Assembly: GCA_016182605.1 (NCBI GenBank)
Contig: JACPGE010000008.1
Location: 1-64,000, forward strand
Source of the DNA: Candidatus Hydrogenedentota bacterium
GTDB taxonomy: Bacteria > Hydrogenedentota > Hydrogenedentia > Hydrogenedentales > JAEUWI01
Length of the DNA: 64,000 nucleotides
Reading direction: 5' to 3'
Part shown: in pieces, positions 1 to 64,000 of the stretch
Position numbering within the stretch: position 1 is the stretch's first letter
Layout: each line of letters begins with the position of its first letter
The notes under the pieces: generated by a model
Database searches by the model: none
Told to the model about the DNA's origin: nothing
Seen by the model: only the letters and a program-made list of their open reading frames with translations
Program-made: the position numbers and the translations under genes

Positions 1-394
1 CGACGCCCTATTGCACGAACGCCGCCTAAGGCTTCCCCTATCATCCACTTACGGCACAACACGCCCGGTACTCAAGAACAGCGGTGGCAGAACGCCTGCT
101 CTGCTGCTTGACTTCTACCTATCATGGATGTACCCGCCGGCGCCCATCACCTCCCACACGCAGCATCATCCCGCACCGGTGGGGACTGTACCCGGAAACC
201 CGGCAAGGGACTGTAATCGTTACTCTTGTTACGCGTCAGCGCGCTCGTTCCCACGGTCCTCCGTGGGAATGCATACATTCCGCGACGAAATACACATTCC
301 CACGGAGGACCGTGGGAACGAGAGCAATCTCGTCCTTCGCAGTCTGATTTCGCCCTCGTCCCGGAAACGGGAGTCATCGCAGCGCGCGTAGCAC
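1..394. other. Intergenic region without a supported gene
   Basis: About 390 bases downstream of the leftward HD-GYP gene. Short open frames occur on both strands but none has a recognisable domain, a ribosome-binding site or an uninterrupted reading across the region. The only structured element is the pair of inverted palindromic repeats at 244-322. Any gene to the left lies outside the window. Confidence 0.6.
244..322. repeat. REP/BIME-like pair of inverted palindromic repeats
   Basis: Two perfect 28-base copies of one unit lie in opposite orientation at 244-271 and 295-322, separated by 23 bases. Each copy is itself a hairpin: a 9-bp stem of TTCCCACGG against CCGTGGGAA around a TCCT loop. 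This arrangement of small palindromes in head-to-head pairs is what REP/BIME elements look like. A broken REP-associated tyrosine transposase lies at 16277-16606, so a link is possible, but I see no further copy of this unit in the window. Confidence 0.75.
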
Positions 395-1642
395 TCAGAA
401 CCCCGCGAACACACCTTGCTCCGGCGCCTGACGCATGATCTCCGTGACGCTGAGTTCGGTCTTCTTTGAAAGATCGTGGTGAATGGGGCCCCGGACAGCC
501 TTGCCATGGTTGTCTAAGGTCACGCAGACCACCGGACGGCCGAACTGGCTGCCGTTCGGATGCACGACACGGCCCACCTCGCCCGTATTGAGGCGCACGT
601 AAGTGCCGATGGGGTAGAGGGAGAGCACCTGCAAGAGGCCGCGCACGGCGTCGGCGTCGTAGAGGCCGCGGCTCGCGCCACGGATAAGTATTTCCAGGGC
701 GTCGTAGGGGTGGTGGGCAGCGCGCCAGGGCCGCTCGGAGATGAGCGAGTCGTAAATGTCAACGACGGAAACGATGCGGGCAAACACATGGATCAGCCGC
801 TTGGGCCTGCGGCGCGGATAGCCGCTGCCATCCGCGCGCTCGTGGCACTGCATGGCCACAAAACGCGGGATCAACTGCACACCCTTGAAGCGCTCGATAA
901 GGTACATGCTGTGCGAGGTATGTTTGTGGATGTCGATCATCTCGATCGGACCGAGCTTCTCCTGCTTTCCGGCTATGTCTTTCGGCACCATCGCCATGCC
1001 CAGATCCTGCAACAGCGATGCCACCCCCGCCTGCACCACCTGCTCGCGCCCGTATCCCAGCGCGGCGGTCACCTGCATCCCGAGCAGGGACACATTGACC
1101 GAATGCTTGAAGAGATAGGTGTCGCTGCGTTTCGCCTGCGCAAGCAGGGACACCATACTGGGATCGTGCATGAGGGCGCTGGCAAAACTGTTTGCCGTCG
1201 CAAGCGCGGCCTGGCCCACTTCGTCCTCGTGGATCCAGCCCTGCGCAATATCCTCTACAAAGTTGTCCGCGTTCTCGCAGACCGTCATGAGCTCGTCGAT
1301 GGATTTGGCATCCCGATTCACCTTGAGCTGGCTCAGGATCTGATCGAGCATGGACGGGCCCTGGGGCTTGGGCTCCAAATCCTCTTTCGTCAGCAGCTTG
1401 TCAAACTCCGCCAGGATCTCATCGGAAAGTTTCTCCGCTTCCGCCCGGAGTTCCATCACGTTTTTCCCGTCGGCGCCTTCCGTCCCCAGATAGGCATATT
1501 CATGGCCGGTATTTCTCAGCGAAAGCACCATTTCATGGGTGAGCTGTTTGCCCGGCGCCAAGAGCAAGGTATACTTGTCGTCATACAGGGAATGGCGCAG
1601 CACCACGCCCGGGTGCAGTTTCGCAATTTGGATCCGTCGCAT
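395..1642 (-). CDS. HD-GYP-type protein with degenerate HD motif
   Basis: A 415-residue protein with a C-terminal HD-GYP domain (about residues 165-350). HD-GYP proteins hydrolyse cyclic di-GMP in the cytoplasm. Visible motifs are an early His (KHSVN, near 180), HERADGSGYP at 267-276 and VVDIYD near 295. The defining His-Asp pair, usually LLHDIGK, reads LLQDLGM here, so the metal-binding His is Gln. The protein may be catalytically impaired or act as a c-di-GMP receptor; that is inference. The N-terminal 150 residues have no domain I recognise. I chose the ATG at 1642 because GGAG lies seven bases upstream; the frame is open to 1738. A PilZ protein at 54285 is the other c-di-GMP-linked gene in the window. 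Confidence 0.85.
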   Translation of the reverse strand: MRRIQIAKLHPGVVLRHSLYDDKYTLLLAPGKQLTHEMVLSLRNTGHEYAYLGTEGADGKNVMELRAEAEKLSDEILAEFDKLLTKEDLEPKPQGPSMLDQILSQLKVNRDAKSIDELMTVCENADNFVEDIAQGWIHEDEVGQAALATANSFASALMHDPSMVSLLAQAKRSDTYLFKHSVNVSLLGMQVTAALGYGREQVVQAGVASLLQDLGMAMVPKDIAGKQEKLGPIEMIDIHKHTSHSMYLIERFKGVQLIPRFVAMQCHERADGSGYPRRRPKRLIHVFARIVSVVDIYDSLISERPWRAAHHPYDALEILIRGASRGLYDADAVRGLLQVLSLYPIGTYVRLNTGEVGRVVHPNGSQFGRPVVCVTLDNHGKAVRGPIHHDLSKKTELSVTEIMRQAPEQGVFAGF

Positions 1643-1815
1643 CGGCATACTCCGGCACAAAGGGATATAGAGGCTTGGCCTGCTGATGCGCCACAAAACG
1701 CGGCCAGCGATGCCCCCGGCTTGCAGGCTGCCCCACATTGGAAGTCGCGTGCAGTATAATACACGTCTTAGGGGGGTTCAATAGACGTCCATGATGCCGC
1801 GCTCCGGACTCTACA

Positions 1816-1871
1816 TCGGGGCACTACCGCGCCGCGCCGGGGCCGGCCCAATGCGGCGCGCGAGGCCCCGA
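1816..1871 (-). terminator. Long hairpin after coaD, possible terminator
   Basis: Nested inverted repeats: an outer 7-bp stem TCGGGGC (1816-1822) with GCCCCGA (1865-1871), and an inner 8-bp stem CGCGCCGC (1828-1835) with GCGGCGCG (1853-1860). It lies 20 bases past the coaD stop on the minus strand and upstream of the HD-GYP gene. No U-tract follows, so intrinsic termination is only a suggestion. Confidence 0.4.
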
Positions 1872-1890
1872 ATCGTGTGCGGCGGAACTA

Positions 1891-2382
1891 TCAGGCCGTG
1901 ATGCCCAGCTTCGCCCTCAGACGCGCTTCCACCGCAGGCGTCACGAAATGATCGATCGGGCCGCCAAAGGCCGCAATCTCCTTGACTAGACGCGAGCTGA
2001 GGAACAGATACGGCTCGCTGGGCATCAGCGAGATGGTGTCGATTTCCGCATTCAGCTTGTGGTTGTTGATCGCCATCGTCAGCTCGAACTCGAAATCCGA
2101 CACCACGCGCAGGCCCCGAATCAGCGCGATCGCCCCCTTGTCCCGCGCAAAATTCACGGTCAGCCCCCGGAACCGGTCGATTTGCACCGACGGCATCGCG
2201 GACGCAATTTCCACCAGCATCTCCATCCGCTCTTCCACAGAAAAGAGACTGGACTTCGCTTCATTCACCGCCACGGCGACGATGATCTTGTCGAAGATCT
2301 TGGTGGCCCGCTCTATCAGGTCCACATGACCGAGTGTGGGCGGATCGAAACTCCCTGCATATACCGCCAGCCGTTCAGCCAT
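1891..2382 (-). CDS. coaD: Phosphopantetheine adenylyltransferase
   Basis: A 163-residue protein of normal CoaD length. CoaD transfers AMP from ATP to 4'-phosphopantetheine, giving dephospho-CoA, the penultimate step of coenzyme A synthesis in the cytoplasm. The nucleotidyltransferase signature GSFDPPTLGH sits at residues 10-19 with the T/HxGH motif. RGLR (near 90) and the C-terminal SSRLVKE segment also match the family. The ATG at 2382 overlaps the last eight bases of larC, so the two are probably translationally coupled. It ends the leftward operon. Its link to the Lar genes is positional; no functional tie is evident. Confidence 0.96.
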   Translation of the reverse strand: MAERLAVYAGSFDPPTLGHVDLIERATKIFDKIIVAVAVNEAKSSLFSVEERMEMLVEIASAMPSVQIDRFRGLTVNFARDKGAIALIRGLRVVSDFEFELTMAINNHKLNAEIDTISLMPSEPYLFLSSRLVKEIAAFGGPIDHFVTPAVEARLRAKLGITA

Positions 2383-3682
2383 CGGCAAACTCCCCTTTCA
2401 GCGCCGCAGCCCACGCCGCTTCATAGACCCGCTTTACCGGCACGCCCGCGCGTTCCGCGGCGGCCCGGCACGCCTCAAACTCCGGCGCCATGGTAGGCGT
2501 TTCCTCCTCCAGCATTCCAGTCTTGACCGCTATCGGCCCCCAAGGCGTCTGCACCGTCTTGAATGCCCGCGCCAGAATCACGCGCTTCTCCTGGCGGATG
2601 CGCACCCCGAAAGTCGTGGAATTGCGCAGCACCAGCCGCGCAAGATCGCCCTCCTTTTCCGGGTCGCAGATCACCGAAAGTATGTGCGCGGGCCGGCCCT
2701 TCTTGCCGATCGCCGGAATCATGCACGCATCGCGCGCACCCGCCTTAAGCACCGCCTCGATCAGCGGCGGCCAGAGTTCCCCGCTCATGTCGTCGATGGT
2801 GGCCTCAATCACGGAAATCGTCTGCTGCTCGCCCGCGTCCTCCTCCACCTCGCCAATGAGCGCCCGCAGCACGTTCGCGCGATCGGGCAAATCCTTCGTG
2901 CCGCTGCCGTAGCCGATCGCCTCCACCCGCATGAGCGGCGCCGGGCCAAAACGCTTCGCAAGGCGCGCCAGTATTGCCGCGCCCGTGGGAGTCACCAGCT
3001 CTCCCTGCACCGCCCCGCCATACGTGGGAATGCCCGTGAGGATGCGCGCCGTGGCCGGCGCCGGCACCGGCATGATGCCGTGGGCGCATTTCACCGTGCC
3101 GCTGCCCACGTGAAGCGGCGACGCGAAGACCTGTTCAATGCCGATCAAATGCAGGGCGTAGTGGGCCGCCACGATGTCCACGATCGAATCGATCGCGCCC
3201 ACCTCGTGGAAATGGATCTTCTCGATGGTCGTGCCATGTATGGCCGCCTCTGCTTCACCGATGATGCGGAAGGTCGCGATCGCATCCGCCTTCACCTGCT
3301 CCGGAAGATCGCCTTGACCGATAATTTCGATAATGTGGCTCAAGTGCCGATGGGGTGCATGCCCATGCTCGTGTGAATGCCCGTGCGTATGTCCGTGTTC
3401 ATGTCCATGCACCTGAACATGACTGTGCCCATGCGCAACAACCGGCACAAACTTCTTATGTTCATGCGCGTGCCCATGGCCATGATCTTCTTCGATAACC
3501 TTGAACTGCGTGGCCGCAACACCCTTCTTCAGAATCTTCTCCGCGTCGACACGAAAGCCGGGGACCTTCAGCGAGGCCAGGGCCGACTGTATCTTGCCAA
3601 GATCGGCGCCCGCGTCGATAAGCGCGCCCACGGTCATGTCGCCGCTGACACCGCTGTAACAATCAAAGTAAACGGATTTCAT
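2375..3682 (-). CDS. larC: LarC, nickel-pincer cofactor nickel insertase
   Basis: A 435-residue LarC (DUF111) protein. In the Lar pathway LarC inserts nickel into the dithiolated nicotinate-derived cofactor, using CTP. The N-terminus FDCYSGVSGDM is the family signature. Residues about 65-112 form a very His-rich loop of repeated HGH/HEH units, as expected for nickel handling. The C-terminal half, with IGYGSGTKD and IDDMSGE, is typical. It lies 45 bases after larB and overlaps coaD. The protein reads as one continuous frame; in some bacteria LarC is made as C1 and C2 by frameshifting, and I see no need for that here. Confidence 0.93.
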   Translation of the reverse strand: MKSVYFDCYSGVSGDMTVGALIDAGADLGKIQSALASLKVPGFRVDAEKILKKGVAATQFKVIEEDHGHGHAHEHKKFVPVVAHGHSHVQVHGHEHGHTHGHSHEHGHAPHRHLSHIIEIIGQGDLPEQVKADAIATFRIIGEAEAAIHGTTIEKIHFHEVGAIDSIVDIVAAHYALHLIGIEQVFASPLHVGSGTVKCAHGIMPVPAPATARILTGIPTYGGAVQGELVTPTGAAILARLAKRFGPAPLMRVEAIGYGSGTKDLPDRANVLRALIGEVEEDAGEQQTISVIEATIDDMSGELWPPLIEAVLKAGARDACMIPAIGKKGRPAHILSVICDPEKEGDLARLVLRNSTTFGVRIRQEKRVILARAFKTVQTPWGPIAVKTGMLEEETPTMAPEFEACRAAAERAGVPVKRVYEAAWAAALKGEFADG

Positions 3683-3727
3683 CGTCTGCCTCGCATCGAG
3701 CGCGCTGCCGTCAGCGGCTCCCTGTAA

Positions 3728-4492
3728 TTACTGCAACAGCCCGTTGGCCACGCGGTTGATGGCCGTGGCCGCCGCCGCCGCGCCAAAACCGTTGTCGATA
3801 TTCACCACGGTCAAGCCGGTGGCGCAGGAATTGAGCATGCCCAGCAGCGCCGCAACGCCGTTGAAGCTCGCGCCATAGCCCACACTCGTGGGCACCGCGA
3901 TCACCGGGCATTGCACCAGGCCGCCCACCACGCTGGGCAGCGCGCCCTCCATGCCCGCGCAACAGATAATCACCCGCGCCTTCAACAGCCGATCGCGCTG
4001 ACTCAGCAGCCGGTGCAGGCCGGCAACGCCCACATCATAAATGCGGTCCACCTGATTCCCCATGAGTTCCGCCGTGATGCACGCCTCCTCCGCAACGGGA
4101 ATGTCGCTCGTACCCGCGCAGACGACCGCAATGATCCCGTCGAGCGGCTCGGGCTTGATCCCGTCAATCGAAAACGCGCGGGCAAGTTCATAGCGATTCG
4201 CGTCCGGATGCGCCGCAAGCACCGCCTGGATGCCCTCCGGGGAACAGCGCGTGCCATACACCGTGCTGCCCCGCTTGCGCATCTCCGTCACAATGGCCAC
4301 GATCTGTTCCGGCGTCTTGCCCTGACAGAATATCGTCTCCGGATAGCCCTTGCGCAGCATGCGGTGATGATCGATCTTGGCAAATCCGAGATCGGCAAAG
4401 GGCAGATCCTGCAACTGCGCAAACGCGCCTTCCGGGGCCATGCTTCCCTGGGCCACCGCGTCCAGCAGTTCCTTTAGCGACCGGGCATCCAT
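3728..4492 (-). CDS. larB: LarB, pyridinium biscarboxylate mononucleotide synthase
   Basis: A 254-residue LarB. The enzyme carboxylates nicotinic acid adenine dinucleotide and cleaves off AMP, the first step of nickel-pincer cofactor synthesis. The C-terminal half is PurE-like, with GTSDIPVAEEA, CCAGMEGALPSVVGGL and PTSVGYGASFNG. The N-terminal part carries FAKIDHHRMLRKGYPE. I chose the ATG at 4492 (DARSLKELL follows), preceded by GGGAG at a somewhat long spacing; the frame is open to 4534. It is cotranscribed with larC. Neither LarE (sulfur transfer) nor LarA (lactate racemase) is in the window. Confidence 0.92.
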   Translation of the reverse strand: MDARSLKELLDAVAQGSMAPEGAFAQLQDLPFADLGFAKIDHHRMLRKGYPETIFCQGKTPEQIVAIVTEMRKRGSTVYGTRCSPEGIQAVLAAHPDANRYELARAFSIDGIKPEPLDGIIAVVCAGTSDIPVAEEACITAELMGNQVDRIYDVGVAGLHRLLSQRDRLLKARVIICCAGMEGALPSVVGGLVQCPVIAVPTSVGYGASFNGVAALLGMLNSCATGLTVVNIDNGFGAAAAATAINRVANGLLQ

Positions 4493-4540
4493 GATTTGCG
4501 TACACTCCCGCTTGCGCGCTTCCCGGGGAAGCAACCAAAA

Positions 4541-5173
4541 CTACTTCACGACGGTCAGCGCCGCCTTCGCCGACAAGGTCGTCGGATTGCCCGCCTCGCC
4601 GGCCACGCGCAACGGCATGCCGCTCGCCGCGTAGGCCGTAACCGCCAGCACATGCTCGCCCGCAGGCACATCCGCGGGCACCACAAATTTTGCTCCCCAG
4701 AGACCATCCCCGGCCACCGCATCGCCGCCCGCGCCATTGTCATAGAGATCCACCGTAAACGTCGTGCCCGCTATCGTTGCGGCCAGCGTGTCCACCGCGC
4801 GATCCCGATCGATCACCGCCGCCTGCACCGTCACTTCCACGCCAGCCGCCGCCGTCGCAGGATTCAGCACCGGTTCCGCAATCGCGAGTGGGGGAGAGGG
4901 TGGGGGGGGGGCAGCCTCTGCCGGCGCTGATGCTTCCCCATCGCCGGATTCGAGCGATCCCACGCTGTGCACGCGCACCTTCAGCGGATCGTCTGCGTCG
5001 ATCTCGATGGACCCCTGATCCAGGGATTCGATGAAGGCCAGAATCGCCCGAATCTCCTCCACCGACCCCGAGACCGTCAGGGATACCTGCGGCTCGGCCA
5101 AGGGAGATTCCACGCACGCGACCGCAACGGCCAATCCAAGTACGAAACCGAGAATCCGGCGTGCTGAAGGCAT
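4541..5173 (-). CDS. Exported protein with Ig-like C-terminal domain
   Basis: A 210-residue protein of unknown function. It begins with a basic stretch and a hydrophobic segment (residues 5-24) typical of a signal peptide, ending near SPLAEP. A Pro/Ala-rich linker of about 20 residues near position 85 separates an N-terminal domain with a short acidic helix from a C-terminal beta-rich domain. The latter contains DNGAGGDAVAGDG, a motif seen in bacterial Ig-like surface domains. The ATG at 5173 is supported by AAAGGAG six bases upstream. It is the first gene of the leftward run ending in coaD, 48 bases before larB, so it may be made together with the Lar proteins; a role with them is unproven. 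Confidence 0.6.
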   Translation of the reverse strand: MPSARRILGFVLGLAVAVACVESPLAEPQVSLTVSGSVEEIRAILAFIESLDQGSIEIDADDPLKVRVHSVGSLESGDGEASAPAEAAPPPPSPPLAIAEPVLNPATAAAGVEVTVQAAVIDRDRAVDTLAATIAGTTFTVDLYDNGAGGDAVAGDGLWGAKFVVPADVPAGEHVLAVTAYAASGMPLRVAGEAGNPTTLSAKAALTVVK

Positions 5174-5355
5174 GAAAACTCCTTTCACTGGGTGCTCCAC
5201 GGGCCGCCTGCCGCCGGCCCAAATTCCGCCCGCATAGAGTACGTTTTCACACCGGCAAAGTCCAATCCAGCAAGCCGCGCCCCGTTTGTTTCTCCCGGGC
5301 CGGCCGACGGATAATGGGTGCCGGGGCCTTTTTACAACTCAGGGGAGCACCTGCC

Positions 5356-6612
5356 ATGAACGCATCGAATCCAAGCCGGCGCGATTTCATCAAGACTGCC
5401 GCGATAGGCGCCGGGGCCGCCACCTTCGCCGTGCACCCGGCACACGGCGCGCCACAACCCATCCGCGTGGGACTCATCGGCACGGGACGCCGCGGTGCAG
5501 GCGCCGCGAAAGACTGCCTGGATTCTTCCGAAGGCGTAACCTTGACCGCCGTGGGCGACATCTTCCCCGATCAGTTGGAGGCTGGCCTCGCGAAACTCAA
5601 AACCCTCGGAGACCGCTATCAGGTTCCCGAAGACCAGTGCTTCAGTGGCTGGGATGCCTATAAGCAAGTCCTGGCGTCGGACATCGATCTGGTGATACTC
5701 GCTGCGCCCCCGGGATTCCGGCCCCTGCACTTGGCCGCCGCCGTGGAAGCGGGAAAACACGTCTTCATGGAAAAACCCGCCGCCGTCGATCCCGCCGGCG
5801 TGCGCTCCATCATCGCCTCCGGCGAAAAGGCGAAGGGAAAGGGGCTGGCCATCGTCGCGGGCACACAGCGCCGCCACCAGCTTCCCTACGTCGAAACCCT
5901 GAAACGCATTCACGACGGCGCAATCGGCGATATCGTCGCCGCGTCGTGCTACTGGGTTGGCGACTACGACTACTACCCCGCGGTCTTGAAGCAGCCCGGC
6001 TGGTCCGAAATGGAAGCGCAGATCCGCAACTGGAATTACTTCACCTGGCTCTCCGGCGATCACATCGTGGAGCAGCACGTGCACAACATCGACATCATGA
6101 ACTGGGCCCTGCGGGCGCACCCCGTGAAGGCCCTGGGCCTGGGCGGCCGCCAGCAGCGCACCGGCGCCGAATATGGCCACATCTACGATCACTTCGCAGT
6201 CGAGCTGGAATATCCCGGCGGCGTGCGCGTGCAAAGCCTGTGCCGGCAGATGAAAGACACGCAGGGCCGCGTCGGTGAGTTCATCGTGGGCACGAAAGGC
6301 ACGTCAGACCCCCGTCAGGGCATCAACGGACCCACGCCCTTCAAGACCACCGAGGGCCCCAACCCCTACGTGCAGGAACACACCGATCTCATCGCAAGCA
6401 TCCGCAATGGCGCGCCCCTCAACGAGGCGAAAGACGTGGCCGAAAGCACCATGGCCGCCATTATCGGGCGCATGGCCTGTTACACCGGCCAGGAAATCAC
6501 CTGGGACTGGGCCATGAACGAATCGAAAGAAGACTGGACGCCCAAGGCCTATGAATTCGGACCGATCGCCACGCCGCCCGTCGCCATGCCGGGGGTCACG
6601 CCGCTGGTGTAG
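5356..6612 (+). CDS. Tat-exported Gfo/Idh/MocA-family oxidoreductase
   Basis: A 418-residue member of the Gfo/Idh/MocA family of NAD(P)-dependent sugar oxidoreductases. A twin-arginine signal (SRRDFIKTAA) followed by a hydrophobic Ala/Gly run sends it across the membrane folded. The Rossmann nucleotide-binding motif GLIGTGRRG follows at about residue 36 and the family's EKPAAVD motif near 137. The ATG at 5356 has GGGGAG nine bases upstream. It is transcribed alone, divergently from the exported-protein/lar operon. A second Tat-type paralogue is at 60501. Such multiple exported copies are typical of planctomycete-like genomes; the substrate cannot be read from sequence. Confidence 0.9.
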   Translation: MNASNPSRRDFIKTAAIGAGAATFAVHPAHGAPQPIRVGLIGTGRRGAGAAKDCLDSSEGVTLTAVGDIFPDQLEAGLAKLKTLGDRYQVPEDQCFSGWDAYKQVLASDIDLVILAAPPGFRPLHLAAAVEAGKHVFMEKPAAVDPAGVRSIIASGEKAKGKGLAIVAGTQRRHQLPYVETLKRIHDGAIGDIVAASCYWVGDYDYYPAVLKQPGWSEMEAQIRNWNYFTWLSGDHIVEQHVHNIDIMNWALRAHPVKALGLGGRQQRTGAEYGHIYDHFAVELEYPGGVRVQSLCRQMKDTQGRVGEFIVGTKGTSDPRQGINGPTPFKTTEGPNPYVQEHTDLIASIRNGAPLNEAKDVAESTMAAIIGRMACYTGQEITWDWAMNESKEDWTPKAYEFGPIATPPVAMPGVTPLV

Positions 6613-6704
6613 AAAGCACATCACAGGAATGAAACACAGGACCAACGGGCCTTGTGGGGCCGGAAGGTACTGCGTGCGCTTGCAACTGCATCGCGGGGAC
6701 TTGC

Positions 6705-7007
6705 TTACGCCGGTGCCTTGGGCGCCGCATAGCGTTTCACCTTGATGCTGCCCGCTTTCTCACGGATGCACGCAGCATCATAGGCAGCTTGCATCCGCAA
6801 CAGCGTGTCCATATTCAGGCCAAATGCTTTTTCTATCCGCAAAGCCATTTCAGGGGACAATCCGGATCGCGAATTTAAGAGCGCCGAAAGCGCGGCGCGC
6901 GTTACCCCCAGTGCCTTGGCCGCACCGGTAACGGAAAGAGCCAGCGGTTCAACGATCTCCATCCGAATGAATTGCCCGGGATGGGTTGGGCGCGCCATCC
7001 GAAACAT
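6705..7007 (-). CDS. HigA-family antitoxin, orphan
   Basis: A 100-residue helix-turn-helix protein of the HigA/VapI addiction-module antidote family. These bind their own operator and neutralise an RNase toxin. Family features are HPGQFIRMEI at the N-terminus and the HTH around GAAKALGVTRAALSALLN (residues 27-45). The toxin HigB usually precedes HigA. Here only 51 bases separate this gene from the dnaX stop and no toxin is found on either side. I chose the ATG at 7007, with AAAGGA eight bases upstream; a GTG at 7013 is the alternative. The protein may be a relic or a stand-alone repressor. It sits where ybaB and recR often follow dnaX. Confidence 0.85.
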   Translation of the reverse strand: MFRMARPTHPGQFIRMEIVEPLALSVTGAAKALGVTRAALSALLNSRSGLSPEMALRIEKAFGLNMDTLLRMQAAYDAACIREKAGSIKVKRYAAPKAPA

Positions 7008-7028
7008 GGCCACGATCCTTTCAGTGAT

Positions 7029-7044
7029 GACCTATAAGACCTAT
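7029..7044. promoter_or_regulatory. Tandem 7-mer, possible HigA operator
   Basis: The 7-mer GACCTAT occurs twice with a 2-base gap (7029-7035 and 7038-7044), 22 bases upstream of the higA start codon. Paired short repeats at about one helical turn are typical binding sites for HTH antitoxins. Assigning them to HigA autoregulation is inference from position. Confidence 0.4.
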
Positions 7045-7058
7045 TGCCACCACCCGCG

Positions 7059-8837
7059 CTACTCGTCGCTCTCCGCTGACGCACCGCCGATCACTTCGGC
7101 GATGGTGCCCTTGAAGACATCAAGCACGGTCTGCACCCCGGGATCCTGCATTGCGCGCGCCGCCGCTTCGGGAGACACCGTGCCGTAGTGGCGCTGGCCC
7201 AGTGTAGCAGGCGCGGCCGCAGTGGCTGCGGGCGATTCGGCAGCCGGCGCCCCCTCCGTGCGCACGAAGTTCAGCGCAATGGAATTGCTCACGTGCTGCT
7301 GAAACCAGGCCTCCATCTCGGCCCGGTTCTCCGGCTTGCACACATACGTCCACGCCTGTTCATTCGCCCGCGCCACTTCCAGCGTAAGCGATTCTTCCGT
7401 CAACGCGATCGGGCGCGCATGATGAAACCAGATGCCGTGGTTCATCTTGTCGCGGCCCAGATCCGTCACCAGATCGTCCCACACGGGGCGCATGTTGTCT
7501 TCCGTCAGCGCGATTCGCGGTGATTGGGCCGGGACAGGCTCCGCTGCGATGGCGATTGGCCCGGCCTGCTTAGGGTCCGCTTTTGCGGGCCTCTTGGCTG
7601 CCGGTGGCGGCGCCACGCGCGGGGTGGCCGCGGCCGGCGCCGCACTTGCCGCGGGCGCCATCGGGGCCGCGCCCAGCGTCAGGCCGCCCGCACCGAGCTG
7701 CACCAGCTTCTCCAGAATCGCATCGAGCGAAATGTCCACCGAAACCTTGGAAATGCGTATCAGCAAGGACTCCAGCGCGATGCGCTGCGCAAGCTGAGAA
7801 TCGAATGCGCCGATCAGTTCCGCGAACTGCTCCACAAGCCGGATCAGGTGCGTCAATGCAAATTGATCCGCTCGCTGACGCAGCCCGGCAAGTTCTTCTT
7901 CGGGCAGGTGCAGCAGGCTCGCGTCGTGCGCGGCCTTGCACACCAGCAGATTCCGGAAGTAGCGCAACAACTCCTGTACAAACTGCGTCAGGTCCTTGCC
8001 CGCCGAAACGACATCTTCCACAATCTGCAACTGGCGAATGATGTCCTGCCGCTGCATCGCGTCGACCAGATCGTGCATCACCGACCAGTCCACCAGGCCG
8101 AGCACGTCGAAGACGTCCTTGTACGCGATCGCGTCGCCGCAATACGTGATCAGTTCGTCGAGGATGCTCTCGGCATCGCGCACACCGCCCTCCGCCGCGC
8201 GCGCTATGGCATGCAGCGCTTCCGGAGAGGCCGTCCGCCCTTCCTTCTCCAGAATCGACTGCAACAGCTCCATGATCTGCGGTATCGCCACACGCCGGAA
8301 ATCGTAGCGCTGGCACCGCGAAATGATGGTGGCGGGTATCTTGTGCGACTCCGTCGTGGCCAGCACAAACACCGCGTGGGGGGGCGGCTCCTCCAGCGTC
8401 TTCAACAGCGCGTTGAACGCCGCAATCGAGAGCTGGTGCACTTCGTCAATGATGTAGACCTTGTACCGCGCGTTCGTCGGCACCATGCGGATGTTGTCGC
8501 GCAGCTCGCGCACATCGTCGACGCTGTTGTTCGAGGCCCCGTCGATCTCGATCACGTCCATGTTGTTGCCCGCGGCGATAGACGTGCAGTTCGAGCACAG
8601 GCCGCAGGGTTCCGCCGTGGGCGCCTCGGTCGCGAGGCAGTTCAGCGCCTTGGCAAGAATACGCGCCGAAGTCGTCTTCCCGATGCCGCGCGATCCTATA
8701 AACAGAAATGCGTGGTGGATGCGCCCCGATGAGATGGCGTTCTTCAACGTGCGGGTGATGTGCTCCTGGCCCACAACGTCCTCAAAACGTTGCGGACGCC
8801 ACTTCCGCGCGAGCACCTGATATCCCTTTTGCGCCAT
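7059..8837 (-). CDS. dnaX: DNA polymerase III subunit gamma/tau
   Basis: A 592-residue clamp-loader ATPase of the replisome. Visible features are the N-terminus GYQVLARKWRPQRFEDVVGQ, Walker A GSRGIGKTTSAR (about residue 48), a zinc-module Cys set ending in CGLCSNC, the DEVH Walker B, and ISRCQRYDF with the sensor/arginine-finger region. An Ala/Pro-rich linker near 385-430 leads to a C-terminal domain (430-592) of tau type. I start at the ATG at 8837, which has AGGA five bases upstream; the frame is open far upstream through the SRP RNA, which is not coding. I see no A-rich slippery site, so programmed frameshifting to gamma is not supported. Confidence 0.95.
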   Translation of the reverse strand: MAQKGYQVLARKWRPQRFEDVVGQEHITRTLKNAISSGRIHHAFLFIGSRGIGKTTSARILAKALNCLATEAPTAEPCGLCSNCTSIAAGNNMDVIEIDGASNNSVDDVRELRDNIRMVPTNARYKVYIIDEVHQLSIAAFNALLKTLEEPPPHAVFVLATTESHKIPATIISRCQRYDFRRVAIPQIMELLQSILEKEGRTASPEALHAIARAAEGGVRDAESILDELITYCGDAIAYKDVFDVLGLVDWSVMHDLVDAMQRQDIIRQLQIVEDVVSAGKDLTQFVQELLRYFRNLLVCKAAHDASLLHLPEEELAGLRQRADQFALTHLIRLVEQFAELIGAFDSQLAQRIALESLLIRISKVSVDISLDAILEKLVQLGAGGLTLGAAPMAPAASAAPAAATPRVAPPPAAKRPAKADPKQAGPIAIAAEPVPAQSPRIALTEDNMRPVWDDLVTDLGRDKMNHGIWFHHARPIALTEESLTLEVARANEQAWTYVCKPENRAEMEAWFQQHVSNSIALNFVRTEGAPAAESPAATAAAPATLGQRHYGTVSPEAAARAMQDPGVQTVLDVFKGTIAEVIGGASAESDE

Positions 8838-8905
8838 TTCCATCCTGCAGGATTCGCCGCAACGCGCGAATCGGCTAAAAAATAAGGGCACGGGACCACA
8901 AGCTC

Positions 8906-9021
8906 GGGCCAGGCGAACCTGCAGCACACGAGAAAACCAACTGCGGCTGCTTCCTTCCGGACCTGACCGGGTTCGCCAATCTCCCGTTGAGCAGGACCCA
9001 ACCGTCAACACAGGCGGCCCC
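8906..9021 (-). ncRNA. ffs: Signal recognition particle RNA (4.5S type)
   Basis: The minus strand carries the universally conserved SRP RNA apical loop GGTCAGGTCCGGAAGGAAGC followed by AGCC. Flanking halves pair into a long hairpin closed by GGGCC at the 5' end (near 9021) and GGCCC at the 3' end (near 8906), giving about 116 nucleotides. This is the short bacterial form without an Alu domain. It guides SRP (with Ffh) to nascent membrane proteins. It lies directly upstream of dnaX, a common arrangement. Exact ends are estimated from the terminal helix. Confidence 0.93.
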
Positions 9022-9175
9022 GTACCCAAAAACTGAAACGCATTCCCAATCCGGCGCGGATCGCACACATCGGCGCGGCGAGGCACGGGGAAAGGTAACG
9101 CAGACACAACGGTCTAGGGTGAAAAGCGGATCTTAGCATACGCCCCGGAGACAGTCAAACGGCCCGCGGGTCCGA

Positions 9176-10672
9176 TCAGCGCAAGCGCCGCGGCGCGAAG
9201 CGCCCGAGCACGCCGTGAAGGAGCCGGGACTCGCGCGCGTCAAAGGGGGTGAGCGCCAGGCAGATCGCGGGAAAAAGCGCCAGCCCACACAACACCGCCG
9301 CCACAAAGGAAATGCTGCTGAGCGCATGTGCGGCAGCGCCCATCACCGTGCACGCGATCACGATGCTGGGCAGAAACCGGGCCAGGCGCAGCCCGCCCAG
9401 TTCGCGCCGCAACCGCAACGCGAAGGCCGCCGTGATGCCCGCATTCACCAGAATCGCAACCGCCACCGCACCCCAGACCCCGTAGTGCGCGGCGGCGAAA
9501 AGGTTCAACAGCACACAGGCCGCGGCTGCGGCGCCATAGACCCGCACAACAAACCAGTGCTGGTGATTGGAGAGAAAGACCTCCAGCGCGACCCCGTTGA
9601 AATAGAAGAATGGAATCACCGCGCACGCCAGCCGCAGCACCTCCACCGAAGGGCGGAAAGCCTCAAACTCGCCGCGGCTCAGCAACTGAACGATCGGCAG
9701 CGCCGTGGCCGCGATGCCCGTGGCCACCGGCAAGGCGATGAGCAACAAGAGCCGCAACGAAGACTGCCGTAACGCGGTAAACTGCGCCTCATCCCCCGTG
9801 GCATGGCGGCACAGCGCCGGGAAAAGCGCATTCCCGATGACCCCGGCCAGCATCAACACCGGCTCCGTCACCTGCCGCACCAGGCCGTAAATGCCGCCCG
9901 CCACATCGCCCTGTATCCGCGTGAGAATGACAAGATCGGCGTGAAAATAGATCATGGAAAACAGCATGATCGCAGACATTGGCACCGAAGCCTCAAACAG
10001 CCCGCGCAACGATTTCAGCGAGATCCGCGGCCACTGCACGCCCTCCAGCAGCACCGCCGCAGCGACAAAAATCAGCAGACCCAGCAGGGCGCCCGCGGAA
10101 AGTATCATGTGCGCGCGGAAACTCGTGGCGCCTTCGCCCAGGTAGAGCCAGATGGCGATGACTTTCAACAGCGATACGGCCAGGTTCAGCGCACTTACCG
10201 CCACCATCCGCTCGCGCGCCATGAGAAAATATTCGAAGGGCTGTTGCAACGCCCACAGCACCACAACCCACAGCCCCGCGCCCGCCACCGCCCAGCCCCG
10301 ATCGGGATCGCCGTCCGCCAGCATAAACACGCCGATCAGACCCCCATACGTGATCAGGGAAAGCCCCAGCGTCAACGCGGAAGCCGACCACACCAGTGGC
10401 CACGCGTTCTCGGGCGCGCGCGCTATATCCCGGAACAGCACCCGGTGCACGCCCATGGAAGCAAACACCGTGAACATGGCGCAGAAACTGAATGCCGCCC
10501 GGTACTGCCCGGCATGCTCCGTGCCGAGCGAGGGGTAGATAAGCGATACCTGGTACACCGCCAGCGCCGCGCTTCCCAGCCGCGCAACAAACAGCGCAAG
10601 CGTGTTCAGCCCGACCCGCCGCGCCTGGCCCGGCCTGTTGCCCGTGACAGGCGCCATGCTTTCCATGCTCAT
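9176..10672 (-). CDS. Polysaccharide flippase (Wzx/MATE-like)
   Basis: A 498-residue polytopic membrane protein with about 12-14 hydrophobic segments, in the oligosaccharide flippase (MOP) superfamily. Such proteins move lipid-linked sugar units across the inner membrane during polysaccharide export. Evidence is the hydrophobic pattern, the early segment GLNTLALFVARLGSAALAVYQ, and the neighbours. The ATG at 10672 overlaps the glycosyltransferase stop as ATGA, so the two genes are coupled and the start is well supported. It belongs to the exopolysaccharide locus extending to 16071. Family placement is by character and context; the repeat unit carried cannot be inferred. Confidence 0.82.
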   Translation of the reverse strand: MSMESMAPVTGNRPGQARRVGLNTLALFVARLGSAALAVYQVSLIYPSLGTEHAGQYRAAFSFCAMFTVFASMGVHRVLFRDIARAPENAWPLVWSASALTLGLSLITYGGLIGVFMLADGDPDRGWAVAGAGLWVVVLWALQQPFEYFLMARERMVAVSALNLAVSLLKVIAIWLYLGEGATSFRAHMILSAGALLGLLIFVAAAVLLEGVQWPRISLKSLRGLFEASVPMSAIMLFSMIYFHADLVILTRIQGDVAGGIYGLVRQVTEPVLMLAGVIGNALFPALCRHATGDEAQFTALRQSSLRLLLLIALPVATGIAATALPIVQLLSRGEFEAFRPSVEVLRLACAVIPFFYFNGVALEVFLSNHQHWFVVRVYGAAAAACVLLNLFAAAHYGVWGAVAVAILVNAGITAAFALRLRRELGGLRLARFLPSIVIACTVMGAAAHALSSISFVAAVLCGLALFPAICLALTPFDARESRLLHGVLGRFAPRRLR

Positions 10673-11862
10673 GGCGCACCCGCGCCCGTCAACACGGCCT
10701 CGTAGGCGGCCGCGAGTGCCTGCGCACTCGACTCCCACGTGAACGTTCTCGCACGATCCCGCGCCCGCTCGCACACCGGTCCGGGCGCCTGCGCAATAGC
10801 GATCAGCCCGCGCAACCCTTCGGCAATGCCGTCCACCGACTCGGGATCGACCAGCAGCGCCGTGTCTCCGGCAACCTCCGGCAATGAAGACACATTCGAC
10901 GTCAGCACCGGCGTCCCCGCAGCCATCGCTTCCAGCACAGGCAGCCCGAATCCCTCATACAAACTGGGATAAACACACCCTGCCGCCGCCTGCAACAGCG
11001 CAATGGCCTCGCTCCGCTCAAGATAGCCGGTGATGCGCACATGCGTTCGCAACCCCAATCGTTCTATCGCCGCGTGCACCGGCTCATACATCCACCCGGC
11101 CTTGCCCGCAAGCACAAGCAGCGGCACACTTCCCCCTTCGGCGCGCACCGCCGCATACGCTTCCAGCAGGCGCGGAAGGTTCTTGCGCGGCTCCAGCGTG
11201 CCCAAATGTATCCAATACGGCGCGCCCCCGAGATCGAACTTCCGCAGCGCCGCATCCCGCACGTCCGCGTCCACCGGCGTCGCAAAGAGGGAATAATCGA
11301 CGCCACCGTGGACGATGAAAACCCGCTCCGGCGGCACACCGTAGAGTTCCACCAGATCGGCCTTGCAACTCGCGCTGATCGCGATAAAGGCATCCGCACC
11401 TCGCACTGCATGGGCCAGCACCTGCCGGTCCAGCCGCGAATCCTCTGGACGGTGCGTGCCCTCGCGGCGCTGCGCGGAAAGGTCAAATACCGTCACGATG
11501 CGCTTCGCCCGGCGCGACGGCGGCAACGCATGAAAGCATCCATGCACGATGTCCGCAGGGCCCGTAAACCAGTGGATAGCGGGTCCGTTCAGGCGGGTCC
11601 ACAGCGCCAGCCGCGCGCGCGTGGGAAAGCGCAGGTGCACGCCGCGCCCGCTCGCGCGCCGGAGATCGCGCAATACCGCCGGGCACGCCTGGGCGGCACT
11701 GGAGAATATCGCGGCCGCCACGTCCGGGTGCGTCCGGAAGAAGGCCTCGAAGAGGTGGTGCGTGTAGTAACCCACGCCGCTCAACGGCTGGGGCGCCAGG
11801 CAACTCAAATCCAGGGCAAGGCGATAGGGGGATTGCGGCAAGAACGGCCTCCTCGGGTGCAT
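10669..11862 (-). CDS. Glycosyltransferase family 4 (GT-B fold)
   Basis: A 397-residue GT4 glycosyltransferase. The N-terminal half begins with an acceptor-side GT4 motif, LSGVGYYTHHL. The donor half has IVHGGVDYSLF, HLGTLEPRKNLPRLLEAY and the EGFGLPVLEAMAAG nucleotide-sugar-binding motif, followed by SSLPEVAGD. It likely adds a sugar to a lipid-linked precursor on the cytoplasmic face. I start at the ATG at 11862 because the GT fold begins shortly after it; the frame is open to 12072. No clear Shine-Dalgarno is seen, but TATACT lies about ten bases upstream, so a leaderless message is possible. It is divergent from the dTDP-4-dehydrorhamnose reductase gene. Confidence 0.88.
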   Translation of the reverse strand: MHPRRPFLPQSPYRLALDLSCLAPQPLSGVGYYTHHLFEAFFRTHPDVAAAIFSSAAQACPAVLRDLRRASGRGVHLRFPTRARLALWTRLNGPAIHWFTGPADIVHGCFHALPPSRRAKRIVTVFDLSAQRREGTHRPEDSRLDRQVLAHAVRGADAFIAISASCKADLVELYGVPPERVFIVHGGVDYSLFATPVDADVRDAALRKFDLGGAPYWIHLGTLEPRKNLPRLLEAYAAVRAEGGSVPLLVLAGKAGWMYEPVHAAIERLGLRTHVRITGYLERSEAIALLQAAAGCVYPSLYEGFGLPVLEAMAAGTPVLTSNVSSLPEVAGDTALLVDPESVDGIAEGLRGLIAIAQAPGPVCERARDRARTFTWESSAQALAAAYEAVLTGAGAP

Positions 11863-12055
11863 GGCGGAGTATAGCAACCCGCCCCGAGACCACGCCAGAA
11901 CGCCCCGCGCCGCCCGGCGCGCCCTTGCCTGCCTCCAGAAGGCTGTGGCATACTGCCTCTGTTCTGTAGGGTGCATTCGGGGCCATGCCACTCCAGCAGC
12001 AGGGTGGGCCTGCCCCCGGAACGCATCACGTGCAAGCCATAAGGAACACCGGTCC

Positions 12056-12934
12056 ATGAAGGTTTTGGTCATTGGGGCAGAAGGTCAACTGGGTACCGAA
12101 CTCTGCGGCGAATTCAAGGGGTGCGAACTCCACCGCGCCGACCTGGATGGCGGCTATCACCGCCTGGACATCGCCTCCAAAAAACAGGTGAAAAGCCTCA
12201 TCACGGATATCGGCCCCGATCTCGTGGTCAATGCCGCCGCCGCACACAATGTGCCCCAGTGCGAGGAAGAGCCGGAACGGGCCTTCGCCGTCAATGCCAC
12301 CGGAACGCGCAACATCGCCGTGGCTTGCCGCGAAACCGGCGCGCGCTTCATGCACGTCAGCACCGACTACGTCTTTGGCGACGGTGGCACGCGCCCCTAC
12401 CTGGAATCCGACCTGCCCGCCCCCCTCAACGTCTATGCCGCAAGCAAGCTCGCAGGGGAGCACCTCATCGCCGCAAACATGGACAACTACATCATCGTCC
12501 GCACCGCCGCCATCTATGGCATGTCGGAATGCCGCGCGAAAGGCGGCAAAAACTTCGTCGGCCTCATGCTCAGCCTCGCCGCCACCCGGCCCGAGGTGCG
12601 CGTCGTGACCGACGAGTTCACAACACCCACCTACACGCGCCCCCTCGCAAAACAGATGCGCCTCCTCGCGGAAAAAGCGGAACCCGGCCTCTATCACGTC
12701 ACCTGCAACGGCTCTTGCTCCTGGTTCGAATTCGCCCAGGCCATCTTCGAGGAAACCGGCACCGATGTGAAGCTCGTGCCCACCACGGCCTCCGAATTTC
12801 AGTCGCCCGTGCGCCGCCCCAGCTATTCCGTGCTGGAAAACAGGCACGCCCAGGATCAAGGCCTCGATATCATGCCGCACTGGCGCGAAGCCCTGGTCGA
12901 TTATCTGAAGGCCGCCGAGGCGGCTGTGGGTTGA
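12056..12934 (+). CDS. rmlD: dTDP-4-dehydrorhamnose reductase family protein
   Basis: A 292-residue extended short-chain dehydrogenase of the RmlD type, which uses NADPH to make dTDP-L-rhamnose or a related deoxysugar. The nucleotide-binding motif GAEGQLG is at residues 7-13. HVSTDYVFGD and YAASKLAGE supply the catalytic Thr/Tyr/Lys, and the C-terminal half has the VVTDEFTTPTYTRPLA region. The ATG at 12056 has AAGGA ten bases upstream. It starts the rightward arm of the polysaccharide locus. RmlA, RmlB and RmlC are not in the window, so the precise sugar is uncertain. Confidence 0.88.
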   Translation: MKVLVIGAEGQLGTELCGEFKGCELHRADLDGGYHRLDIASKKQVKSLITDIGPDLVVNAAAAHNVPQCEEEPERAFAVNATGTRNIAVACRETGARFMHVSTDYVFGDGGTRPYLESDLPAPLNVYAASKLAGEHLIAANMDNYIIVRTAAIYGMSECRAKGGKNFVGLMLSLAATRPEVRVVTDEFTTPTYTRPLAKQMRLLAEKAEPGLYHVTCNGSCSWFEFAQAIFEETGTDVKLVPTTASEFQSPVRRPSYSVLENRHAQDQGLDIMPHWREALVDYLKAAEAAVG

Positions 12935-13039
12935 AAGCATCCGGCGGCACAGTGACACGCCCGGGCCGGCCCGCAGTTACCACGATCCCAAAGACCACGC
13001 AGCGCCAGCGGCCGGCAGGGCGCCAGAACGGACCCCGCC

Positions 13040-14398
13040 ATGCACGCTGAACGCGAAGAGCGGTGGATCCTGGGGCTCTTCTTCCTCACGGACATGTGGT
13101 GCTACGGCCTCGCCCTCGTGCTCGCCTCCTTCACCGTCCTGCAAAATCTCCCCTACCTGGACCTGATGGGGCTCCACCGCGATCGACTCGGATGCCTCAT
13201 CATCTTCGGCGTCTTCGCCGTGATCGCCGGCGCCTACGACAACCACCGCGTCACCGACCGCTTCGACTCCGTCTACTACGCCCTCCTCGCGCTCGGCGCG
13301 GCACTCCTCGTCGAACTCGCCGCATTCACGGTCATCCCCGAAGAACTGCGCGTCATCTCCCGCCGCGAAATCATCGCCGCCATTCCCATCGCCGCCGTAC
13401 TGCTCGTCCTCTGGCGCGGCCTCGCCGCCTCCTGGATCACGCGCTTCCGCTCGCTCCACCGCCGCTTCTACGTCGCCGGCGACCGCGATGAGGCCGGCCG
13501 CATCGTGCAGGTCATTCAGACCGACGAACGCAAGGCCGACGCCGTATACGTCTCCTGGGACGGACTCAAGTCCAAGTGCAAACACTGGGCCAGCCACGGC
13601 CGGAACCACGGCCGCATCCCCGAAGACCTGGTCATCGTCGTGCACACACAAAACCGCGCGCAGCTCAGCGACATCGTCCTCCTCGGCGGAAAACACTTTC
13701 AGCGCATGTACCTCTATCCCACATTCGACGATCTCATGCTCTTCGACCACGGACGCATGACCGCCATCGCAGGCATCCCCCTCGTCGAGGTCGCCGGCCT
13801 GGGCCAGCCCAACCCCTATGCCTACCTCAAGCGCATCATCGACGTCGTCATCGCCGCCACCGGCCTGATCCTCGCACTGCCCATTTGCGTGACCGCCGCC
13901 TTCCTCGTCTTCGTCACCTCGCCCGGCGGCATCTTCTACCGCCAGGAACGCCTCGGACGCAACGGCGAGCCCTTCAAGATCATCAAATTCCGCTCCATGG
14001 CCGCCCACATTCAGGCCAAAAACGAGGCGGGCCATGTACTTGCCGGAATAAACGACGCCCGCATCACCCCCGTGGGCCGCTTCATTCGCAAGCACCGCAT
14101 CGACGAAATCCCCCAGCTCTGGAATGTACTCCGCGGCGACATGAGCCTCATCGGGCCGCGCCCCGTCTGGAAAGAGTTCTACGACGCCAACCGGAACGAA
14201 CTGCCCCTCGTGGACATGCGCCTCCTCGTGCGCCCCGGCCTCACCAGCCTTTCCCACGTCCTCGGCTCCTACACCTCGGACCCCCGCGATCGCCTGCGCT
14301 ACGATCTCGTCTATATCAACACCCTGTCCCTGCTCACCGATCTCCGCATCCTCTTTCAAACCGTGCGCATCGTCCTGAGTGGCAAGGGGGCCCTCTAG
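13040..14398 (+). CDS. Polyprenyl-phosphate sugar-1-phosphate transferase
   Basis: A 452-residue initiating transferase of exopolysaccharide synthesis, transferring a sugar-1-phosphate to undecaprenyl phosphate at the inner membrane. Four N-terminal membrane helices (about residues 8-130) and a central nucleotide-binding-like region precede another helix near 270-300. The catalytic bacterial sugar transferase domain follows, with FYRQERLGRNGEPFKIIKFR, DEIPQLWNVLRGDMS and LIGPRP. This is the WcaJ/WbaP architecture. The donor sugar is not evident. The stop is followed after one base by the start of the TPR gene, so these genes form an operon. Confidence 0.92.
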   Translation: MHAEREERWILGLFFLTDMWCYGLALVLASFTVLQNLPYLDLMGLHRDRLGCLIIFGVFAVIAGAYDNHRVTDRFDSVYYALLALGAALLVELAAFTVIPEELRVISRREIIAAIPIAAVLLVLWRGLAASWITRFRSLHRRFYVAGDRDEAGRIVQVIQTDERKADAVYVSWDGLKSKCKHWASHGRNHGRIPEDLVIVVHTQNRAQLSDIVLLGGKHFQRMYLYPTFDDLMLFDHGRMTAIAGIPLVEVAGLGQPNPYAYLKRIIDVVIAATGLILALPICVTAAFLVFVTSPGGIFYRQERLGRNGEPFKIIKFRSMAAHIQAKNEAGHVLAGINDARITPVGRFIRKHRIDEIPQLWNVLRGDMSLIGPRPVWKEFYDANRNELPLVDMRLLVRPGLTSLSHVLGSYTSDPRDRLRYDLVYINTLSLLTDLRILFQTVRIVLSGKGAL

Positions 14399-14399
14399 C

Positions 14400-15059
14400 A
14401 TGGGCAAAGCCACCATCACCCACGCGCGCGCCGTGCTCACCGCCTGGAGCCTCGTCCTCATCATCGGATTCGCCGCCATCGCCACCGGCGACTATGCCAT
14501 GCTCCGTTACGCGCAATTCCTCAAGTCGCAAGACTACGAAGCCTTCGTCTCCGACGCGGGCATCTGCATTGAGAACAAGGACTATGCCGGCGCGCAGGCC
14601 GCCCTGCGTGAAGCCCTGCGCCTCGCCCCCGATGCGCCCTCACCCCAGGTGATGCGCGGGCATTTCCACTACCACCGCCAGGAATGGCGCGCCGCCATCG
14701 AAGCCTACAAGAAGGCCCAGAAGCTCGGCAGCACCGATATCGGCCTCCTCCAAAACATCGTCTGGGCCCACATCGAACTGGGAGAATTCACTGAGGCCGC
14801 GGAATTCGGCGAACGCTCCATCGCCGAGGCCAACGCCGGACCGCGCCTCCCGCTCTACACCGCCGAAGCCTTCTTCCGCGCCGGGAAATACGCCAAGGCC
14901 GTGCCCTATCTGAAAGCCGCCCTCGCCCTCGAACCGGATAACGCCTACGTCATGGAGCGCCTTCGCGTGGCCGCACAACGCGGCGGCGACCCAAAAACTG
15001 CCGCAGAAATGGCCCGCAAAATCGCCGACATGAACGCCCTCGATCTGGAGACGCCATGA
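14400..15059 (+). CDS. Membrane-anchored TPR protein
   Basis: A 219-residue protein with one N-terminal transmembrane helix (residues about 10-33) and then at least four tetratricopeptide-type helix pairs. Examples are YAGAQAALREALRLAPDAP, WRAAIEAYKKAQKLG and YAKAVPYLKAALALEPDN. TPR proteins scaffold assemblies, and in exopolysaccharide loci they often sit with the polymerase/export machinery. It starts one base after the sugar transferase stop and ends at the ATGA that opens a 20-codon minigene before the GT2 gene. A specific partner cannot be named. Confidence 0.8.
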   Translation: MGKATITHARAVLTAWSLVLIIGFAAIATGDYAMLRYAQFLKSQDYEAFVSDAGICIENKDYAGAQAALREALRLAPDAPSPQVMRGHFHYHRQEWRAAIEAYKKAQKLGSTDIGLLQNIVWAHIELGEFTEAAEFGERSIAEANAGPRLPLYTAEAFFRAGKYAKAVPYLKAALALEPDNAYVMERLRVAAQRGGDPKTAAEMARKIADMNALDLETP

Positions 15060-15162
15060 ACGCGCCGCAGGACGATCAGGCCCTTCCGGGCGTCTCCATT
15101 CTCCTGGAGACGCCATGATCACCCCGCTTGATAATCGCAGCACGCCAAGCGTCTCCATCCTC
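15045..15162 (+). repeat. Imperfect 59-bp tandem duplication with 20-codon minigene
   Basis: Two 59-base units abut at 15045-15103 and 15104-15162. They share an identical 15-base head (CTGGAGACGCCATGA) and a nearly identical tail (GCGTCTCCATtCTC), with a diverged middle. Unit one holds an ATG at 15056 whose frame runs 20 codons (ending VSILLETP) and stops in the ATGA that starts the GT2 gene. Unit two is the real GT2 start, reading VSILMVIKN. The minigene therefore looks like the beginning of a GT2-type gene that was cut off after 20 codons. Confidence 0.75.
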
Positions 15163-16071
15163 ATGGTGATCAAGAACGAACGCGCCAACCTCGAACGCAG
15201 CCTGCCGCTCATGCAGCGCCAGACTTTTCAAGGCGCCGTCGAGTTCGTCTGCGTGGACTCCGGTTCCACCGATGGCACTGTGGAGTTCCTGGAAGCCAAT
15301 GGCATCACCCCGCATCGCATCGCGCCCAAAGACTTCCATCACGGCCGCACCCGCAACTACGCCGCCTCCCTCACGCGCCACGAAATCCTCGTCATCCTCT
15401 CCGGCGATGCCATTCCCGCCGATGATCGCTGGCTCGAAAATCTGGTCGCCCCCTTCGAAGACCCCCGCGCCGGGGCCGTGTACGGCAGGCAGATTCCCCC
15501 CGCATCCATCCGCCCCTTGCGTGCCCGCTACCTCTCGTCGGAATACGGCGAAACACGGCAAGTGCGCGATTTGGCCCGCGAGCAATCCGTGCACCCCGGG
15601 CTCTTCCGCTTCTCCAATGCCAATGCCGCTGTGCGCCGCGCCCTCTGGGAACGCTTCCCCTGGAACGAGCGCGTCCTGCTCGCCGAGGATCAGGGCCAGT
15701 GCCGCGACATCCTCTACGCGGGCTACCAGGTCATCTACGAACCCGCCGCAGCCGTCATCCACGGCCATGATCGCTCCCTCTGGGGCGATTTCCAGTTCGC
15801 CGTGGACAACGGCCTTTCCCTCAGCCGGCTCGGCATCCTCAACAACCCCGAAATCGGCGGCGAAATGGGCTACGGCATCCGCCGCATGCGCGCCGACCTC
15901 GATCACTACCTCGCACAGCGCCACTTCGGCCTCGCCGCACAAAGCCTGATCAGCAGCGCCGCAAAATTCATGGGGGTGCAAGTGGGAAAGCGGGAGAAGC
16001 AGTTACCCAAATGGTTCCTGCGCCGCGTCAGCGAAGTCCACGCAAAACTCGAAGGCGACGCCTTCAAATAG
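15115..16071 (+). CDS. Glycosyltransferase family 2
   Basis: A 318-residue GT-A fold glycosyltransferase. The N-terminus SVSILMVIKNERANLERSL is the usual GT2 opening, VDSGSTDGT is the nucleotide-sugar-binding motif, and ILSGDAIP stands where the DxD-type metal site is expected. The fold then continues with a rhamnosyl/galactofuranosyl-transferase-like region (NANAAVRRALWERFPW). It is the last gene of the rightward polysaccharide operon; its start overlaps the minigene stop as ATGA. The donor and acceptor are unknown. Confidence 0.88.
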   Translation: MITPLDNRSTPSVSILMVIKNERANLERSLPLMQRQTFQGAVEFVCVDSGSTDGTVEFLEANGITPHRIAPKDFHHGRTRNYAASLTRHEILVILSGDAIPADDRWLENLVAPFEDPRAGAVYGRQIPPASIRPLRARYLSSEYGETRQVRDLAREQSVHPGLFRFSNANAAVRRALWERFPWNERVLLAEDQGQCRDILYAGYQVIYEPAAAVIHGHDRSLWGDFQFAVDNGLSLSRLGILNNPEIGGEMGYGIRRMRADLDHYLAQRHFGLAAQSLISSAAKFMGVQVGKREKQLPKWFLRRVSEVHAKLEGDAFK

Positions 16072-16085
16072 ACGCAATCACCGCG

Positions 16086-16195
16086 CCATCCGCCCAAACG
16101 CACCCCCCAACGCACGCCCCAATTCACCCCCCTCAATGCACCCCCCAAACTCATCCCTCAATTCATTCTTCAACGCCTCCCCCAAGCTCCCCGTG
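16086..16195. repeat. Degenerate 15-bp C-rich tandem repeat
   Basis: Between the GT2 stop and the broken transposase the sequence is a run of about seven imperfect 15-base units rich in CACCCCCC and starting AAC/AAT. Read on the minus strand they form a five-residue periodic pattern (LGEAL, KNELR, DEFGG, CIEGG, ELGRA, LGGAF). No gene is supported here. Confidence 0.5.
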
Positions 16196-16276
16196 CCACA
16201 TGATCGCGCGAAACACGCATTCTTGTGCCCGTTCGCTCCCCAACCCAGCCTCGCCCGCAATACCCACACGCGCGGA

Positions 16277-16606
16277 TCATTCCGGGGGCTGTCCCCGGAA
16301 CACGGCCCTGCCAGAGTGGCCCAGCCGTTCATGATGCCGGTGGGGGTACTGGGCATACATCAGGTGCGTCCGCCCGATGGCCTTCGCCAGCAACTCCTCC
16401 CGCTCGGGTTCAACGGCCAAGTGAACATGATTCGTCATCGAGCAATACGCAGACACCGCCAAGTCATTCTGCTGTGCGCTCACCCGCAGAAACGCCCGGT
16501 AAACACGGCGGTCGACGTCCGTATTGTACACGTCTTGCCGGTAGTTGCCGCGCTGGGTGAGGTGATGGGCCACTCAAGGGACGACGATACGCGCTTGCCT
16601 TGCCAT
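16277..16606 (-). pseudogene. REP-associated tyrosine transposase (Y1_Tnp), broken
   Basis: The minus strand encodes a RAYT-type single-strand transposase in pieces. An ATG at 16606 reads MARQARIVVP, then a TGA falls where the family usually continues. The same frame goes on with VAHHLTQRGNYRQDV, AYCSMTNHVHLAVEP (the HUH-like His pair is NHVH) and HERLGH. The family's LWQGRF motif is then lost by an apparent one-base deletion (CACTCTGG, where CACCTCTGG would restore it), and the frame ends soon after. Nonsense plus frameshift make it non-functional. A hairpin at 16280-16300 lies in its 3' end. It resembles the enzymes that mobilise REP palindromes such as those at 244-322. Confidence 0.85.
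16280..16300. repeat. Palindromic hairpin in the transposase 3' end
   Basis: A perfect 8-bp stem, TTCCGGGG (16280-16287) with CCCCGGAA (16293-16300), around a 5-base loop. RAYT genes are normally flanked by REP hairpins, so this may be the element's own REP sequence. A related CTGTCCCCGG string occurs near 61943-61952. Confidence 0.45.
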
Positions 16607-16646
16607 GGGAAAAGGCTATCGGAAATTCCCGAATCACACAATAAAT

Positions 16647-16873
16647 GGTTACGGTCCCGAATGGCGCTAAGTTTTGCAGTCTCACCCCAATCACGCCGCT
16701 CGGCGAGCAGCGTGCTACCATCAGGCCTGCCTCCAAAGTAGGCCTTCGCTCGCCGAGCGTAGGCATTCCGCGTCGAAGTACCCTCCTGAACCCCATCAAC
16801 CAGGCAGAAAGTCTTGAAGTCCGCACCCGAACTCGATACCACGCGAAAAGTTAGCGCCATTCGTTACGGTCCC
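16647..16873 (+). repeat. MITE-like element, copy 1
   Basis: A 204-base core (16659-16862) is bounded by about 19-base terminal inverted repeats, GAATGGCGCTAAsTTTTsC. It has an internal perfect 12-bp inverted repeat, CGCTCGGCGAGC (16697-16708) with GCTCGCCGAGCG (16748-16759). The 11-mer GTTACGGTCCC flanks it directly on both sides (16648-16658 and 16863-16873), like a target duplication. Copy 2, in the same orientation, is at 17780-18006. It encodes no convincing protein, which fits a miniature inverted-repeat element. The rest of 16607-17138 shows nothing I can support. Confidence 0.75.
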
Positions 16874-17138
16874 TATTTATTCCAAAATGAGGCAGCTTGC
16901 GTCAACTACGTTCGCAAGAAGAGCGTGAGACGGAGTCAAGACTAAAATACATGCTGGCGATACTGACGGAGCGGGGACCAGTATTGAACGACGCCGACGA
17001 TGGCCGGGATGGGGCAGGCCTTGTATGATTTGTGAAAAGGCGCCGCGCCTGGACGGCACGCTAAGATGTTCAGAGTGGGAGCGTGGACACGCGGAGGTGT
17101 CCATAGTCAGCCAGCAAGAAACCTTTTCTTCCATTACA

Positions 17139-17720
17139 CTAATCCAATCGGTAGTCTTCCCCACTTTTCTCCCTCCATACATTTAAACGACCAATCTGTA
17201 ACCACATGGGCAAGTCGTTGATTTTCTCATCGATACCAACTACTTCCATCTGGAATTTCACGACGGAATCGTTTGAAACAACCAAGAACTTTTCAAATGA
17301 CTCTCCAGGCCTATTAAGGAGTTCCCTGAGTGTCAAGCGCTCTGCCTTTTTCACGTCACTATCATCGATGGACAAAACATAAGAAACTTCTGTACGATCT
17401 AAATTGACGTTATTGAGCTTCGAATGCTCAAAGTACAGCCTGATGCCATAACCACCAGGCTGAAATCTACAAAACACCACCTGTTTTCGCGATTTCGGCG
17501 TCGTCGGATCAAAGGAAAACTGAAAACTATTGGTGCTTGAGTCCTGGACTAAGAAAGCAACGACAAGTAAGAAAACAAGAATCGCTTGAACCACGGAAAT
17601 TAGTCTCCGCAATTTTGAATTCGTTTCTGTGAATAGGCCTTCGATAAGCAACGGCAACTGTGCAATTGCAACGGCTACAATCAAAAGTAATCCATATGAA
17701 TAAAACAATTGACTCAACAT
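17139..17720 (-). CDS. Hypothetical two-helix membrane protein, AT-rich
   Basis: A 193-residue protein that I do not recognise. Two hydrophobic segments (about residues 4-27 and 40-60) are followed by a soluble, mixed alpha/beta region of about 130 residues with several charged turns, such as SIDDSDVKKAERLTLRE. The ATG at 17720 has GAGAGGA about ten bases upstream; a TTG seven codons earlier is possible. Base composition is clearly more AT-rich than the neighbours, and the gene lies between two same-orientation copies of a MITE-like repeat. Both point to acquired DNA. No function is proposed. Confidence 0.6.
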   Translation of the reverse strand: MLSQLFYSYGLLLIVAVAIAQLPLLIEGLFTETNSKLRRLISVVQAILVFLLVVAFLVQDSSTNSFQFSFDPTTPKSRKQVVFCRFQPGGYGIRLYFEHSKLNNVNLDRTEVSYVLSIDDSDVKKAERLTLRELLNRPGESFEKFLVVSNDSVVKFQMEVVGIDEKINDLPMWLQIGRLNVWREKSGEDYRLD

Positions 17721-17779
17721 CAAGACGGATCCTCTCGACAATCAGTACCCAACGAGAGAAATAAAGGCTGAGAAAAAAT

Positions 17780-18006
17780 GGGGCCAGCAACGAACGGCGC
17801 TAACTTTTGCAGCCTCACCCCAATCACGCCGCTCGGCGAGCAGCGTGCTACTTTTTATACGCCATCCAAGTAGGCCTTCGCTCGCCGAGCGTAGGCATTC
17901 CGCGTCGAAGTACCCGCCTCAACCCCATCAAACGGGCAGAAAGACTTGAAAGTCGCATCCGAACTCGATGCCACGCGAAAACTTGGCCCCATTCGGAACA
18001 GTAACC
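17780..18006 (+). repeat. MITE-like element, copy 2
   Basis: The core at 17792-17994 is closely similar to copy 1 along its length, with the same terminal inverted repeats (GAACGGCGCTAACTTTTGC at the left end) and the same internal palindrome CGCTCGGCGAGC/GCTCGCCGAGCG. Its outer flanks resemble those of copy 1 but swapped, so they may belong to the element and need not be target duplications. Its right edge is about ten bases from the stop codon of the ABC ATPase gene, where a permease gene might have followed. Confidence 0.75.
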
Positions 18007-18016
18007 ATTTTTGCAG

Positions 18017-18754
18017 TCACCGTGCCTTCTGCATCAGACGCCGCTGCCGCTCCATGAAGCGCTCGACAAACTCCGTCTTCGGATGGTGCAGGATTTCGTC
18101 CGGCGTGCCGATCTGGTGGCACACCCCGTCCTTCAGCACCGCGATGCGATCCGCCAGTTCCAGCGCCTCCTCCTGATCGTGCGTCACATAGACGGCCGTG
18201 ATCTTCAGCCGCTCCTGCAACTCCGCCAGTTGCTCCCGGGTCTGGTAACGCAATTCCGCGTCCAGGTTGCTCAGGGGTTCGTCCAGCAAGAGTATTTCGG
18301 GATGCACCGCCAGCGCGCGCGCCACCGCCACGCGCTGCTGTTGCCCGCCGCTCAATGCGGTCACCGCGCGCTTCCCCAGGTCTTCCAACTGCACATACGA
18401 CAGGGCCTCTGCCACCCGCGCCGGAATCTCCGACTTCGGCATCTTCTGCGCACGCAATCCAAAGGCCACATTCTCAAACACGTTCATGTGCGGAAACAGC
18501 GCGTAGCTCTGAAACACCATCGCCGCGCGCCGCTGTTCCGGCGGCAGCGCCGTCACATCGCGCTCCCCAAAGCGAATGGTCCCTGAGTCCGGCGTCTCCA
18601 GCCCGGCAATCGTGCGCAGCGTTGTCGTCTTGCCGCAGCCGCTTGGGCCGAGAAACGCAAAGAACTCCCCCTGCGCGATGTGGCACGTGAAGTCCTTCAC
18701 GCCCCCGCCCTCGGGATAGACCTTCGAGATCTTCTCCAATTGCACACTGCTCAC
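18017..18754 (-). CDS. ABC transporter ATP-binding protein (FbpC/PotA type)
   Basis: A 245-residue ATPase of the ferric-ion/polyamine/sulfate importer class. Walker A is GPSGCGKTTT, the Q-loop VFQSYALFPHMNVFENVAFG, the signature LSGGQQQRVAVARAL, Walker B ILLLDEPLSNLDA, and the switch His is in YVTHDQEEA. It powers import by a permease pair. I take the GTG at 18754, which overlaps the stop of the binding-protein gene as GTGA and so suggests coupling; an upstream GTG at 18781 is in frame. The C-terminal regulatory domain found in longer PotA/FbpC proteins is absent. No permease gene lies in this operon. Confidence 0.9.
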   Translation of the reverse strand: MSSVQLEKISKVYPEGGGVKDFTCHIAQGEFFAFLGPSGCGKTTTLRTIAGLETPDSGTIRFGERDVTALPPEQRRAAMVFQSYALFPHMNVFENVAFGLRAQKMPKSEIPARVAEALSYVQLEDLGKRAVTALSGGQQQRVAVARALAVHPEILLLDEPLSNLDAELRYQTREQLAELQERLKITAVYVTHDQEEALELADRIAVLKDGVCHQIGTPDEILHHPKTEFVERFMERQRRLMQKAR

Positions 18755-19740
18755 CGCGTTGTGTACACCTCTTGTTCCCACCGCTTCATCAAGCCGTCTT
18801 CTTTCTCCGTAAATTGCGCCCAGTCAATCTCCATCGCGTCGATTTCCTGCTCCACCAGCTTCGGCGGCAGCTTCTCCCGGGGAATGTCGTTGCGCGCGGG
18901 AAACTTCGCGTAGGTCTCCGCCTGGTGCGCCAGCGCCTCCTCCGTCGTCACAAACTCGTAAAACTTCTGCGCCCATTCCGGATGCGGCGCGTTCTTCACA
19001 ATGCCAATGCAGTCCGTCAGCACCGGCGTATCTTCCGGCATGTAATACCCAAACGGATAGCCGTTGCGCACCCGCTGCATCACCACATCCGGCATCAGCC
19101 ACACGCTGATCTTGTCCGGGTTCTTCTTGATGTGATCGAAGAGCAGCGTGGGGGACTCGGGATACTCCCCGGTCGACGCATGCAACTGCTTCAGCCATTC
19201 GATACCCGCGTTCTCATCCGCCGCGCGCAGGATCATGCTGCACAGGAAGGTGCGCATCGTCCCCGATTGCTGAGGCTTGCGCAGGCTGATCTTGCCCTGC
19301 CACGCGGGATCGAGCAGGCCGTCCCACGTGCGCGGCATGTCTTCCGGTTTGTGCGCGTCTATATTGAAAAGTATGGCCAGCGGCGATCGGTACGTCGCAT
19401 ACCACCGCTCCTCCGGATCCTTGAACTCCGGATCCACCGCACCGGCCCAGGTGGGCGTGTACGGCGCCAGCAAATCCTCCGTGGCCGCCTGGGTAAACAT
19501 GAACGACGGCGCGCCCCACCACACATCCGCCTGGGGCCGGCCCTGCTCCGCACGGATACGCCCATAGACTTCGTCGGAGCCCATGTCGAGCATGTCCACG
19601 CGCACATTGGGATGCGCGGCCTCAAACAGCTTCTTGTAGTCGCCCAGCATCTCCTGCCCATGGGGACTGTAGACCACCACCACCTCTTGCGAGGAACAGC
19701 CCGCCAGCAACACCCCAACAAGCATCCATAGTCTTCGCAT
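18751..19740 (-). CDS. Iron(III)-type ABC substrate-binding lipoprotein
   Basis: A 329-residue family 1 extracellular solute-binding protein, closest in character to ferric or putrescine-like binders (FbpA/AfuA group). The lipobox LLAGC at residues 12-16 makes it a lipoprotein. VVVYSPHGQEMLGDYKKLFE starts the mature fold, and ADVWWGAPSFMF, LAILFN and WDGLLDPAWQGKI are characteristic. It captures a ligand, probably a metal ion or small cation, for the ATPase encoded next. Gene order is binding protein then ATPase with a four-base overlap. The missing permease implies a truncated operon or a permease elsewhere. Confidence 0.85.
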   Translation of the reverse strand: MRRLWMLVGVLLAGCSSQEVVVVYSPHGQEMLGDYKKLFEAAHPNVRVDMLDMGSDEVYGRIRAEQGRPQADVWWGAPSFMFTQAATEDLLAPYTPTWAGAVDPEFKDPEERWYATYRSPLAILFNIDAHKPEDMPRTWDGLLDPAWQGKISLRKPQQSGTMRTFLCSMILRAADENAGIEWLKQLHASTGEYPESPTLLFDHIKKNPDKISVWLMPDVVMQRVRNGYPFGYYMPEDTPVLTDCIGIVKNAPHPEWAQKFYEFVTTEEALAHQAETYAKFPARNDIPREKLPPKLVEQEIDAMEIDWAQFTEKEDGLMKRWEQEVYTTR

Positions 19741-19790
19741 CTGCGTTCCTTACGTTTCAGGGCTGCCCGCCCATGGAGCCGGTGAACGAA

Positions 19791-21029
19791 TCAGGTCTTC
19801 TTCAGCGCGTCCGAAATGGCTTCCATCGTCGCCGCCACCCGCACGGGCTCGTTCCGCACCGTCTTCAGATACGGCAACTCCTTGATGCCGTTACCCGTGA
19901 CTATACAACACACCCGCGCGCCTTTTCCCATGCCGCCCAGTTCCTCCAGCGCCGCAATCACCGGGGCGCACGTGGGTTCGCACAACAGACCCTCGCGCTC
20001 CGCAAGCAGGTGCAGCCCCGCCATGATTGCGTCGTCCGTTACCGTGATGGCCTTACCGCCCGTGCTGCGAATCGCAGGCAATGCCGTGTGCCCGTCGAAA
20101 ATAATGTCATCCGCGATGCCCCCGGCTACCGTCTCCGGGTCCGGCCAGGGATGCTTCAGGCTCTCCTGAAACGACCACCCCTGCTCCAGCGCCTGCGGAA
20201 ACGGCGCGCAGCCCGCCGCCTGCACACCCACCAGCTTCGGCACGTGCGCCACCAGCCCCATTCGCTGCAAATCGAGCAGCCCGCGCCAAAGCCCGCCCAG
20301 CAAGCCGCCACCGCCCACCGGCGCCACCACATAGTCCGGCAACTCCCCGCCGTACTGCTGGTACAACTCGTAGGCTATCGTCTTCGCCCCTTCCACGTTG
20401 TACGGCTCATACATCCCCGCCGTGGAAAGGTGGTACCAGCCCCACCGCGAACACGCCTCAAGACACAATTCAAAGACCCGGCTCGGAGCGGGGGAGTCCA
20501 CGCACAGTACGGTGGCGCCATAGATCGCCGCCTGCCGGATCTTCCCCTGCCCCGCCTGGCCATGCATGAACAACACCGCGCGCATCCCCGCCTTCGCCGC
20601 ATAGGCCGCCGCCGCTGCCGCCACATTCCCCGAAGAAACCACCGCCACCGTGTCGCGGCCCAGTTCCCGCGCCCGGCTGATCCCCACACTGATCTGCCGG
20701 TCCTTGAACGATCCCGTGGGATTCGTCATCTCGTTCTTCAGCCGCACCTCGCCGAATCCATACTTCGCCGCAAGATGCTCCGCATGCACCAGCGGGGTCG
20801 CGCCCTCGCCCAGCGTTACCACCGCCCCAGGATCCCGGATCGGCAGCAACGCGCCGTAGTCCCACATGGTCCGGGGCGTCTCCCAACGCGGCGGCGCGTC
20901 CACCCGTACCGGGCGAAGACTCAGCGGATCGCCGCAGGCCGGGCAGGTGAACGGGGCGTCCAGCGGCGCGGTGTGGCCGCATTGATAGCAGTGCAGGTGG
21001 AATGTCGCGGCGGGTTGGTCCATGTTCAT
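19791..21029 (-). CDS. thrC: Threonine synthase family protein
   Basis: A 412-residue PLP enzyme of fold type II. Threonine synthase converts O-phospho-L-homoserine to threonine. An N-terminal zinc-ribbon-like segment, CYQCGH with CPACG (residues 14-32), is seen in many threonine synthases. The PLP lysine is K109 in NPTGSFKDR, with the phosphate-binding loop at APVGGGGLLGGL. C-terminal TGNGIKELPYLK also fits. A threonine dehydratase lies at 26316, though not in the same operon. Other type II enzymes with this N-terminus exist, so the exact reaction is likely rather than certain. Confidence 0.85.
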   Translation of the reverse strand: MNMDQPAATFHLHCYQCGHTAPLDAPFTCPACGDPLSLRPVRVDAPPRWETPRTMWDYGALLPIRDPGAVVTLGEGATPLVHAEHLAAKYGFGEVRLKNEMTNPTGSFKDRQISVGISRARELGRDTVAVVSSGNVAAAAAAYAAKAGMRAVLFMHGQAGQGKIRQAAIYGATVLCVDSPAPSRVFELCLEACSRWGWYHLSTAGMYEPYNVEGAKTIAYELYQQYGGELPDYVVAPVGGGGLLGGLWRGLLDLQRMGLVAHVPKLVGVQAAGCAPFPQALEQGWSFQESLKHPWPDPETVAGGIADDIIFDGHTALPAIRSTGGKAITVTDDAIMAGLHLLAEREGLLCEPTCAPVIAALEELGGMGKGARVCCIVTGNGIKELPYLKTVRNEPVRVAATMEAISDALKKT

Positions 21030-21168
21030 GTGGCAATTCTGGCACAGCAGCGCGTGCGGGATAAAGGGAAAGCCTCCTGGACCGCGTTCGACACGATGCT
21101 TTTCTACGGGTGCTTGAAAGTTTCGAAGCCATTCTATAGACTCGGGAACTCGCCCAATTCCTGCTGGA

Positions 21169-23406
21169 ATGCGGCATCCATTTCATCAACCGTGGGGAAT
21201 CAAACCGTTGGATCTAGAGCCTGGCAGCGCAGCACCGCCCGACGCGGAATGTGCCCGGGAATCCGCGCCCGTTCCCCATCCACTTCAGCGACTGGGGCAG
21301 GCCGCGCGAAACACCGGACGCGGCATGGTAACCTTCTTCCGGCATCCCTCCTTCGATTGCGTGCTTGCACTCGCTGTCATGCTCGTGGCCATGGCGGTGG
21401 CCGTCGGCTACCTGAGCTCCAGCGGATCGTCTGGAAACTTCCGCCGCGATTGGTTTGCGCCCGCGGCAATGATGGCCGAAGGCTATGGTCTCGTCAATCC
21501 CGATCTCACCAAGATGAAGGCGCTCGAAGCCTTCATCGCAGGCAAGACGCCCTACTGGAATCCTGCGGAAGATCACGGCCGTATAGCCTTCAAAGAACTC
21601 CTGGGTTTCGGACGCGATCATGCCAATCTCATCCGCGCCGTGGCCCTGTGCTGGTATGTCTTGGGCTGCCGATGGGATGCCCTCATAACCTACCACGCAC
21701 TCATCTTCGCGCTCACCTGCGGCCTCGCCTACGGCCTGTGCAGACAGGCCATGCCCAAGTCCATTGCCCTGATCGTGACGCTCGCATTCATGCTCTCGCC
21801 CGCGCACCTGATTATGATCCCCGAGATCCGCGATTACAGCAAGGCCCCCTTCATCATCGGTACGCTGTTCGCCTGCGCCTTCCTCGTGCGGCTGCCGCGA
21901 AGTCTGCCCACAGTCTTCGGCATCGCCGCAATACTCGGCGTCTTCGTGGGCATCGGTCTCGGCTTCCGCGCGGATATGACCCTCTGCATTCTCCCCGTCT
22001 TGCTCACCTGCCTCTGCTTTCTGCCCTACCCCTGGAAGCGCAGTCTCGCCGTGGGACTGCTCGCAAGCCTGTTGTTTCTCGTCGCGCTCTACGCGGGCGG
22101 CAGGGAGTCGTTCCACACCATGTGGCGTTACGGTTCGGACACGCCGCACAATGTTACGGGCGGGCTCTATTCGGGTTTCGACGAACTCATGGGGCTGCAG
22201 CCCTCCTACCGGCACGATCTCTACAACTTCAACGACCACTATATCGCCGAAACCGCCACCAGCTACTACCGGCGCGTCGTGGATCCCGCAGCCAATCCGC
22301 AGATGATGAAACCGGAATATCTGAACGCGGCGCGGCAATACCTGTTCGCCGTCTGGCGGCAACGCCCGGCGGATTTGCTCAGCAGGGCATTCGCCTCAAC
22401 ATGGAAAATGCTGGAAACCGCCCCCACGGAGACGCAAGAAGAGTTTGGTGTGAGCATACTCCTGAACCGCATCGCCCGGTTCTTCGCCCATCCCATCATC
22501 TTCATGGCGCATTGGGGGCGCTGGGTCGCCGTGCTGGCGCTCCTGTGTCTGGCTGCAATCCGGATCCGCTTCGGACTCTTCGTGGCGCTGGCCCTCCTCT
22601 ACTTCTGCGGCTCGCCCTCCCTGCAATACATGCCCCGGCATTTCTTCCACCTCAGTTTCGCAACCTGGTTCTTTCCAGGCCTGCTCGCCTCGTTGCTGTG
22701 CGGTGCCCTCGCCCCCCTTGGCCACCGCGCGCCCCGCGCCGCGCTCCAGGCCGCATTGCCCACGTGGGCTTTCTGGCGTCCGCCCATGTTGCGCATGGGC
22801 GTGGCACTCGCCGCCGCCTTCCTCTTCCTCCTCATGCCCTGGTGGATTCTGGGATGGATTCAATCCGGAAAGCTCCTCGCGCATGCCAAGGCGGTCAACA
22901 CGGCGCCACGCGCACCCCTTCCCTATACGGTGGAAACCGCGGATGGGCGAGAGGGCAGGTTGCTGCGCGCCGCGCCGCTTCCCGAGCCGGACGCGGCAAA
23001 GCGTGCCGGCGTCTCCGACGCCTATCTCATGGCGGAGTTCGCAGGCCCACCGGGTACTTTCGCGTTTATCGTGCGCTACGAGTCCAGCCTGAAGTTCAGC
23101 AGCCTGGAACAAATCATACCGGTTGAGTTGTCCGGCGCGGGGACCACACGCATCTACTTTCCCGTCTACGAGCGCACAGAGCCCGCACGGCTGTACCGGC
23201 GTTTCCTGGGGATCGAATTGGCGCCGGAGACGATTCCCTTCCTGAAAGGGATTCATACGGTGTCGAACGCCCGGGATTTCGCGCTGTGGCCCACTCTGTT
23301 GCTCGTTCCGGGCTGGGAGGAAGGCCCGCATCGCCTCACCTTGGCGCCGGCGGGCAACAACTACACGCAGCTCTTGCAGCATGCCCTTCCGGGATGGACG
23401 CAGTAG
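21169..23406 (+). CDS. Large polytopic membrane protein, possible GT-C type
   Basis: A protein of up to 745 residues that I cannot assign firmly. After about 60 non-hydrophobic residues it has some ten or more membrane segments to about residue 570 and then a soluble C-terminal domain of about 170 residues, probably extracytoplasmic. A short extracytoplasmic loop after the first helix (residues about 80-130), followed by clustered helices, resembles lipid-linked-sugar-dependent GT-C glycosyltransferases; this is inference from topology. The start may be the ATG at 21169 or the one at 21325, just before the first helix; neither has a strong ribosome-binding site. It is divergent from thrC. Confidence 0.55.
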   Translation: MRHPFHQPWGIKPLDLEPGSAAPPDAECARESAPVPHPLQRLGQAARNTGRGMVTFFRHPSFDCVLALAVMLVAMAVAVGYLSSSGSSGNFRRDWFAPAAMMAEGYGLVNPDLTKMKALEAFIAGKTPYWNPAEDHGRIAFKELLGFGRDHANLIRAVALCWYVLGCRWDALITYHALIFALTCGLAYGLCRQAMPKSIALIVTLAFMLSPAHLIMIPEIRDYSKAPFIIGTLFACAFLVRLPRSLPTVFGIAAILGVFVGIGLGFRADMTLCILPVLLTCLCFLPYPWKRSLAVGLLASLLFLVALYAGGRESFHTMWRYGSDTPHNVTGGLYSGFDELMGLQPSYRHDLYNFNDHYIAETATSYYRRVVDPAANPQMMKPEYLNAARQYLFAVWRQRPADLLSRAFASTWKMLETAPTETQEEFGVSILLNRIARFFAHPIIFMAHWGRWVAVLALLCLAAIRIRFGLFVALALLYFCGSPSLQYMPRHFFHLSFATWFFPGLLASLLCGALAPLGHRAPRAALQAALPTWAFWRPPMLRMGVALAAAFLFLLMPWWILGWIQSGKLLAHAKAVNTAPRAPLPYTVETADGREGRLLRAAPLPEPDAAKRAGVSDAYLMAEFAGPPGTFAFIVRYESSLKFSSLEQIIPVELSGAGTTRIYFPVYERTEPARLYRRFLGIELAPETIPFLKGIHTVSNARDFALWPTLLLVPGWEEGPHRLTLAPAGNNYTQLLQHALPGWTQ

Positions 23407-23458
23407 GGCAAATGCAGACGTTATTTCACACTCCGGGCCCCGGCATGCCGCGCCAAAC

Positions 23459-23487
23459 TTGTAACCGCCGCCGGGTTACGGTATAAC
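23459..23487 (+). promoter_or_regulatory. Promoter-like sequence for the DUF4212/symporter operon
   Basis: TTGTAA (23459-23464), a 17-base spacer and TATAAC (23482-23487) resemble a sigma-70 promoter, 36 bases before the DUF4212 start codon. The -10 region overlaps a small palindrome, GGTTAcggTATAACC. Confidence 0.45.
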
Positions 23488-23523
23488 CGTGTGCGCATTT
23501 TCAAGGGCAGAAAGGGCAGTGCC

Positions 23524-23781
23524 ATGATCGATTCCCAGGAAGAGAAGCAATATTGGAAGCAAAACATGCGGCTCATCCTCGCGTTGCTTTCGGTATGGGC
23601 CTTTGTGTCGCTCGGCGCCGGCATCGTCTTCGTCAAGTTCTTTAATCAAGTGCCGTTCTTTAACCTGCCCTTCGGCTTCTGGATGGCGCAACAGGGAGCC
23701 ATCTTCATCTTCGTCCTCCTCATCTTCATCTATGCGTGGCGCATGGATAAAATCGACCATCAGCACCACCTCGACGAATAA
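23524..23781 (+). CDS. DUF4212 sodium:solute symporter small subunit
   Basis: An 85-residue protein with two transmembrane helices (about residues 18-38 and 50-73). The opening DSQEEKQYWKQNMRLIL and the segment FGFWMAQQGAIFIFVLLIFIY are diagnostic of DUF4212, the small partner encoded before a VC_2705-type sodium:solute symporter. It presumably forms a complex with the 561-residue symporter encoded 38 bases downstream. The ATG at 23524 follows AAGGGCAG; an upstream in-frame ATG at 23491 is less likely, given the family length. Confidence 0.9.
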   Translation: MIDSQEEKQYWKQNMRLILALLSVWAFVSLGAGIVFVKFFNQVPFFNLPFGFWMAQQGAIFIFVLLIFIYAWRMDKIDHQHHLDE

Positions 23782-23819
23782 CCCCGCACCCGGAAGCACG
23801 CACAGAGAAGGCCTTCGAC

Positions 23820-25505
23820 ATGTCCGTTGAAACCTGGACCTATATCATCGTCTCCATCACCTTCATGCTCTACCTCTATATCGGCTGGGCAGCGCGCGTG
23901 CGCGAAACCTCCGGCTTCTACGTCGCAGGCCACGGCGTGCCCCCCATCGCCAATGGCGCCGCCACCGCCGCCGACTGGATGTCCGCCGCCTCCTTCATCT
24001 CCATGGCCGGCATGATCTCCGTCATGGGCTACGACGGCTCCGTATACCTCATGGGCTGGACCGGAGGCTATGTTCTCCTCGCCCTCCTGCTCGCGCCCTA
24101 CCTCCGGAAATTCGGCAAGTACACCGTCCCCGATTTCGTCGGCGACCGCTATTATTCCAATGTGGTCCGCGTCATCGCCGTCATCGCCGCGCTCTTCGTC
24201 TCCTTCACCTATGTCGCCGGACAGATGCGCGGCGTCGGCATCGTCTTCAGCAAGTTCCTCGGCATCGGCATCGAGCAGGGCGTCGTCGTCGGCATGATCA
24301 TCGTCGCCTTCTTCGCCGTGCTCGGCGGCATGAAAGGCATCACCTGGACCCAGGTTGCCCAGTACGTCGTCCTCATCTCCGCCTTTCTCATCCCCGCCGT
24401 CGCCATCAGCTTCAAGCTCACCGGCAATCCCGTGCCGCAACTGGGCTTCGTCTTCAGCGACATCGTGCCCAAACTCAACGCCATTCAAGTCGACCTCGGA
24501 TTCGCGGAATACACCACCCCCTTCCAGGGCAAGACCATGCTCGATGTGCTCTGTATTACCCTCGCACTCATGGCCGGCACCGCGGGGCTGCCCCACGTCA
24601 TCGTTCGCTTCTACACCGTGCCCGACGTCCGCGCCGCGCGCTACTCCGCAGGCTGGGCGCTCCTCTTCATCGCACTCCTCTACACCACCGCGCCCGCACT
24701 CGCCACCTTCGCCCGCTACAACCTCATCGACTCCCTCCACGGCAAAACCATCGCCGAAATCGACGCCCAGGAATGGCCCGCAAAATGGAAGAAAACCGGA
24801 CTCCTCGACTACGTCGACAAAGACGGCAACGGCACCATTGAACTGCGCCCAGACCCGGAAACGAGTGAACTCATCATCGACCGCGACATCATCGTGCTCT
24901 CCACGCCGGAAGTCGCGCGCCTCGCCCCCTGGGTCATTGCGCTCGTGGCCGCGGGCGGCCTCGCCGCGGCGCTCAGCACCGCCTCCGGCCTCCTCCTCGT
25001 CATCTCCAGTTCCATCGCGCACGACATCTACTTCCGCCTCATCAACCCCAAAGCCGAAGAGAAAAACCGCCTCCTCGTCGGCCGCATCATGGTCCTTCTT
25101 GCCGTGATACTCGCGGGCTACTTCGGCGTCAATCCCCCGGGATTCGTCGCCCAGGTCGTCGCCTTCGCCTTCGGCCTTGCCGCGGCAAGTTTCTTCCCCG
25201 TCATCCTGCTCGGCATCTTCGACCGGCGCGCAAACCGGGAAGGCGCCATCGCCGGCATGCTCGCCGGCCTCGGCTTCACCCTCTTCTACATCGCCGGCGT
25301 CAAGTTCTACGGCATGACCACGTGGTGCTTCGGCATCACCCCCGAAGGCATCGGCGCCGTCGGCATGCTCCTCAACTTCACCACCTGCCTCATCGTCTCC
25401 CGCGTCACCCCGCCGCCGCCCGCGCATATCAGCCACTTGATCGACCAGTTGCGCCTGCCCGACCACCCCGGACCCGCAGTGATCCTCGACGAATCGACCG
25501 AGTGA
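23820..25505 (+). CDS. Sodium:solute symporter (VC_2705/ActP-like)
   Basis: A 561-residue cation symporter of the SSS family with about 13 membrane helices. The family core is seen in FYVAGHGVPPIANGAATAAD and WMSAASFISMAG near the N-terminus and in GGLAAALSTASGLLLVISSS at about 380-400. The paired DUF4212 gene points to the subfamily that imports acetate or similar short carboxylates; the substrate is inferred. Unusually for a transporter, a soluble loop before helix 9 (residues about 305-360) contains DKDGNGTIEL, a good EF-hand calcium-binding loop. An EF-hand-like insert may be general in this subfamily. Confidence 0.9.
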   Translation: MSVETWTYIIVSITFMLYLYIGWAARVRETSGFYVAGHGVPPIANGAATAADWMSAASFISMAGMISVMGYDGSVYLMGWTGGYVLLALLLAPYLRKFGKYTVPDFVGDRYYSNVVRVIAVIAALFVSFTYVAGQMRGVGIVFSKFLGIGIEQGVVVGMIIVAFFAVLGGMKGITWTQVAQYVVLISAFLIPAVAISFKLTGNPVPQLGFVFSDIVPKLNAIQVDLGFAEYTTPFQGKTMLDVLCITLALMAGTAGLPHVIVRFYTVPDVRAARYSAGWALLFIALLYTTAPALATFARYNLIDSLHGKTIAEIDAQEWPAKWKKTGLLDYVDKDGNGTIELRPDPETSELIIDRDIIVLSTPEVARLAPWVIALVAAGGLAAALSTASGLLLVISSSIAHDIYFRLINPKAEEKNRLLVGRIMVLLAVILAGYFGVNPPGFVAQVVAFAFGLAAASFFPVILLGIFDRRANREGAIAGMLAGLGFTLFYIAGVKFYGMTTWCFGITPEGIGAVGMLLNFTTCLIVSRVTPPPPAHISHLIDQLRLPDHPGPAVILDESTE

Positions 25506-25599
25506 AAATGAACTTGCCGAGGTCTGTTCGGATGGAATCGAAATACACGCTATACCTGCCAAGAAACTTGGCAATGTAATTTCGATCAAAGGCCCTATT

Positions 25600-26004
25600 C
25601 TAGTAAGAAGTGAACAATTTGATTGGCAGCACTTTACTGAATCGCCTGAAATCCTTGTCTACCGTCATGATTTCCAGTCTCTTGCTGCAAGCGACGGCGC
25701 AGATCAAAAAGTCTACATGCGACCCTTGGATTCCTGAAGAGCTACACCTGTTGTAGAACTCAGCCGCCAATACATATTCTGAACTGGCTATCGAGATGTC
25801 CGGAAATGCCTCCAATCGCCTGGAGAGAAACCGGAACTGCGATTCGACTTTCACCCCCGAGAGGAGTTCCTGCCGAACAGGCCCAATCATGAAAGCCTGC
25901 TTACTCTCCACGAGCGTAGTCAGCGCACGAACCTCGGGCGGATTGGGACCGTTCAGGCGCCGTAGCGCCAGGGACCAGACACACGTATCAACGAGTACTC
26001 TCAC
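25600..26004 (-). CDS. vapC: VapC-type PIN-domain toxin
   Basis: A 134-residue PIN-domain ribonuclease, the toxin of a type II toxin-antitoxin pair. The four conserved acidic residues are visible: Asp in LVDTCVW (residue 6), Glu in RQELLSG (about 45), Asp in HVDFLI and Asp in TVDKDF. Such toxins cleave tRNA or rRNA sites. It begins with GTG at 26004, overlapping the antitoxin stop as GTGA. The pair is convergent with the sodium symporter gene and more AT-rich than its surroundings, as expected for a mobile addiction module. Confidence 0.9.
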   Translation of the reverse strand: MRVLVDTCVWSLALRRLNGPNPPEVRALTTLVESKQAFMIGPVRQELLSGVKVESQFRFLSRRLEAFPDISIASSEYVLAAEFYNRCSSSGIQGSHVDFLICAVACSKRLEIMTVDKDFRRFSKVLPIKLFTSY

Positions 26005-26201
26005 CGTCTTCTACGCATTGCCTTGTAGTCATACTCCGGATCAAAATCGATCGTGCCAAAGGCATCGATAATCTTGAGTTGCTCAAGTTGCTCAACGTAC
26101 TCTAGAAGCGCCTTATTGACGGCGTCCTTCTTTGACTTGTGCTTTCCCAGACGTACGGCCCGCGCAATAAGGGCATCGTCCAACTGCAGGTTTGTTGCCA
26201 T
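26001..26201 (-). CDS. vapB: VapB-type antitoxin
   Basis: A 66-residue antitoxin with a ribbon-helix-helix-like N-terminus (ATNLQLDDALIARAVRLGKH), typical of the VapB family paired with PIN toxins. It binds the toxin with its C-terminal part (FDPEYDYKAMRRR) and probably represses its own operon. The ATG at 26201 has GAGG seven bases upstream. A GTG two codons earlier is possible. The stop overlaps the vapC GTG, so the two are translated together. Confidence 0.88.
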   Translation of the reverse strand: MATNLQLDDALIARAVRLGKHKSKKDAVNKALLEYVEQLEQLKIIDAFGTIDFDPEYDYKAMRRRR

Positions 26202-26219
26202 GTTCACACCTCACACATA

Positions 26220-26248
26220 ATCTTACACAATCTTCTGTGTGGCGTCAA
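26220..26248 (-). promoter_or_regulatory. Promoter and possible operator of vapBC
   Basis: On the minus strand TTGACG (26243-26248), a 17-base spacer and TAAGAT (26220-26225) form a good sigma-70 promoter about 20 bases before vapB. The spacer holds an inverted repeat, ACACA-N6-TGTGT, a plausible VapB operator. Its placement fits autoregulation. Confidence 0.5.
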
Positions 26249-26315
26249 GGCGGAAAAGCAACGAATCTACGCTATACTCGTGTCTGGCGCCAGACTTGGC
26301 AATTCGGAGAACCCC

Positions 26316-27815
26316 ATGCGCGGTCGTCTTTTCCAGGAAATACTCATGGCCCGCAAACGGGTCTACACCGTGGCCCAGCCCACCCCGCTCCAGCAGATCG
26401 ATCTGCCTATCGCCGCCACCGTCTTCCTCAAACGCGAAGACCTCTCGCCCATTCACGCCTACAAATGGCGCGGCGCCTACAACCGCATGGCCATCCTCTC
26501 CGAATCCGAACGCGCCTCCGGCGTCGTCTGCGCCTCCGCAGGAAACCACGCCCAGGGCGTCGCCCTCGCCGCCAGCCTGCTCCACACCCACGCCACCATA
26601 TACATGCCCACATCCTCACCCCGCATGAAACAGGCTGCCGTCCGCCGGCATGGCGGAGCCAATGTGGAGATAGTCCTCCACGGCGACACCTACAGCGAAG
26701 CCGCCGGGGCCGCCTTGGCTTTCGCCCGCGAATCGGGACGCGTCTTCGTGCACGCCTACGACGACTACGCCACCATGGGCGGTCAGGGCACCCTCGCCGA
26801 CGAAATCGTCATGTCGGGCCAGGGGCCCTACGACGTCGCCTATCTCCAAATCGGCGGCGGCGGTATGGCGGCGGCCGTCGCCTGCTGGCTCAAGGCCTAT
26901 TACCCCGAGATCAAGATCGTCGGTGTCGAAGGCGTCGACCAGGCCAGCATGCAGGCCGCCGTCAAGGCGGGCAAACCCGTGGTCCTCGACTACGTCGACG
27001 TCTTCTGCGACGGCACCGCCGTCAGCAAGGCCGGCGAACTCACCTATCCCCTCTGCGCCGAACTCATCGACGAGTTCATCACCGTCACCAACGAGGAAGT
27101 CTGCGCCGCCATCGAACTGCTCTGGCAGGCACGCCGCTGCATCCCCGAGCCCTCCGGCGCCATGGGCGTCGCCGGACTCATGAAACAGGCCGATGCCGTC
27201 CGCGGACAGCGCGTCCTCACCGTACTCTGCGGCGCCAACGTCGACTTCGACCAGCTCGCCTGGATCGCCCACCACGCCGGCATCGGCGCGGCACGCCGCC
27301 GCTACTTCCGCTTTAAAATGAGCGAAGCCCCCGGCGGCCTCCTCCTCCTCCTCGACAGCGTCCTCGACGGTGTCAACATCATCGACATGCAATATGGCAA
27401 GACCCATTCCGAAACCGCCTGGCCCGTCATCGGTTTCGAGGCCGACCCTTCCACCCTCCACCTCCTCGTGCAGCGCCTCAACGAGGCCGCCATCCCCCAC
27501 GAAGACGTCACCTCCGAGACCGACGTCGAATTTCGCATCATCAACTACGAGCCCGCCCTCTTCAAGATGCCCTACTTCATCACCTTCGAGTTCCCAGAAC
27601 GCGCCGGCGCCCTGCACGACTTCCTCGCCTCCTTCCAGGTCCTCGCCAGCATCTGCTACTTCAACTACACCTCCACCGGCGAAACCGTCGGCCGCGCCCT
27701 CATCGGCTTCGAATTCGAAAACGAAGACGACCGCGCCCGCTTCCTCGCCAGTCTCAACGCCTCCGCCTACGTCTACCACGAGATCCCCGGCGCCGTTCTG
27801 AAGCGCATGCTCTGA
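26316..27815 (+). CDS. ilvA: Threonine dehydratase, biosynthetic type
   Basis: A 499-residue PLP enzyme that deaminates threonine to 2-oxobutanoate, the first step of isoleucine synthesis. The PLP lysine is K50 in PIHAYKWRGAYN; SAGNHAQGVALAA and the glycine loop IGGGGMAAAVA follow. The C-terminal 170 residues form two ACT-like regulatory lobes (LLLLLDSVLDGVNIIDM and YFITFEFPERAGALHDFL), as in allosteric IlvA inhibited by isoleucine, so this is the biosynthetic and not the catabolic form. The ATG at 26316 has GGAG six bases upstream; the frame is open much earlier. A strong hairpin follows the gene. Confidence 0.93.
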   Translation: MRGRLFQEILMARKRVYTVAQPTPLQQIDLPIAATVFLKREDLSPIHAYKWRGAYNRMAILSESERASGVVCASAGNHAQGVALAASLLHTHATIYMPTSSPRMKQAAVRRHGGANVEIVLHGDTYSEAAGAALAFARESGRVFVHAYDDYATMGGQGTLADEIVMSGQGPYDVAYLQIGGGGMAAAVACWLKAYYPEIKIVGVEGVDQASMQAAVKAGKPVVLDYVDVFCDGTAVSKAGELTYPLCAELIDEFITVTNEEVCAAIELLWQARRCIPEPSGAMGVAGLMKQADAVRGQRVLTVLCGANVDFDQLAWIAHHAGIGAARRRYFRFKMSEAPGGLLLLLDSVLDGVNIIDMQYGKTHSETAWPVIGFEADPSTLHLLVQRLNEAAIPHEDVTSETDVEFRIINYEPALFKMPYFITFEFPERAGALHDFLASFQVLASICYFNYTSTGETVGRALIGFEFENEDDRARFLASLNASAYVYHEIPGAVLKRML

Positions 27816-27827
27816 ACATGCTCTCTA

Positions 27828-27856
27828 CGGCCGCCCCCGGATTGCGGGGGCGGCCG
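27828..27856. terminator. Strong hairpin between convergent genes
   Basis: A perfect 12-bp GC stem, CGGCCGCCCCCG (27828-27839) with CGGGGGCGGCCG (27845-27856), has a 5-base loop. It lies 13 bases after the ilvA stop and 13 bases from the stop of the converging lipoprotein gene. No long U-tract follows on either strand, so bidirectional termination is likely but not certain. Confidence 0.6.
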
Positions 27857-27868
27857 CAAGATTCCCCG

Positions 27869-28294
27869 TCAGCCATTCAACGGCGTGCTGCCTTTCAGCC
27901 GCTCGCCCGTGGGCGTCTCAATCTCGATCCAAAGCTTCGCGCCCGCGGGTATGGGATTGGGCATTTCCACATGGCCGTGGTGGTAGTCGTTCTCGATCTC
28001 GGTCTTCACGACCATTACGCCCGTCGCATCTTCCGGGCCCACCCACACGCGCACGGCGGCCACTTCCCCGCCAGCGATTCTCGTGTTCAGGTGTCCGTCT
28101 TTGAGTTCTTCTTCATACATGGGCTGCACATCATAGGGCCCAATCTTGATTGCGGCCAGATTGGTCATGGGAATGGCCTGGGGCGCCGCCGCCACTTCCG
28201 CCGCCGCGGGCGCTTCCGGCGCCGTTGCCGTTTGTCCGCCGCAGCCGGCAAGGCATGCCGCCGCCGTCAAAAGTCCAAGGATCGTTCGGTTCAT
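27869..28294 (-). CDS. Small lipoprotein of the metal-efflux operon
   Basis: A 141-residue protein with signal peptide and lipobox CLAGC (residues 12-16), then an Ala/Pro-rich linker and a compact beta domain. The mature part carries ENDYHHGHVEMP, whose clustered His could bind a metal ion. I do not recognise a family. It is the last gene of the efflux operon, 27 bases after the pump gene, so a periplasmic metal-handling role is a reasonable inference. The ATG at 28294 follows AAAGGA; an earlier in-frame ATG at 28315 is less likely. Confidence 0.65.
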   Translation of the reverse strand: MNRTILGLLTAAACLAGCGGQTATAPEAPAAAEVAAAPQAIPMTNLAAIKIGPYDVQPMYEEELKDGHLNTRIAGGEVAAVRVWVGPEDATGVMVVKTEIENDYHHGHVEMPNPIPAGAKLWIEIETPTGERLKGSTPLNG

Positions 28295-28320
28295 GAGTGG
28301 GATTCCTTTCATCACTGGGG

Positions 28321-31300
28321 TTAAGGCGCATCCACAATGTCCGCGCCGGTTCTCGCCACAACAGGCCGTCCCCGGAAGAGCAGAAAATAGCCCGCGGGTA
28401 CGACAAAAAGATTCAATATGGTCGACGTGACCAGGCCCCCCAGGACCACAATCGCGAGCGGCGCAAGCAGTTCGCTGCCGGGCTGGCCCTTCGCAAGCGC
28501 TATGGGGATCAGGCCGAGCACCGCCGTGAGCGCCGTCATCAAAATGGGGGAGAGGCGCTCCAGAGAGCCTTGCACAACCGCATCCTCGAAGTCCCTGCCC
28601 TCCACCGTCATCAAATGGGTGTAGTGATTCACCAGCAGTATCCCATTGCGCACCGCAATGCCAAACAGCGTCACAAAGCCGACCATGCTGGCAATGGAAA
28701 TGACGGGCGCATGGTATGCGCCCACCCCGAAGAGCGCGGCCGTGTTCAACAACACATGATGGCTCTCCGTCAGGAAGATGGCGGCGATGCCGCCGATCAG
28801 CGCGAGCGGCAGGTTGAACATCACCAGAAAGGCCGCCCGCGTGGAATTGAAGGCGCTGGAGAGCAGCACAAGTATCACCATCGCGACAAAGGCGCCCATC
28901 ACATAGATCGCCCGGCTCGCGGATTGCTGCGCTTCAAACTGCCCGCCGTAGGTGGCCGTGTAGCCGAATTCCTGCACGATAGGGTTGACCCGGCCCTTGA
29001 CCGACGCAACCAGGCCGCCTATGTTGTAGCCATCCGCCACATTCAGCGATATGACCGCCTTGCGCCGGCCATTTTCGCGGCCGATACCCAGTGCCATCTG
29101 CTCGGGGCCAATGTCGGCCACCTCGCTCAGCTTCACCAGGCCGCCCCCCGCGCCAAGCAGCAGCAGATCCCGCACATCGTCCACGTTTCTCCGCGCTTCA
29201 GGATGCAGCCGCACGACGATGTCATAGCGCCGTACCCCATGATTCACTTCCGCAACGTGCGCGCCATTCAAGGCCATCTCCACCTGCTCCGCGGCCGACG
29301 CGGGCGTTAAGCCCCAGCGCTTCAAATCGCCGCTCCGGTAGCGGATCGGCAGCGAGTCCACCATCGCTTCCCGGTTCGCAAGGATGTCCCGCGCTCCGGG
29401 CATCGTCTTCAATTCGGCCTCCACCCGGCGCGCGATCTCACGCAGCTTCTCCAGGTCCTCGCCAAACACATTGATGGCGATCGCCGCCTGTGTGCCGGAG
29501 AGCACGTGGGAGAGTTGGTGGCCGATCGGCGATCCTACTTCCGTCAGCACACCGGGGAGATTCTTGAGCGTCGCATAGATATCGGCCTGAATCTTCGCTT
29601 TGGCATATCCGGGCAACACCGAAACCTGGATCTCGCTCCGGTTCACCCCATGGGCGTGTTCGTCCCGTTCCGCCCGGCCTGTCCGGCGCACCACCGCGCT
29701 CACGCCCTCAATACCCGCCAGCGCGCGGTCCAGTCCCCGGACCATGCGGTCGCTCTCGTCCAGCGAGGTGCCCGGCGGCACATCCGTGAAAACGGTGAAG
29801 GTGCCCTCGTTGAATTCGGGGAGGAAGTCGTTGCCGAAGGTCGCCGCAAGCGCCATGCTCAGGCCCGTGAGGACAAAAGCAATGGCCACAACCGCGTGGC
29901 GCATCCGCAACGAGAAGCGCAGCAACGGCAGGTACGCGCCCTTGAGCCGCCGCACGAGCGCGCCTTCTTCAGGCCCGTGCTGCACCCGTTTGCCCAGCAG
30001 CACCTTGCACAGGGCAGGCACCACCGTGAGCGCAACCACCAGGGAGGCAAGAATGGAAACAATATAGGCGATGCCCATGGGCCGGAAGAAGCGCCCTTCT
30101 ATGCCCTCCAGAAAGAGCAGCGGAACAAAGACCGCAACGATGATGATCGTGGCGAAGACGACGGAAGAGCGAATCTCGTTGCTGGCCTCGAAGATGACAC
30201 GCGTGCGCGGCCTGCGCTCCGCTTCGGGCAGGCGCGCATTCTCTCCCAGCCGCCGGTACACGTTCTCCACATCGATGATGGCGTCATCCACCAGCTCCCC
30301 GATGGCGATGGCAAGACCGCCCAGCGTCATGACATTGATCGTGAGCCCCAGCGCGTCCAGAAAGAGCATGGCCACCGCCATCGAGAGGGGGATCGCCGTG
30401 AGCGTAATCATCGTGGTGCGGACGTTCATGAGAAAAAGCGCCAGCACGACCGCCACAAAGAGCGCCGCATCGCGGAGCACATAAAGCAGGTTGCTCAGCG
30501 AGAGCTTGATGAACCCGGACTGACGCATCACATTGCGGTCGATCTGCATGCCCGCGGGCAGTGAAGCCTCCACATCGTCCAACACCAAATCAATTCCACT
30601 CGTGATGCGCAGGGTGTTGGTGAACGGCGCCTTTTTCACCGCCACCACCACGGCGGCCTCGCCCGCGTCGCTCGCCGTGCCCCGCCGGGGCGCGGGTCCC
30701 AGACCCACTTCCGCCACCTGGCCTATCGTCACCGGCACCCCCTCCACGTATTTCAGCACCGTGTTGCTGATGTCTTCCGCATTGCGGACCCGCGCGCTCT
30801 GGCGCAGCGGGATCTCCACCCCCTGCACATTTGCCAGATAGCCCGCGCTCGCCGTGCTGTGGGCCGCGCCCGCGGCAGCCGCTATATCCGCCATGCTCAA
30901 CCCGTAGAGCCGCAGCGCTTCGGGGCGCACATGCACCTGATACTCGGGCAGCTCGCCGCCGATCGCCACCACCTGCGACACGCCCGCTACGCCCAGCAAT
31001 CGCTGGCGCAATTCATATTCCGCAAAGGCCCGAAGCTCCATCGGGTTGACCTGGCCATCGGGCGACGTGAGGCTCAGCAGCATGATCTCGCCCGTGATAC
31101 CGGTGATAGGCGCAATCTCCGTGTGCACCTGCTCCGGAAGTTGCTCCAGCACCGCCGCCAGGCCCTCGCCCACCACCTGCCGCGCACGGTAGATATCCGT
31201 GCCCCAGTCAAACTCCACCCAGATCAGCGAGAGGCCCATCGCACTCCCGCTGCGCACTCGGCGCACCCCGGGCAATCCATTCACCGCGCTCTCCAGCGGA

Positions 31301-31500
31301 AACGTCACATACTGTTCCACCTCGTCCGCGGCAAGGCCGCCCGCCTCCGACAGCAACACCACCGTGGGCGCATTCAATTCGGGAAAGACATCCACCGGCA
31401 TCTGCAGCACGCGGTACGCGGCAAAGGCCACGACCAGCGCCGAGAGCAGCAGCACCAGCGGCGCGTTGTCCAGGGAGAATGCAATCAGTTTTCTCAACAT
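28321..31500 (-). CDS. Heavy-metal RND efflux pump (CzcA/CusA-like)
   Basis: A 1059-residue inner-membrane RND transporter of the heavy-metal-efflux class, which uses proton motive force to expel metal cations through a tripartite complex. The opening helix follows RKLIAFSLDNAPLVLLLSALV. The first porter region has MPVDVFPELNAPTVVLLSEA, and the proton-relay helix reads AIGELVDDAIIDVENVYRR. Two large periplasmic loops and 12 helices give normal length. The relay motif differs from textbook CzcA and CusA, so the metal (Zn, Co, Ni, Cu or Ag) is not assignable. It is the fourth gene of a five-gene operon; I chose the ATG at 31500, 13 bases after the adaptor stop. Confidence 0.9.
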   Translation of the reverse strand: MLRKLIAFSLDNAPLVLLLSALVVAFAAYRVLQMPVDVFPELNAPTVVLLSEAGGLAADEVEQYVTFPLESAVNGLPGVRRVRSGSAMGLSLIWVEFDWGTDIYRARQVVGEGLAAVLEQLPEQVHTEIAPITGITGEIMLLSLTSPDGQVNPMELRAFAEYELRQRLLGVAGVSQVVAIGGELPEYQVHVRPEALRLYGLSMADIAAAAGAAHSTASAGYLANVQGVEIPLRQSARVRNAEDISNTVLKYVEGVPVTIGQVAEVGLGPAPRRGTASDAGEAAVVVAVKKAPFTNTLRITSGIDLVLDDVEASLPAGMQIDRNVMRQSGFIKLSLSNLLYVLRDAALFVAVVLALFLMNVRTTMITLTAIPLSMAVAMLFLDALGLTINVMTLGGLAIAIGELVDDAIIDVENVYRRLGENARLPEAERRPRTRVIFEASNEIRSSVVFATIIIVAVFVPLLFLEGIEGRFFRPMGIAYIVSILASLVVALTVVPALCKVLLGKRVQHGPEEGALVRRLKGAYLPLLRFSLRMRHAVVAIAFVLTGLSMALAATFGNDFLPEFNEGTFTVFTDVPPGTSLDESDRMVRGLDRALAGIEGVSAVVRRTGRAERDEHAHGVNRSEIQVSVLPGYAKAKIQADIYATLKNLPGVLTEVGSPIGHQLSHVLSGTQAAIAINVFGEDLEKLREIARRVEAELKTMPGARDILANREAMVDSLPIRYRSGDLKRWGLTPASAAEQVEMALNGAHVAEVNHGVRRYDIVVRLHPEARRNVDDVRDLLLLGAGGGLVKLSEVADIGPEQMALGIGRENGRRKAVISLNVADGYNIGGLVASVKGRVNPIVQEFGYTATYGGQFEAQQSASRAIYVMGAFVAMVILVLLSSAFNSTRAAFLVMFNLPLALIGGIAAIFLTESHHVLLNTAALFGVGAYHAPVISIASMVGFVTLFGIAVRNGILLVNHYTHLMTVEGRDFEDAVVQGSLERLSPILMTALTAVLGLIPIALAKGQPGSELLAPLAIVVLGGLVTSTILNLFVVPAGYFLLFRGRPVVARTGADIVDAP

Positions 31501-31513
31501 GCGTGGCCTACCC

Positions 31514-32881
31514 TTAATGGTTCTTATGCAACTGTCCGTCTGCGTGATAGTGGTAGCCGTCCGGCGCCTTGCTGCTCCCGCCCGCAAGCTTCAGCGCATA
31601 TGCCCCATCCAGCACCACCTCATCGCCCTCTTTCACCCCGCTGCGCACCACCACCCAGCGCCCATCGGAAACGCCCAGATCGGCCTTCACCGGCAGGGCG
31701 CGGTTCGGATCGGTGGGATGACGCCGGAAGAAAAGCGTGTCGAGCCCCTCCTGCACCAGCGCAGCCACCGGTATCGCGAGTTCCGACTCGGCCGTTTCCC
31801 GCGGTATCTCCAGATACGCCGAGACACCCGCACGCGCCCACGGCGCAAGCGCCTCCGGTTCCACGTAGACCGATATCGTGCGATCTTCGGCGTTCGCCGT
31901 AAGCCCGATTTGCATGGGGCCGCTCATCGCAGCCTGCAAGTCCACGCCCCCGCCCTGCGGCGGCACGATCAGGCTGCGCAAGCCGTTGCTGAGATGGATC
32001 AGTTCCGGCTGCGGCGCCTCGGCATGAAAGCGGACCGCCGCCGGGTCCAGCGTGGCGATCACGAGTTCGCCCGTCTCCAGCCAGGCGCCCTGATTTACGG
32101 AGAGCGTTTCCACAATGCCCCATTCCTGCGCACGCACCTCCAGCGCGCCAATCGATCTCCAGCGCGCCGCTCCATCCGCCGTGGGTGCCCGCAGCGCTTC
32201 CGCGTCCAGCGAGGTAATCGACGACAGTGTCCGCAAGCGCGACGCAAAGTGCTCTTCGGCCTCTTCCAGACCCGCCACGGCCGCGTCAATCTCCGCGCGT
32301 AAACGCTCCAGACTGCTCGTCAGCGCCGCCGCCTCGGACTCCAGATCCGCTTTGCGCACCTCCAACGCGGCCAACTGCGCCACACGCCGCCGCGTCGTGG
32401 CCTCCGATGCCTCCGTTTCATTCAGACGCGCCCGGGCCACCTTCAGCGCAGCCTCCGCCAGCTTGATCTCGCCCTCGGCCTCCACCGCCTCATGCTGGAT
32501 GCCGCGCCACTCCGGCGAGTCGATGCTAAAAAGCAGATCCCCCGCCTGCACTTCCTGAAAAGGGGCCACTGCGGCGTGCACATGCCCCGTAAGCAGCGCG
32601 CGGTATTCGTGCCGCGCGCCCGGCAGCAGTTCAAACACACCGGGCGCGCGCAACGTGTCCTGCACCTGCCGCTTCTCCACCTTGGCGAAGCTGATGCCCA
32701 AATTGTTCCGCACCTCGGAAGGGATCGCCACGCCGCCCGCCTTGGGCGTGTTGTCCATCACGGCGGCCCCACTCGTCTCGGCGCCTGCCGGTGTTGCCGC
32801 TTCCGGCGCATTGATACATCCGGCCGCGAACACCGAAAGTGCGGCGCACACCGCACATCGAACCTTAGTTCTCCAATGCAT
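31514..32881 (-). CDS. RND periplasmic adaptor (CzcB/CusB-like lipoprotein)
   Basis: A 455-residue membrane-fusion protein joining the pump to the outer-membrane channel. The signal peptide ends in lipobox FAAGC near residue 22. A long coiled-coil hairpin (about residues 115-230, rich in EAEGEIKLAEAALKVARARL-type heptads) lies between two lipoyl half-motifs, followed by beta-barrel and membrane-proximal domains. The ATG at 32881 has GGGAGA upstream, and the gene overlaps the end of the outer-membrane factor gene by 17 bases, so translation is coupled. The C-terminus ends with DGYHYHADGQLHKNH, a His-rich tail that may bind the substrate metal. Confidence 0.88.
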   Translation of the reverse strand: MHWRTKVRCAVCAALSVFAAGCINAPEAATPAGAETSGAAVMDNTPKAGGVAIPSEVRNNLGISFAKVEKRQVQDTLRAPGVFELLPGARHEYRALLTGHVHAAVAPFQEVQAGDLLFSIDSPEWRGIQHEAVEAEGEIKLAEAALKVARARLNETEASEATTRRRVAQLAALEVRKADLESEAAALTSSLERLRAEIDAAVAGLEEAEEHFASRLRTLSSITSLDAEALRAPTADGAARWRSIGALEVRAQEWGIVETLSVNQGAWLETGELVIATLDPAAVRFHAEAPQPELIHLSNGLRSLIVPPQGGGVDLQAAMSGPMQIGLTANAEDRTISVYVEPEALAPWARAGVSAYLEIPRETAESELAIPVAALVQEGLDTLFFRRHPTDPNRALPVKADLGVSDGRWVVVRSGVKEGDEVVLDGAYALKLAGGSSKAPDGYHYHADGQLHKNH

Positions 32882-34298
32882 CGTCATTCTCCCTGTTTAT
32901 CGGCACGGCCAGCGTGTGGGGTGTGCGCAGCGCATCCAGTTGCGTGCGCGCGATCTGTTCCTGGGCCACCGCATCCACCAGTTCGAGTTTGATCGTCAGC
33001 GACTGCGCAAGCACGGCGTAAAAGAGGCTCCGATCCGACTCGCCCGCTTCCAGAAGCGCCTGCGATTCCGCGATTTGACGGTCGGCCAGCGGCGCCACTT
33101 CCGTTTCCAGCCGGGTCCGTTTCGCGCTCGCGCCTGCCCAGGCCGCCCGGTGCTGCGCTAGTTCCCCCGTGAGTTCCTCGTATGCCGCCATCACCCGCGC
33201 ACGCGCCACCGCACGCTGCGCCACCGCCTCCGCAATGCCGCCACGGTTGCGGTTCCATACCGGCAGCGGCACGCCCAAACCCAGCGCGATCACGGTTTCG
33301 TCCTTCTCCTTCGTGAAGTCAGGACCCAGTTGAAGATCGGGATACTGTGCGCGTATCGCAACCTGGAGCTGCTGCTCCGCCGCTTCATAGTCCGCCTTCA
33401 GCCGGATGATCCGGGGATGATCTTCGGCAATGCCCGCGGCCCCATCGTCCTGCTCCCGTGGCGCGGAGTCCGGTGTCAACGCAGGCGCCAATTCAACAGG
33501 AGCATCGGGCCTCAGGCCGGCCAGCGAAAGCAGACGCAGCTTCCTCGCCTGCGACAGGTGCGCGGCCTCGTCGAGCAGCGCCTGCGTGCGCCCTTCGTCC
33601 ACGAGAAACAACCGCCCGCTGCCCGGCGCCAATTCCCCGGCCTCCGCGAGCCGCTGCGCCTTCGCGGAGAAGGCCGTGAGTACCTTGAGGTGCGCATCGA
33701 GGACTTCAGCCCGGCGCGCCTGCGCCGACCACGCAATCCACGCTTCACGCAACTCCTGGAGCAGGGTCCACTCCGCCACAGCCACTTCCAGCGCCGCCGC
33801 ATCGTACTCCGCCCAACGCCACGCCCGCTGCGCCGCAGGGCGGCCGGAAAGCGGAATCGTCAGACTCAGCCCCGCGGCACTCACCCACGAACGGGATACA
33901 CCCGCAGCCTCCTCAAAAAAGCCATCCGCGCCGTCCTCGCGTTTGCGGCCGCCGCTGAGCGACAGTGCAGGATCCGGGATGAGCCCCGCATGCTGCGCCC
34001 GGGCGCACACGGCCAGCGCTTCCGCCCGGGCCACCTGCAACCCGGGGTTGTGCCACAGCGCCACGGCCTGCGCCTCGGCAAGCGTGAGCCCATCCGCCAC
34101 ATCGAAGGCGTCCGGCGCCCGATTACCCGCCTCCGCGCGCAGGGCGGCGGCAAGTTCCGCAATGGGTGCAATCGCTATGTCCCGGGCTTGCCAGCTTTCC
34201 AGATGCGCTGGCATATCCAGCGGCTGCCGGGGAATGTGCTGGCACCCCGCGCACAGAAGCAGGGCTAGACCAAATAGAGTATAGGGGCGTGTATACAT
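32865..34298 (-). CDS. Outer-membrane efflux channel (CzcC/TolC-like lipoprotein)
   Basis: A 477-residue outer-membrane factor. It has a signal peptide and lipobox LLCAGC, then the two long alpha-helical repeats of the TolC family, with LTLAEAQAVALWHNPGLQVA at the start of the first. Charged helical stretches such as AEQQLQVAIRAQYPDLQLGP are typical of the second. It forms the export duct for the CzcA/CzcB-like proteins encoded downstream. The ATG at 34298 was chosen because the signal peptide begins there; no strong ribosome-binding site is seen. Confidence 0.87.
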   Translation of the reverse strand: MYTRPYTLFGLALLLCAGCQHIPRQPLDMPAHLESWQARDIAIAPIAELAAALRAEAGNRAPDAFDVADGLTLAEAQAVALWHNPGLQVARAEALAVCARAQHAGLIPDPALSLSGGRKREDGADGFFEEAAGVSRSWVSAAGLSLTIPLSGRPAAQRAWRWAEYDAAALEVAVAEWTLLQELREAWIAWSAQARRAEVLDAHLKVLTAFSAKAQRLAEAGELAPGSGRLFLVDEGRTQALLDEAAHLSQARKLRLLSLAGLRPDAPVELAPALTPDSAPREQDDGAAGIAEDHPRIIRLKADYEAAEQQLQVAIRAQYPDLQLGPDFTKEKDETVIALGLGVPLPVWNRNRGGIAEAVAQRAVARARVMAAYEELTGELAQHRAAWAGASAKRTRLETEVAPLADRQIAESQALLEAGESDRSLFYAVLAQSLTIKLELVDAVAQEQIARTQLDALRTPHTLAVPINRENDDALEN

Positions 34299-34374
34299 GG
34301 GAAAACCCGTGGTGGGCCTGCAACATCGGAACAAGGCCGCAGATGCGCAGGCGGACGATTAGTTTGGCGTGAAA

Positions 34375-34794
34375 CTAGATGCGTCCAGACACGGGGGGGC
34401 CGCGAAGAGGATCGGTCTCGCGTGCCGGAAGCAGGGGAGGGGATGCCGGCTCCGGAAATCCCGCCACACGGTGCGCCAATACGGGCGCCGCCGCTATCGT
34501 GTCCACGGGTGCGGCAACCAGGGGCGCTTGGTGCTCCCCGCGCCGTTGGACACGGTTCACATGATCCGAAATGCCGTGGGCATGGGCGCCCTCGGCGTCC
34601 TCCGAATGGCTGTGGCCAACGCTGTCCTCCGTGGGAGCCGCATTGGCACTGCCATGATGATGGCCATGATCGTGCGCGCCGTGCCCCGCAACGTGGGCAT
34701 GCTCGAACACAATGTGCAAGGGCACGCCCAGAGCGAACCAGCACATAAGCATCAATCGGAGAGATATCGGGATGAGTCTGCACATGACGGGCAT
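34375..34794 (-). CDS. His-rich exported protein leading the efflux operon
   Basis: A 139-residue protein with an N-terminal hydrophobic segment (residues about 8-28) and then a His-rich stretch (HVAGHGAHDHGHHHG, and GHSHSEDAEGAHAHG). The rest is Pro/Ala-rich and low in structure. Such proteins often precede Czc/Cus-type pumps and are thought to buffer periplasmic metal. The family is not recognisable beyond that. It lies 76 bases upstream of the channel gene on the same strand, so it is probably the first gene of the operon. No metalloregulator gene is adjacent. Confidence 0.6.
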   Translation of the reverse strand: MPVMCRLIPISLRLMLMCWFALGVPLHIVFEHAHVAGHGAHDHGHHHGSANAAPTEDSVGHSHSEDAEGAHAHGISDHVNRVQRRGEHQAPLVAAPVDTIAAAPVLAHRVAGFPEPASPPLLPARETDPLRGPPVSGRI

Positions 34795-34866
34795 AGCATA
34801 ACCTAATCACGCCCAGCGTTCAACGCGTCTTCCGCTATCCGGCCCCTTACCGCATTCCCCGCGCCA

Positions 34867-34932
34867 CCTCACACCACCACACACGCCGCCGTCCAAGGCT
34901 CCTCCTCCGTGCTTACCCGCACGTACTGCCCC
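34867..34932. repeat. 66-bp direct repeat, left copy
   Basis: These 66 bases are identical to 36057-36122, which form the 3' end of the degenerate phosphoesterase gene including its stop. This copy is therefore a C-terminal fragment of that gene (about 20 codons, ending PWTAACVVV). Similarity continues weakly for some 15 bases. The two copies bracket the 1.12-kb segment carrying the proteinase and small hypothetical genes. Confidence 0.85.
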
Positions 34933-35042
34933 TGCCCGCCGCCCCATGTTCTCTGAGGAGTTGGCTGTCAGTAAGACTCATTTCGGCGACCTATTCCGGT
35001 CAAGCGCAACCCTGAAATTATCGGTCGAAGACCGCTCACACG

Positions 35043-35789
35043 CTACTGCGGTGGACGGGTCAAGGAAATCATATGGGCGACGCCCATATGATTCTCTATG
35101 ATCTTGCATGCGCCAGTCGTCGAGAGGGTGAGCTTGAGCGCATGATGCACGGACAACACCAGATCCTGAAGCTCCTGGTCCTGTTCCAACGGGGTTATGT
35201 CGAGTCCCAGTTCACTGAGGACGTCGGCGTGAACATGCCGGGTATGCGACTTTGTCTTTGATTGGTCTGTCAGGCCGTCCACAACCCGTTGCGCCCGGGA
35301 ATCCGCGTCTGAATAATCGGAAAACATGTTCTCGCACAGCCAATTCCGGACCAGCTCTTCTGACCAGTCAATCGCAAGTTGGCATTGGGAAATCAAGGTG
35401 GGATGATACTTCGCAATCATCGTGCCGCCAGACATGGCCATCTGGGGAACGACCGCACGAATATTGTTCCCGAACATGGTGCGCAAGTAATGCACAATGG
35501 ATTCTGTCGCGGCAATGTCGCCGCCGGGCGTATGCAGGAACAAATCCAAGCCCAAGGCGCGATTCATTCCGTGAATCGCTGTCATAAAACCATTCTTGTC
35601 CGCGTCATTGATCGGAAAGACATGGCGGCCCACATCTGCGGGAACGTTCTTGTCCTGCCACCCACTGTAGTAAACGATGGCATTGCGATGCGTGTACTGA
35701 AAGAGCTTCTGAAGATACTTCTGCCGGAGTTGGTCGTGCGCGGCAGGGGTTGCCTTCACTTCAACCATGAGATCCCGCCAGTTGGGCAT
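35043..35789 (-). CDS. Serine dehydrogenase-type (SppA/ClpP-like) proteinase, internally deleted
   Basis: A 248-residue member of the SDH_sah/ClpP-crotonase group of serine proteases. The N-terminal part is normal: NAIVYYSG, GLDLFLHTPGGDIAATESIV and the nucleophile region VPQMAMSGGTMIA. Directly after MIA the sequence jumps to KYHPTLISQCQLAIDWSEEL. In related proteins some 55-60 residues, including the conserved SSLGPIDPQ segment, normally lie between. This looks like an in-frame deletion, so the protein may be inactive or altered. The comparison is from memory of the family. It is encoded three bases after a small gene, inside the cassette bounded by 66-bp repeats. Confidence 0.75.
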   Translation of the reverse strand: MPNWRDLMVEVKATPAAHDQLRQKYLQKLFQYTHRNAIVYYSGWQDKNVPADVGRHVFPINDADKNGFMTAIHGMNRALGLDLFLHTPGGDIAATESIVHYLRTMFGNNIRAVVPQMAMSGGTMIAKYHPTLISQCQLAIDWSEELVRNWLCENMFSDYSDADSRAQRVVDGLTDQSKTKSHTRHVHADVLSELGLDITPLEQDQELQDLVLSVHHALKLTLSTTGACKIIENHMGVAHMISLTRPPQ

Positions 35790-35792
35790 GAC

Positions 35793-35996
35793 CTAATCCA
35801 TCATCGAAAGCGGGACAGAAGTGCAGGACAATTCGAAGTAATAGTAACCGCCGTCGTGTGTTTCAGGGCCGGTAAGCTCCTGATACGGAAGGAAATGGGC
35901 TCGATCTTCTTCCGTCGCCAATTCGAGATCGCGATAGAGCCCCAATATCTGCTCTTCCGAAAACACGGTTCCAGTGGATTTCTTGTGCACGTGCAT
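35793..35996 (-). CDS. Small hypothetical protein paired with the proteinase gene
   Basis: A 67-residue protein I do not recognise. It opens with HVHKKSTGTVFSEEQILGLYRDLE, a predicted amphipathic helix, and ends in a short beta-type region, GGYYYFELS. The ATG at 35996 has AAGGA seven bases upstream, and the stop is three bases before the proteinase start, so the two are cotranscribed. It may be an adaptor or inhibitor of the proteinase; that is inference from the pairing. Confidence 0.55.
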   Translation of the reverse strand: MHVHKKSTGTVFSEEQILGLYRDLELATEEDRAHFLPYQELTGPETHDGGYYYFELSCTSVPLSMMD

Positions 35997-36056
35997 ATCG
36001 CTTCCTTGCTGGTTTAGACCAGTATACCACGTCACTTCGCAGCCCGCTACCGCCTT

Positions 36057-36122
36057 CCTCACACCACCACACACGCCGCCGTCCAAGGCTCCTCCTCCGT
36101 GCTTACCCGCACGTACTGCCCC
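36057..36122. repeat. 66-bp direct repeat, right copy
   Basis: Identical to 34867-34932. This copy is the authentic one, since it forms the last 20 or so codons and stop of the phosphoesterase-like gene. Duplication of a gene's 3' end on both sides of a cassette is the pattern left by site-specific integration into a gene end, or by a recombination-mediated duplication. No integrase is present in the cassette. Confidence 0.85.
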
Positions 36123-36676
36123 GCACCGCCGCCCGTGGCAAGGGGGGGCGGGGCAATCATCAGCGTGCTGCCAATCCACGTCGTGAAAAACGCCCCGGCA
36201 CTCCCGCAAATCAATATCGGGCTGGGCATCTCCTCGCGAAGCCGCGACAGCCGCTCTTTCGACAGATCCTCGCCCACCACCTCGCGGGGGTTCGAAGGCG
36301 ATCCGCAGCATAGCCCAATCTCAATCCCGTCCACCGTATGACTCTCCGATTTCGGCAGGCCTCGCAGCCATTCCAGGTCCCGGCTCGCAATCTGGGCCCC
36401 CGCACGCTCGAGTTCCGCAAACGATTCCGGGCTCATCTTCCGCATCAGCGCGTTCCGCTTCCGCTCCAGGCTCGCCAGCAGCCGATCCTCCATTCCCTGC
36501 ACCCCCTCAATGCCGCGCTTACGCAGCCCAGCGGCGATTTCCGGCCCGCCCTCACCCCCGATCACGAGGTTGCCCGTGTGGAAAATCGTATAGATTCCCT
36601 CGCTTTCTATGGCCTGAATTACTCGCGAGAACAATGCTGCGTCGCCGCGCACCGCGCCAATCACTGCAAAAATCAT
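36059..36676 (-). CDS. Degenerate calcineurin-like phosphoesterase
   Basis: A 205-residue protein with the outline of a YfcE/MJ0936-type metallophosphoesterase but without its metal ligands. The usual ISDxHGN opening reads IGAVRGD, and the GDxxxxG motif reads GNLVIGG. The typical C-terminal GH motif is replaced by SAGAFFTTW. It probably does not bind the dinuclear metal centre and may be a pseudo-enzyme with a binding role. I chose the ATG at 36676 because the fold begins there, with AAAGG about eleven bases upstream. Its 3' end is duplicated at 34867. Confidence 0.65.
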   Translation of the reverse strand: MIFAVIGAVRGDAALFSRVIQAIESEGIYTIFHTGNLVIGGEGGPEIAAGLRKRGIEGVQGMEDRLLASLERKRNALMRKMSPESFAELERAGAQIASRDLEWLRGLPKSESHTVDGIEIGLCCGSPSNPREVVGEDLSKERLSRLREEMPSPILICGSAGAFFTTWIGSTLMIAPPPLATGGGAGQYVRVSTEEEPWTAACVVV

Positions 36677-37064
36677 GGTGTACTGTTGCCTTTCCCATTG
36701 CACGATCAACGCGATGCGACGCCTCGTGCAGCCCGTTTCATGGGCCAATCCTAGCATTTTTGCGTGTTCTAAGCCCAGTATTTTCAGTTAATTAGCGCGA
36801 AAGCTCTCGCGCCCGCCCGCCCGCACGGTGCGCCAGAGCCTTATTTTACAGGCCTTTTCTACACTAAAAAAATTTTTCCCCTTGAAAATAGGGCTTGACA
36901 AAAGGATATTTAGAAGTTAATCAATTGGGCAGTAAACGCGTATCGCTGTGGCGCGTTCAAGATCAGGCGCAAAATCGTAGCGATTTCGCGATCCGGCCTG
37001 TCGCCGCATCACGAGGAAATTGGGCTCCGCCGCAGCGAATACAGTCCACTTGGAGGAACGATAC
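36677..37064. other. Intergenic region upstream of the HU gene
   Basis: About 390 bases between the divergent phosphoesterase-like and HU genes, noticeably more AT-rich near the HU side. It contains a 6-bp hairpin (GCGCGA with TCGCGC, 36795-36812) and the HU promoter at 36895-36923. I see no gene. Confidence 0.6.
36895..36923 (+). promoter_or_regulatory. Sigma-70-like promoter of the HU gene
   Basis: A consensus TTGACA (36895-36900), a 17-base spacer and TAATCA (36918-36923) precede the HU gene by about 140 bases, leaving a long untranslated leader. The region just upstream is A/T-tract rich, like an UP element. Confidence 0.55.
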
Positions 37065-37382
37065 ATGGCATTCAAGAAAGTCAAAGGCACAGAGAAGGCG
37101 CTGACCAAAGCCAAAACTCTGGAAATGCTCGCCGCCGAAACCGGCCTGAGCAAAAAAGACGTCGGCAACGTGCTCAACGCGCTCACCGATCTGGCCTACT
37201 GCCAGGCGCCCGTCGGGTTCACCCTGCCCGGCATCGGCAAGCTCGTCGTGCAGCAGCGCAAAGCCCGCAAGGGACGCAACCCTGCCACCGGCGAAACCAT
37301 CAAGATCGCCGCGAAGAAGGTTCTGAAGTTCCGCGTGGCCAAGGCCGCCAAGGACCAGATCGTGCCCGTGAAGAAGGCCTAA
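37065..37382 (+). CDS. HU-family DNA-binding protein
   Basis: A 105-residue histone-like protein. The helical N-terminal part (KTLEMLAAETGLSKKDVGNV) dimerises, and the two-stranded arm carries the conserved GIGKLVVQQRKARKGRNPATGE with its tip Pro. It bends and compacts DNA. The C-terminus has a short Lys/Ala-rich tail, a little longer than the usual 90 residues. GGAGG lies eight bases before the ATG at 37065. It is transcribed alone from the promoter at 36895 and followed by a hairpin terminator. Confidence 0.95.
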   Translation: MAFKKVKGTEKALTKAKTLEMLAAETGLSKKDVGNVLNALTDLAYCQAPVGFTLPGIGKLVVQQRKARKGRNPATGETIKIAAKKVLKFRVAKAAKDQIVPVKKA

Positions 37383-37397
37383 GCCTCTTGTCCCGGT

Positions 37398-37436
37398 GAA
37401 ACCGGCCCGGCGCCCTCACTTGGCCGGGCCGGTTTC
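37398..37436 (+). terminator. Hairpin after the HU gene
   Basis: A perfect 14-bp stem, GAAACCGGCCCGGC (37398-37411) with GCCGGGCCGGTTTC (37423-37436), with an 11-base loop, starts 15 bases after the HU stop. No U-tract is present. Confidence 0.6.
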
Positions 37437-37471
37437 CCGGATCTTCTGGCGCCGTGTTCTCCGGTAAATAC

Positions 37472-37500
37472 TTGACACCGGTCAACGTACTGAATACACT
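37472..37500 (+). promoter_or_regulatory. Sigma-70-like promoter of the MltD gene
   Basis: TTGACA (37472-37477), a 17-base spacer and TACACT (37495-37500) lie about 108 bases before the MltD-like start codon, just after the HU terminator. Confidence 0.55.
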
Positions 37501-37607
37501 ACGCGGCATGACGCCAGTCGTTTCTTCGGGGATGCGTACTGCATCGTTCGGGTTTGTTATACCCCCCCGGCTTCGGAAAATCTGTTTCCAGGAGATGTAA
37601 TAACACC

Positions 37608-39989
37608 ATGAACCCACGCATCCACGGCCTTTTTTGGGTTTCCGCCGCACTCCTCCTCGGTGCAGGCTGCGCCACCACCGGCCCCGGCGACTACCACCAG
37701 TTCTCCCCAATGCCCCAAGCCAGCGTCGGCGCCGAAGAACTTCAGCCCATCCAGCCCAGAACGGCCATGGAATTGCTCCTCGACGCGCAGGAAGCCTTCG
37801 AAGCCGCCAATGCCGCCCAGGAATCCGGCGACAAGGAAGCCGCCCTCCGCCACTATACCCTCATGCTCGAACTCCTCATCGAGGCCGACCTCGATCCCTC
37901 CGTCTTCTACGGCATGCGCGATCACTTCACCACCATCCTCGACGGCAGCCAACAGCAGGCCACCGTCTATGAGCGCCGGCCCAAACCCTCCATCAGCCAG
38001 GAAGACGTCGAACAATTACAGGGTTTTTCCGCGCTCCAAATCCCCTTTCCCCTCCCGGAACGCGTCCTGAGCGAAATCGACCGCATCCAAAATGGCTACC
38101 CCGATCACTTCCAGCGCTACCTCGACCGCAGCTACAAGTACCTTCCATACATCTACGAGGAATTCGAAGAGGCCGGCCTCCCGCGCGAATTGGCCTACGT
38201 TGCGCTCGTCGAGAGCGGCTTCCAGCCCAAAATCGTCTCCCGCGCCGGCGCCGGCGGCATGTGGCAGTTCATGAAGCCGGCCGCGCGCCGCTTCGACCTG
38301 CGGGTGGACGCCTATGTCGATGAACGCTACAACTGGAAAAGCTCCACCCGCGCGGCCATCGACTACTTGAAGGTGCTCTACAGCGAATTTGAGGGCAACT
38401 GGCCCCTGGCCATTTCCGCCTACAACATGGGCGAAGGCGGGCTTGCCCGCGCCATGGAGTCCAACGGCGGCGACACCGACCTTTGGCGTCTCCTCGAAAC
38501 GCCTCCGGCAAGCAACCGCATCCGCCTCGAAACCAAGCGCTACTACCCCAAGTTCATCGCCTCGCTCATCGTCGCGGGCAACCCCGAGCGCTACGGATTC
38601 AAACGCAATCCCCAGTCCCCGGAAGAAACCACCACGGTCACCGTCAAGGGCAGTTACGCCCTCGCCGAACTCGACCGCGCACTGGGCTACAGCGCAGGCA
38701 CCATGGCCCAGCTCAACCCCGATCTCGTTCAGGAGACCACCCCCCCCACCAACGACTACACCCTCTCCATCCCCCTGCAGGACAGCACACGTCTCGCCTC
38801 CGTGCTCTCCAGCCTGCCCACCGTCAAATATGGCAACGGCGTGCACAAAGTCCGCAAGGGCGAAACCGTCACCCAGATCGCCTCGCGCTACGGCATCCTT
38901 CCCAACGATCTCATGCGCGCCAACAGCATCCGCTCCGCAAAGCGCCTCCGCGTCGGCCAGGAATTGAAGATCCCCGGCGCCGAATCCACCGCACGCGGCG
39001 GCCGCCCCAATCCCGAACCCGCCCCCGAAGCCCAGCCGGATCCCGATGCCGAAGCCCGCGCCGAGGATCAGGGCGATGCCGGCTCCTCCGAAGACACCGC
39101 CACCCCGGACACCACACCCGCGGAACCAAAAACCTATACCGTCAAGCGCGGCGACACCCTCTTCGATATCGCCCAGGCACACAAGGTCTCCATCAACGAC
39201 CTGCAAAAATGGAACCGCCTCTCCAAGAAATCCCAAATCAAGATCGGCCAGAATATCGTCGTCGGTGAAGGCCGGGAAGCCGCCTCCGCCCCCGTGAAAC
39301 TGGCCAAACAGACTGACGCCCCCTCCATGCAGTACCACACCGTGCGCGCTGGCGAATACCCCGCCCAGATCGCCCGCGCCTACGGCATCTCCCTCGAAGA
39401 ATTCCTCAGCCTCAACCAGCTCGGCAAGCGCTCCACCATCCGCGTCGGAGACACCCTCCTGGTCGCCGCCTCCTCCGAGAAAGAAACCGTGCCCAATACG
39501 CTCACGGCGAGCATCGCTCCCGTGGCCGTGCCCGATCCTGAGCCCGAACCCGCCGCCGAACCCGAACCGGAAAAAATCACGCACGAGGTCAAGTCTGGGG
39601 AGTCCATCGGCAAAATCGCCGCAAAGTACGGCGTCTCCCAGGCTGACTTCATGAAGTGGAACAAGCTCACCGCCAAGACCACCATCCGCCCGGGCGACAA
39701 GTTCACCGTTCTGCAGGAAGAGAACGTGAAACTCGCCAAAAACACCCCGGCGGAAAAAAAACTGCCCGAAAAAGCCCCCGCCGCAAAGAAGCAGACCGAT
39801 AAAGCAGAGAAGGCGCCCGCCGAAGCCAAAGAGAGCACCCTTACACATACCGTCCTCCGCGGTCAGAATCCCACCACCATCGCCCAGCGTTATGGCGTGA
39901 AGATTGCCGATCTCTTCAAGTGGAACGGCTGGCCCAACAAACACGTGCTGCAAGTGGGCGACAAAGTGATCATCTACGCGAAGAACTGA
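37608..39989 (+). CDS. mltD: Lytic transglycosylase MltD with five LysM domains
   Basis: A 793-residue cell-wall hydrolase that cleaves peptidoglycan glycan strands to 1,6-anhydro ends. The signal peptide has lipobox LGAGC (about 14-18), so it is probably membrane-anchored. The family 1 transglycosylase domain spans about 165-330, with the catalytic Glu near 202 in ALVESGFQPK, then GAGGMWQFMKPAARRF and AYNMGEGGL. Five LysM glycan-binding repeats follow near 411-458, 508-555, 575-622, 657-702 and 745-791, separated by acidic or Ala/Pro/Lys-rich linkers. Five is more than the two of E. coli MltD. The gene has its own promoter. Confidence 0.94.
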   Translation: MNPRIHGLFWVSAALLLGAGCATTGPGDYHQFSPMPQASVGAEELQPIQPRTAMELLLDAQEAFEAANAAQESGDKEAALRHYTLMLELLIEADLDPSVFYGMRDHFTTILDGSQQQATVYERRPKPSISQEDVEQLQGFSALQIPFPLPERVLSEIDRIQNGYPDHFQRYLDRSYKYLPYIYEEFEEAGLPRELAYVALVESGFQPKIVSRAGAGGMWQFMKPAARRFDLRVDAYVDERYNWKSSTRAAIDYLKVLYSEFEGNWPLAISAYNMGEGGLARAMESNGGDTDLWRLLETPPASNRIRLETKRYYPKFIASLIVAGNPERYGFKRNPQSPEETTTVTVKGSYALAELDRALGYSAGTMAQLNPDLVQETTPPTNDYTLSIPLQDSTRLASVLSSLPTVKYGNGVHKVRKGETVTQIASRYGILPNDLMRANSIRSAKRLRVGQELKIPGAESTARGGRPNPEPAPEAQPDPDAEARAEDQGDAGSSEDTATPDTTPAEPKTYTVKRGDTLFDIAQAHKVSINDLQKWNRLSKKSQIKIGQNIVVGEGREAASAPVKLAKQTDAPSMQYHTVRAGEYPAQIARAYGISLEEFLSLNQLGKRSTIRVGDTLLVAASSEKETVPNTLTASIAPVAVPDPEPEPAAEPEPEKITHEVKSGESIGKIAAKYGVSQADFMKWNKLTAKTTIRPGDKFTVLQEENVKLAKNTPAEKKLPEKAPAAKKQTDKAEKAPAEAKESTLTHTVLRGQNPTTIAQRYGVKIADLFKWNGWPNKHVLQVGDKVIIYAKN

Positions 39990-40025
39990 TGGGCGCGCAC
40001 AAAACTCCAGGGGAGACACGGCTTC

Positions 40026-40787
40026 ATGCCCGAGCCTTTTGCGCCTGAATCACTCGACATCGCAGGCAGCGCCGCACTGCAAGCCGTGCTCGCCCGGTGC
40101 CCCCACGCCGAATGCATCAAGTACCGCAACGATGAATACCTCATCACCAAAGGCGATGCCTCCCAGGAAGTCTTTCTCCTCATCCGCGGCAGTTGCGTCG
40201 TCGAAGCCTACCCACCGCAGGAAAACGCCCCCCGAGGCGGCGAACTCGCCCTCCTCGAAGGAAAACTCGACCACCCCACCGTCCTCGGCGAAATGGCCTA
40301 TCTCGGCGAAGGACTCCGCACCGCCTCCGTCCGCAGCGTGATGAACACCTGGACCATCCGGCTCCAGCCCGAAGACCTCGACGTCATCATCGCCCAAATC
40401 CCCGAACTGGCCCGCATCCTCTGCACCCAGTTCACCGCGCGCCTCCGAGAGGCAAACCGCCAGATTACCCGCTTCCAGCAGAAGCTCCAGATGCAGTTCG
40501 AAGAACGCTTCCTCGCAGCAGGCGAAACCCTCTACGAAGCCGGCGCGCCCGCAGACATCCTCTATCAACTCCTCTCCGGCACCCTCCTCCTGGACGTGAA
40601 CGGTGAGATTTCCGAATGCCGCTCCGGCGACGAGGTCTTCGTCGAGCCCGCAGCCTACTTTCGCGATCTGCCCTGCGCCGCCACTGTTAAAGCAAAAGGC
40701 CCGGCCATGCTCATGGGCGTAAACAAAGATTCTAAAGAAGCAGTAATCCGGAATTTCCCGCAGCTAATCCTGAAATTGCTCGGCTAA
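40026..40787 (+). CDS. Cyclic nucleotide-binding domain protein
   Basis: A 253-residue protein with an N-terminal CRP/cNMP-binding beta-roll (about residues 20-125). It contains YLITKGDASQEVFLLIRGS and the phosphate-binding cassette GEMAYLGEGLRTASVRS. A helical region around 140-165 leads to a second, shorter beta-roll (GETLYEAGAPADILYQLLSG). No helix-turn-helix is seen, so it is a sensor or scaffold, probably not a transcription factor. It lies 36 bases after the MltD-like gene and may be cotranscribed. The ligand is unknown. Confidence 0.8.
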   Translation: MPEPFAPESLDIAGSAALQAVLARCPHAECIKYRNDEYLITKGDASQEVFLLIRGSCVVEAYPPQENAPRGGELALLEGKLDHPTVLGEMAYLGEGLRTASVRSVMNTWTIRLQPEDLDVIIAQIPELARILCTQFTARLREANRQITRFQQKLQMQFEERFLAAGETLYEAGAPADILYQLLSGTLLLDVNGEISECRSGDEVFVEPAAYFRDLPCAATVKAKGPAMLMGVNKDSKEAVIRNFPQLILKLLG

Positions 40788-40948
40788 CCGGTGTCGCCGC
40801 TGGGCCTGCGCGAAACCTTACACCGCGCCGTGCCTGCGGAACACAAGGGCATATGTTATAGTTAGCGTATGGGACGGGCTCCATCTTCCAGGGGGAGGAC
40901 GGCGCGCCTGCGTGAGTGCCAATTGGCGCAGCAAAAGGACTCAGTGCG

Positions 40949-43900
40949 ATGTTTTGCAGCAACCGGTGTTTCCTGTCCGCCCTCATTCTGGGCGCAGTGT
41001 TCTCTTCTTCCATTTGCGCGGCGCAAGCGGCGCCCGTGAAGACACCCGACAGCCCCAGAAAATCCCTCGACACCACCGCCAAACAACTCGGCGACACCGC
41101 CTTCAAGCACGAACTCTGGGGACAGGCCGAATACGGCGAAGGCTATATCTACGGTCCCACCAACCGCCGCTCCGGCATGACCGTCGTGGATATCGACATC
41201 GACGGCGACAACGATTTCGTCTTTCCCAGCAGCACCTCCAACCCGCAGCTCATGCGCAATCTGGGCTCCAGCAACGCCTTCTTCCCCGGCGGCTCCAAAG
41301 AACTCAGCGTCACCGGCTTGCCCGCCGCCATGGCCATCGATCTCTCCCTCGATTTCGCCGACCTCAATGGCGATGCCCTGCCCGACATGGCCGCCGTGAT
41401 CTACGAACTGCAGCCCTTCCAGAAACGCGTCGTCTACTTCCTCAACACCGGCACCGCCACCAATCCCGTCCTCACCTATCAGGGCGTCCTCTATAACAGC
41501 GCCGAAAGCATCAACATGTGGGTCGCCTTCGCCGACATCGACAACGATGGCCGCGAAGACCTCTTCGTCGGAGACGCCTTCCTGTCCCAGCCCGAGCGTC
41601 AGCACCGCGTCCTCTTCCGCCGCCACATCGGCCAGGACGGCCGCGTCGAATTCGCCTCCACCGTCGAAATCCCCGAACTCGGCGCACTCCTCCCCCCCGG
41701 ACTCCCCACCAAAAGCATAAAGGCCGCGGACGTAAAACAGGTGGCCGTATTTCCCGTCCGCCCCAAGGAAAACCCCAACGCAAAACAGGGCACTTCCTAT
41801 GGACTCGGCGATATTGACCTGATCGACTGGGATCTCGATGGCGTACTCGATTTTCTCTTCTACGATCGGGCCGAAGGACTCAAATGGATTCCAAACTTCG
41901 GAACGTCCGAAGTGCCTTCCTGGCCCATTCCCGAAGTAGACGCAGTCGAACTGCTCTTCAGTCACGTTGAAAGCGACGACATCGCCCAGGCCGAAGGCAC
42001 CTTTGCCGTGCGCCAAAACCCGGAAATCGCCAAGCCCAATCCAGAATGGCTCGACGAACTCTTCATCTCCGTAAACGACCGCCTCCGAACCTTCCGCTAC
42101 TATACCGACGACGACGAATACCGCCTCCTCCAAACCAACGCCGTGGCCTATTCCGCAGGACAGGGCGCGCCCGCGTTTTGGGACTATGAGGGCGACGGCG
42201 ATCTCGACCTGTTCCGCCTCGGCGTGGGCTCCGGGTCACTGTCCAGCCTGCTCCTCTTCAAAAACATCGGCGCACCCTACGCACCGGTCTGGGGGGATTT
42301 CGAACCCATCGATGAAGTCACCATGAACTCCGGTGAAGCAGGAAACAACTACCGCGGAGACCTCTACACCTTTGCCAACCACGACGCCTTCGGAAGCGAA
42401 GACCTCTTCGTTCAGGGACAGGATGGCCGCATCACCCGCTACATCGCTACTCCGGCCGCAAATTCGGACAGCCAGCCTGACTTCGAGCTGGATGATCCCA
42501 ACTTCGGCGACCTCCCCGGGAGTGTTCCCCGGCCAGGAAGGTTGAACACCGTACTCGTTCCGGAACATACCGGCATCGTGCCGCGTGGCATCGCCCTCGC
42601 CGACTTTGATTACTATGTCGACGGTTGGTCGGAGTTAATCGTCGTCTACGCACACGACCAAGGCGCCGAACTCGTGGTCGTCGATCTGATCGGGGAGTAT
42701 CACTATCACCTCTCCGAAGGAACCCTGCCCGATAATTTCCTCCCCGCGCCGGGCGGCGGTCCCATCAACCCGGACCTCATCGAAAGCCTCGCCTCGGCCG
42801 ATATCGACCTCGACGGCGTGCCCGATCTCGTCGTCAGCGTCTCCGAAGACGCCGATTTCGCCTCGTGCGAGTTGCTCTATTACCGCAACGTGCTCATCAA
42901 TACCGGCAACTTCTCGGTGCCCCAGTTCCGATTCGAATACGTGGGCCGTCTCGACACTCCCTTTGAAACCGACGACTTCTACGCGCGCATGCCCGCCCTC
43001 GCCGATATCGATGGCGATGGCGATGCCGACCTCTTCGTCGGCCACCGGGTCGCCGCCGAAACCGGCGCCAATCTCCACTCCTACCTGCGCTTCTACCGCA
43101 ACGTGCAAGACACCGATCTCAGCCTCTACCGCACCCGCGTCGTCTCCGGGCAAACCTGGAACCTCTACTGGAACGGCGTGCTGCCGGAATACTTCATCGA
43201 AACAAACAACAGCCTCGGAGAACTCTTCAATCCCGGCGCCTACCGCGCGGGACCGGATGCCCCTGCGATCGACGTTCTCCAGAGCACCGATCTCGTCGAT
43301 AGGGACCTCGGGCCCGAAGTGCGCGTCTTCCTCGACGTGCTCCCCCAAGTCGACATCAACATCTCCAAGGCCATCATCGTTGTCGGCGACACTGCAAACG
43401 GCGTGCTCTATCCCACCTTCAGTGAACTCGGCTCCATCGCCTACTTCGTCCTGCGCACCGAAGGCCTCCCCGCGAACAACATCCGTTTCTTCGCCGACAG
43501 CCCCATTGACGCAGACGGCGACGGGGAAGATGATGTCTTCGGGCGCCCGACGCTCGCGTCCCTCGAACAGGCCATCAGCTGGGCCGACGGCACGCGCAAG
43601 GTCCTGGTTTATCTGATAGACCACGGGCAGCGCGATCGCTTCCGGATGAACAGCACGGAATTTCTGGAGGCCGCGGATCTCGACAGTTGGTACGACGAGA
43701 TCCAGGCCGGTGGCAACCCACCGCTCATCACCACGCTGATCGACACCTGCGAATCCGGCACCTTCATCGACAATCTGGCCGGTTCCAACCGGATCTCCAT
43801 GACCAGCGCCAACGTGGGCCCGGTCGAAGGCGTGGCCCTCTTCGACCGCATCCAATACATCAGCTTCTCCCTGAACTTCTGGAGCCAGATCTTCGAAGGC

Positions 43901-45529
43901 TCCAACTACGGAGAGGCGTTCGACCTCGCGAAGATCGCCATTGAGGCTGTCAATCCCTTGCAGAAACCGCAGATCGACGACGATCAGGACGGTATCGCGA
44001 ACGGCCCAGGCGACGGCGTGCTCGCCTCACAAAACCGCCCCGGCACCGACTTCGATCAACGCATTCCCAGCCCCTTCATCGGCGAAGTCTCGGACAACAA
44101 GGTCATCAACACCAACTCCACCTCGCTCTTCCTGGGCGACGTCGTCTCGCCCTTCCCCGTGACCGCCGCCGGCGCCCTCATCGTACCGCCCAATTTCCAG
44201 CGCCCCTCCCTCGAAAGTGACGACGAACAGCCCGTCACCGGACTGGATTGGGTCGAGTTCTCGTATGACAGCGCCTCTGGACGTTGGATCGGCAATTACA
44301 ATGGCTTCACCGAAGGCGGGCTCTACCAGATCCAGTACTACATTGGCACCGGTGGCCGCATACAGGCGTCGCCCCGCCTCGGTTTCGTCGATCGCGTCGG
44401 CATCCCCGATGCATGGGAAGACGACGACACCCAGGAAAGCGCGAACTGGATCCCCATCAATTCCGTGCAGGGCCACAACTTCGACGTCAATGGCGATCAG
44501 GATTGGGTGCGCTTTAACGTGCCCGAAGGCGTTAAGACCACCATCGCCATAATCGGCGCCAGTCCCAACAACCAGCCCATCGCCGAACTCTACCGGCAGA
44601 GTGACTTCGAAGGCTCCGCCACGCCGGATCCGCTGCGCATGGTTCAGGGTGAAGGGCTCGGTAAAGACCTCGTCTTCGAACATACCTTCGCCGCAAGCGA
44701 ACAGCATCTCCTCCGCATCCGCAATACGGAACCGGCCCGAAGCGGCGCAGGTACCTCCTACCTCCTGCTCGTCGCCGTCGGCACCGGCGGTTCCGACATC
44801 ATTCCCACCACACTCATCATCACCGTGATGAACGGCGCCACCAATCAGCCGCTCGGCGCAGCCAATCTCCTCTTCGAAAACAACCCCATCGGCCGCACCA
44901 CCGCCCAGGGCGTTGCACAGACCCTCGTGACCAGCTACGGAAACTACGACCTGCGCGCGGAAAAATCGGGCTTCATCCCTGTTACCCAGCGCATCAACGT
45001 GAACAACATCCTGGAAGACACCACGCTCACGCTCATGCCGCTTGGTGGCGAAGGCGAAGGCGAAGGCGAGGGCGAAGGCGAAGGCGAAGGCGAGGGCGAG
45101 GGCGAAGGTGAGGGCGAGGGTGAGGGCGAAGGTGAAGGCGAAGGCGAGGGCGAGGGCGAAGGCGAGGGCGAAGGTGAAGGTGAGGGTGAAGGCGAAATCG
45201 AGGAGATCGCACAGGATCTGCTCGACAATTTCTCTGCACTCGACAGCGACAGCTCCGGCGGGCTCAGCCTCTCCGAAGCGCGCGTCCAGCGGCCCGGATT
45301 GACTCTGGTCACCTTCGACGAGATCGACACGAACAACGACAACCAGCTCTCCCAGGCGGAACTCGATGCCAAAGCCAATCCCAAGCCGCCCAAAATGGCG
45401 GGATGCAGCGGCGGTGATACGCCCGTGGGCAGCCGCCTGGCCAACGCGATCATGGCCGGCCTGCTTGTCGCCTGGCTCTACCGCCAGGGCCGCGCACGGA
45501 CGCAATCCCCTCCACGTGGGGAACTATAG
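40949..45529 (+). CDS. Large surface protein: FG-GAP, legumain/caspase-like, PPC and EF-hand domains
   Basis: A 1526-residue secreted protein. After a signal peptide (residues 1-28), residues about 60-760 hold FG-GAP/VCBS-type calcium-binding repeats (DIDIDGDND, DLNGDALPD, DIDNDGRED, DIDGDGDAD). Residues about 795-1000 resemble a clan CD cysteine peptidase (C13 legumain/caspase): His892 in YLIDHGQ and Cys934 in LIDTCESG. A PPC-like domain (1155-1278) and a carboxypeptidase-regulatory-like domain (1288-1361) follow, then about 25 Gly-Glu dipeptides and two EF-hands. The C-terminus has CSGGD, a hydrophobic helix and RQGRAR, like a sorting tail. The ATG at 40949 follows AAAGGA. Peptidase activity is inferred from the motifs. 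Confidence 0.8.
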   Translation: MFCSNRCFLSALILGAVFSSSICAAQAAPVKTPDSPRKSLDTTAKQLGDTAFKHELWGQAEYGEGYIYGPTNRRSGMTVVDIDIDGDNDFVFPSSTSNPQLMRNLGSSNAFFPGGSKELSVTGLPAAMAIDLSLDFADLNGDALPDMAAVIYELQPFQKRVVYFLNTGTATNPVLTYQGVLYNSAESINMWVAFADIDNDGREDLFVGDAFLSQPERQHRVLFRRHIGQDGRVEFASTVEIPELGALLPPGLPTKSIKAADVKQVAVFPVRPKENPNAKQGTSYGLGDIDLIDWDLDGVLDFLFYDRAEGLKWIPNFGTSEVPSWPIPEVDAVELLFSHVESDDIAQAEGTFAVRQNPEIAKPNPEWLDELFISVNDRLRTFRYYTDDDEYRLLQTNAVAYSAGQGAPAFWDYEGDGDLDLFRLGVGSGSLSSLLLFKNIGAPYAPVWGDFEPIDEVTMNSGEAGNNYRGDLYTFANHDAFGSEDLFVQGQDGRITRYIATPAANSDSQPDFELDDPNFGDLPGSVPRPGRLNTVLVPEHTGIVPRGIALADFDYYVDGWSELIVVYAHDQGAELVVVDLIGEYHYHLSEGTLPDNFLPAPGGGPINPDLIESLASADIDLDGVPDLVVSVSEDADFASCELLYYRNVLINTGNFSVPQFRFEYVGRLDTPFETDDFYARMPALADIDGDGDADLFVGHRVAAETGANLHSYLRFYRNVQDTDLSLYRTRVVSGQTWNLYWNGVLPEYFIETNNSLGELFNPGAYRAGPDAPAIDVLQSTDLVDRDLGPEVRVFLDVLPQVDINISKAIIVVGDTANGVLYPTFSELGSIAYFVLRTEGLPANNIRFFADSPIDADGDGEDDVFGRPTLASLEQAISWADGTRKVLVYLIDHGQRDRFRMNSTEFLEAADLDSWYDEIQAGGNPPLITTLIDTCESGTFIDNLAGSNRISMTSANVGPVEGVALFDRIQYISFSLNFWSQIFEGSNYGEAFDLAKIAIEAVNPLQKPQIDDDQDGIANGPGDGVLASQNRPGTDFDQRIPSPFIGEVSDNKVINTNSTSLFLGDVVSPFPVTAAGALIVPPNFQRPSLESDDEQPVTGLDWVEFSYDSASGRWIGNYNGFTEGGLYQIQYYIGTGGRIQASPRLGFVDRVGIPDAWEDDDTQESANWIPINSVQGHNFDVNGDQDWVRFNVPEGVKTTIAIIGASPNNQPIAELYRQSDFEGSATPDPLRMVQGEGLGKDLVFEHTFAASEQHLLRIRNTEPARSGAGTSYLLLVAVGTGGSDIIPTTLIITVMNGATNQPLGAANLLFENNPIGRTTAQGVAQTLVTSYGNYDLRAEKSGFIPVTQRINVNNILEDTTLTLMPLGGEGEGEGEGEGEGEGEGEGEGEGEGEGEGEGEGEGEGEGEGEGEGEGEGEIEEIAQDLLDNFSALDSDSSGGLSLSEARVQRPGLTLVTFDEIDTNNDNQLSQAELDAKANPKPPKMAGCSGGDTPVGSRLANAIMAGLLVAWLYRQGRARTQSPPRGEL
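45047..45196 (+). repeat. GGCGAA/GGTGAG hexamer repeat coding a Gly-Glu linker
   Basis: Twenty-five consecutive six-base units encode Gly-Glu inside the surface protein. Codon usage varies among GGC/GGT and GAA/GAG, so the repeat is kept at the protein level and is old enough to have drifted. Such tracts are length-variable and probably act as a rigid acidic spacer before the EF-hands and wall/membrane tail. Confidence 0.9.
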
Positions 45530-45543
45530 TGCTGTAACTCCGG

Positions 45544-45572
45544 CCGGGAGTCCTGCGCAAGGAATCTCCCGG
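45544..45572 (+). terminator. Hairpin after the large surface-protein gene
   Basis: A stem of CCGGGAG and TCCT pairing with AGGA and CTCCCGG, with a small internal bulge, lies 15 bases after the stop. It is followed by an AT-rich stretch (TGTATTAATATTTC). A second perfect hairpin, GGCGCCCA with TGGGCGCC, is at 45635-45654. The first is the likelier terminator. Confidence 0.55.
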
Positions 45573-45742
45573 TCCTGTATTAATATTTCATCAGCGTAAT
45601 GTGCGGCGCGTGTTTCAGCGCGTGGAAACCCAATGGCGCCCATCGTTGGGCGCCGCCCCGGACCCTTCACGGCGGTTGACGTGCGAACCGTTTTGCTTCA
45701 CAATGTCCCGGTTGAAACCCCAGTACAGCAAGAAAGCAGATC

Positions 45743-46495
45743 ATGGTGCCAACGGCTTTTCATTGGATCGGGACCGGATCCGGGCTGAATCCGCTCTTGG
45801 GCAATACCAGTTTCATGGTCTACACCAGCGCCTCCAGCGCATTGCTCGTGGACTGCGGCGCCACCGTGCCCCTGAAACTCGTCGAGATGGATCGGCTCTC
45901 CGCCGTCACCGACATCCTCATCACGCACCACCATTCCGATCACATCGGCGGCATGGAAGCCCTCGCCTTCTTCCACTACTATGTCCTCAAGCGCCGCGGC
46001 GATGCCCGCCTGAACCTGCATGTCGCCTCCGATGAATTCGCACACCGGCTCTGGGAAAACTCCCTCAAGGGCGGCATGGAGCCCAGCCAGGACGAAAAGG
46101 CCGTCGCCTTCAAAGCAACCATGGACACCTATTTCAAGGTGCACGTGAACAAGACCGTGGACATCCGCGGCCTGCCCATGGTGGATTTCATACCCACCCT
46201 GCACGTGCGCGGCATGGAAAACTACGCCCTGCGTTTCGAAAACGGCGTCTTCTATTCCGGCGACACCATTGAGCTGCCGCCCCATGATCCGCGCATCATC
46301 TTTCAAGACTGCCAGTTCAGCGGCGGCAGCGAGGGCGATGTCCACGTCACCTACGATCGCCTCGCAACGGAACTGCCCGATCAGGTGCGCGAGAAAACCC
46401 ACCTCGTGCATCTCGGCGAAGGCTACGAACAGCGCAAGCCCCTCCAGGATGGCTTCGCAGGCTTCGTCATGCCCAACCGCCGCTACATACTCTGA
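45743..46495 (+). CDS. Metallo-beta-lactamase-fold hydrolase
   Basis: A 250-residue MBL-fold enzyme. The metal-binding motif HHHSDHIGG is at about residues 56-64, with later ligands suggested by LHVRGM, YSGDTIE and LVHLGEGYE. Its length and spacing fit the ribonuclease Z/phosphodiesterase-like branch, but the substrate cannot be stated. It stands between the large surface-protein gene and the converging synthetase gene. Its stop and the synthetase stop lie within one 10-base palindrome (TGAGCGCTCA, 46493-46502), so no terminator separates the two genes. Confidence 0.85.
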   Translation: MVPTAFHWIGTGSGLNPLLGNTSFMVYTSASSALLVDCGATVPLKLVEMDRLSAVTDILITHHHSDHIGGMEALAFFHYYVLKRRGDARLNLHVASDEFAHRLWENSLKGGMEPSQDEKAVAFKATMDTYFKVHVNKTVDIRGLPMVDFIPTLHVRGMENYALRFENGVFYSGDTIELPPHDPRIIFQDCQFSGGSEGDVHVTYDRLATELPDQVREKTHLVHLGEGYEQRKPLQDGFAGFVMPNRRYIL

Positions 46496-46499
46496 GCGC

Positions 46500-49400
46500 T
46501 CATGCCTGGCTGCGAATACGTTTCCGCAGCGCAGCGCACATTGCCTGCACCTGCGGCGGCTCAAAAAGATTGTCGTGAAAGCCCCGGATCGGCACCACGT
46601 CCAGACCGCCCTGCGCTATCCGCCCCCAGTGCCGGCTCGTTTCGATGCGCCACTCGCTCGCAATCAAAAGCGTTATCACCCCCGCATACCGCGTCATCCG
46701 ATACGCCTCCAGCACGTCGAACACCTCGCTCATGAACGCCTGGTTCGATTCCATCGCCGATAGCGGACGCTGCGCCGCCACGGCCCGCGCCAGCGACTCC
46801 TGCACCGCCCGGCGGTTCGCCATCGCACGCCATACCGACCGCTTTTGGCGCACCTTGCTCAGCACATAAGCCGGTCCATACTCCACCACATTGATCACGT
46901 GACGCCGCCACCCCGTCAGCGTCGTGTCGCCCGGCCACACCGCATCGACAAACGCCAGCAACGACACCTCCTCTCCCTGGGCACGCAACTGCTGCGCCAT
47001 CTCCAGACCCAGCGCCGCATCCAGGCAGTACGCCGCAATCGCGTACGGGCCCAGCGGCTGCACCTGACGCATCTCGCGCAGATACAGCGCCGCAATTTCA
47101 GGAACCGTCACCGCGCACCGCGTCCCGTCCGCCGTCTTGATGCCAAACACATTGAGCCCATAGAGCGGCTGGTCGGAACCAAAAGCCTCCGAAAGATTCG
47201 GCACCAAGTTGCCCGATCCGATGAAAAAGAGCGGCTGCCGCCCCGATCGCACCTCGTTGAACCGCTCCAGACAATAGACCGCCGCCTCGGGTTGTTCCTC
47301 CCGCAGCAGCGCCGCCATCGCAGCAATCGTCGGCGCCTGAAACGCCTGCAACGGAGGCAACGCCACGCCAAAAGCCGCTTCGATCCGCCCCAGCAATTGC
47401 ATCGCCAGCAACGAGTGCCCGCCCGAAGTAAAAAAATGGTCCTCCCGCCCAAAGTTCCTCCTGCCCAGCACCTCCTGCCACAGCCGCAACAGACGCAGCT
47501 CGTACGGATCCACCATCGCCGCGCCCGAGTCTGCGCCCGCAACCGCGCGCTCCGGCGCGCGCAACGCCCGGTAATCCACCTTGCCCCGCTCCGTCAACGG
47601 CAACGACTCATAGTAAAGCCACGCCGAAGGCTGCATCGCCGCCGTGGCCAATCCCGTAAATGCCCGCTGCAATTCCGCGCCGCCAACGCTGCCCTCCTGC
47701 ATCGTTACGTGGGCCGTCAGCCCCGAAACTTCATCAAACGTGACCGCCGCCTCGCGCACTCCCGGCAACTGGATCAAGAGCGATTCCACCTCCTCCAGCT
47801 CCACGCGGTACCCGCGTATCTTCACCTGACGATCCCCGCGCCCAAGATAGTAGTGCGCACCCACGCGATCCGCCACCGCAAAATCGCCGGTGCGGTACAG
47901 CCGTAATCCGCCCGCCACCGGCCATCCCAGATCCACCGCACAGGGAAAGACCCGCGCACTCGACTCAGGAAGCCCCAGATAGCCCGGACTCAACTGCGGC
48001 CCCGCCAGCGCCAATTCTCCGCGCACGCCCGGCGGCGCGGGCTGCCCGTCCCGATCCAGCACCCACGCACACACCGAATCGAGCGCGTGGCCGATCGGCA
48101 CCGGCAGTTCCGGATCGGACTGCGTTATATCAGACCACAACGAAACCACCGCCGCCTCCGTCGGGCCATACGTGTTCAGAATCCGCACGCGACCCGCGCA
48201 GGCCTCCTGCCATTGCGCCAGTGCCGCTCCATGCGCTTGCTCACCACCGATGATGACCAGGCGCAACGCAGGCGGTACCAGAGCAGGACTGATCCCCGCG
48301 CCGAGTGTGGCCCAGAACGCCGTCGGCAAATCGAGCACGCTGATCTCCCACGTGCGGCACCGCTCGAAGAACACCCGCGGCGAGGCCATCATCCCGTCGT
48401 CGCGCAGCGCCAGGCAGGCCCCCGCCGAAAGCGTCACAAAAATCTCCTCCACCGCCGCGTCAAAGCCCAGCGACGCCATCTGCAATACCCGGTCTTCTTG
48501 CACAATGCCGTAGGCCCGGCCCGCCGCACCCACAAAGGCCGACAGCGCACCGTGCGTGATCGGCACCCCCTTCGGCGTGCCCGTGGATCCCGATGTGTAA
48601 ATCACATACGCAAGGTCCCCGGAATCCACCAGCGCCGAAGCCGCCTCTTCCTCAGCGCACGCCGACGCCTCCGCACACGCCGCAGCTAGTGATACAACGG
48701 CGCAAGCGGCTTTCGCCACGTCCCCATTGCCGCTCACCAGCAGCACCGCCTGCGCGTCCGCCGCCATGAAGCCCACCCGCTCCAACGGCGTATCCCAGTC
48801 CATTGGCAGATACGCAGCGCCCGCCTTCAACACACCAAGCGCAAGCGCCACGAATTCCGGCGATCGCGTCAGGTGCAGCGCGACCACACTGCCCCGCGTT
48901 ACACCCCGGCCACGAAGCCACCCGCACCACTGCGAAGCGCGTCCCATCAACCGTGCGTAGGTCCAGGTCTCCGCGCCCGCGTGCAGCGCCGCGGCATCCG
49001 CATGCAGCGAAGCCGCCCGCGCGATCGCTTCCAGGATCGGCACGCCACGCGCCGCTTCCGCAGCCTCGTGCGGGCGCAACAGGGCCCGCCAGTCCGGCGC
49101 CTCCCACAGCCCTATCCCGTCCACGCGCGTCTCCAGCCCCGCACCCAAAGCCCTTACAATCTGGACAAAATGCTGCGCCACCAGCGGTGCGTCCAACAGC
49201 GGATAGCGCTGCGCATCGAATTCCACCTGCACCACCACTTCCTCCGTACCCGTGCACGATACAACGAAGGGAATCGGTATGCGCTCCAACAGCGCGATCG
49301 ATTGAAAAAGCGCCCCGTGCGCCGCCTGGCACACAGCGGAAAGCCCCGACCGCGTGTACATGAAATACACCGGAAACGCGTGCGCCTCTTCGCTCGGAGG

Positions 49401-52400
49401 CAACCAGCTCTGAATCAGGTTCAGCGGCGCCCAGTCCGCCTCCCGCGCCGCGGCCCACCGCGCAGACACCCGCTCCACGAGCGACAGCGCGCTCATGGAG
49501 CCGTCCACCGGAACAAACAAGGGTATCGTGTTGATGAAGAGCCCGGCCGCCGTTTCCGGGATGCCCGCCGCCTCCCGCAAGGACTTGATCTCGCCAAATG
49601 CCACCAGATCCTGGCCCGTGTACCGCCGCATCAGAAGCGCCAGCGCCGTCTGCAATACCGCGTGCAGGCGCACACCGTGCTGCTCACACTGCCGCAACAA
49701 GGGCGCCAGCACCGTCGCAGATACCGACTGCTCCGCGCGTGAAATGCCGCTGCGATCCCCCGCCGGGCCAAGTCGCGGAAAATCCACCACCTGGAATTCC
49801 GCGGGCGCTTGCGCAACCCAGAATGCGCGCGCCGCATTCATGTCGTGGCCCCGCAGCCAGGCCTCATACTGCACCAGCGCCGCCGCGCCCTCCTCCGCTA
49901 CAGAAAGAACCGTGCCATTCAACACCGCCGCAAAATCCTCCAGGACTATCCGCATCGACTGCGCATCCACCAGCGCATGATGCACCGTCCACAACAGCCC
50001 AGCAATACCGTCCCCGTTCCCGATCAGCGTAACCCGGGACAGACTATGCGCGAGATCGAAGCGCTGCACCGCGTCCTGCGCCGCCACCGCGCGTGCGCAC
50101 GCGCCGAACTTCCCCTGAAGCGCCGCCTCCGCGATCACGGCCGCCCCCCGATCCGCGTCCAGGATCGCCAGGGTCTCACTGCGCAGTTCCACATGCGCCA
50201 GCAGCGTCCGGTGCCGGCCACAAACTTGGCGCCACGCCGCTTTCACATCCGCGGCATGCAGCGGAGCCGAAAACGCCACCACCACCTGCTCCAGATAGGT
50301 CCCCGCCGCACCCTCCTGCGAGGCGCGCAGCATCACACGCTGCATCGGCGTCACCTGGATCCGCGGTGCCGCCGCTGCGCGCGTTTCAGCCGCGTCCTGC
50401 GCGCGAAGCGCATCGACTATCGCCGTGGCCAGCGCCTGTGCCATCGCATCGGAAATGCAATCCGCCGCATACTCCACATAACCATGCAAACCGCCCGCCT
50501 CCTCATGCACCTCCAGCGTCACGTCCGTGTACGCGCGGCCCCAATCGGCTACGGGTTCAAGCGCAGCCGTCTGCTCCCCGATCCGAAGTAATCCGGTATC
50601 CATCGATTGATACAGCAACAGCGCCTGCACCGGCAGATGACGCCCATGCCGCTCCTGAATCCACTCCTGCACCAGCCCCATCGGAATCTCTACATGCGGC
50701 GCAAGCGCACGCATCTGCATGCCCACGGCTTCCACAGGCAATGCATCCCCGCTCAACGAAACGCGCACCGGCACCGTGTTGATGAACAGCCCCAGCAACT
50801 CCTCGAACTCCACCGCATTCCGGTTCGCGCGCGTCAGGCCTACCACCACCTCACGCGTCTTGAGCAGCCGCCCAATCGCCGCGCCAAACGCCGCCAGCAA
50901 CACCGTGCACCGCGACACACCGCCTGCCTGTGCCGACGCCTCCAATCGCGCAAACGCCTCACTATCAATCACCACATCGAGACGCTTTCCCTTCCGGCCC
51001 AGCATCGCGTTGAGCACCGGCGCATGCCCTGGCCACCGTAGCGGCTCCGGAAGCGTCGCGTAACATTCCAGATAATACCTGCGCGCGGCCTCGCTGCCGT
51101 TCCGCACCTGTTCCGCCTGCCACGCCACATACGCAAAATAGCTGCTCCGGATCGGCGGCAGCGCCTCCGCCCCGCGTGTGCACGCGATGGAGACTTCCTC
51201 AATAAAGCGCCCGATGGACCAGCCATCGAACACGAGATGATGCACAACGATCAACAACCGGCACCGGCCCGAACCGCGGCGCCGAAAGAGCCGTGCGCGA
51301 AGCAAGCATCCCTCGGCCAGTGCAAAGGGCGCCGTGATCAGGCCGGGCAACCGCGCATCAATCTCCCCCCAAGCCTTATCGTCGATTTCCTCCACCTGCA
51401 GCCGCACATCGCCCTTCACGAGTACCTGACGCGCTGTGCCGCCTTCCTCGCGGAACGCCGCATGCAATGGCATATGCCGCTGTATCACCGCGGCCAGCGC
51501 CGCCTTCACCATCGCCGCATCCACCGGCTGCTCAAACCTAAAGTGCAGCGGGATGTGGTCCGTGGCCGATCCCGGATACAACCGCTCCAGCAGATACATG
51601 TCTTGTTGGTTGCGCGTGAGCCCGCACTCCGTTCGATCGGCGCGCGCCCCGCTCGCCTCCAGCGGCACCGGCGCGGTCTCCTCCAGCCAGCGCGCCAGAT
51701 CCCGGTAGACCGGATAGCGATACACCAGATCCAGCGGCACGGCACGCTGCCACTGTGTGCTGATCCGCGCCACCAGCCGCGCCGCCTGTAGACTGTGCCC
51801 GCCCAGCCGGAAGAAATGGCTGTCCTGCGCAATCGCGCGGCCCGGCAGCACCTCGTGCCACAGCGCCAGCAACGGTGGCAACGCCCCTGAAGGATCCCGA
51901 GTGGTCCACGTCGGCTCCGGCAATGCCTTGCGATCGATCTTGCCCTGCGGCGTCTGCGGAAACGCATTCAGAGGCAAGAAAAACGACGGACAAAACTGCG
52001 CGGGAAGTTGCGCGGCCATATGCGCACGCAACGCATCGTCGTCTGGCGCCGCCCCGTTCCACACACACCACGCCACCACCGTCAACTCGCCCGCGGGATC
52101 GCGCAACGCACCCGCCACCACGTCCGCCAGCCCGGGAAAACCTCGCAACACCGATTCAATCTCGCCCAGCTCCACCCGGAACCCGCGTATCTTCACCTGC
52201 CTGTCAGCGCGCCCCAGAAAATACAGCGTGCCATCGTCCAGCCAGCACACGCGATCCCCCGTGCGGTACATCCGGTGCCCCGCCCCACGAAAGGGATCCG
52301 GCACAAACCGCGCCCGCGTCAATGCGTCCGACTCGAAATACCCCAAGGCCACACCCGCGCCCCCGAGATACAATTCCCCCGGCATGCCTGCATTCACCGG

Positions 52401-54056
52401 ATTGCCCCACGGGTCCAGCACATACGCGCTCGTGTTCGCCACCGGCCTGCCGATGGGCGCATTCACGCGCGGAGACGGCGTCTCGTTGCGCACTTCGTGC
52501 AGCGTGCTCCAGATCGTGGCCTCCGTCGGACCATAGCCATTGAGCACGCACAGATCGGGCTGCGCGCGCTTCATGCGCTGCAACGGCGCATCCGCAATGG
52601 GCTCCACCCCCACCAGCAAGCGCCGCATACCGCTCGCACGGCGTTCCAGACGCTCCGCAAGCAGCGGCAGCATGAATGGCGGCACATAGGCCGTCGCGAT
52701 CGCGTGCGCCTCCAGCCAGTCCAGCACGCCCGCGGCCGAGGCGCGCAGCGGCTCCGGCACAATGTGCAGCACGCCGCCATACAACAGCGCTGTCCAGGTC
52801 TCATAAATCGACACATCAAAACTGAACGTGGTCCAGTGGCTGCATGCGCTGCCCGCCGCCACCGGCGCAATACGCTGAAAGTCCATCAACAGATTGAGCA
52901 CACCGCGATGCGTGCAGCACACACCCTTCGGCTGCCCCGTCGATCCCGAGGTGTACAACACATACAGCGGCGCGTCCACCGCCACCTCCAGATCGAAACG
53001 CGCGCCGGACACCCCGTCAAGCGCCACCGTGTCCAGCGCAATCACCGGCGCATCAACCTCCTCCAGCGCCGCCAGACACGTGGACACCGTAAGCAACACC
53101 TTGGGCCGCGCATCGCCAAGTATCCGCGCCCGCCGTGGCGCGGGATCGCAAAGATCGAGCGGCACAAACACCGCCCCGCACGTCATCGCCGCAAGCTGCG
53201 CCGCCACCATCGCGATCCCCCGCGGAAGATACAGCGCCACGCGATCCCCCGGCTGCACCCCGTGCTCCGCAAGCATCCGCGCCCACCGATTTGCCAGCCC
53301 ATACAGCGCCGCATAGCTGATGCTGTCCCCCTCATGCACGATGGCCGGCGCATCGCCACTCCGTGCAGCCACCTCTGCAAACATGCCGTGCAAGGGACGC
53401 TCAATCGTAAACGCCGCGTGCGTCCACGCCCACGTTTCGGTCAACTGCGCGCGCTCCGCACCCGTTAGCAGATCAACATGCGTCCACGGCGTGCCGCCTT
53501 CACCCAGGGCCCGCACCATATACATCCAATGCGCGGCAAGCGTGTCGATCGTGCGCGCCTCAAGCCCCGCCAGCCGCACCGTGATCCGGAGCGAGGACTG
53601 CCCCTCGCCCGGCCACTCAAAAACGATCGCCGCGTGCTCCACCGAAACGCCCGCCGCAATCGCACTGAACAGGGGCGCATCTTCCGAAAGCGCGATCGGC
53701 GTCTCCTCGAAAGCGGGGATCGCCGCCGCGGATCCCGCGCCATACACCCGCTGCACGGCCCCCGCAGGCCCCAACACAGCCAGGACCGTCTCTTCTGCAC
53801 ACGCGTAACGCATCCACACGGCCGCGAGCGATGCCGCAAAGAGCGCCTCCGCACCCGGCACACCAAGCCCCGCCGTCAAGGGATACGAAAAGCGCCGCGC
53901 CGTGCCCAGCCGTGCCAGATCCATCCCGCCCGCCCAAGGCAGGGGAATGGCCTCATATAAACGGTGATCTCCGGTCTGCAAAATGTTTCTGTCGCACTCC
54001 CGGCCCGGATAAATCACGGGCTTCAAACGATGTAGTCGCAACGCCCGCTCATACAT
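46500..54056 (-). CDS. Nonribosomal peptide synthetase, two modules with thioesterase
   Basis: A 2518-residue synthetase. Apparent order: partial condensation C-lobe (about 20-215), adenylation A1 (220-715, YTSGSTGQPKG near 364), carrier PCP1 (GGHS Ser near 754), condensation C1 (VHHLVFDG near 946), condensation C2 (VHHALVDA near 1360), A2 (YTSGSTGTPKG near 1824), PCP2 (GGHS near 2215) and thioesterase TE (2275-2515). It would activate two amino acids and release a short peptide. Oddities are the missing N-lobe of the first C domain, two adjacent C domains, and a TE whose nucleophile motif reads AAYCLDA (Cys). An in-frame stop lies a few codons upstream of the start. No MbtH or phosphopantetheinyl transferase gene is in the window. 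Confidence 0.9.
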   Translation of the reverse strand: MYERALRLHRLKPVIYPGRECDRNILQTGDHRLYEAIPLPWAGGMDLARLGTARRFSYPLTAGLGVPGAEALFAASLAAVWMRYACAEETVLAVLGPAGAVQRVYGAGSAAAIPAFEETPIALSEDAPLFSAIAAGVSVEHAAIVFEWPGEGQSSLRITVRLAGLEARTIDTLAAHWMYMVRALGEGGTPWTHVDLLTGAERAQLTETWAWTHAAFTIERPLHGMFAEVAARSGDAPAIVHEGDSISYAALYGLANRWARMLAEHGVQPGDRVALYLPRGIAMVAAQLAAMTCGAVFVPLDLCDPAPRRARILGDARPKVLLTVSTCLAALEEVDAPVIALDTVALDGVSGARFDLEVAVDAPLYVLYTSGSTGQPKGVCCTHRGVLNLLMDFQRIAPVAAGSACSHWTTFSFDVSIYETWTALLYGGVLHIVPEPLRASAAGVLDWLEAHAIATAYVPPFMLPLLAERLERRASGMRRLLVGVEPIADAPLQRMKRAQPDLCVLNGYGPTEATIWSTLHEVRNETPSPRVNAPIGRPVANTSAYVLDPWGNPVNAGMPGELYLGGAGVALGYFESDALTRARFVPDPFRGAGHRMYRTGDRVCWLDDGTLYFLGRADRQVKIRGFRVELGEIESVLRGFPGLADVVAGALRDPAGELTVVAWCVWNGAAPDDDALRAHMAAQLPAQFCPSFFLPLNAFPQTPQGKIDRKALPEPTWTTRDPSGALPPLLALWHEVLPGRAIAQDSHFFRLGGHSLQAARLVARISTQWQRAVPLDLVYRYPVYRDLARWLEETAPVPLEASGARADRTECGLTRNQQDMYLLERLYPGSATDHIPLHFRFEQPVDAAMVKAALAAVIQRHMPLHAAFREEGGTARQVLVKGDVRLQVEEIDDKAWGEIDARLPGLITAPFALAEGCLLRARLFRRRGSGRCRLLIVVHHLVFDGWSIGRFIEEVSIACTRGAEALPPIRSSYFAYVAWQAEQVRNGSEAARRYYLECYATLPEPLRWPGHAPVLNAMLGRKGKRLDVVIDSEAFARLEASAQAGGVSRCTVLLAAFGAAIGRLLKTREVVVGLTRANRNAVEFEELLGLFINTVPVRVSLSGDALPVEAVGMQMRALAPHVEIPMGLVQEWIQERHGRHLPVQALLLYQSMDTGLLRIGEQTAALEPVADWGRAYTDVTLEVHEEAGGLHGYVEYAADCISDAMAQALATAIVDALRAQDAAETRAAAAPRIQVTPMQRVMLRASQEGAAGTYLEQVVVAFSAPLHAADVKAAWRQVCGRHRTLLAHVELRSETLAILDADRGAAVIAEAALQGKFGACARAVAAQDAVQRFDLAHSLSRVTLIGNGDGIAGLLWTVHHALVDAQSMRIVLEDFAAVLNGTVLSVAEEGAAALVQYEAWLRGHDMNAARAFWVAQAPAEFQVVDFPRLGPAGDRSGISRAEQSVSATVLAPLLRQCEQHGVRLHAVLQTALALLMRRYTGQDLVAFGEIKSLREAAGIPETAAGLFINTIPLFVPVDGSMSALSLVERVSARWAAAREADWAPLNLIQSWLPPSEEAHAFPVYFMYTRSGLSAVCQAAHGALFQSIALLERIPIPFVVSCTGTEEVVVQVEFDAQRYPLLDAPLVAQHFVQIVRALGAGLETRVDGIGLWEAPDWRALLRPHEAAEAARGVPILEAIARAASLHADAAALHAGAETWTYARLMGRASQWCGWLRGRGVTRGSVVALHLTRSPEFVALALGVLKAGAAYLPMDWDTPLERVGFMAADAQAVLLVSGNGDVAKAACAVVSLAAACAEASACAEEEAASALVDSGDLAYVIYTSGSTGTPKGVPITHGALSAFVGAAGRAYGIVQEDRVLQMASLGFDAAVEEIFVTLSAGACLALRDDGMMASPRVFFERCRTWEISVLDLPTAFWATLGAGISPALVPPALRLVIIGGEQAHGAALAQWQEACAGRVRILNTYGPTEAAVVSLWSDITQSDPELPVPIGHALDSVCAWVLDRDGQPAPPGVRGELALAGPQLSPGYLGLPESSARVFPCAVDLGWPVAGGLRLYRTGDFAVADRVGAHYYLGRGDRQVKIRGYRVELEEVESLLIQLPGVREAAVTFDEVSGLTAHVTMQEGSVGGAELQRAFTGLATAAMQPSAWLYYESLPLTERGKVDYRALRAPERAVAGADSGAAMVDPYELRLLRLWQEVLGRRNFGREDHFFTSGGHSLLAMQLLGRIEAAFGVALPPLQAFQAPTIAAMAALLREEQPEAAVYCLERFNEVRSGRQPLFFIGSGNLVPNLSEAFGSDQPLYGLNVFGIKTADGTRCAVTVPEIAALYLREMRQVQPLGPYAIAAYCLDAALGLEMAQQLRAQGEEVSLLAFVDAVWPGDTTLTGWRRHVINVVEYGPAYVLSKVRQKRSVWRAMANRRAVQESLARAVAAQRPLSAMESNQAFMSEVFDVLEAYRMTRYAGVITLLIASEWRIETSRHWGRIAQGGLDVVPIRGFHDNLFEPPQVQAMCAALRKRIRSQA

Positions 54057-54142
54057 ATCGTTGACTCGACTTCAAGTCTGAGAAAAACAAACAGCCCGTG
54101 ATTTAGCCTACCCAGTGAACGCCAGCACCATAGTCAAGCTGA

Positions 54143-54204
54143 GCATATTTCACCACGTTGCCAATCCGCATGTAATTTGGAGTCCACAGAGTGGTGAAAT
54201 ATGC
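54143..54204. promoter_or_regulatory. 14-bp inverted repeat upstream of the synthetase
   Basis: A perfect inverted repeat, GCATATTTCACCAC (54143-54156) and GTGGTGAAATATGC (54191-54204), has a 34-base spacer. It is AT-rich at its ends and lies about 90-150 bases upstream of the synthetase start. It could be a regulator operator, a transcript stem-loop, or the ends of a small excised element. The remaining bases of 54057-54284 show nothing else. Confidence 0.5.
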
Positions 54205-54284
54205 GGGCCAGCCCTATTCTGGGCCTACGTTCCGCCGTCAATCAAGCACGGCGGTCTGCGTGGCCGGGAGTGGGGGAGTGGGGG

Positions 54285-54953
54285 CTATCCGGATCGCTTC
54301 GAGCTGCGCGGATACATCGCCATCACGTCTTCCGGATACAACTGCCGGATCCGCTTGTACATGTACATCATGATCGAGCGCCGCGCGCCAATGTGTATGT
54401 CCGTGAACTCCACCCCGTATTGCATCGGCGGCAACTGGTGCAGCGGCGAGGCCTCCGCCGCATAAACCACCTTCGCCCTTGCCCGGTGAAAGTATCCGTC
54501 CGAAAGCGCAAAGCCGATCAGCAGCTCCTGGCGCAACGGCAGGTTCAGCCCCATGCGCAATTGCATGCCTCCCGTGCTGATATTCTCCATGTACGCCGTG
54601 TGGCTCTCTTCCTGATCCCCCAAGTAAAACGTTACCTTGAAATCCGTCGGCACGCGCCAACTGTTCCGGTGCTGCTTCTGCTCCGCCGTCTCCGACCGCT
54701 CCAGCAGCACCCCGTCGTTCGGCCGCTCCGGACCCCGCAGCACCTGCGTGTGGTAGATGATGCTCCCGGTCTCGCTGTAAAACTCCAGCTCCGCGCCAAT
54801 CCCCGGCGGAGGAAAACCTGCCGTCGGGAAGGACACCCAAATTTCGCCGCCGCGGACCCCCAGCACCTCCACCAGATAGCGTTCCCCCTCTATCACTAGA
54901 TAGCCGGATCGCCCTTCCACCAGGCAGGCTTGTGTGTCGGCATTCGTGGGCAT
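54285..54953 (-). CDS. PilZ-domain c-di-GMP-binding protein
   Basis: A 222-residue protein with an N-terminal YcgR-like beta domain and a C-terminal PilZ domain (about 93-205). Both c-di-GMP motifs are present: RNSWR at 96-100 (RxxxR) and NISTGG at 124-129 (D/NxSxxG). It should bind cyclic di-GMP and transmit the signal to a partner such as motility or polysaccharide machinery. It is encoded leftward, upstream of the synthetase, but 228 bases with an inverted repeat separate them, so coexpression is uncertain. Confidence 0.88.
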   Translation of the reverse strand: MPTNADTQACLVEGRSGYLVIEGERYLVEVLGVRGGEIWVSFPTAGFPPPGIGAELEFYSETGSIIYHTQVLRGPERPNDGVLLERSETAEQKQHRNSWRVPTDFKVTFYLGDQEESHTAYMENISTGGMQLRMGLNLPLRQELLIGFALSDGYFHRARAKVVYAAEASPLHQLPPMQYGVEFTDIHIGARRSIMMYMYKRIRQLYPEDVMAMYPRSSKRSG

Positions 54954-55019
54954 GGGGTCGCACTCCGGTAAAATCCGTGGGTAAAGTCCCCATCGTTATA
55001 GCACACCCCGTCACCCCGC

Positions 55020-55430
55020 TCAATCGGAATCCACCCGCCCGCCGGAATCCGCGAGCGCCGCCTCCACACGCAACCGCATCACCTCCGCCAGCCGCACGTC
55101 CAGCCCCAGCGGCGCCGTCACCATATATCCCACTCCCGGGTGCGCCGCCGCCGCAGCAGCAGCCAGCTCCGGAATGTCCTTCATGCTGTGCCGGCCCGGA
55201 GCCAGAAAATACGGGTGGATGATCACCCGCTGCGCGCCCCGCGCCACACACCGGTCAAAAGCTTGTGCCAGCGTCGGCTCCGCCAGTTCCATGTGCGCCG
55301 CCTCCACATTCGCATAGCCCGTGTGCGCCCGAAACAACGCCACCACCTCCTCCAGCATCGCGTTCGCCTCCGCACGCCGCGACCCATGATCCACCACCAC
55401 AATGCCCACGTCCTTGCCCAAAATTTCCAT
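55020..55430 (-). CDS. CbiX/SirB-like small chelatase
   Basis: A 136-residue class II chelatase of the small CbiX type, which inserts cobalt or ferrous iron into sirohydrochlorin or a related tetrapyrrole. The N-terminal metal-site His is in VVVDHGSR (residues about 12-19), and IIHPYFLAPGRH supplies the second site with its conserved His. The ATG at 55430 has AGGAG five bases upstream; the frame is open to 55568. The single-domain length is typical of CbiXS. No other cobalamin or siroheme gene is nearby, so the exact metal is undetermined. Confidence 0.85.
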   Translation of the reverse strand: MEILGKDVGIVVVDHGSRRAEANAMLEEVVALFRAHTGYANVEAAHMELAEPTLAQAFDRCVARGAQRVIIHPYFLAPGRHSMKDIPELAAAAAAAHPGVGYMVTAPLGLDVRLAEVMRLRVEAALADSGGRVDSD

Positions 55431-55579
55431 GCACTCCTGCCTTTTCTTCCCCGTGCGCCGTGCCCGACTTGATCTGTTCGCACCGCTACTATACAACAAG
55501 GGCCAGGTGCGGACACGCCCATTCACCCTGTTCCGGAAAGGAATGGCCGCGCGTCCCTGTTGGCTCAAGGAGAAAACAC

Positions 55580-56410
55580 ATGTCCACCGCCATCGATTCC
55601 CTCCCGTGCCTCGATTCGCCCTACACCCTCGACCCCGGCAAAGTGGCCCAGTTCCAGCGCGATGGACATGCCCTTATCGAGGGACTCTGCGCACCGGAAG
55701 ATCTGACGGAATACGCCGCTGCAATTGCCCACGCCGTGGACGTGCGCAAAGGCGATCTCCTCCCCATGGAACAGCGCGACACCTACGGCAAGGCCTTTAT
55801 CCAGATCATGAACCTCTGGCGCGAAGAAGAAGTCATCCGCCGCTACGTCTTCGCAAAACGATTCGCACGCGCCGCCGCGGAACTCATGGGCGTCCCCGCC
55901 GTGCGCCTCTACCACGACCAAGCCCTCTTCAAAGAAGGCGGCGGCGGAGCTACCCCCTGGCACCAGGACCAGCACTACTGGCCCCTCGACACCGACCGCA
56001 CCGTCACCCTCTGGATGCCCCTCATCGACCTCACCCCCGAAATGGGCAGCATGACCTTCGCCTCCGGCTCCCACACCGAAGGTTACTTTGGCGACTCCGC
56101 CATAGAAGGCAACACCATGGGCCACTGGGAAGCCTTCGTGAAGGAACGCGGCTGGGCCACCCCCACCTACGGCGCCCTCCGCGCAGGCGACGCCACCTTC
56201 CACACCGGCTGGACCCTCCATTGCGCCCCCGAAAACACCTCCACCGCCATGCGCGCCGTCATGACCATCATCTACTACGCCGACGGCGCCCTCGTAAAAG
56301 CACCCGACAGCAAATACCGCCAGGCCGACCTCGACGCCTGGATCCCCGGCGGCATCCCCGGCCAGCCCGCCGCCAGCCCCCTCAACCCCATCCTCTACGC
56401 AAAGGAATAG
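55580..56410 (+). CDS. Phytanoyl-CoA dioxygenase (PhyH)-family oxygenase
   Basis: A 276-residue Fe(II)/2-oxoglutarate-dependent dioxygenase. The metal-binding HxD lies in TPWHQDQHYWPL, and the distal His is in WTLHCAPENTS; the 2-oxoglutarate Arg is probably in AMRAVMTIIYY. PhyH-family enzymes hydroxylate lipids, amino acids or peptide precursors, and some tailor nonribosomal peptides. The gene is only 1.5 kb from the synthetase but on the opposite strand, so a tailoring role is possible but not shown. AAGGAG lies eight bases before the ATG at 55580. Confidence 0.87.
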   Translation: MSTAIDSLPCLDSPYTLDPGKVAQFQRDGHALIEGLCAPEDLTEYAAAIAHAVDVRKGDLLPMEQRDTYGKAFIQIMNLWREEEVIRRYVFAKRFARAAAELMGVPAVRLYHDQALFKEGGGGATPWHQDQHYWPLDTDRTVTLWMPLIDLTPEMGSMTFASGSHTEGYFGDSAIEGNTMGHWEAFVKERGWATPTYGALRAGDATFHTGWTLHCAPENTSTAMRAVMTIIYYADGALVKAPDSKYRQADLDAWIPGGIPGQPAASPLNPILYAKE

Positions 56411-56602
56411 TCCTGGCCTCACCCGCGCCGGCTTGCGCACCGCTTGGGGCCAGGCTTGGTCCCGCATCCGAGGCGGGGCAAGCCGGAATCGTGTTGTCAC
56501 GCCGATTGGAAGGATTGAACCCATGCAGATCAGCGTAACGCGCGATGAGATTGATAAACGGATGCCCGCCATTTACGTGCGATTGCCCAATCGAAAGGCG
56601 GG

Positions 56603-57283
56603 CTATCCCACCCGCCGTGCCATTGCCCACGGCGTCAACGCAAACAGAATCACCGCCGTGTAATACATCGGATAGCCCACATACGTGAAAACACGCCCGC
56701 CGTCCAGGAAGGCCGTCTGCGCCAGGCACACATCCGACACGTAAAACAGCAGCGCCGCCACCGGGATCACCCGTGTTGCCCCCGTGCCCACCGTGCCCAG
56801 GGACACGGCGCCCATCGCCGCGATCGCCACCATGTACGGCAGCATCACCCCATAATGTTCCGCCCCCATCTTCGACGCCACCACCGCGCCCGTCGCCGCC
56901 GTCAACAACAGATATCCCGCCGTGCCCGCAAGCAATGAGGTGCGCCGCTGCCCCGCGATTACAAATGCAGGTATCAAGAAAAGATGGGCCAGCAGAAACA
57001 TTCCCGCGCCCAGGAGAAAATTCTTTGGTCCCAGGATGTCGCCAAGCCAGCAGAACGATACCGCCGCCAGGATCAACCGCCCATATCCGCTCCGGTGCGC
57101 GCCCCCCGCCACCGCAATCAACACATACAGCGTCGATGCCGTGTTGATCGACCAGCGCGCAACCCGGCCCTGATCCGCCACCCATCCGCCCAGCATGCCC
57201 GCCACGGCAACAAACGCGAGCACCGTCAGCGCCACGCTGAGCCGCCGTTGCGTGGGAGAAACCGGCGCAACAGGCATCGACAT
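56603..57283 (-). CDS. YhhN-family membrane protein (lysoplasmalogenase-like)
   Basis: A 226-residue protein with eight hydrophobic segments, matching the YhhN/TMEM86 family. The conserved Asp in FCWLGDILG and the later FYVSDVCLA are the expected catalytic-type acidic residues, with GAGMFLLAHLFLIPAF between them. Family members hydrolyse the vinyl-ether bond of lysoplasmalogens; activity here is inferred. The ATG at 57283 has GGAAGGAA eight bases upstream; the frame is open to 57331. It follows the AraC-type regulator gene on the same strand with a 73-base gap and may be cotranscribed. Confidence 0.8.
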   Translation of the reverse strand: MSMPVAPVSPTQRRLSVALTVLAFVAVAGMLGGWVADQGRVARWSINTASTLYVLIAVAGGAHRSGYGRLILAAVSFCWLGDILGPKNFLLGAGMFLLAHLFLIPAFVIAGQRRTSLLAGTAGYLLLTAATGAVVASKMGAEHYGVMLPYMVAIAAMGAVSLGTVGTGATRVIPVAALLFYVSDVCLAQTAFLDGGRVFTYVGYPMYYTAVILFALTPWAMARRVG

Positions 57284-57356
57284 GATCCGTTCCTTCCCGA
57301 TCGTCACGGGTTGAATTTTGAATTCGAACATGTCCCATCATGCCGCACTGGAAACG

Positions 57357-58373
57357 CTACTTCAACGCGCCGGTGCGCCGCCGGAACTCCACCGGAGCCA
57401 GCCCCGTGTGCCCCCGGAATACCGTGGCAAAATACTGCGAACTCCCGAAGCCGCAGCATTGCCCCACCTCCGTCAACGTCAACTCCGGCGACGCGCACAT
57501 GAGCTGCTTCGCCTTCTCCACGCGCAGATGGCTCAGGTACCGGCTGGGCGTCATGTTTTTCAGCTTCTTGCAGTAGTGGGCGAAGCGGGTCCGCTTGAGC
57601 CCGGCAGACTCCGCCATCGAGTCGAGCGTCCACGGCTCCGACACCGACGATTCCAGTTCCCGGAGGAACATTTCCGCCGCGCGCTCCGCCGTGATTAGCG
57701 ATTCCTCGCACTGTATGTTGCGCGAACGCAAGATCTCGATCAGGATGATCAGCAATTCATTGATCAGCAGCGCGAGCCGGGAGCCAAGCGTGGGGACCGT
57801 GCCGCATTTTCGAATCAGGTTGCCAATCTGGTTGAAGCAGGCCTCCACCTCGTGGCTGCCCTTCCACACCGGCTGTTCATTCTGGCGCAGCATGTCGGTC
57901 AGCGCCTTCTGATCGCCTTCGGAAAGTATGAGCCACCCGGGCCACTTCCAAGACTGATGCGGCCGGCGCACCCCCACGTCCAAAATCAGCCAATAGAGGC
58001 GCCCCGCACCCACCGTCGGGTTGCCAACGCGATGCGGCTGCCAGGGCCGCGTAATCGTCAGGTCGCCCGGGCGCAGCGTGTATTCATGGCTCGATACCGC
58101 AAATTCGATCTCGCCGCTTTCAAGATAGGTCAGTTCCAGCCCCTCGTTGCGGTGCCAGTCCAGCCCCCAATCCTGTTCGTGGCTCGCATCCCAATACCCA
58201 ATGCTCTTCAACCCGGGAAGCATATGCGTTTCCAACGGCTTTCCGGGATAGGTGCCGCGCGCCAGCGCCTCCAGCCGCACCGCCCCCTGTTCCACGGCAT
58301 TTACCAACGCACTGCACGTGTCCGCCTGATGCAGGTGATCCCGATCGCGGTATATCGGCGGTCCCTGGGGCAT
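57357..58373 (-). CDS. AraC-family transcriptional regulator
   Basis: A 338-residue regulator (360 if the TTG at 58439 is used). An N-terminal cupin-like sugar-sensing domain (WHRNEGLELTYLESGEIEF, LRPGDLTITRPWQPHRVG) is followed by a C-terminal double helix-turn-helix (LDSMAESAGLKRTRFAHYCKK; LTEVGQCCGFGSSQYFATVF). It is divergent from the isomerase gene that opens a sugar-use operon and probably activates that operon on binding an inducer. Neither start has a good ribosome-binding site; the ATG at 58373 and the TTG at 58439 are about equally possible. Confidence 0.88.
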   Translation of the reverse strand: MPQGPPIYRDRDHLHQADTCSALVNAVEQGAVRLEALARGTYPGKPLETHMLPGLKSIGYWDASHEQDWGLDWHRNEGLELTYLESGEIEFAVSSHEYTLRPGDLTITRPWQPHRVGNPTVGAGRLYWLILDVGVRRPHQSWKWPGWLILSEGDQKALTDMLRQNEQPVWKGSHEVEACFNQIGNLIRKCGTVPTLGSRLALLINELLIILIEILRSRNIQCEESLITAERAAEMFLRELESSVSEPWTLDSMAESAGLKRTRFAHYCKKLKNMTPSRYLSHLRVEKAKQLMCASPELTLTEVGQCCGFGSSQYFATVFRGHTGLAPVEFRRRTGALK

Positions 58374-58523
58374 TGCGCTCACCAATGGGCTCTCCTGGAC
58401 GGTGCTTCGTCCCGATGCGTCTGGGGAAACAATGTTCAAATTTTACCAATGGCAGATCCCGAAAGACAAGACGGCCGCTTTCGCGCGACAATGCCATCAA
58501 CGGCACGCAACGGGAGACACCCC

Positions 58524-59348
58524 ATGGCCAGCATTCATCTTGGCATCAATCTGGAATTCGTACGCCACAACGACAAACCCATGGAGTGGGGGGTCGCCAA
58601 AGCCGCGGAATTGGGCTACGATTACGTGGAACCCATGGTCCACTGGGGCCGGGAACTGCTCAGTGAAGCGGGCTACTTCCACAGCGTCTCCATGCTCGAC
58701 GATCCCTTGCGCATCAAGCGCGCCTGCATCAAGTATGGCGTGAAATGCTCTGGGTTGAGCACCCACACCCCGCTGTGCAAGCCTGAGATCAGCGTGGAAT
58801 ACCTCAAGCAGGCCATTCGCTTTGCCGCCGAGATCGGCGCCCCCGTGGTCAACACCGATGAGGGACCCAAGCCCGGCTGGACCACGGAAGCGGAAGATTA
58901 CGTGCTCATGCGCTATACCCTCTGCGAAGCCGCCCAGGTTGCGGAGCCGCGCAATATCCTCATCGGCATCGAGCCGCACCAGCAATACAGCAAGACGCCC
59001 GCAGGGCTGGACCGGATCCAGGGGCTGGTGAATTCTCCCGTCATCGGCATCAACTTCGACACGGGCAACAGTTACCTCGGCGGAGAAGACCCCTACGCCT
59101 GGCTCGAGCGCGTGAAGGATCGCCTCGTTCATCTCCATGCCAAGGACATCGCCCTGGAACAGTCCGAGGCCGAGCGCGGAAAAGTCACCGGTACGCCCGT
59201 GGGCTGCGCCTGCGGTGACGGCGTCATCGATTGGGCCCGGGTCATCGGCATCTGCAAGACCGCAAAACGGGACATCGTTTTCTCCGTCGAATGTGGCACA
59301 GTAGATCAGGCGGAGCGAAGCATCCGCCATCTCCGGGGACTGCTTTAA
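58524..59348 (+). CDS. Sugar phosphate isomerase/epimerase family protein
   Basis: A 274-residue TIM-barrel protein of the xylose isomerase-like/AP endonuclease 2 fold. Characteristic segments are GYDYVEP near the start, VVNTDEGPKPGW, IGIEPHQQY, NFDTGNSYLGGEDP and HLHAKD, which supply metal-binding Glu/Asp/His residues. It would interconvert or epimerise a sugar or sugar acid. GGGAG lies nine bases before the ATG at 58524; the frame is open far upstream over the AraC gene. It is the first gene of a likely operon with the DUF6807 protein and an oxidoreductase. Confidence 0.85.
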   Translation: MASIHLGINLEFVRHNDKPMEWGVAKAAELGYDYVEPMVHWGRELLSEAGYFHSVSMLDDPLRIKRACIKYGVKCSGLSTHTPLCKPEISVEYLKQAIRFAAEIGAPVVNTDEGPKPGWTTEAEDYVLMRYTLCEAAQVAEPRNILIGIEPHQQYSKTPAGLDRIQGLVNSPVIGINFDTGNSYLGGEDPYAWLERVKDRLVHLHAKDIALEQSEAERGKVTGTPVGCACGDGVIDWARVIGICKTAKRDIVFSVECGTVDQAERSIRHLRGLL

Positions 59349-59385
59349 CACTACGTTGAAACATCGCCCGCAATGAGGGAACGCC

Positions 59386-60354
59386 ATGAAGTGGAATCAA
59401 CATCCTGGTGGAATACTTGCCGCCCTGCTCTCGGCGGCAGCGCTGGGCATGACGTGCAATGCCTTCGCACAGCCCGCGCAGGAAGGCCTCACCGTGCAAG
59501 AAGAGGGGGACTCGGTGTGGATCCGCCACGACGGCCGCACCCTCCTGCGCTACCGATTCGGCGAAGTCCCCTTCAAACCCTACGTGCAGGAATGGTTCTC
59601 GCCCAAGGGCGTCAACATCCTGCGCGACGCGCCCGCCGACCACAAACATCACCACGCCCTCATGTTCGCCATCAGCGTAGACGGTGTGAACTTCTGGGAA
59701 GAAAAAGACGCGCCGGGAACCCAGGCACACCGCGGCCTGAGCGCCGTGCACACCGGCCGCACCGGAGACGTGGCGTATGCCAGCCTTACCGAACAACTCG
59801 ACTGGATCGCGCCGCCAACAGGCGCGGTGCTGCTGCACGAAACGCGCACCATCCGCGTCTATGACACCCCGCCTCCGGAGGCCGCCCTGCTGACCTGGGA
59901 GTCCCGCTTCGAAGTCCCCGCCGGAAAAGAAAAAGCGGTGCTCGGCGGAAGTCACTACTTCGGTCTCGGCATGCGCTTCGTCGAGTCCATGGACACCGTC
60001 GGCGAATTCGCCGTGCCCCAGGGCGCGCTGGGTGAAATCGTTCGCGGCGACGAGCACCTGACCGCCGCCCCCTGGTGCGCCTACACGGCCCCCGCCGGCG
60101 GGCACTCCGTCACCGTCGCCCTGTTTGGCGATCCCGGAAACGTGCGCCACCCGCCCCTGTGGTTCACCATGAAGGAGCACTTCGCCTACATCGCGGCAAC
60201 CCTGAACCTCTGGCGCGAACCCCTGGAAGTGGCCAGCGGCACGCCCCTCGTGCTCCGCTATGGAGCCGCACTGTGGGATGGCACAACGGACGCACAACGC
60301 ATTGAATCCACGTACCGGCGCTGGCTCGAACTGTCCGCGCCGCCGAAACAATAA
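59386..60354 (+). CDS. DUF6807 (PmoA-like) exported protein
   Basis: A 322-residue protein with a signal peptide (about 1-28, cleavage near AFA-QP). The mature part matches the DUF6807 group, labelled PmoA-like in databases though unrelated to methane oxidation. It has DHKHHHALMFAIS with clustered His, GVNFWEE and LLTWESRFEVP. Members occur beside Gfo/Idh/MocA oxidoreductases and isomerases in planctomycete-like genomes and are thought to handle sugar derivatives; the reaction is not established. It lies 37 bases after the isomerase gene and 146 bases before the oxidoreductase. Confidence 0.8.
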   Translation: MKWNQHPGGILAALLSAAALGMTCNAFAQPAQEGLTVQEEGDSVWIRHDGRTLLRYRFGEVPFKPYVQEWFSPKGVNILRDAPADHKHHHALMFAISVDGVNFWEEKDAPGTQAHRGLSAVHTGRTGDVAYASLTEQLDWIAPPTGAVLLHETRTIRVYDTPPPEAALLTWESRFEVPAGKEKAVLGGSHYFGLGMRFVESMDTVGEFAVPQGALGEIVRGDEHLTAAPWCAYTAPAGGHSVTVALFGDPGNVRHPPLWFTMKEHFAYIAATLNLWREPLEVASGTPLVLRYGAALWDGTTDAQRIESTYRRWLELSAPPKQ

Positions 60355-60500
60355 ATCTCCCGCAGCAGAAATGGCGGGCAAACGGAACACACCGTAACGG
60401 GCCGGCGAGGCGGAGTCCCCGGGGATGCCGCACGGCCTCTGGGTTGGGCGCCGAACTCCCGGCACGGTGCGAACCTGAAATCATGGAAAGGACACGGGCC

Positions 60501-61790
60501 ATGGCGAACGAAATCCATAACCGGCAACACGCGGACGAACTCACCCGCAGGAGCTTCCTGCAACACACCACCACCACCGTCTTCGCAGCCTCGGCCACCC
60601 TCGGCGCAACGCGGCGCGCCACAGCGGCGAACGATCGCATCGGCGTGGGGGTGATCGGCACCGGCGCGCGGGGCAAGGCCCACCTCAGTCAATGGCACCG
60701 CATGGCGGAAGAAGACAAGAATATCGAGATCGTCGCCCTCTGCGACATCTACCGCCCCCGCCTCAATCGCGCGGCGGAAAAGTACCCCGCAAAGACCTAC
60801 ATGGACCATCGCGAACTCCTCGCCGATCCCGCGGTGGACATGGTGAGCATTGCCACGCCGGATCACAACCACGCACACCAGGTTATCGACGCCGTGCGCG
60901 CGGGCAAGGACGTGTACTGCGAGAAACCCTTCACCCATTGGCGCCAGTTTGAAGCCCTCAAAGAGGTCCACGCTGCCGTCAAGGCCTCCGGACGCGCCTT
61001 CCAACTGGGCACCCAGGGCATGTCGGACACCGCCTGGCGCCAGATGAAGAAACTCGTGCAGGAAGGCCTCATCGGTCAGCCCCTCCTTGCAGAGTGCGGC
61101 TACTTCCGCGTCGGCGATTGGGGTGAACGCGGCATGGAGATCGACGACCAGAATGCCAAGCCCGGCCCCGATCTCAATTGGGAAGCCTTCCTCGGCGATT
61201 CCCCCAAGCGCGATTTCGACGTCAGCCGCTTCTTCCGCTGGCGCATGTACGAAGACTATGCCGGCGGGCCCTGCACCGACCTCTTTCCGCATTCACTCAC
61301 ACCCGTCACCAGTGTGCTTGGCGTGGGCATGCCCGAGTGTGCCGTGGCCACGGGCGGCAAGTTCCGCTACCAGGAACGGGAGATCCCCGATACCTTCAAC
61401 ATGCTCTTGGACTACCCCGGCGGCTTCACCATTGCCATCCTCGGCACCCAGGGCAACGACCACCAGGGCACCAGTCTGCGCGGCGCTGGCGGCCGCGTGC
61501 CCACCATCCGCGGCTGGGAAGGCACCCTCACCATCGAGGGAGAAGAGATCGTCTTCCGGCCCATCGAGTCCAACGGCGACAAAGACCAGCGCTTCCCCAT
61601 CGAACGCGGCGAGAAGATGTTCGAACATTGCCGCAATCTCGTGCAATGCCGCATCGAAGGGCGCACCGACACCTGGGCCGACGTCGATCTTTCGTACCAC
61701 ACCCAGACCGCCCTCATCATGGGCTACCAAGCCTTCCGCGAAGGCAAGACCATTCGCTTCGATGCGGAAAAGCAGGCCATCATCGCCTGA
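60501..61790 (+). CDS. Tat-exported Gfo/Idh/MocA-family oxidoreductase
   Basis: A 429-residue NAD(P)-dependent oxidoreductase family member with a twin-arginine signal (TRRSFLQHTTTT) at residues 15-26. The Rossmann motif GVIGTGARGKAH follows, then EKPFTHW, and a C-terminal alpha/beta domain with DFDVSRFFRWRMYEDYAGG. The ATG at 60501 has AAAGGA nine bases upstream; ATGs at 60483 and 60444 are alternatives. It completes the isomerase/DUF6807/oxidoreductase set. It is a distant paralogue of the gene at 5356, and the two differ in length and motifs, so they are probably not functional duplicates. Confidence 0.9.
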   Translation: MANEIHNRQHADELTRRSFLQHTTTTVFAASATLGATRRATAANDRIGVGVIGTGARGKAHLSQWHRMAEEDKNIEIVALCDIYRPRLNRAAEKYPAKTYMDHRELLADPAVDMVSIATPDHNHAHQVIDAVRAGKDVYCEKPFTHWRQFEALKEVHAAVKASGRAFQLGTQGMSDTAWRQMKKLVQEGLIGQPLLAECGYFRVGDWGERGMEIDDQNAKPGPDLNWEAFLGDSPKRDFDVSRFFRWRMYEDYAGGPCTDLFPHSLTPVTSVLGVGMPECAVATGGKFRYQEREIPDTFNMLLDYPGGFTIAILGTQGNDHQGTSLRGAGGRVPTIRGWEGTLTIEGEEIVFRPIESNGDKDQRFPIERGEKMFEHCRNLVQCRIEGRTDTWADVDLSYHTQTALIMGYQAFREGKTIRFDAEKQAIIA

Positions 61791-61824
61791 GTAGTTTGAC
61801 GGTGCGGTATGTCACCGATTGGAT

Positions 61825-61855
61825 ATCGCCGGAGCAGAACAACTGCTCCGGCGAT
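61825..61855. terminator. Strong hairpin between convergent genes
   Basis: A perfect 13-bp stem, ATCGCCGGAGCAG (61825-61837) with CTGCTCCGGCGAT (61843-61855), with a 5-base loop, lies 34 bases after the oxidoreductase stop. It is followed by TGATTGAAAG rather than a U-run. The bases at 61880-61990 contain a further degenerate intergenic repeat-like stretch (CTGTCCCCGG) and no gene. Confidence 0.6.
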
Positions 61856-61997
61856 TGATTGAAAGCCTCTGCTACGGACGCCACCGGGAATCAAGGGGGC
61901 TGTCAACTTCGCGAGTTCCGCGAGCAAAGTGGCTGTCCCCGGCCCTTGGTGTGCATTCTTCCGCCCGTGCCACGCTTCCTGAACACAGCGGCACACC

Positions 61998-64000
61998 CTA
62001 CCGCACGTCCCCGCCCTCCTCCTCGAAGTCAATATCCTGCACCGTCTCCTCCCCATCCAACAGCGTCAATTCATACTGGCGTTTCACATCGCGCGCCCCG
62101 CCGGCAGGAACGAACGTCACCGAGAGGGACGCGTCCCCTGCGGGCAACTCCTCAAACGCATAGCGGCCCTGCGCCTCCCGCAGATCGTCGCAGTGGATGA
62201 AGCGGCTGGGCGCGCCCGCCACATCGAGCCGGAGCAACATGAATGTGGCTTCCCCTAGCAGCGTGCCACGCAGCGCCGCCGTCCCCGTGGGGAAGTCGAA
62301 TGCGATCTCCGTTGTATTGCCTGCTTCTATCACAGCCATTCCAGACTGGTCAGACATGCCCCGCGGATGACTCGCAATCGACATGCCTGCCGTCACCCTG
62401 TACTCGAATGGCGGCAGACTTCGGATCTCGCTCGTTCCATTTACATCCGTGAGCGGCGGACGTGTTTCCGGTTCGGGCTCCAGGCTGAACCACGCACCGG
62501 ACAAAGGCTCGCCGCCCAGCGTGACGCGGCAGATCAAGGCCGATCCCGCTTCAAGCACAACTTCCAGTGGCACGTCCCCGTCTTGCAGGGAATCGAGGGA
62601 TACCGACGCCGGGGAATACGATCGGTGAAACACCGAAAGTTGCTCGTGGGCAATCTTCTCCGGAGCAATCTCGAACGCTCCATCGGTTCCGGTGCGCGCC
62701 GCGGCGAAGTCGTCAGCATCAGAATCGCGAAAAGGCCCGGAGAAGATGAATGCGCCCGCCACCGGCTTGCCATCTGCGGCGCGCACGGCGCCACGCACTG
62801 GGCCATGCGGGATCAGGCGGAGCACAAGTTCGTCTGGGGGCGGATTATCATCCCCCAATTCGATTGCGGTGTGGCCCAGCAAATGCCCCTCGGCGCGTGC
62901 CGCAAGGATCACCCTGCCGCGCTGCGGCACCCGCAATGTGAATCGGCCCTCGTCATCGTCGTTGGGTACGAAATAGTGTTCCAGAAAGAGATAACGGGGG
63001 TCTGGGCACCACTTCACGTCGCAACGTGGTATCGGCGCACCCGTTTCACCATCTACCACCCGGCCACTCACCGTGAAGGCGTCCTGCAGCACAAGTCCAA
63101 GATCGCTCGTTCCGGCCATCACGTCCAAGCGCTCCTCGGGCAGATGCAACTCGGATTGGGCCGCAACCTTGTAGGCGCCTTCTTCAAGCTCCGTGACCTC
63201 AAAAGCGCCGTCCGGACCGCTGCGGGTTTCTTTCTGTCCACTAGGCCCATGCACGGTCACGGTAGCTTTGGCGATCGCCTCGCCCCGCATATCGGTCACC
63301 CGCCCGGCCAGAATGGTCTCACCAATCGCTGCCACTAGGGTGAGATCCTCCACCAGGTCTCCGGGCTTCAGTTCCAGCGTGGGTATCGGCGAATTCACAA
63401 TCTCGATGTCCCGGCACACTTTCAACAGCGAGAATCCAGGGAACATGCCCTGCAGCTCATAATGTCCTTGCCCGTCGGATACGGCCTCAATCCTCCGCCG
63501 CGCCTCGTCGTTCACAAACTGGGGTTCGACGCGCAACCCCGCCAGCGGCGCCCCCGCGCCGTTGACCACCGTGCCGCGCACAATCGACTCCGGATACAGC
63601 ACTACATTCTCACCCTTCGCCTCTCCCTGCGGAAGCATGAAGGGCCCGTGGGTCTTGCTGACAAGCCGTTCCGCCTCCGACCAGACATAAAGGTTGACTG
63701 TCTCTGGGAAGCCGGTAACTTGGAATGTGCCTCCGGGGCCACTCAATGCCGTATTGGTGAACGGCACATTGTTCACTCGGGCAACCCCCGTAACCGGCGT
63801 TCCAACGATGGGCCGGCCTTGTTCATCCACGACACAACCGAGGTAGCCCTGCCCTCGGGGTAAAGCGAACTCTTCACGTACTGAAGGATGCTCCCTGCTG
63901 ATCGTGACACGTCTGGCAGCGTTTCGATCTGGTATGTCGAGATCGTGGTCCAGGTAATAGCCATTGGCGCTATGGCAAGACACGATATACGTGCCAGGGC
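61998..64000 (-). CDS. Large protein of carboxypeptidase-regulatory-like repeats, partial
   Basis: At least 660 residues of a protein whose N-terminus lies beyond the right edge of the window; the frame is open to base 64000, reading PGTYIVSCHS before the first possible start at 63983. It consists of five or six successive carboxypeptidase-regulatory/Cna-B-like beta-sandwich repeats, marked by VVNGAGAPLAGLRV, VTDMRGEAIAKATVTV, VVDGETGAPIPRCDVKW and VRAADGKPVAGAFIF. Such repeats are found in secreted surface proteins. The C-terminus is acidic and has no membrane helix. A function beyond a structural or binding role cannot be stated. Confidence 0.75.
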   Translation of the reverse strand, partial: PGTYIVSCHSANGYYLDHDLDIPDRNAARRVTISREHPSVREEFALPRGQGYLGCVVDEQGRPIVGTPVTGVARVNNVPFTNTALSGPGGTFQVTGFPETVNLYVWSEAERLVSKTHGPFMLPQGEAKGENVVLYPESIVRGTVVNGAGAPLAGLRVEPQFVNDEARRRIEAVSDGQGHYELQGMFPGFSLLKVCRDIEIVNSPIPTLELKPGDLVEDLTLVAAIGETILAGRVTDMRGEAIAKATVTVHGPSGQKETRSGPDGAFEVTELEEGAYKVAAQSELHLPEERLDVMAGTSDLGLVLQDAFTVSGRVVDGETGAPIPRCDVKWCPDPRYLFLEHYFVPNDDDEGRFTLRVPQRGRVILAARAEGHLLGHTAIELGDDNPPPDELVLRLIPHGPVRGAVRAADGKPVAGAFIFSGPFRDSDADDFAAARTGTDGAFEIAPEKIAHEQLSVFHRSYSPASVSLDSLQDGDVPLEVVLEAGSALICRVTLGGEPLSGAWFSLEPEPETRPPLTDVNGTSEIRSLPPFEYRVTAGMSIASHPRGMSDQSGMAVIEAGNTTEIAFDFPTGTAALRGTLLGEATFMLLRLDVAGAPSRFIHCDDLREAQGRYAFEELPAGDASLSVTFVPAGGARDVKRQYELTLLDGEETVQDIDFEEEGGDVR

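What the first reader, a model, noticed from the sequence alone, without database searches (positions are those of the whole stretch)
34867..36122. Two-gene cassette bounded by 66-bp direct repeats made from a neighbouring gene's 3' end
The 66 bases at 34867-34932 are identical to 36057-36122, the last codons and stop of the phosphoesterase-like gene. Between them lie only a 67-residue hypothetical gene and an SDH-type proteinase gene. This is what integration into a gene end with duplication of the target looks like, yet there is no integrase. Perfect identity suggests the event is recent.
Basis: partly seen in the sequence, partly recalled or inferred. Interest (0 to 1): 0.6.

Follow-up and report, generated by a model that had tools for sequence, protein, structure and literature searches.

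The report
Phage-derived gene pair between attachment-like repeats
A bacterial gene's last 66 bases are duplicated around two small genes that are commonly carried by phages next to their integration enzyme, so this looks like the shrunken remnant of an integrated phage-like element whose protease gene has since lost part of its active site.

Summary
In detail: 34867-34932 and 36057-36122 are identical over 66 bp, only these two copies exist in the 6.76-Mb assembly, and the right copy is the native 3' end of the phosphoesterase-like gene. Between them lie only two coupled minus-strand genes, in DNA of lower G+C. Comparison adds three things. (1) The pair (small gene + SDH/ClpP-like protease) is a recurring unit found in many phyla and in at least 130 viral contigs, with a coupled small upstream ORF in most loci checked. 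(2) In phage records it lies near the record end and next to a tyrosine integrase far more often than chance. (3) The window copy of the protease has an in-frame loss of about 55 residues, removing near-invariant GPIDPQ. Best reading: attL/attR-like repeats of a phage-type element integrated into a gene's 3' end, reduced to its edge cargo after loss of the integrase, the cargo itself decaying. No empty site could be shown: no congeneric genome is held and family members are too distant (34-40% protein identity). Kind of event: known. The phage-borne pair is uncharacterised and is the more interesting part.

The parts
36057..36122 (-). Right 66-bp repeat: native 3' end (about 20 codons, stop, 2 nt) of the phosphoesterase-like gene; att-like
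34867..34932 (-). Left 66-bp repeat, non-coding duplicate of the gene end; att-like
   Evidence: (tblastn-type hit to residues 176-205 of the phosphoesterase)
34933..34944 (.). Imperfect extension of the left repeat (9/12 matches to 36123-36134), C-rich and so weak evidence
35793..35996 (-). 67-aa small gene; divergent member of the small ORFs coupled upstream of SDH proteases
   Evidence: profile from 20 relatives scores it 21.0 bits vs 9.1 for the best of 2000 shuffles
35043..35789 (-). SDH/ClpP-like serine protease gene (248 codons) with an internal in-frame loss of about 55 codons; probably inactive
35406..35423 (-). Approximate junction of the internal deletion (MSGGTM|IAKYHP); in intact relatives the two joined places carry similar short DNA words (e.g. 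ATGATCGCG and ATCATCGCG in L054)
36059..36676 (-). Host phosphoesterase-like gene whose 3' end is the target; the divergent HU gene next to it is conserved in the family

Best explanation
The two repeats are the attL/attR-like ends left by site-specific integration of a phage-type (tyrosine-integrase) element into the 3' end of the phosphoesterase-like gene. The element carried a copy of the gene's last codons, so the gene stayed intact, and the original end was displaced to 34867-34932. The element carried, next to its attachment site, a two-gene cargo unit (small protein + SDH/ClpP-like protease). Integrase and all other element genes were later deleted, most simply between the SDH stop (35043) and the left repeat, leaving att - small - SDH - att. 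The protease then, or before, lost about 55 codons by slippage between short repeats and is probably dead. Shown: repeats, native gene end, low G+C, phage carriage of the pair, its bias to integrase and prophage edges, the protease deletion. Inferred: that the repeats are att sites, that an integrase acted, and the order of losses.
For: 66-bp repeat equal to a gene's 3' end, gene end intact; only two copies in the genome; insert 52-55% G+C against mostly 60-70% in the genes either side. Pair relatives in phages of Porphyromonas, Shewanella and Gordonia and on phage-like plasmids, one with excisionase and integrase directly upstream of the pair, and in at least 130 IMG/VR contigs, best 69% identical to the G006 relative. 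Small upstream ORF coupled to SDH in most viral and genomic loci; the window's small protein belongs. Of 43 non-redundant viral records, 24 have SDH within 3.5 kb of the record end (9.7 expected); of 30 with an integrase, 12 have it within 1 kb (1.7 expected) and 19 within 3.5 kb allowing circularity (7.1 expected); none of 20,000 random placements reached any of these. In 23 of 50 records the 5' side of SDH (where the small gene lies) is within 3.7 kb of the record end, against 8 for the 3' side; in the window the small gene begins about 60 bp from the right repeat.
Against: No integrase or other phage gene remains; no empty site or intact element with this 66-mer was found. Direct repeats at the ends of ten viral records were not convincingly recovered (records may be trimmed). 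No other SDH locus has flanking repeats of this kind within 5 kb. The remnant is unusually tidy, with about 60 and 110 bp between genes and repeats. In several phages the pair lies in the interior, not at an edge.
Confidence: 0.66

Rival explanations
1. The two-gene unit is itself a non-autonomous mini-element (like a satellite or integrase-less cassette) that was integrated as it is, by an integrase acting in trans, through an attachment site that mimics the gene end.
For: The insert is compact, with only about 60 and 110 bp between genes and repeats; the pair recurs as a unit in many phyla; the genome holds other tyrosine integrases.
Against: Other copies, including one in the same family (L090), have no flanking repeats and no common boundary; only one copy of this repeat pair in the genome.
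Confidence: 0.15
2. The repeat arose by a non-site-specific duplication (strand slippage, illegitimate recombination or a decayed tandem duplication) while the pair was captured downstream of the gene.
For: One copy is non-coding and nothing but the repeat points to a recombinase; this side of the gene is not conserved in the family.
Against: The duplication starts 2 bp after the stop and reaches about 20 codons into the gene, enclosing exactly a phage-borne unit of different composition; a decayed tandem duplication should leave other duplicated sequence, and none was found.
Confidence: 0.14
3. Assembly artefact: a false join at a 66-bp overlap placed an unrelated fragment beside the gene end.
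For: The genome is a 130-contig assembly and the repeat is of k-mer size.
Against: Sequence is continuous through two coupled genes and both flanks, in a 163-kb contig; each repeat copy has its own distinct flanks on both sides.
Confidence: 0.05

Closest known systems
Prophage or genomic-island remnants in the 3' end of protein-coding genes (from general knowledge: e14 in icd and similar)
   Same: Gene 3' end duplicated at both ends, gene end kept intact, phage-type cargo inside
   Different: Only two cargo genes and no integrase left; attachment not demonstrated
PF01972 SDH_protease / PHROG 11747
   Same: Window protein passes the Pfam cut-off (34.7 vs 31.3 bits) and matches PHROG 11747 at 3.5e-67
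   Different: Window copy lacks about 55 residues, including near-invariant GPIDPQ; falls below the NCBIfam equivalog cut-off for SDH family Clp-fold proteinase (45.9 vs 250 bits)
Phage lysogenic-conversion ('moron') gene pairs (from general knowledge)
   Same: Short gene unit carried by unrelated temperate phages at varied places, often beside int
   Different: No phenotype known for this pair; no PADLOC defence match
Integron gene cassettes
   Same: Small genes between direct repeats of about 60 bp
   Different: The repeat is a coding gene end with no GTTRRRY core site, not a palindromic attC

Membership tests
Element integrated at a gene 3' end (attL/attR) | Direct repeats equal to the target gene's end, with the gene kept intact | tested here: met
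Element integrated at a gene 3' end (attL/attR) | Integrase in the element | tested here: not met
   None between the repeats and no PF00589 match on contig C24; so described as a probable remnant, not filed as an element
Element integrated at a gene 3' end (attL/attR) | Empty site in relatives | tested here: inconclusive
   Only 6 family relatives held, phosphoesterase 34-40% identical, downstream side not syntenic
Element integrated at a gene 3' end (attL/attR) | Cargo of mobile-element origin | tested here: met
SDH/ClpP-like serine protease (PF01972) | Sequence match above the curated cut-off | tested here: met
SDH/ClpP-like serine protease (PF01972) | Complete active-site region as conserved in relatives (Ser in MSxGTM, GPIDPQ, HxRH) | tested here: not met
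   Ser and HxRH motifs present, GPIDPQ region deleted; model confidence below 50 at residues 117-127 against pLDDT 90.7 for an intact relative
SDH/ClpP-like serine protease (PF01972) | ClpP-type fold of the intact family | tested here: met
   Intact relative's model matches ClpP and SppA, E 2e-4 to 1e-3, prob 1.00, modest TM-scores of 0.4-0.65
Known anti-phage defence system | Match to PADLOC models | tested here: not met
Integron cassette | attC site with core GTTRRRY | tested here: not met
   Read directly from the 66-mer on both strands

The most novel reading that the evidence does not exclude
The small-protein + SDH-protease pair is an undescribed two-gene phage module (lysogenic conversion, superinfection exclusion or toxin-antitoxin-like, with the small protein as partner or regulator of the protease), spread across phyla and often placed at prophage edges beside integrase; the window holds a stranded, protease-dead copy.
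Probability: 0.5. Interest if true: 0.6.

Novelty: new member of a known kind. Interest (0 to 1): 0.36.

Why it matters
As a locus it is an ordinary kind of event: the stump of an integrated element. What could matter is the cargo: a compact, coupled small-gene/protease pair carried by unrelated phages of many phyla, often at the prophage edge beside integrase, for which I found no described function. Such edge positions are where phages often keep genes that change or protect the host (general knowledge), so the pair is a good candidate for a phage-defence or lysogeny assay.

Tried and rejected
Empty-site search by DNA in the family: only the phosphoesterase/HU side is conserved. Empty-site test for the G006 copy of the pair: its flanking genes lie apart in G001, G004 and G005, so no clean site. 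Search of viral contigs for an exact 21-mer of the repeat (possible attP): none. Flanking repeats at other SDH loci: none except a 126-bp repeat some 2-3 kb away on either side in L061. Recurrence of the phosphoesterase 3' end downstream in 29 homologues: none within the roughly 1.5 kb held, 0.2 kb in one. Direct repeats at the ends of ten viral records: inconclusive, 17-18 bp in one, control up to 19. A home-made integrase profile on the genomic loci gave no hit, but the seed choice was partly wrong, so it says nothing. Literature searches on SDH proteinase with phage, defence or moron terms found nothing relevant. Tandem duplication, integron cassette and transposon target duplication (66 bp is too long) were considered and rejected or ranked low. 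A 5-bp inverted repeat (CGTGC-TTACCC-GCACG) in the 66-mer resembles a recombinase core but is expected by chance about as often as not to be ignored (own estimate about 0.15), so it is not used.

Full report
Observation. The 66 bp at 34867-34932 and 36057-36122 are identical, 1190 bp apart. The match continues for 12 bp with three adjacent mismatches, in C-rich sequence, so the extension is weak evidence. Whole-assembly search found only these two copies. On the minus strand the right copy is the last ~20 codons plus stop of the phosphoesterase-like gene (36059-36676), and alignment with 29 relatives shows that this C-terminus (..TEEEPWTA..) is native. The phosphoesterase and the divergent HU gene beside it are conserved in the family. 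The left copy is non-coding. Between the copies G+C is 52-55%, against mostly 60-70% in the genes either side.

Content. Two minus-strand ORFs of 67 and 248 codons, 3 bp apart, fill the insert. The second passes the Pfam cut-off for SDH_protease and matches PHROG 11747 strongly. Neither has a PADLOC match. Relatives of the protease occur in records labelled Actinomycetota, Omnitrophota, Acidobacteriia, Verrucomicrobia, Bacteroidales, Chloroflexi, Proteobacteria and others, and clearly in one of six family relatives searched (G006).

The protease is damaged. Intact relatives read ...MSxGTMIA - about 55 residues - WQPIIAKY...; the window protein reads MSGGTMIAKYHP. In relatives the two joined places carry similar DNA (e.g. 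ATGATCGCG and ATCATCGCG in L054), so slippage between short repeats explains the in-frame loss. The lost part holds near-invariant S, GP, D, P and Q. An intact relative models with high confidence (pLDDT 90.7) and resembles ClpP and SppA; the window protein models less well, with the stretch around the presumed catalytic Ser below 50. That the protein is inactive is an inference. The catalytic roles of Ser, Asp and His are inferred from conservation, not tested.

The pair is a unit. Most SDH loci, genomic and viral, have a small ORF, mostly 55-90 codons, ending within a few bases of the SDH start or overlapping it; in about a dozen viral loci the scan found none. A profile from 20 of these small proteins, built without the window's protein, scores the window's small protein at 21.0 bits; the best of 2000 shuffles reaches 9.1. 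The 20 were chosen by eye for a shared motif, so this supports membership of that subgroup; other small ORFs differ more.

Phage link. Seven phage records hold a relative, as do phage-like plasmids, one with excisionase and integrase directly upstream of the pair, and at least 130 viral contigs. Among 43 non-redundant viral records, SDH lies within 3.5 kb of the record end in 24 (9.7 expected), within 1 kb of a PF00589 integrase in 12 of 30 (1.7 expected), and within 3.5 kb allowing circularity in 19 of 30 (7.1 expected); no random placement out of 20,000 did as well. Records are incomplete and some ends are contig breaks, so the edge figure is softer than the integrase figure. Not all carriers fit: in the Mu-like, lambdoid and Porphyromonas elements the pair lies in the interior.

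Mechanism. An element with an att site matching the gene's 3' end, carrying the pair at its edge, integrated and kept the gene intact; integrase and the rest were lost, and the cargo decayed. The small gene begins about 60 bp inside the right repeat, and in viral records the 5' side of SDH is near the record end about three times as often as the 3' side, so the missing part most simply lay between the SDH stop and the left repeat. The act of integration and the order of losses are inferred. Identity over 66 bp bounds divergence below about 4.5% only; 'recent' is not shown.

Limits. No genome of the same genus is held; the six family relatives are too distant for an empty-site test. No intact element with this repeat was found. 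Viral record ends gave no clear att repeats. The literature library gave nothing on this pair; that is a limit of the library as well as of knowledge.

Verdict. The interpretation as integration into a gene end is largely supported by independent evidence on the cargo, but the absence of integrase is best explained by reduction and does not point to a new mechanism. The locus is a new member of a known kind. The phage-borne pair is uncharacterised as far as I could find and merits a functional test.

Noticed in passing
window 35066-35094: Hairpin with a perfect stem of about 13 bp and a 3-nt loop (AATCATATGGGC-gtc-GCCCATATGATT) inside the 3' end of the SDH gene; folding z-score -5.8. Possibly a quasi-palindrome made perfect by template switching; no run of T follows.
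   Followed up: partly
window 36005-36022: Short inverted repeat CTGGT-CTAA-ACCAG just upstream of the small gene, next to TATACT: possible operator or promoter of the pair; not supported by the promoter scan.
   Followed up: partly
L090 9962-10867 (G006): An intact SDH protease in a family relative stands alone between two ordinary genes; in congeners those two neighbours lie apart, so the site is also a rearrangement breakpoint.
   Followed up: partly
L092 7600-8575 and L068 3255-4200: SDH relatives with in-frame stops or split frames: decay of this gene is not unique to the window.
   Followed up: no
window 31514-34794: Efflux-type genes (CzcB/CzcC-like by reading of the translations, not by a family search) and a His-rich small ORF lie directly beyond the left repeat.
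   Followed up: no
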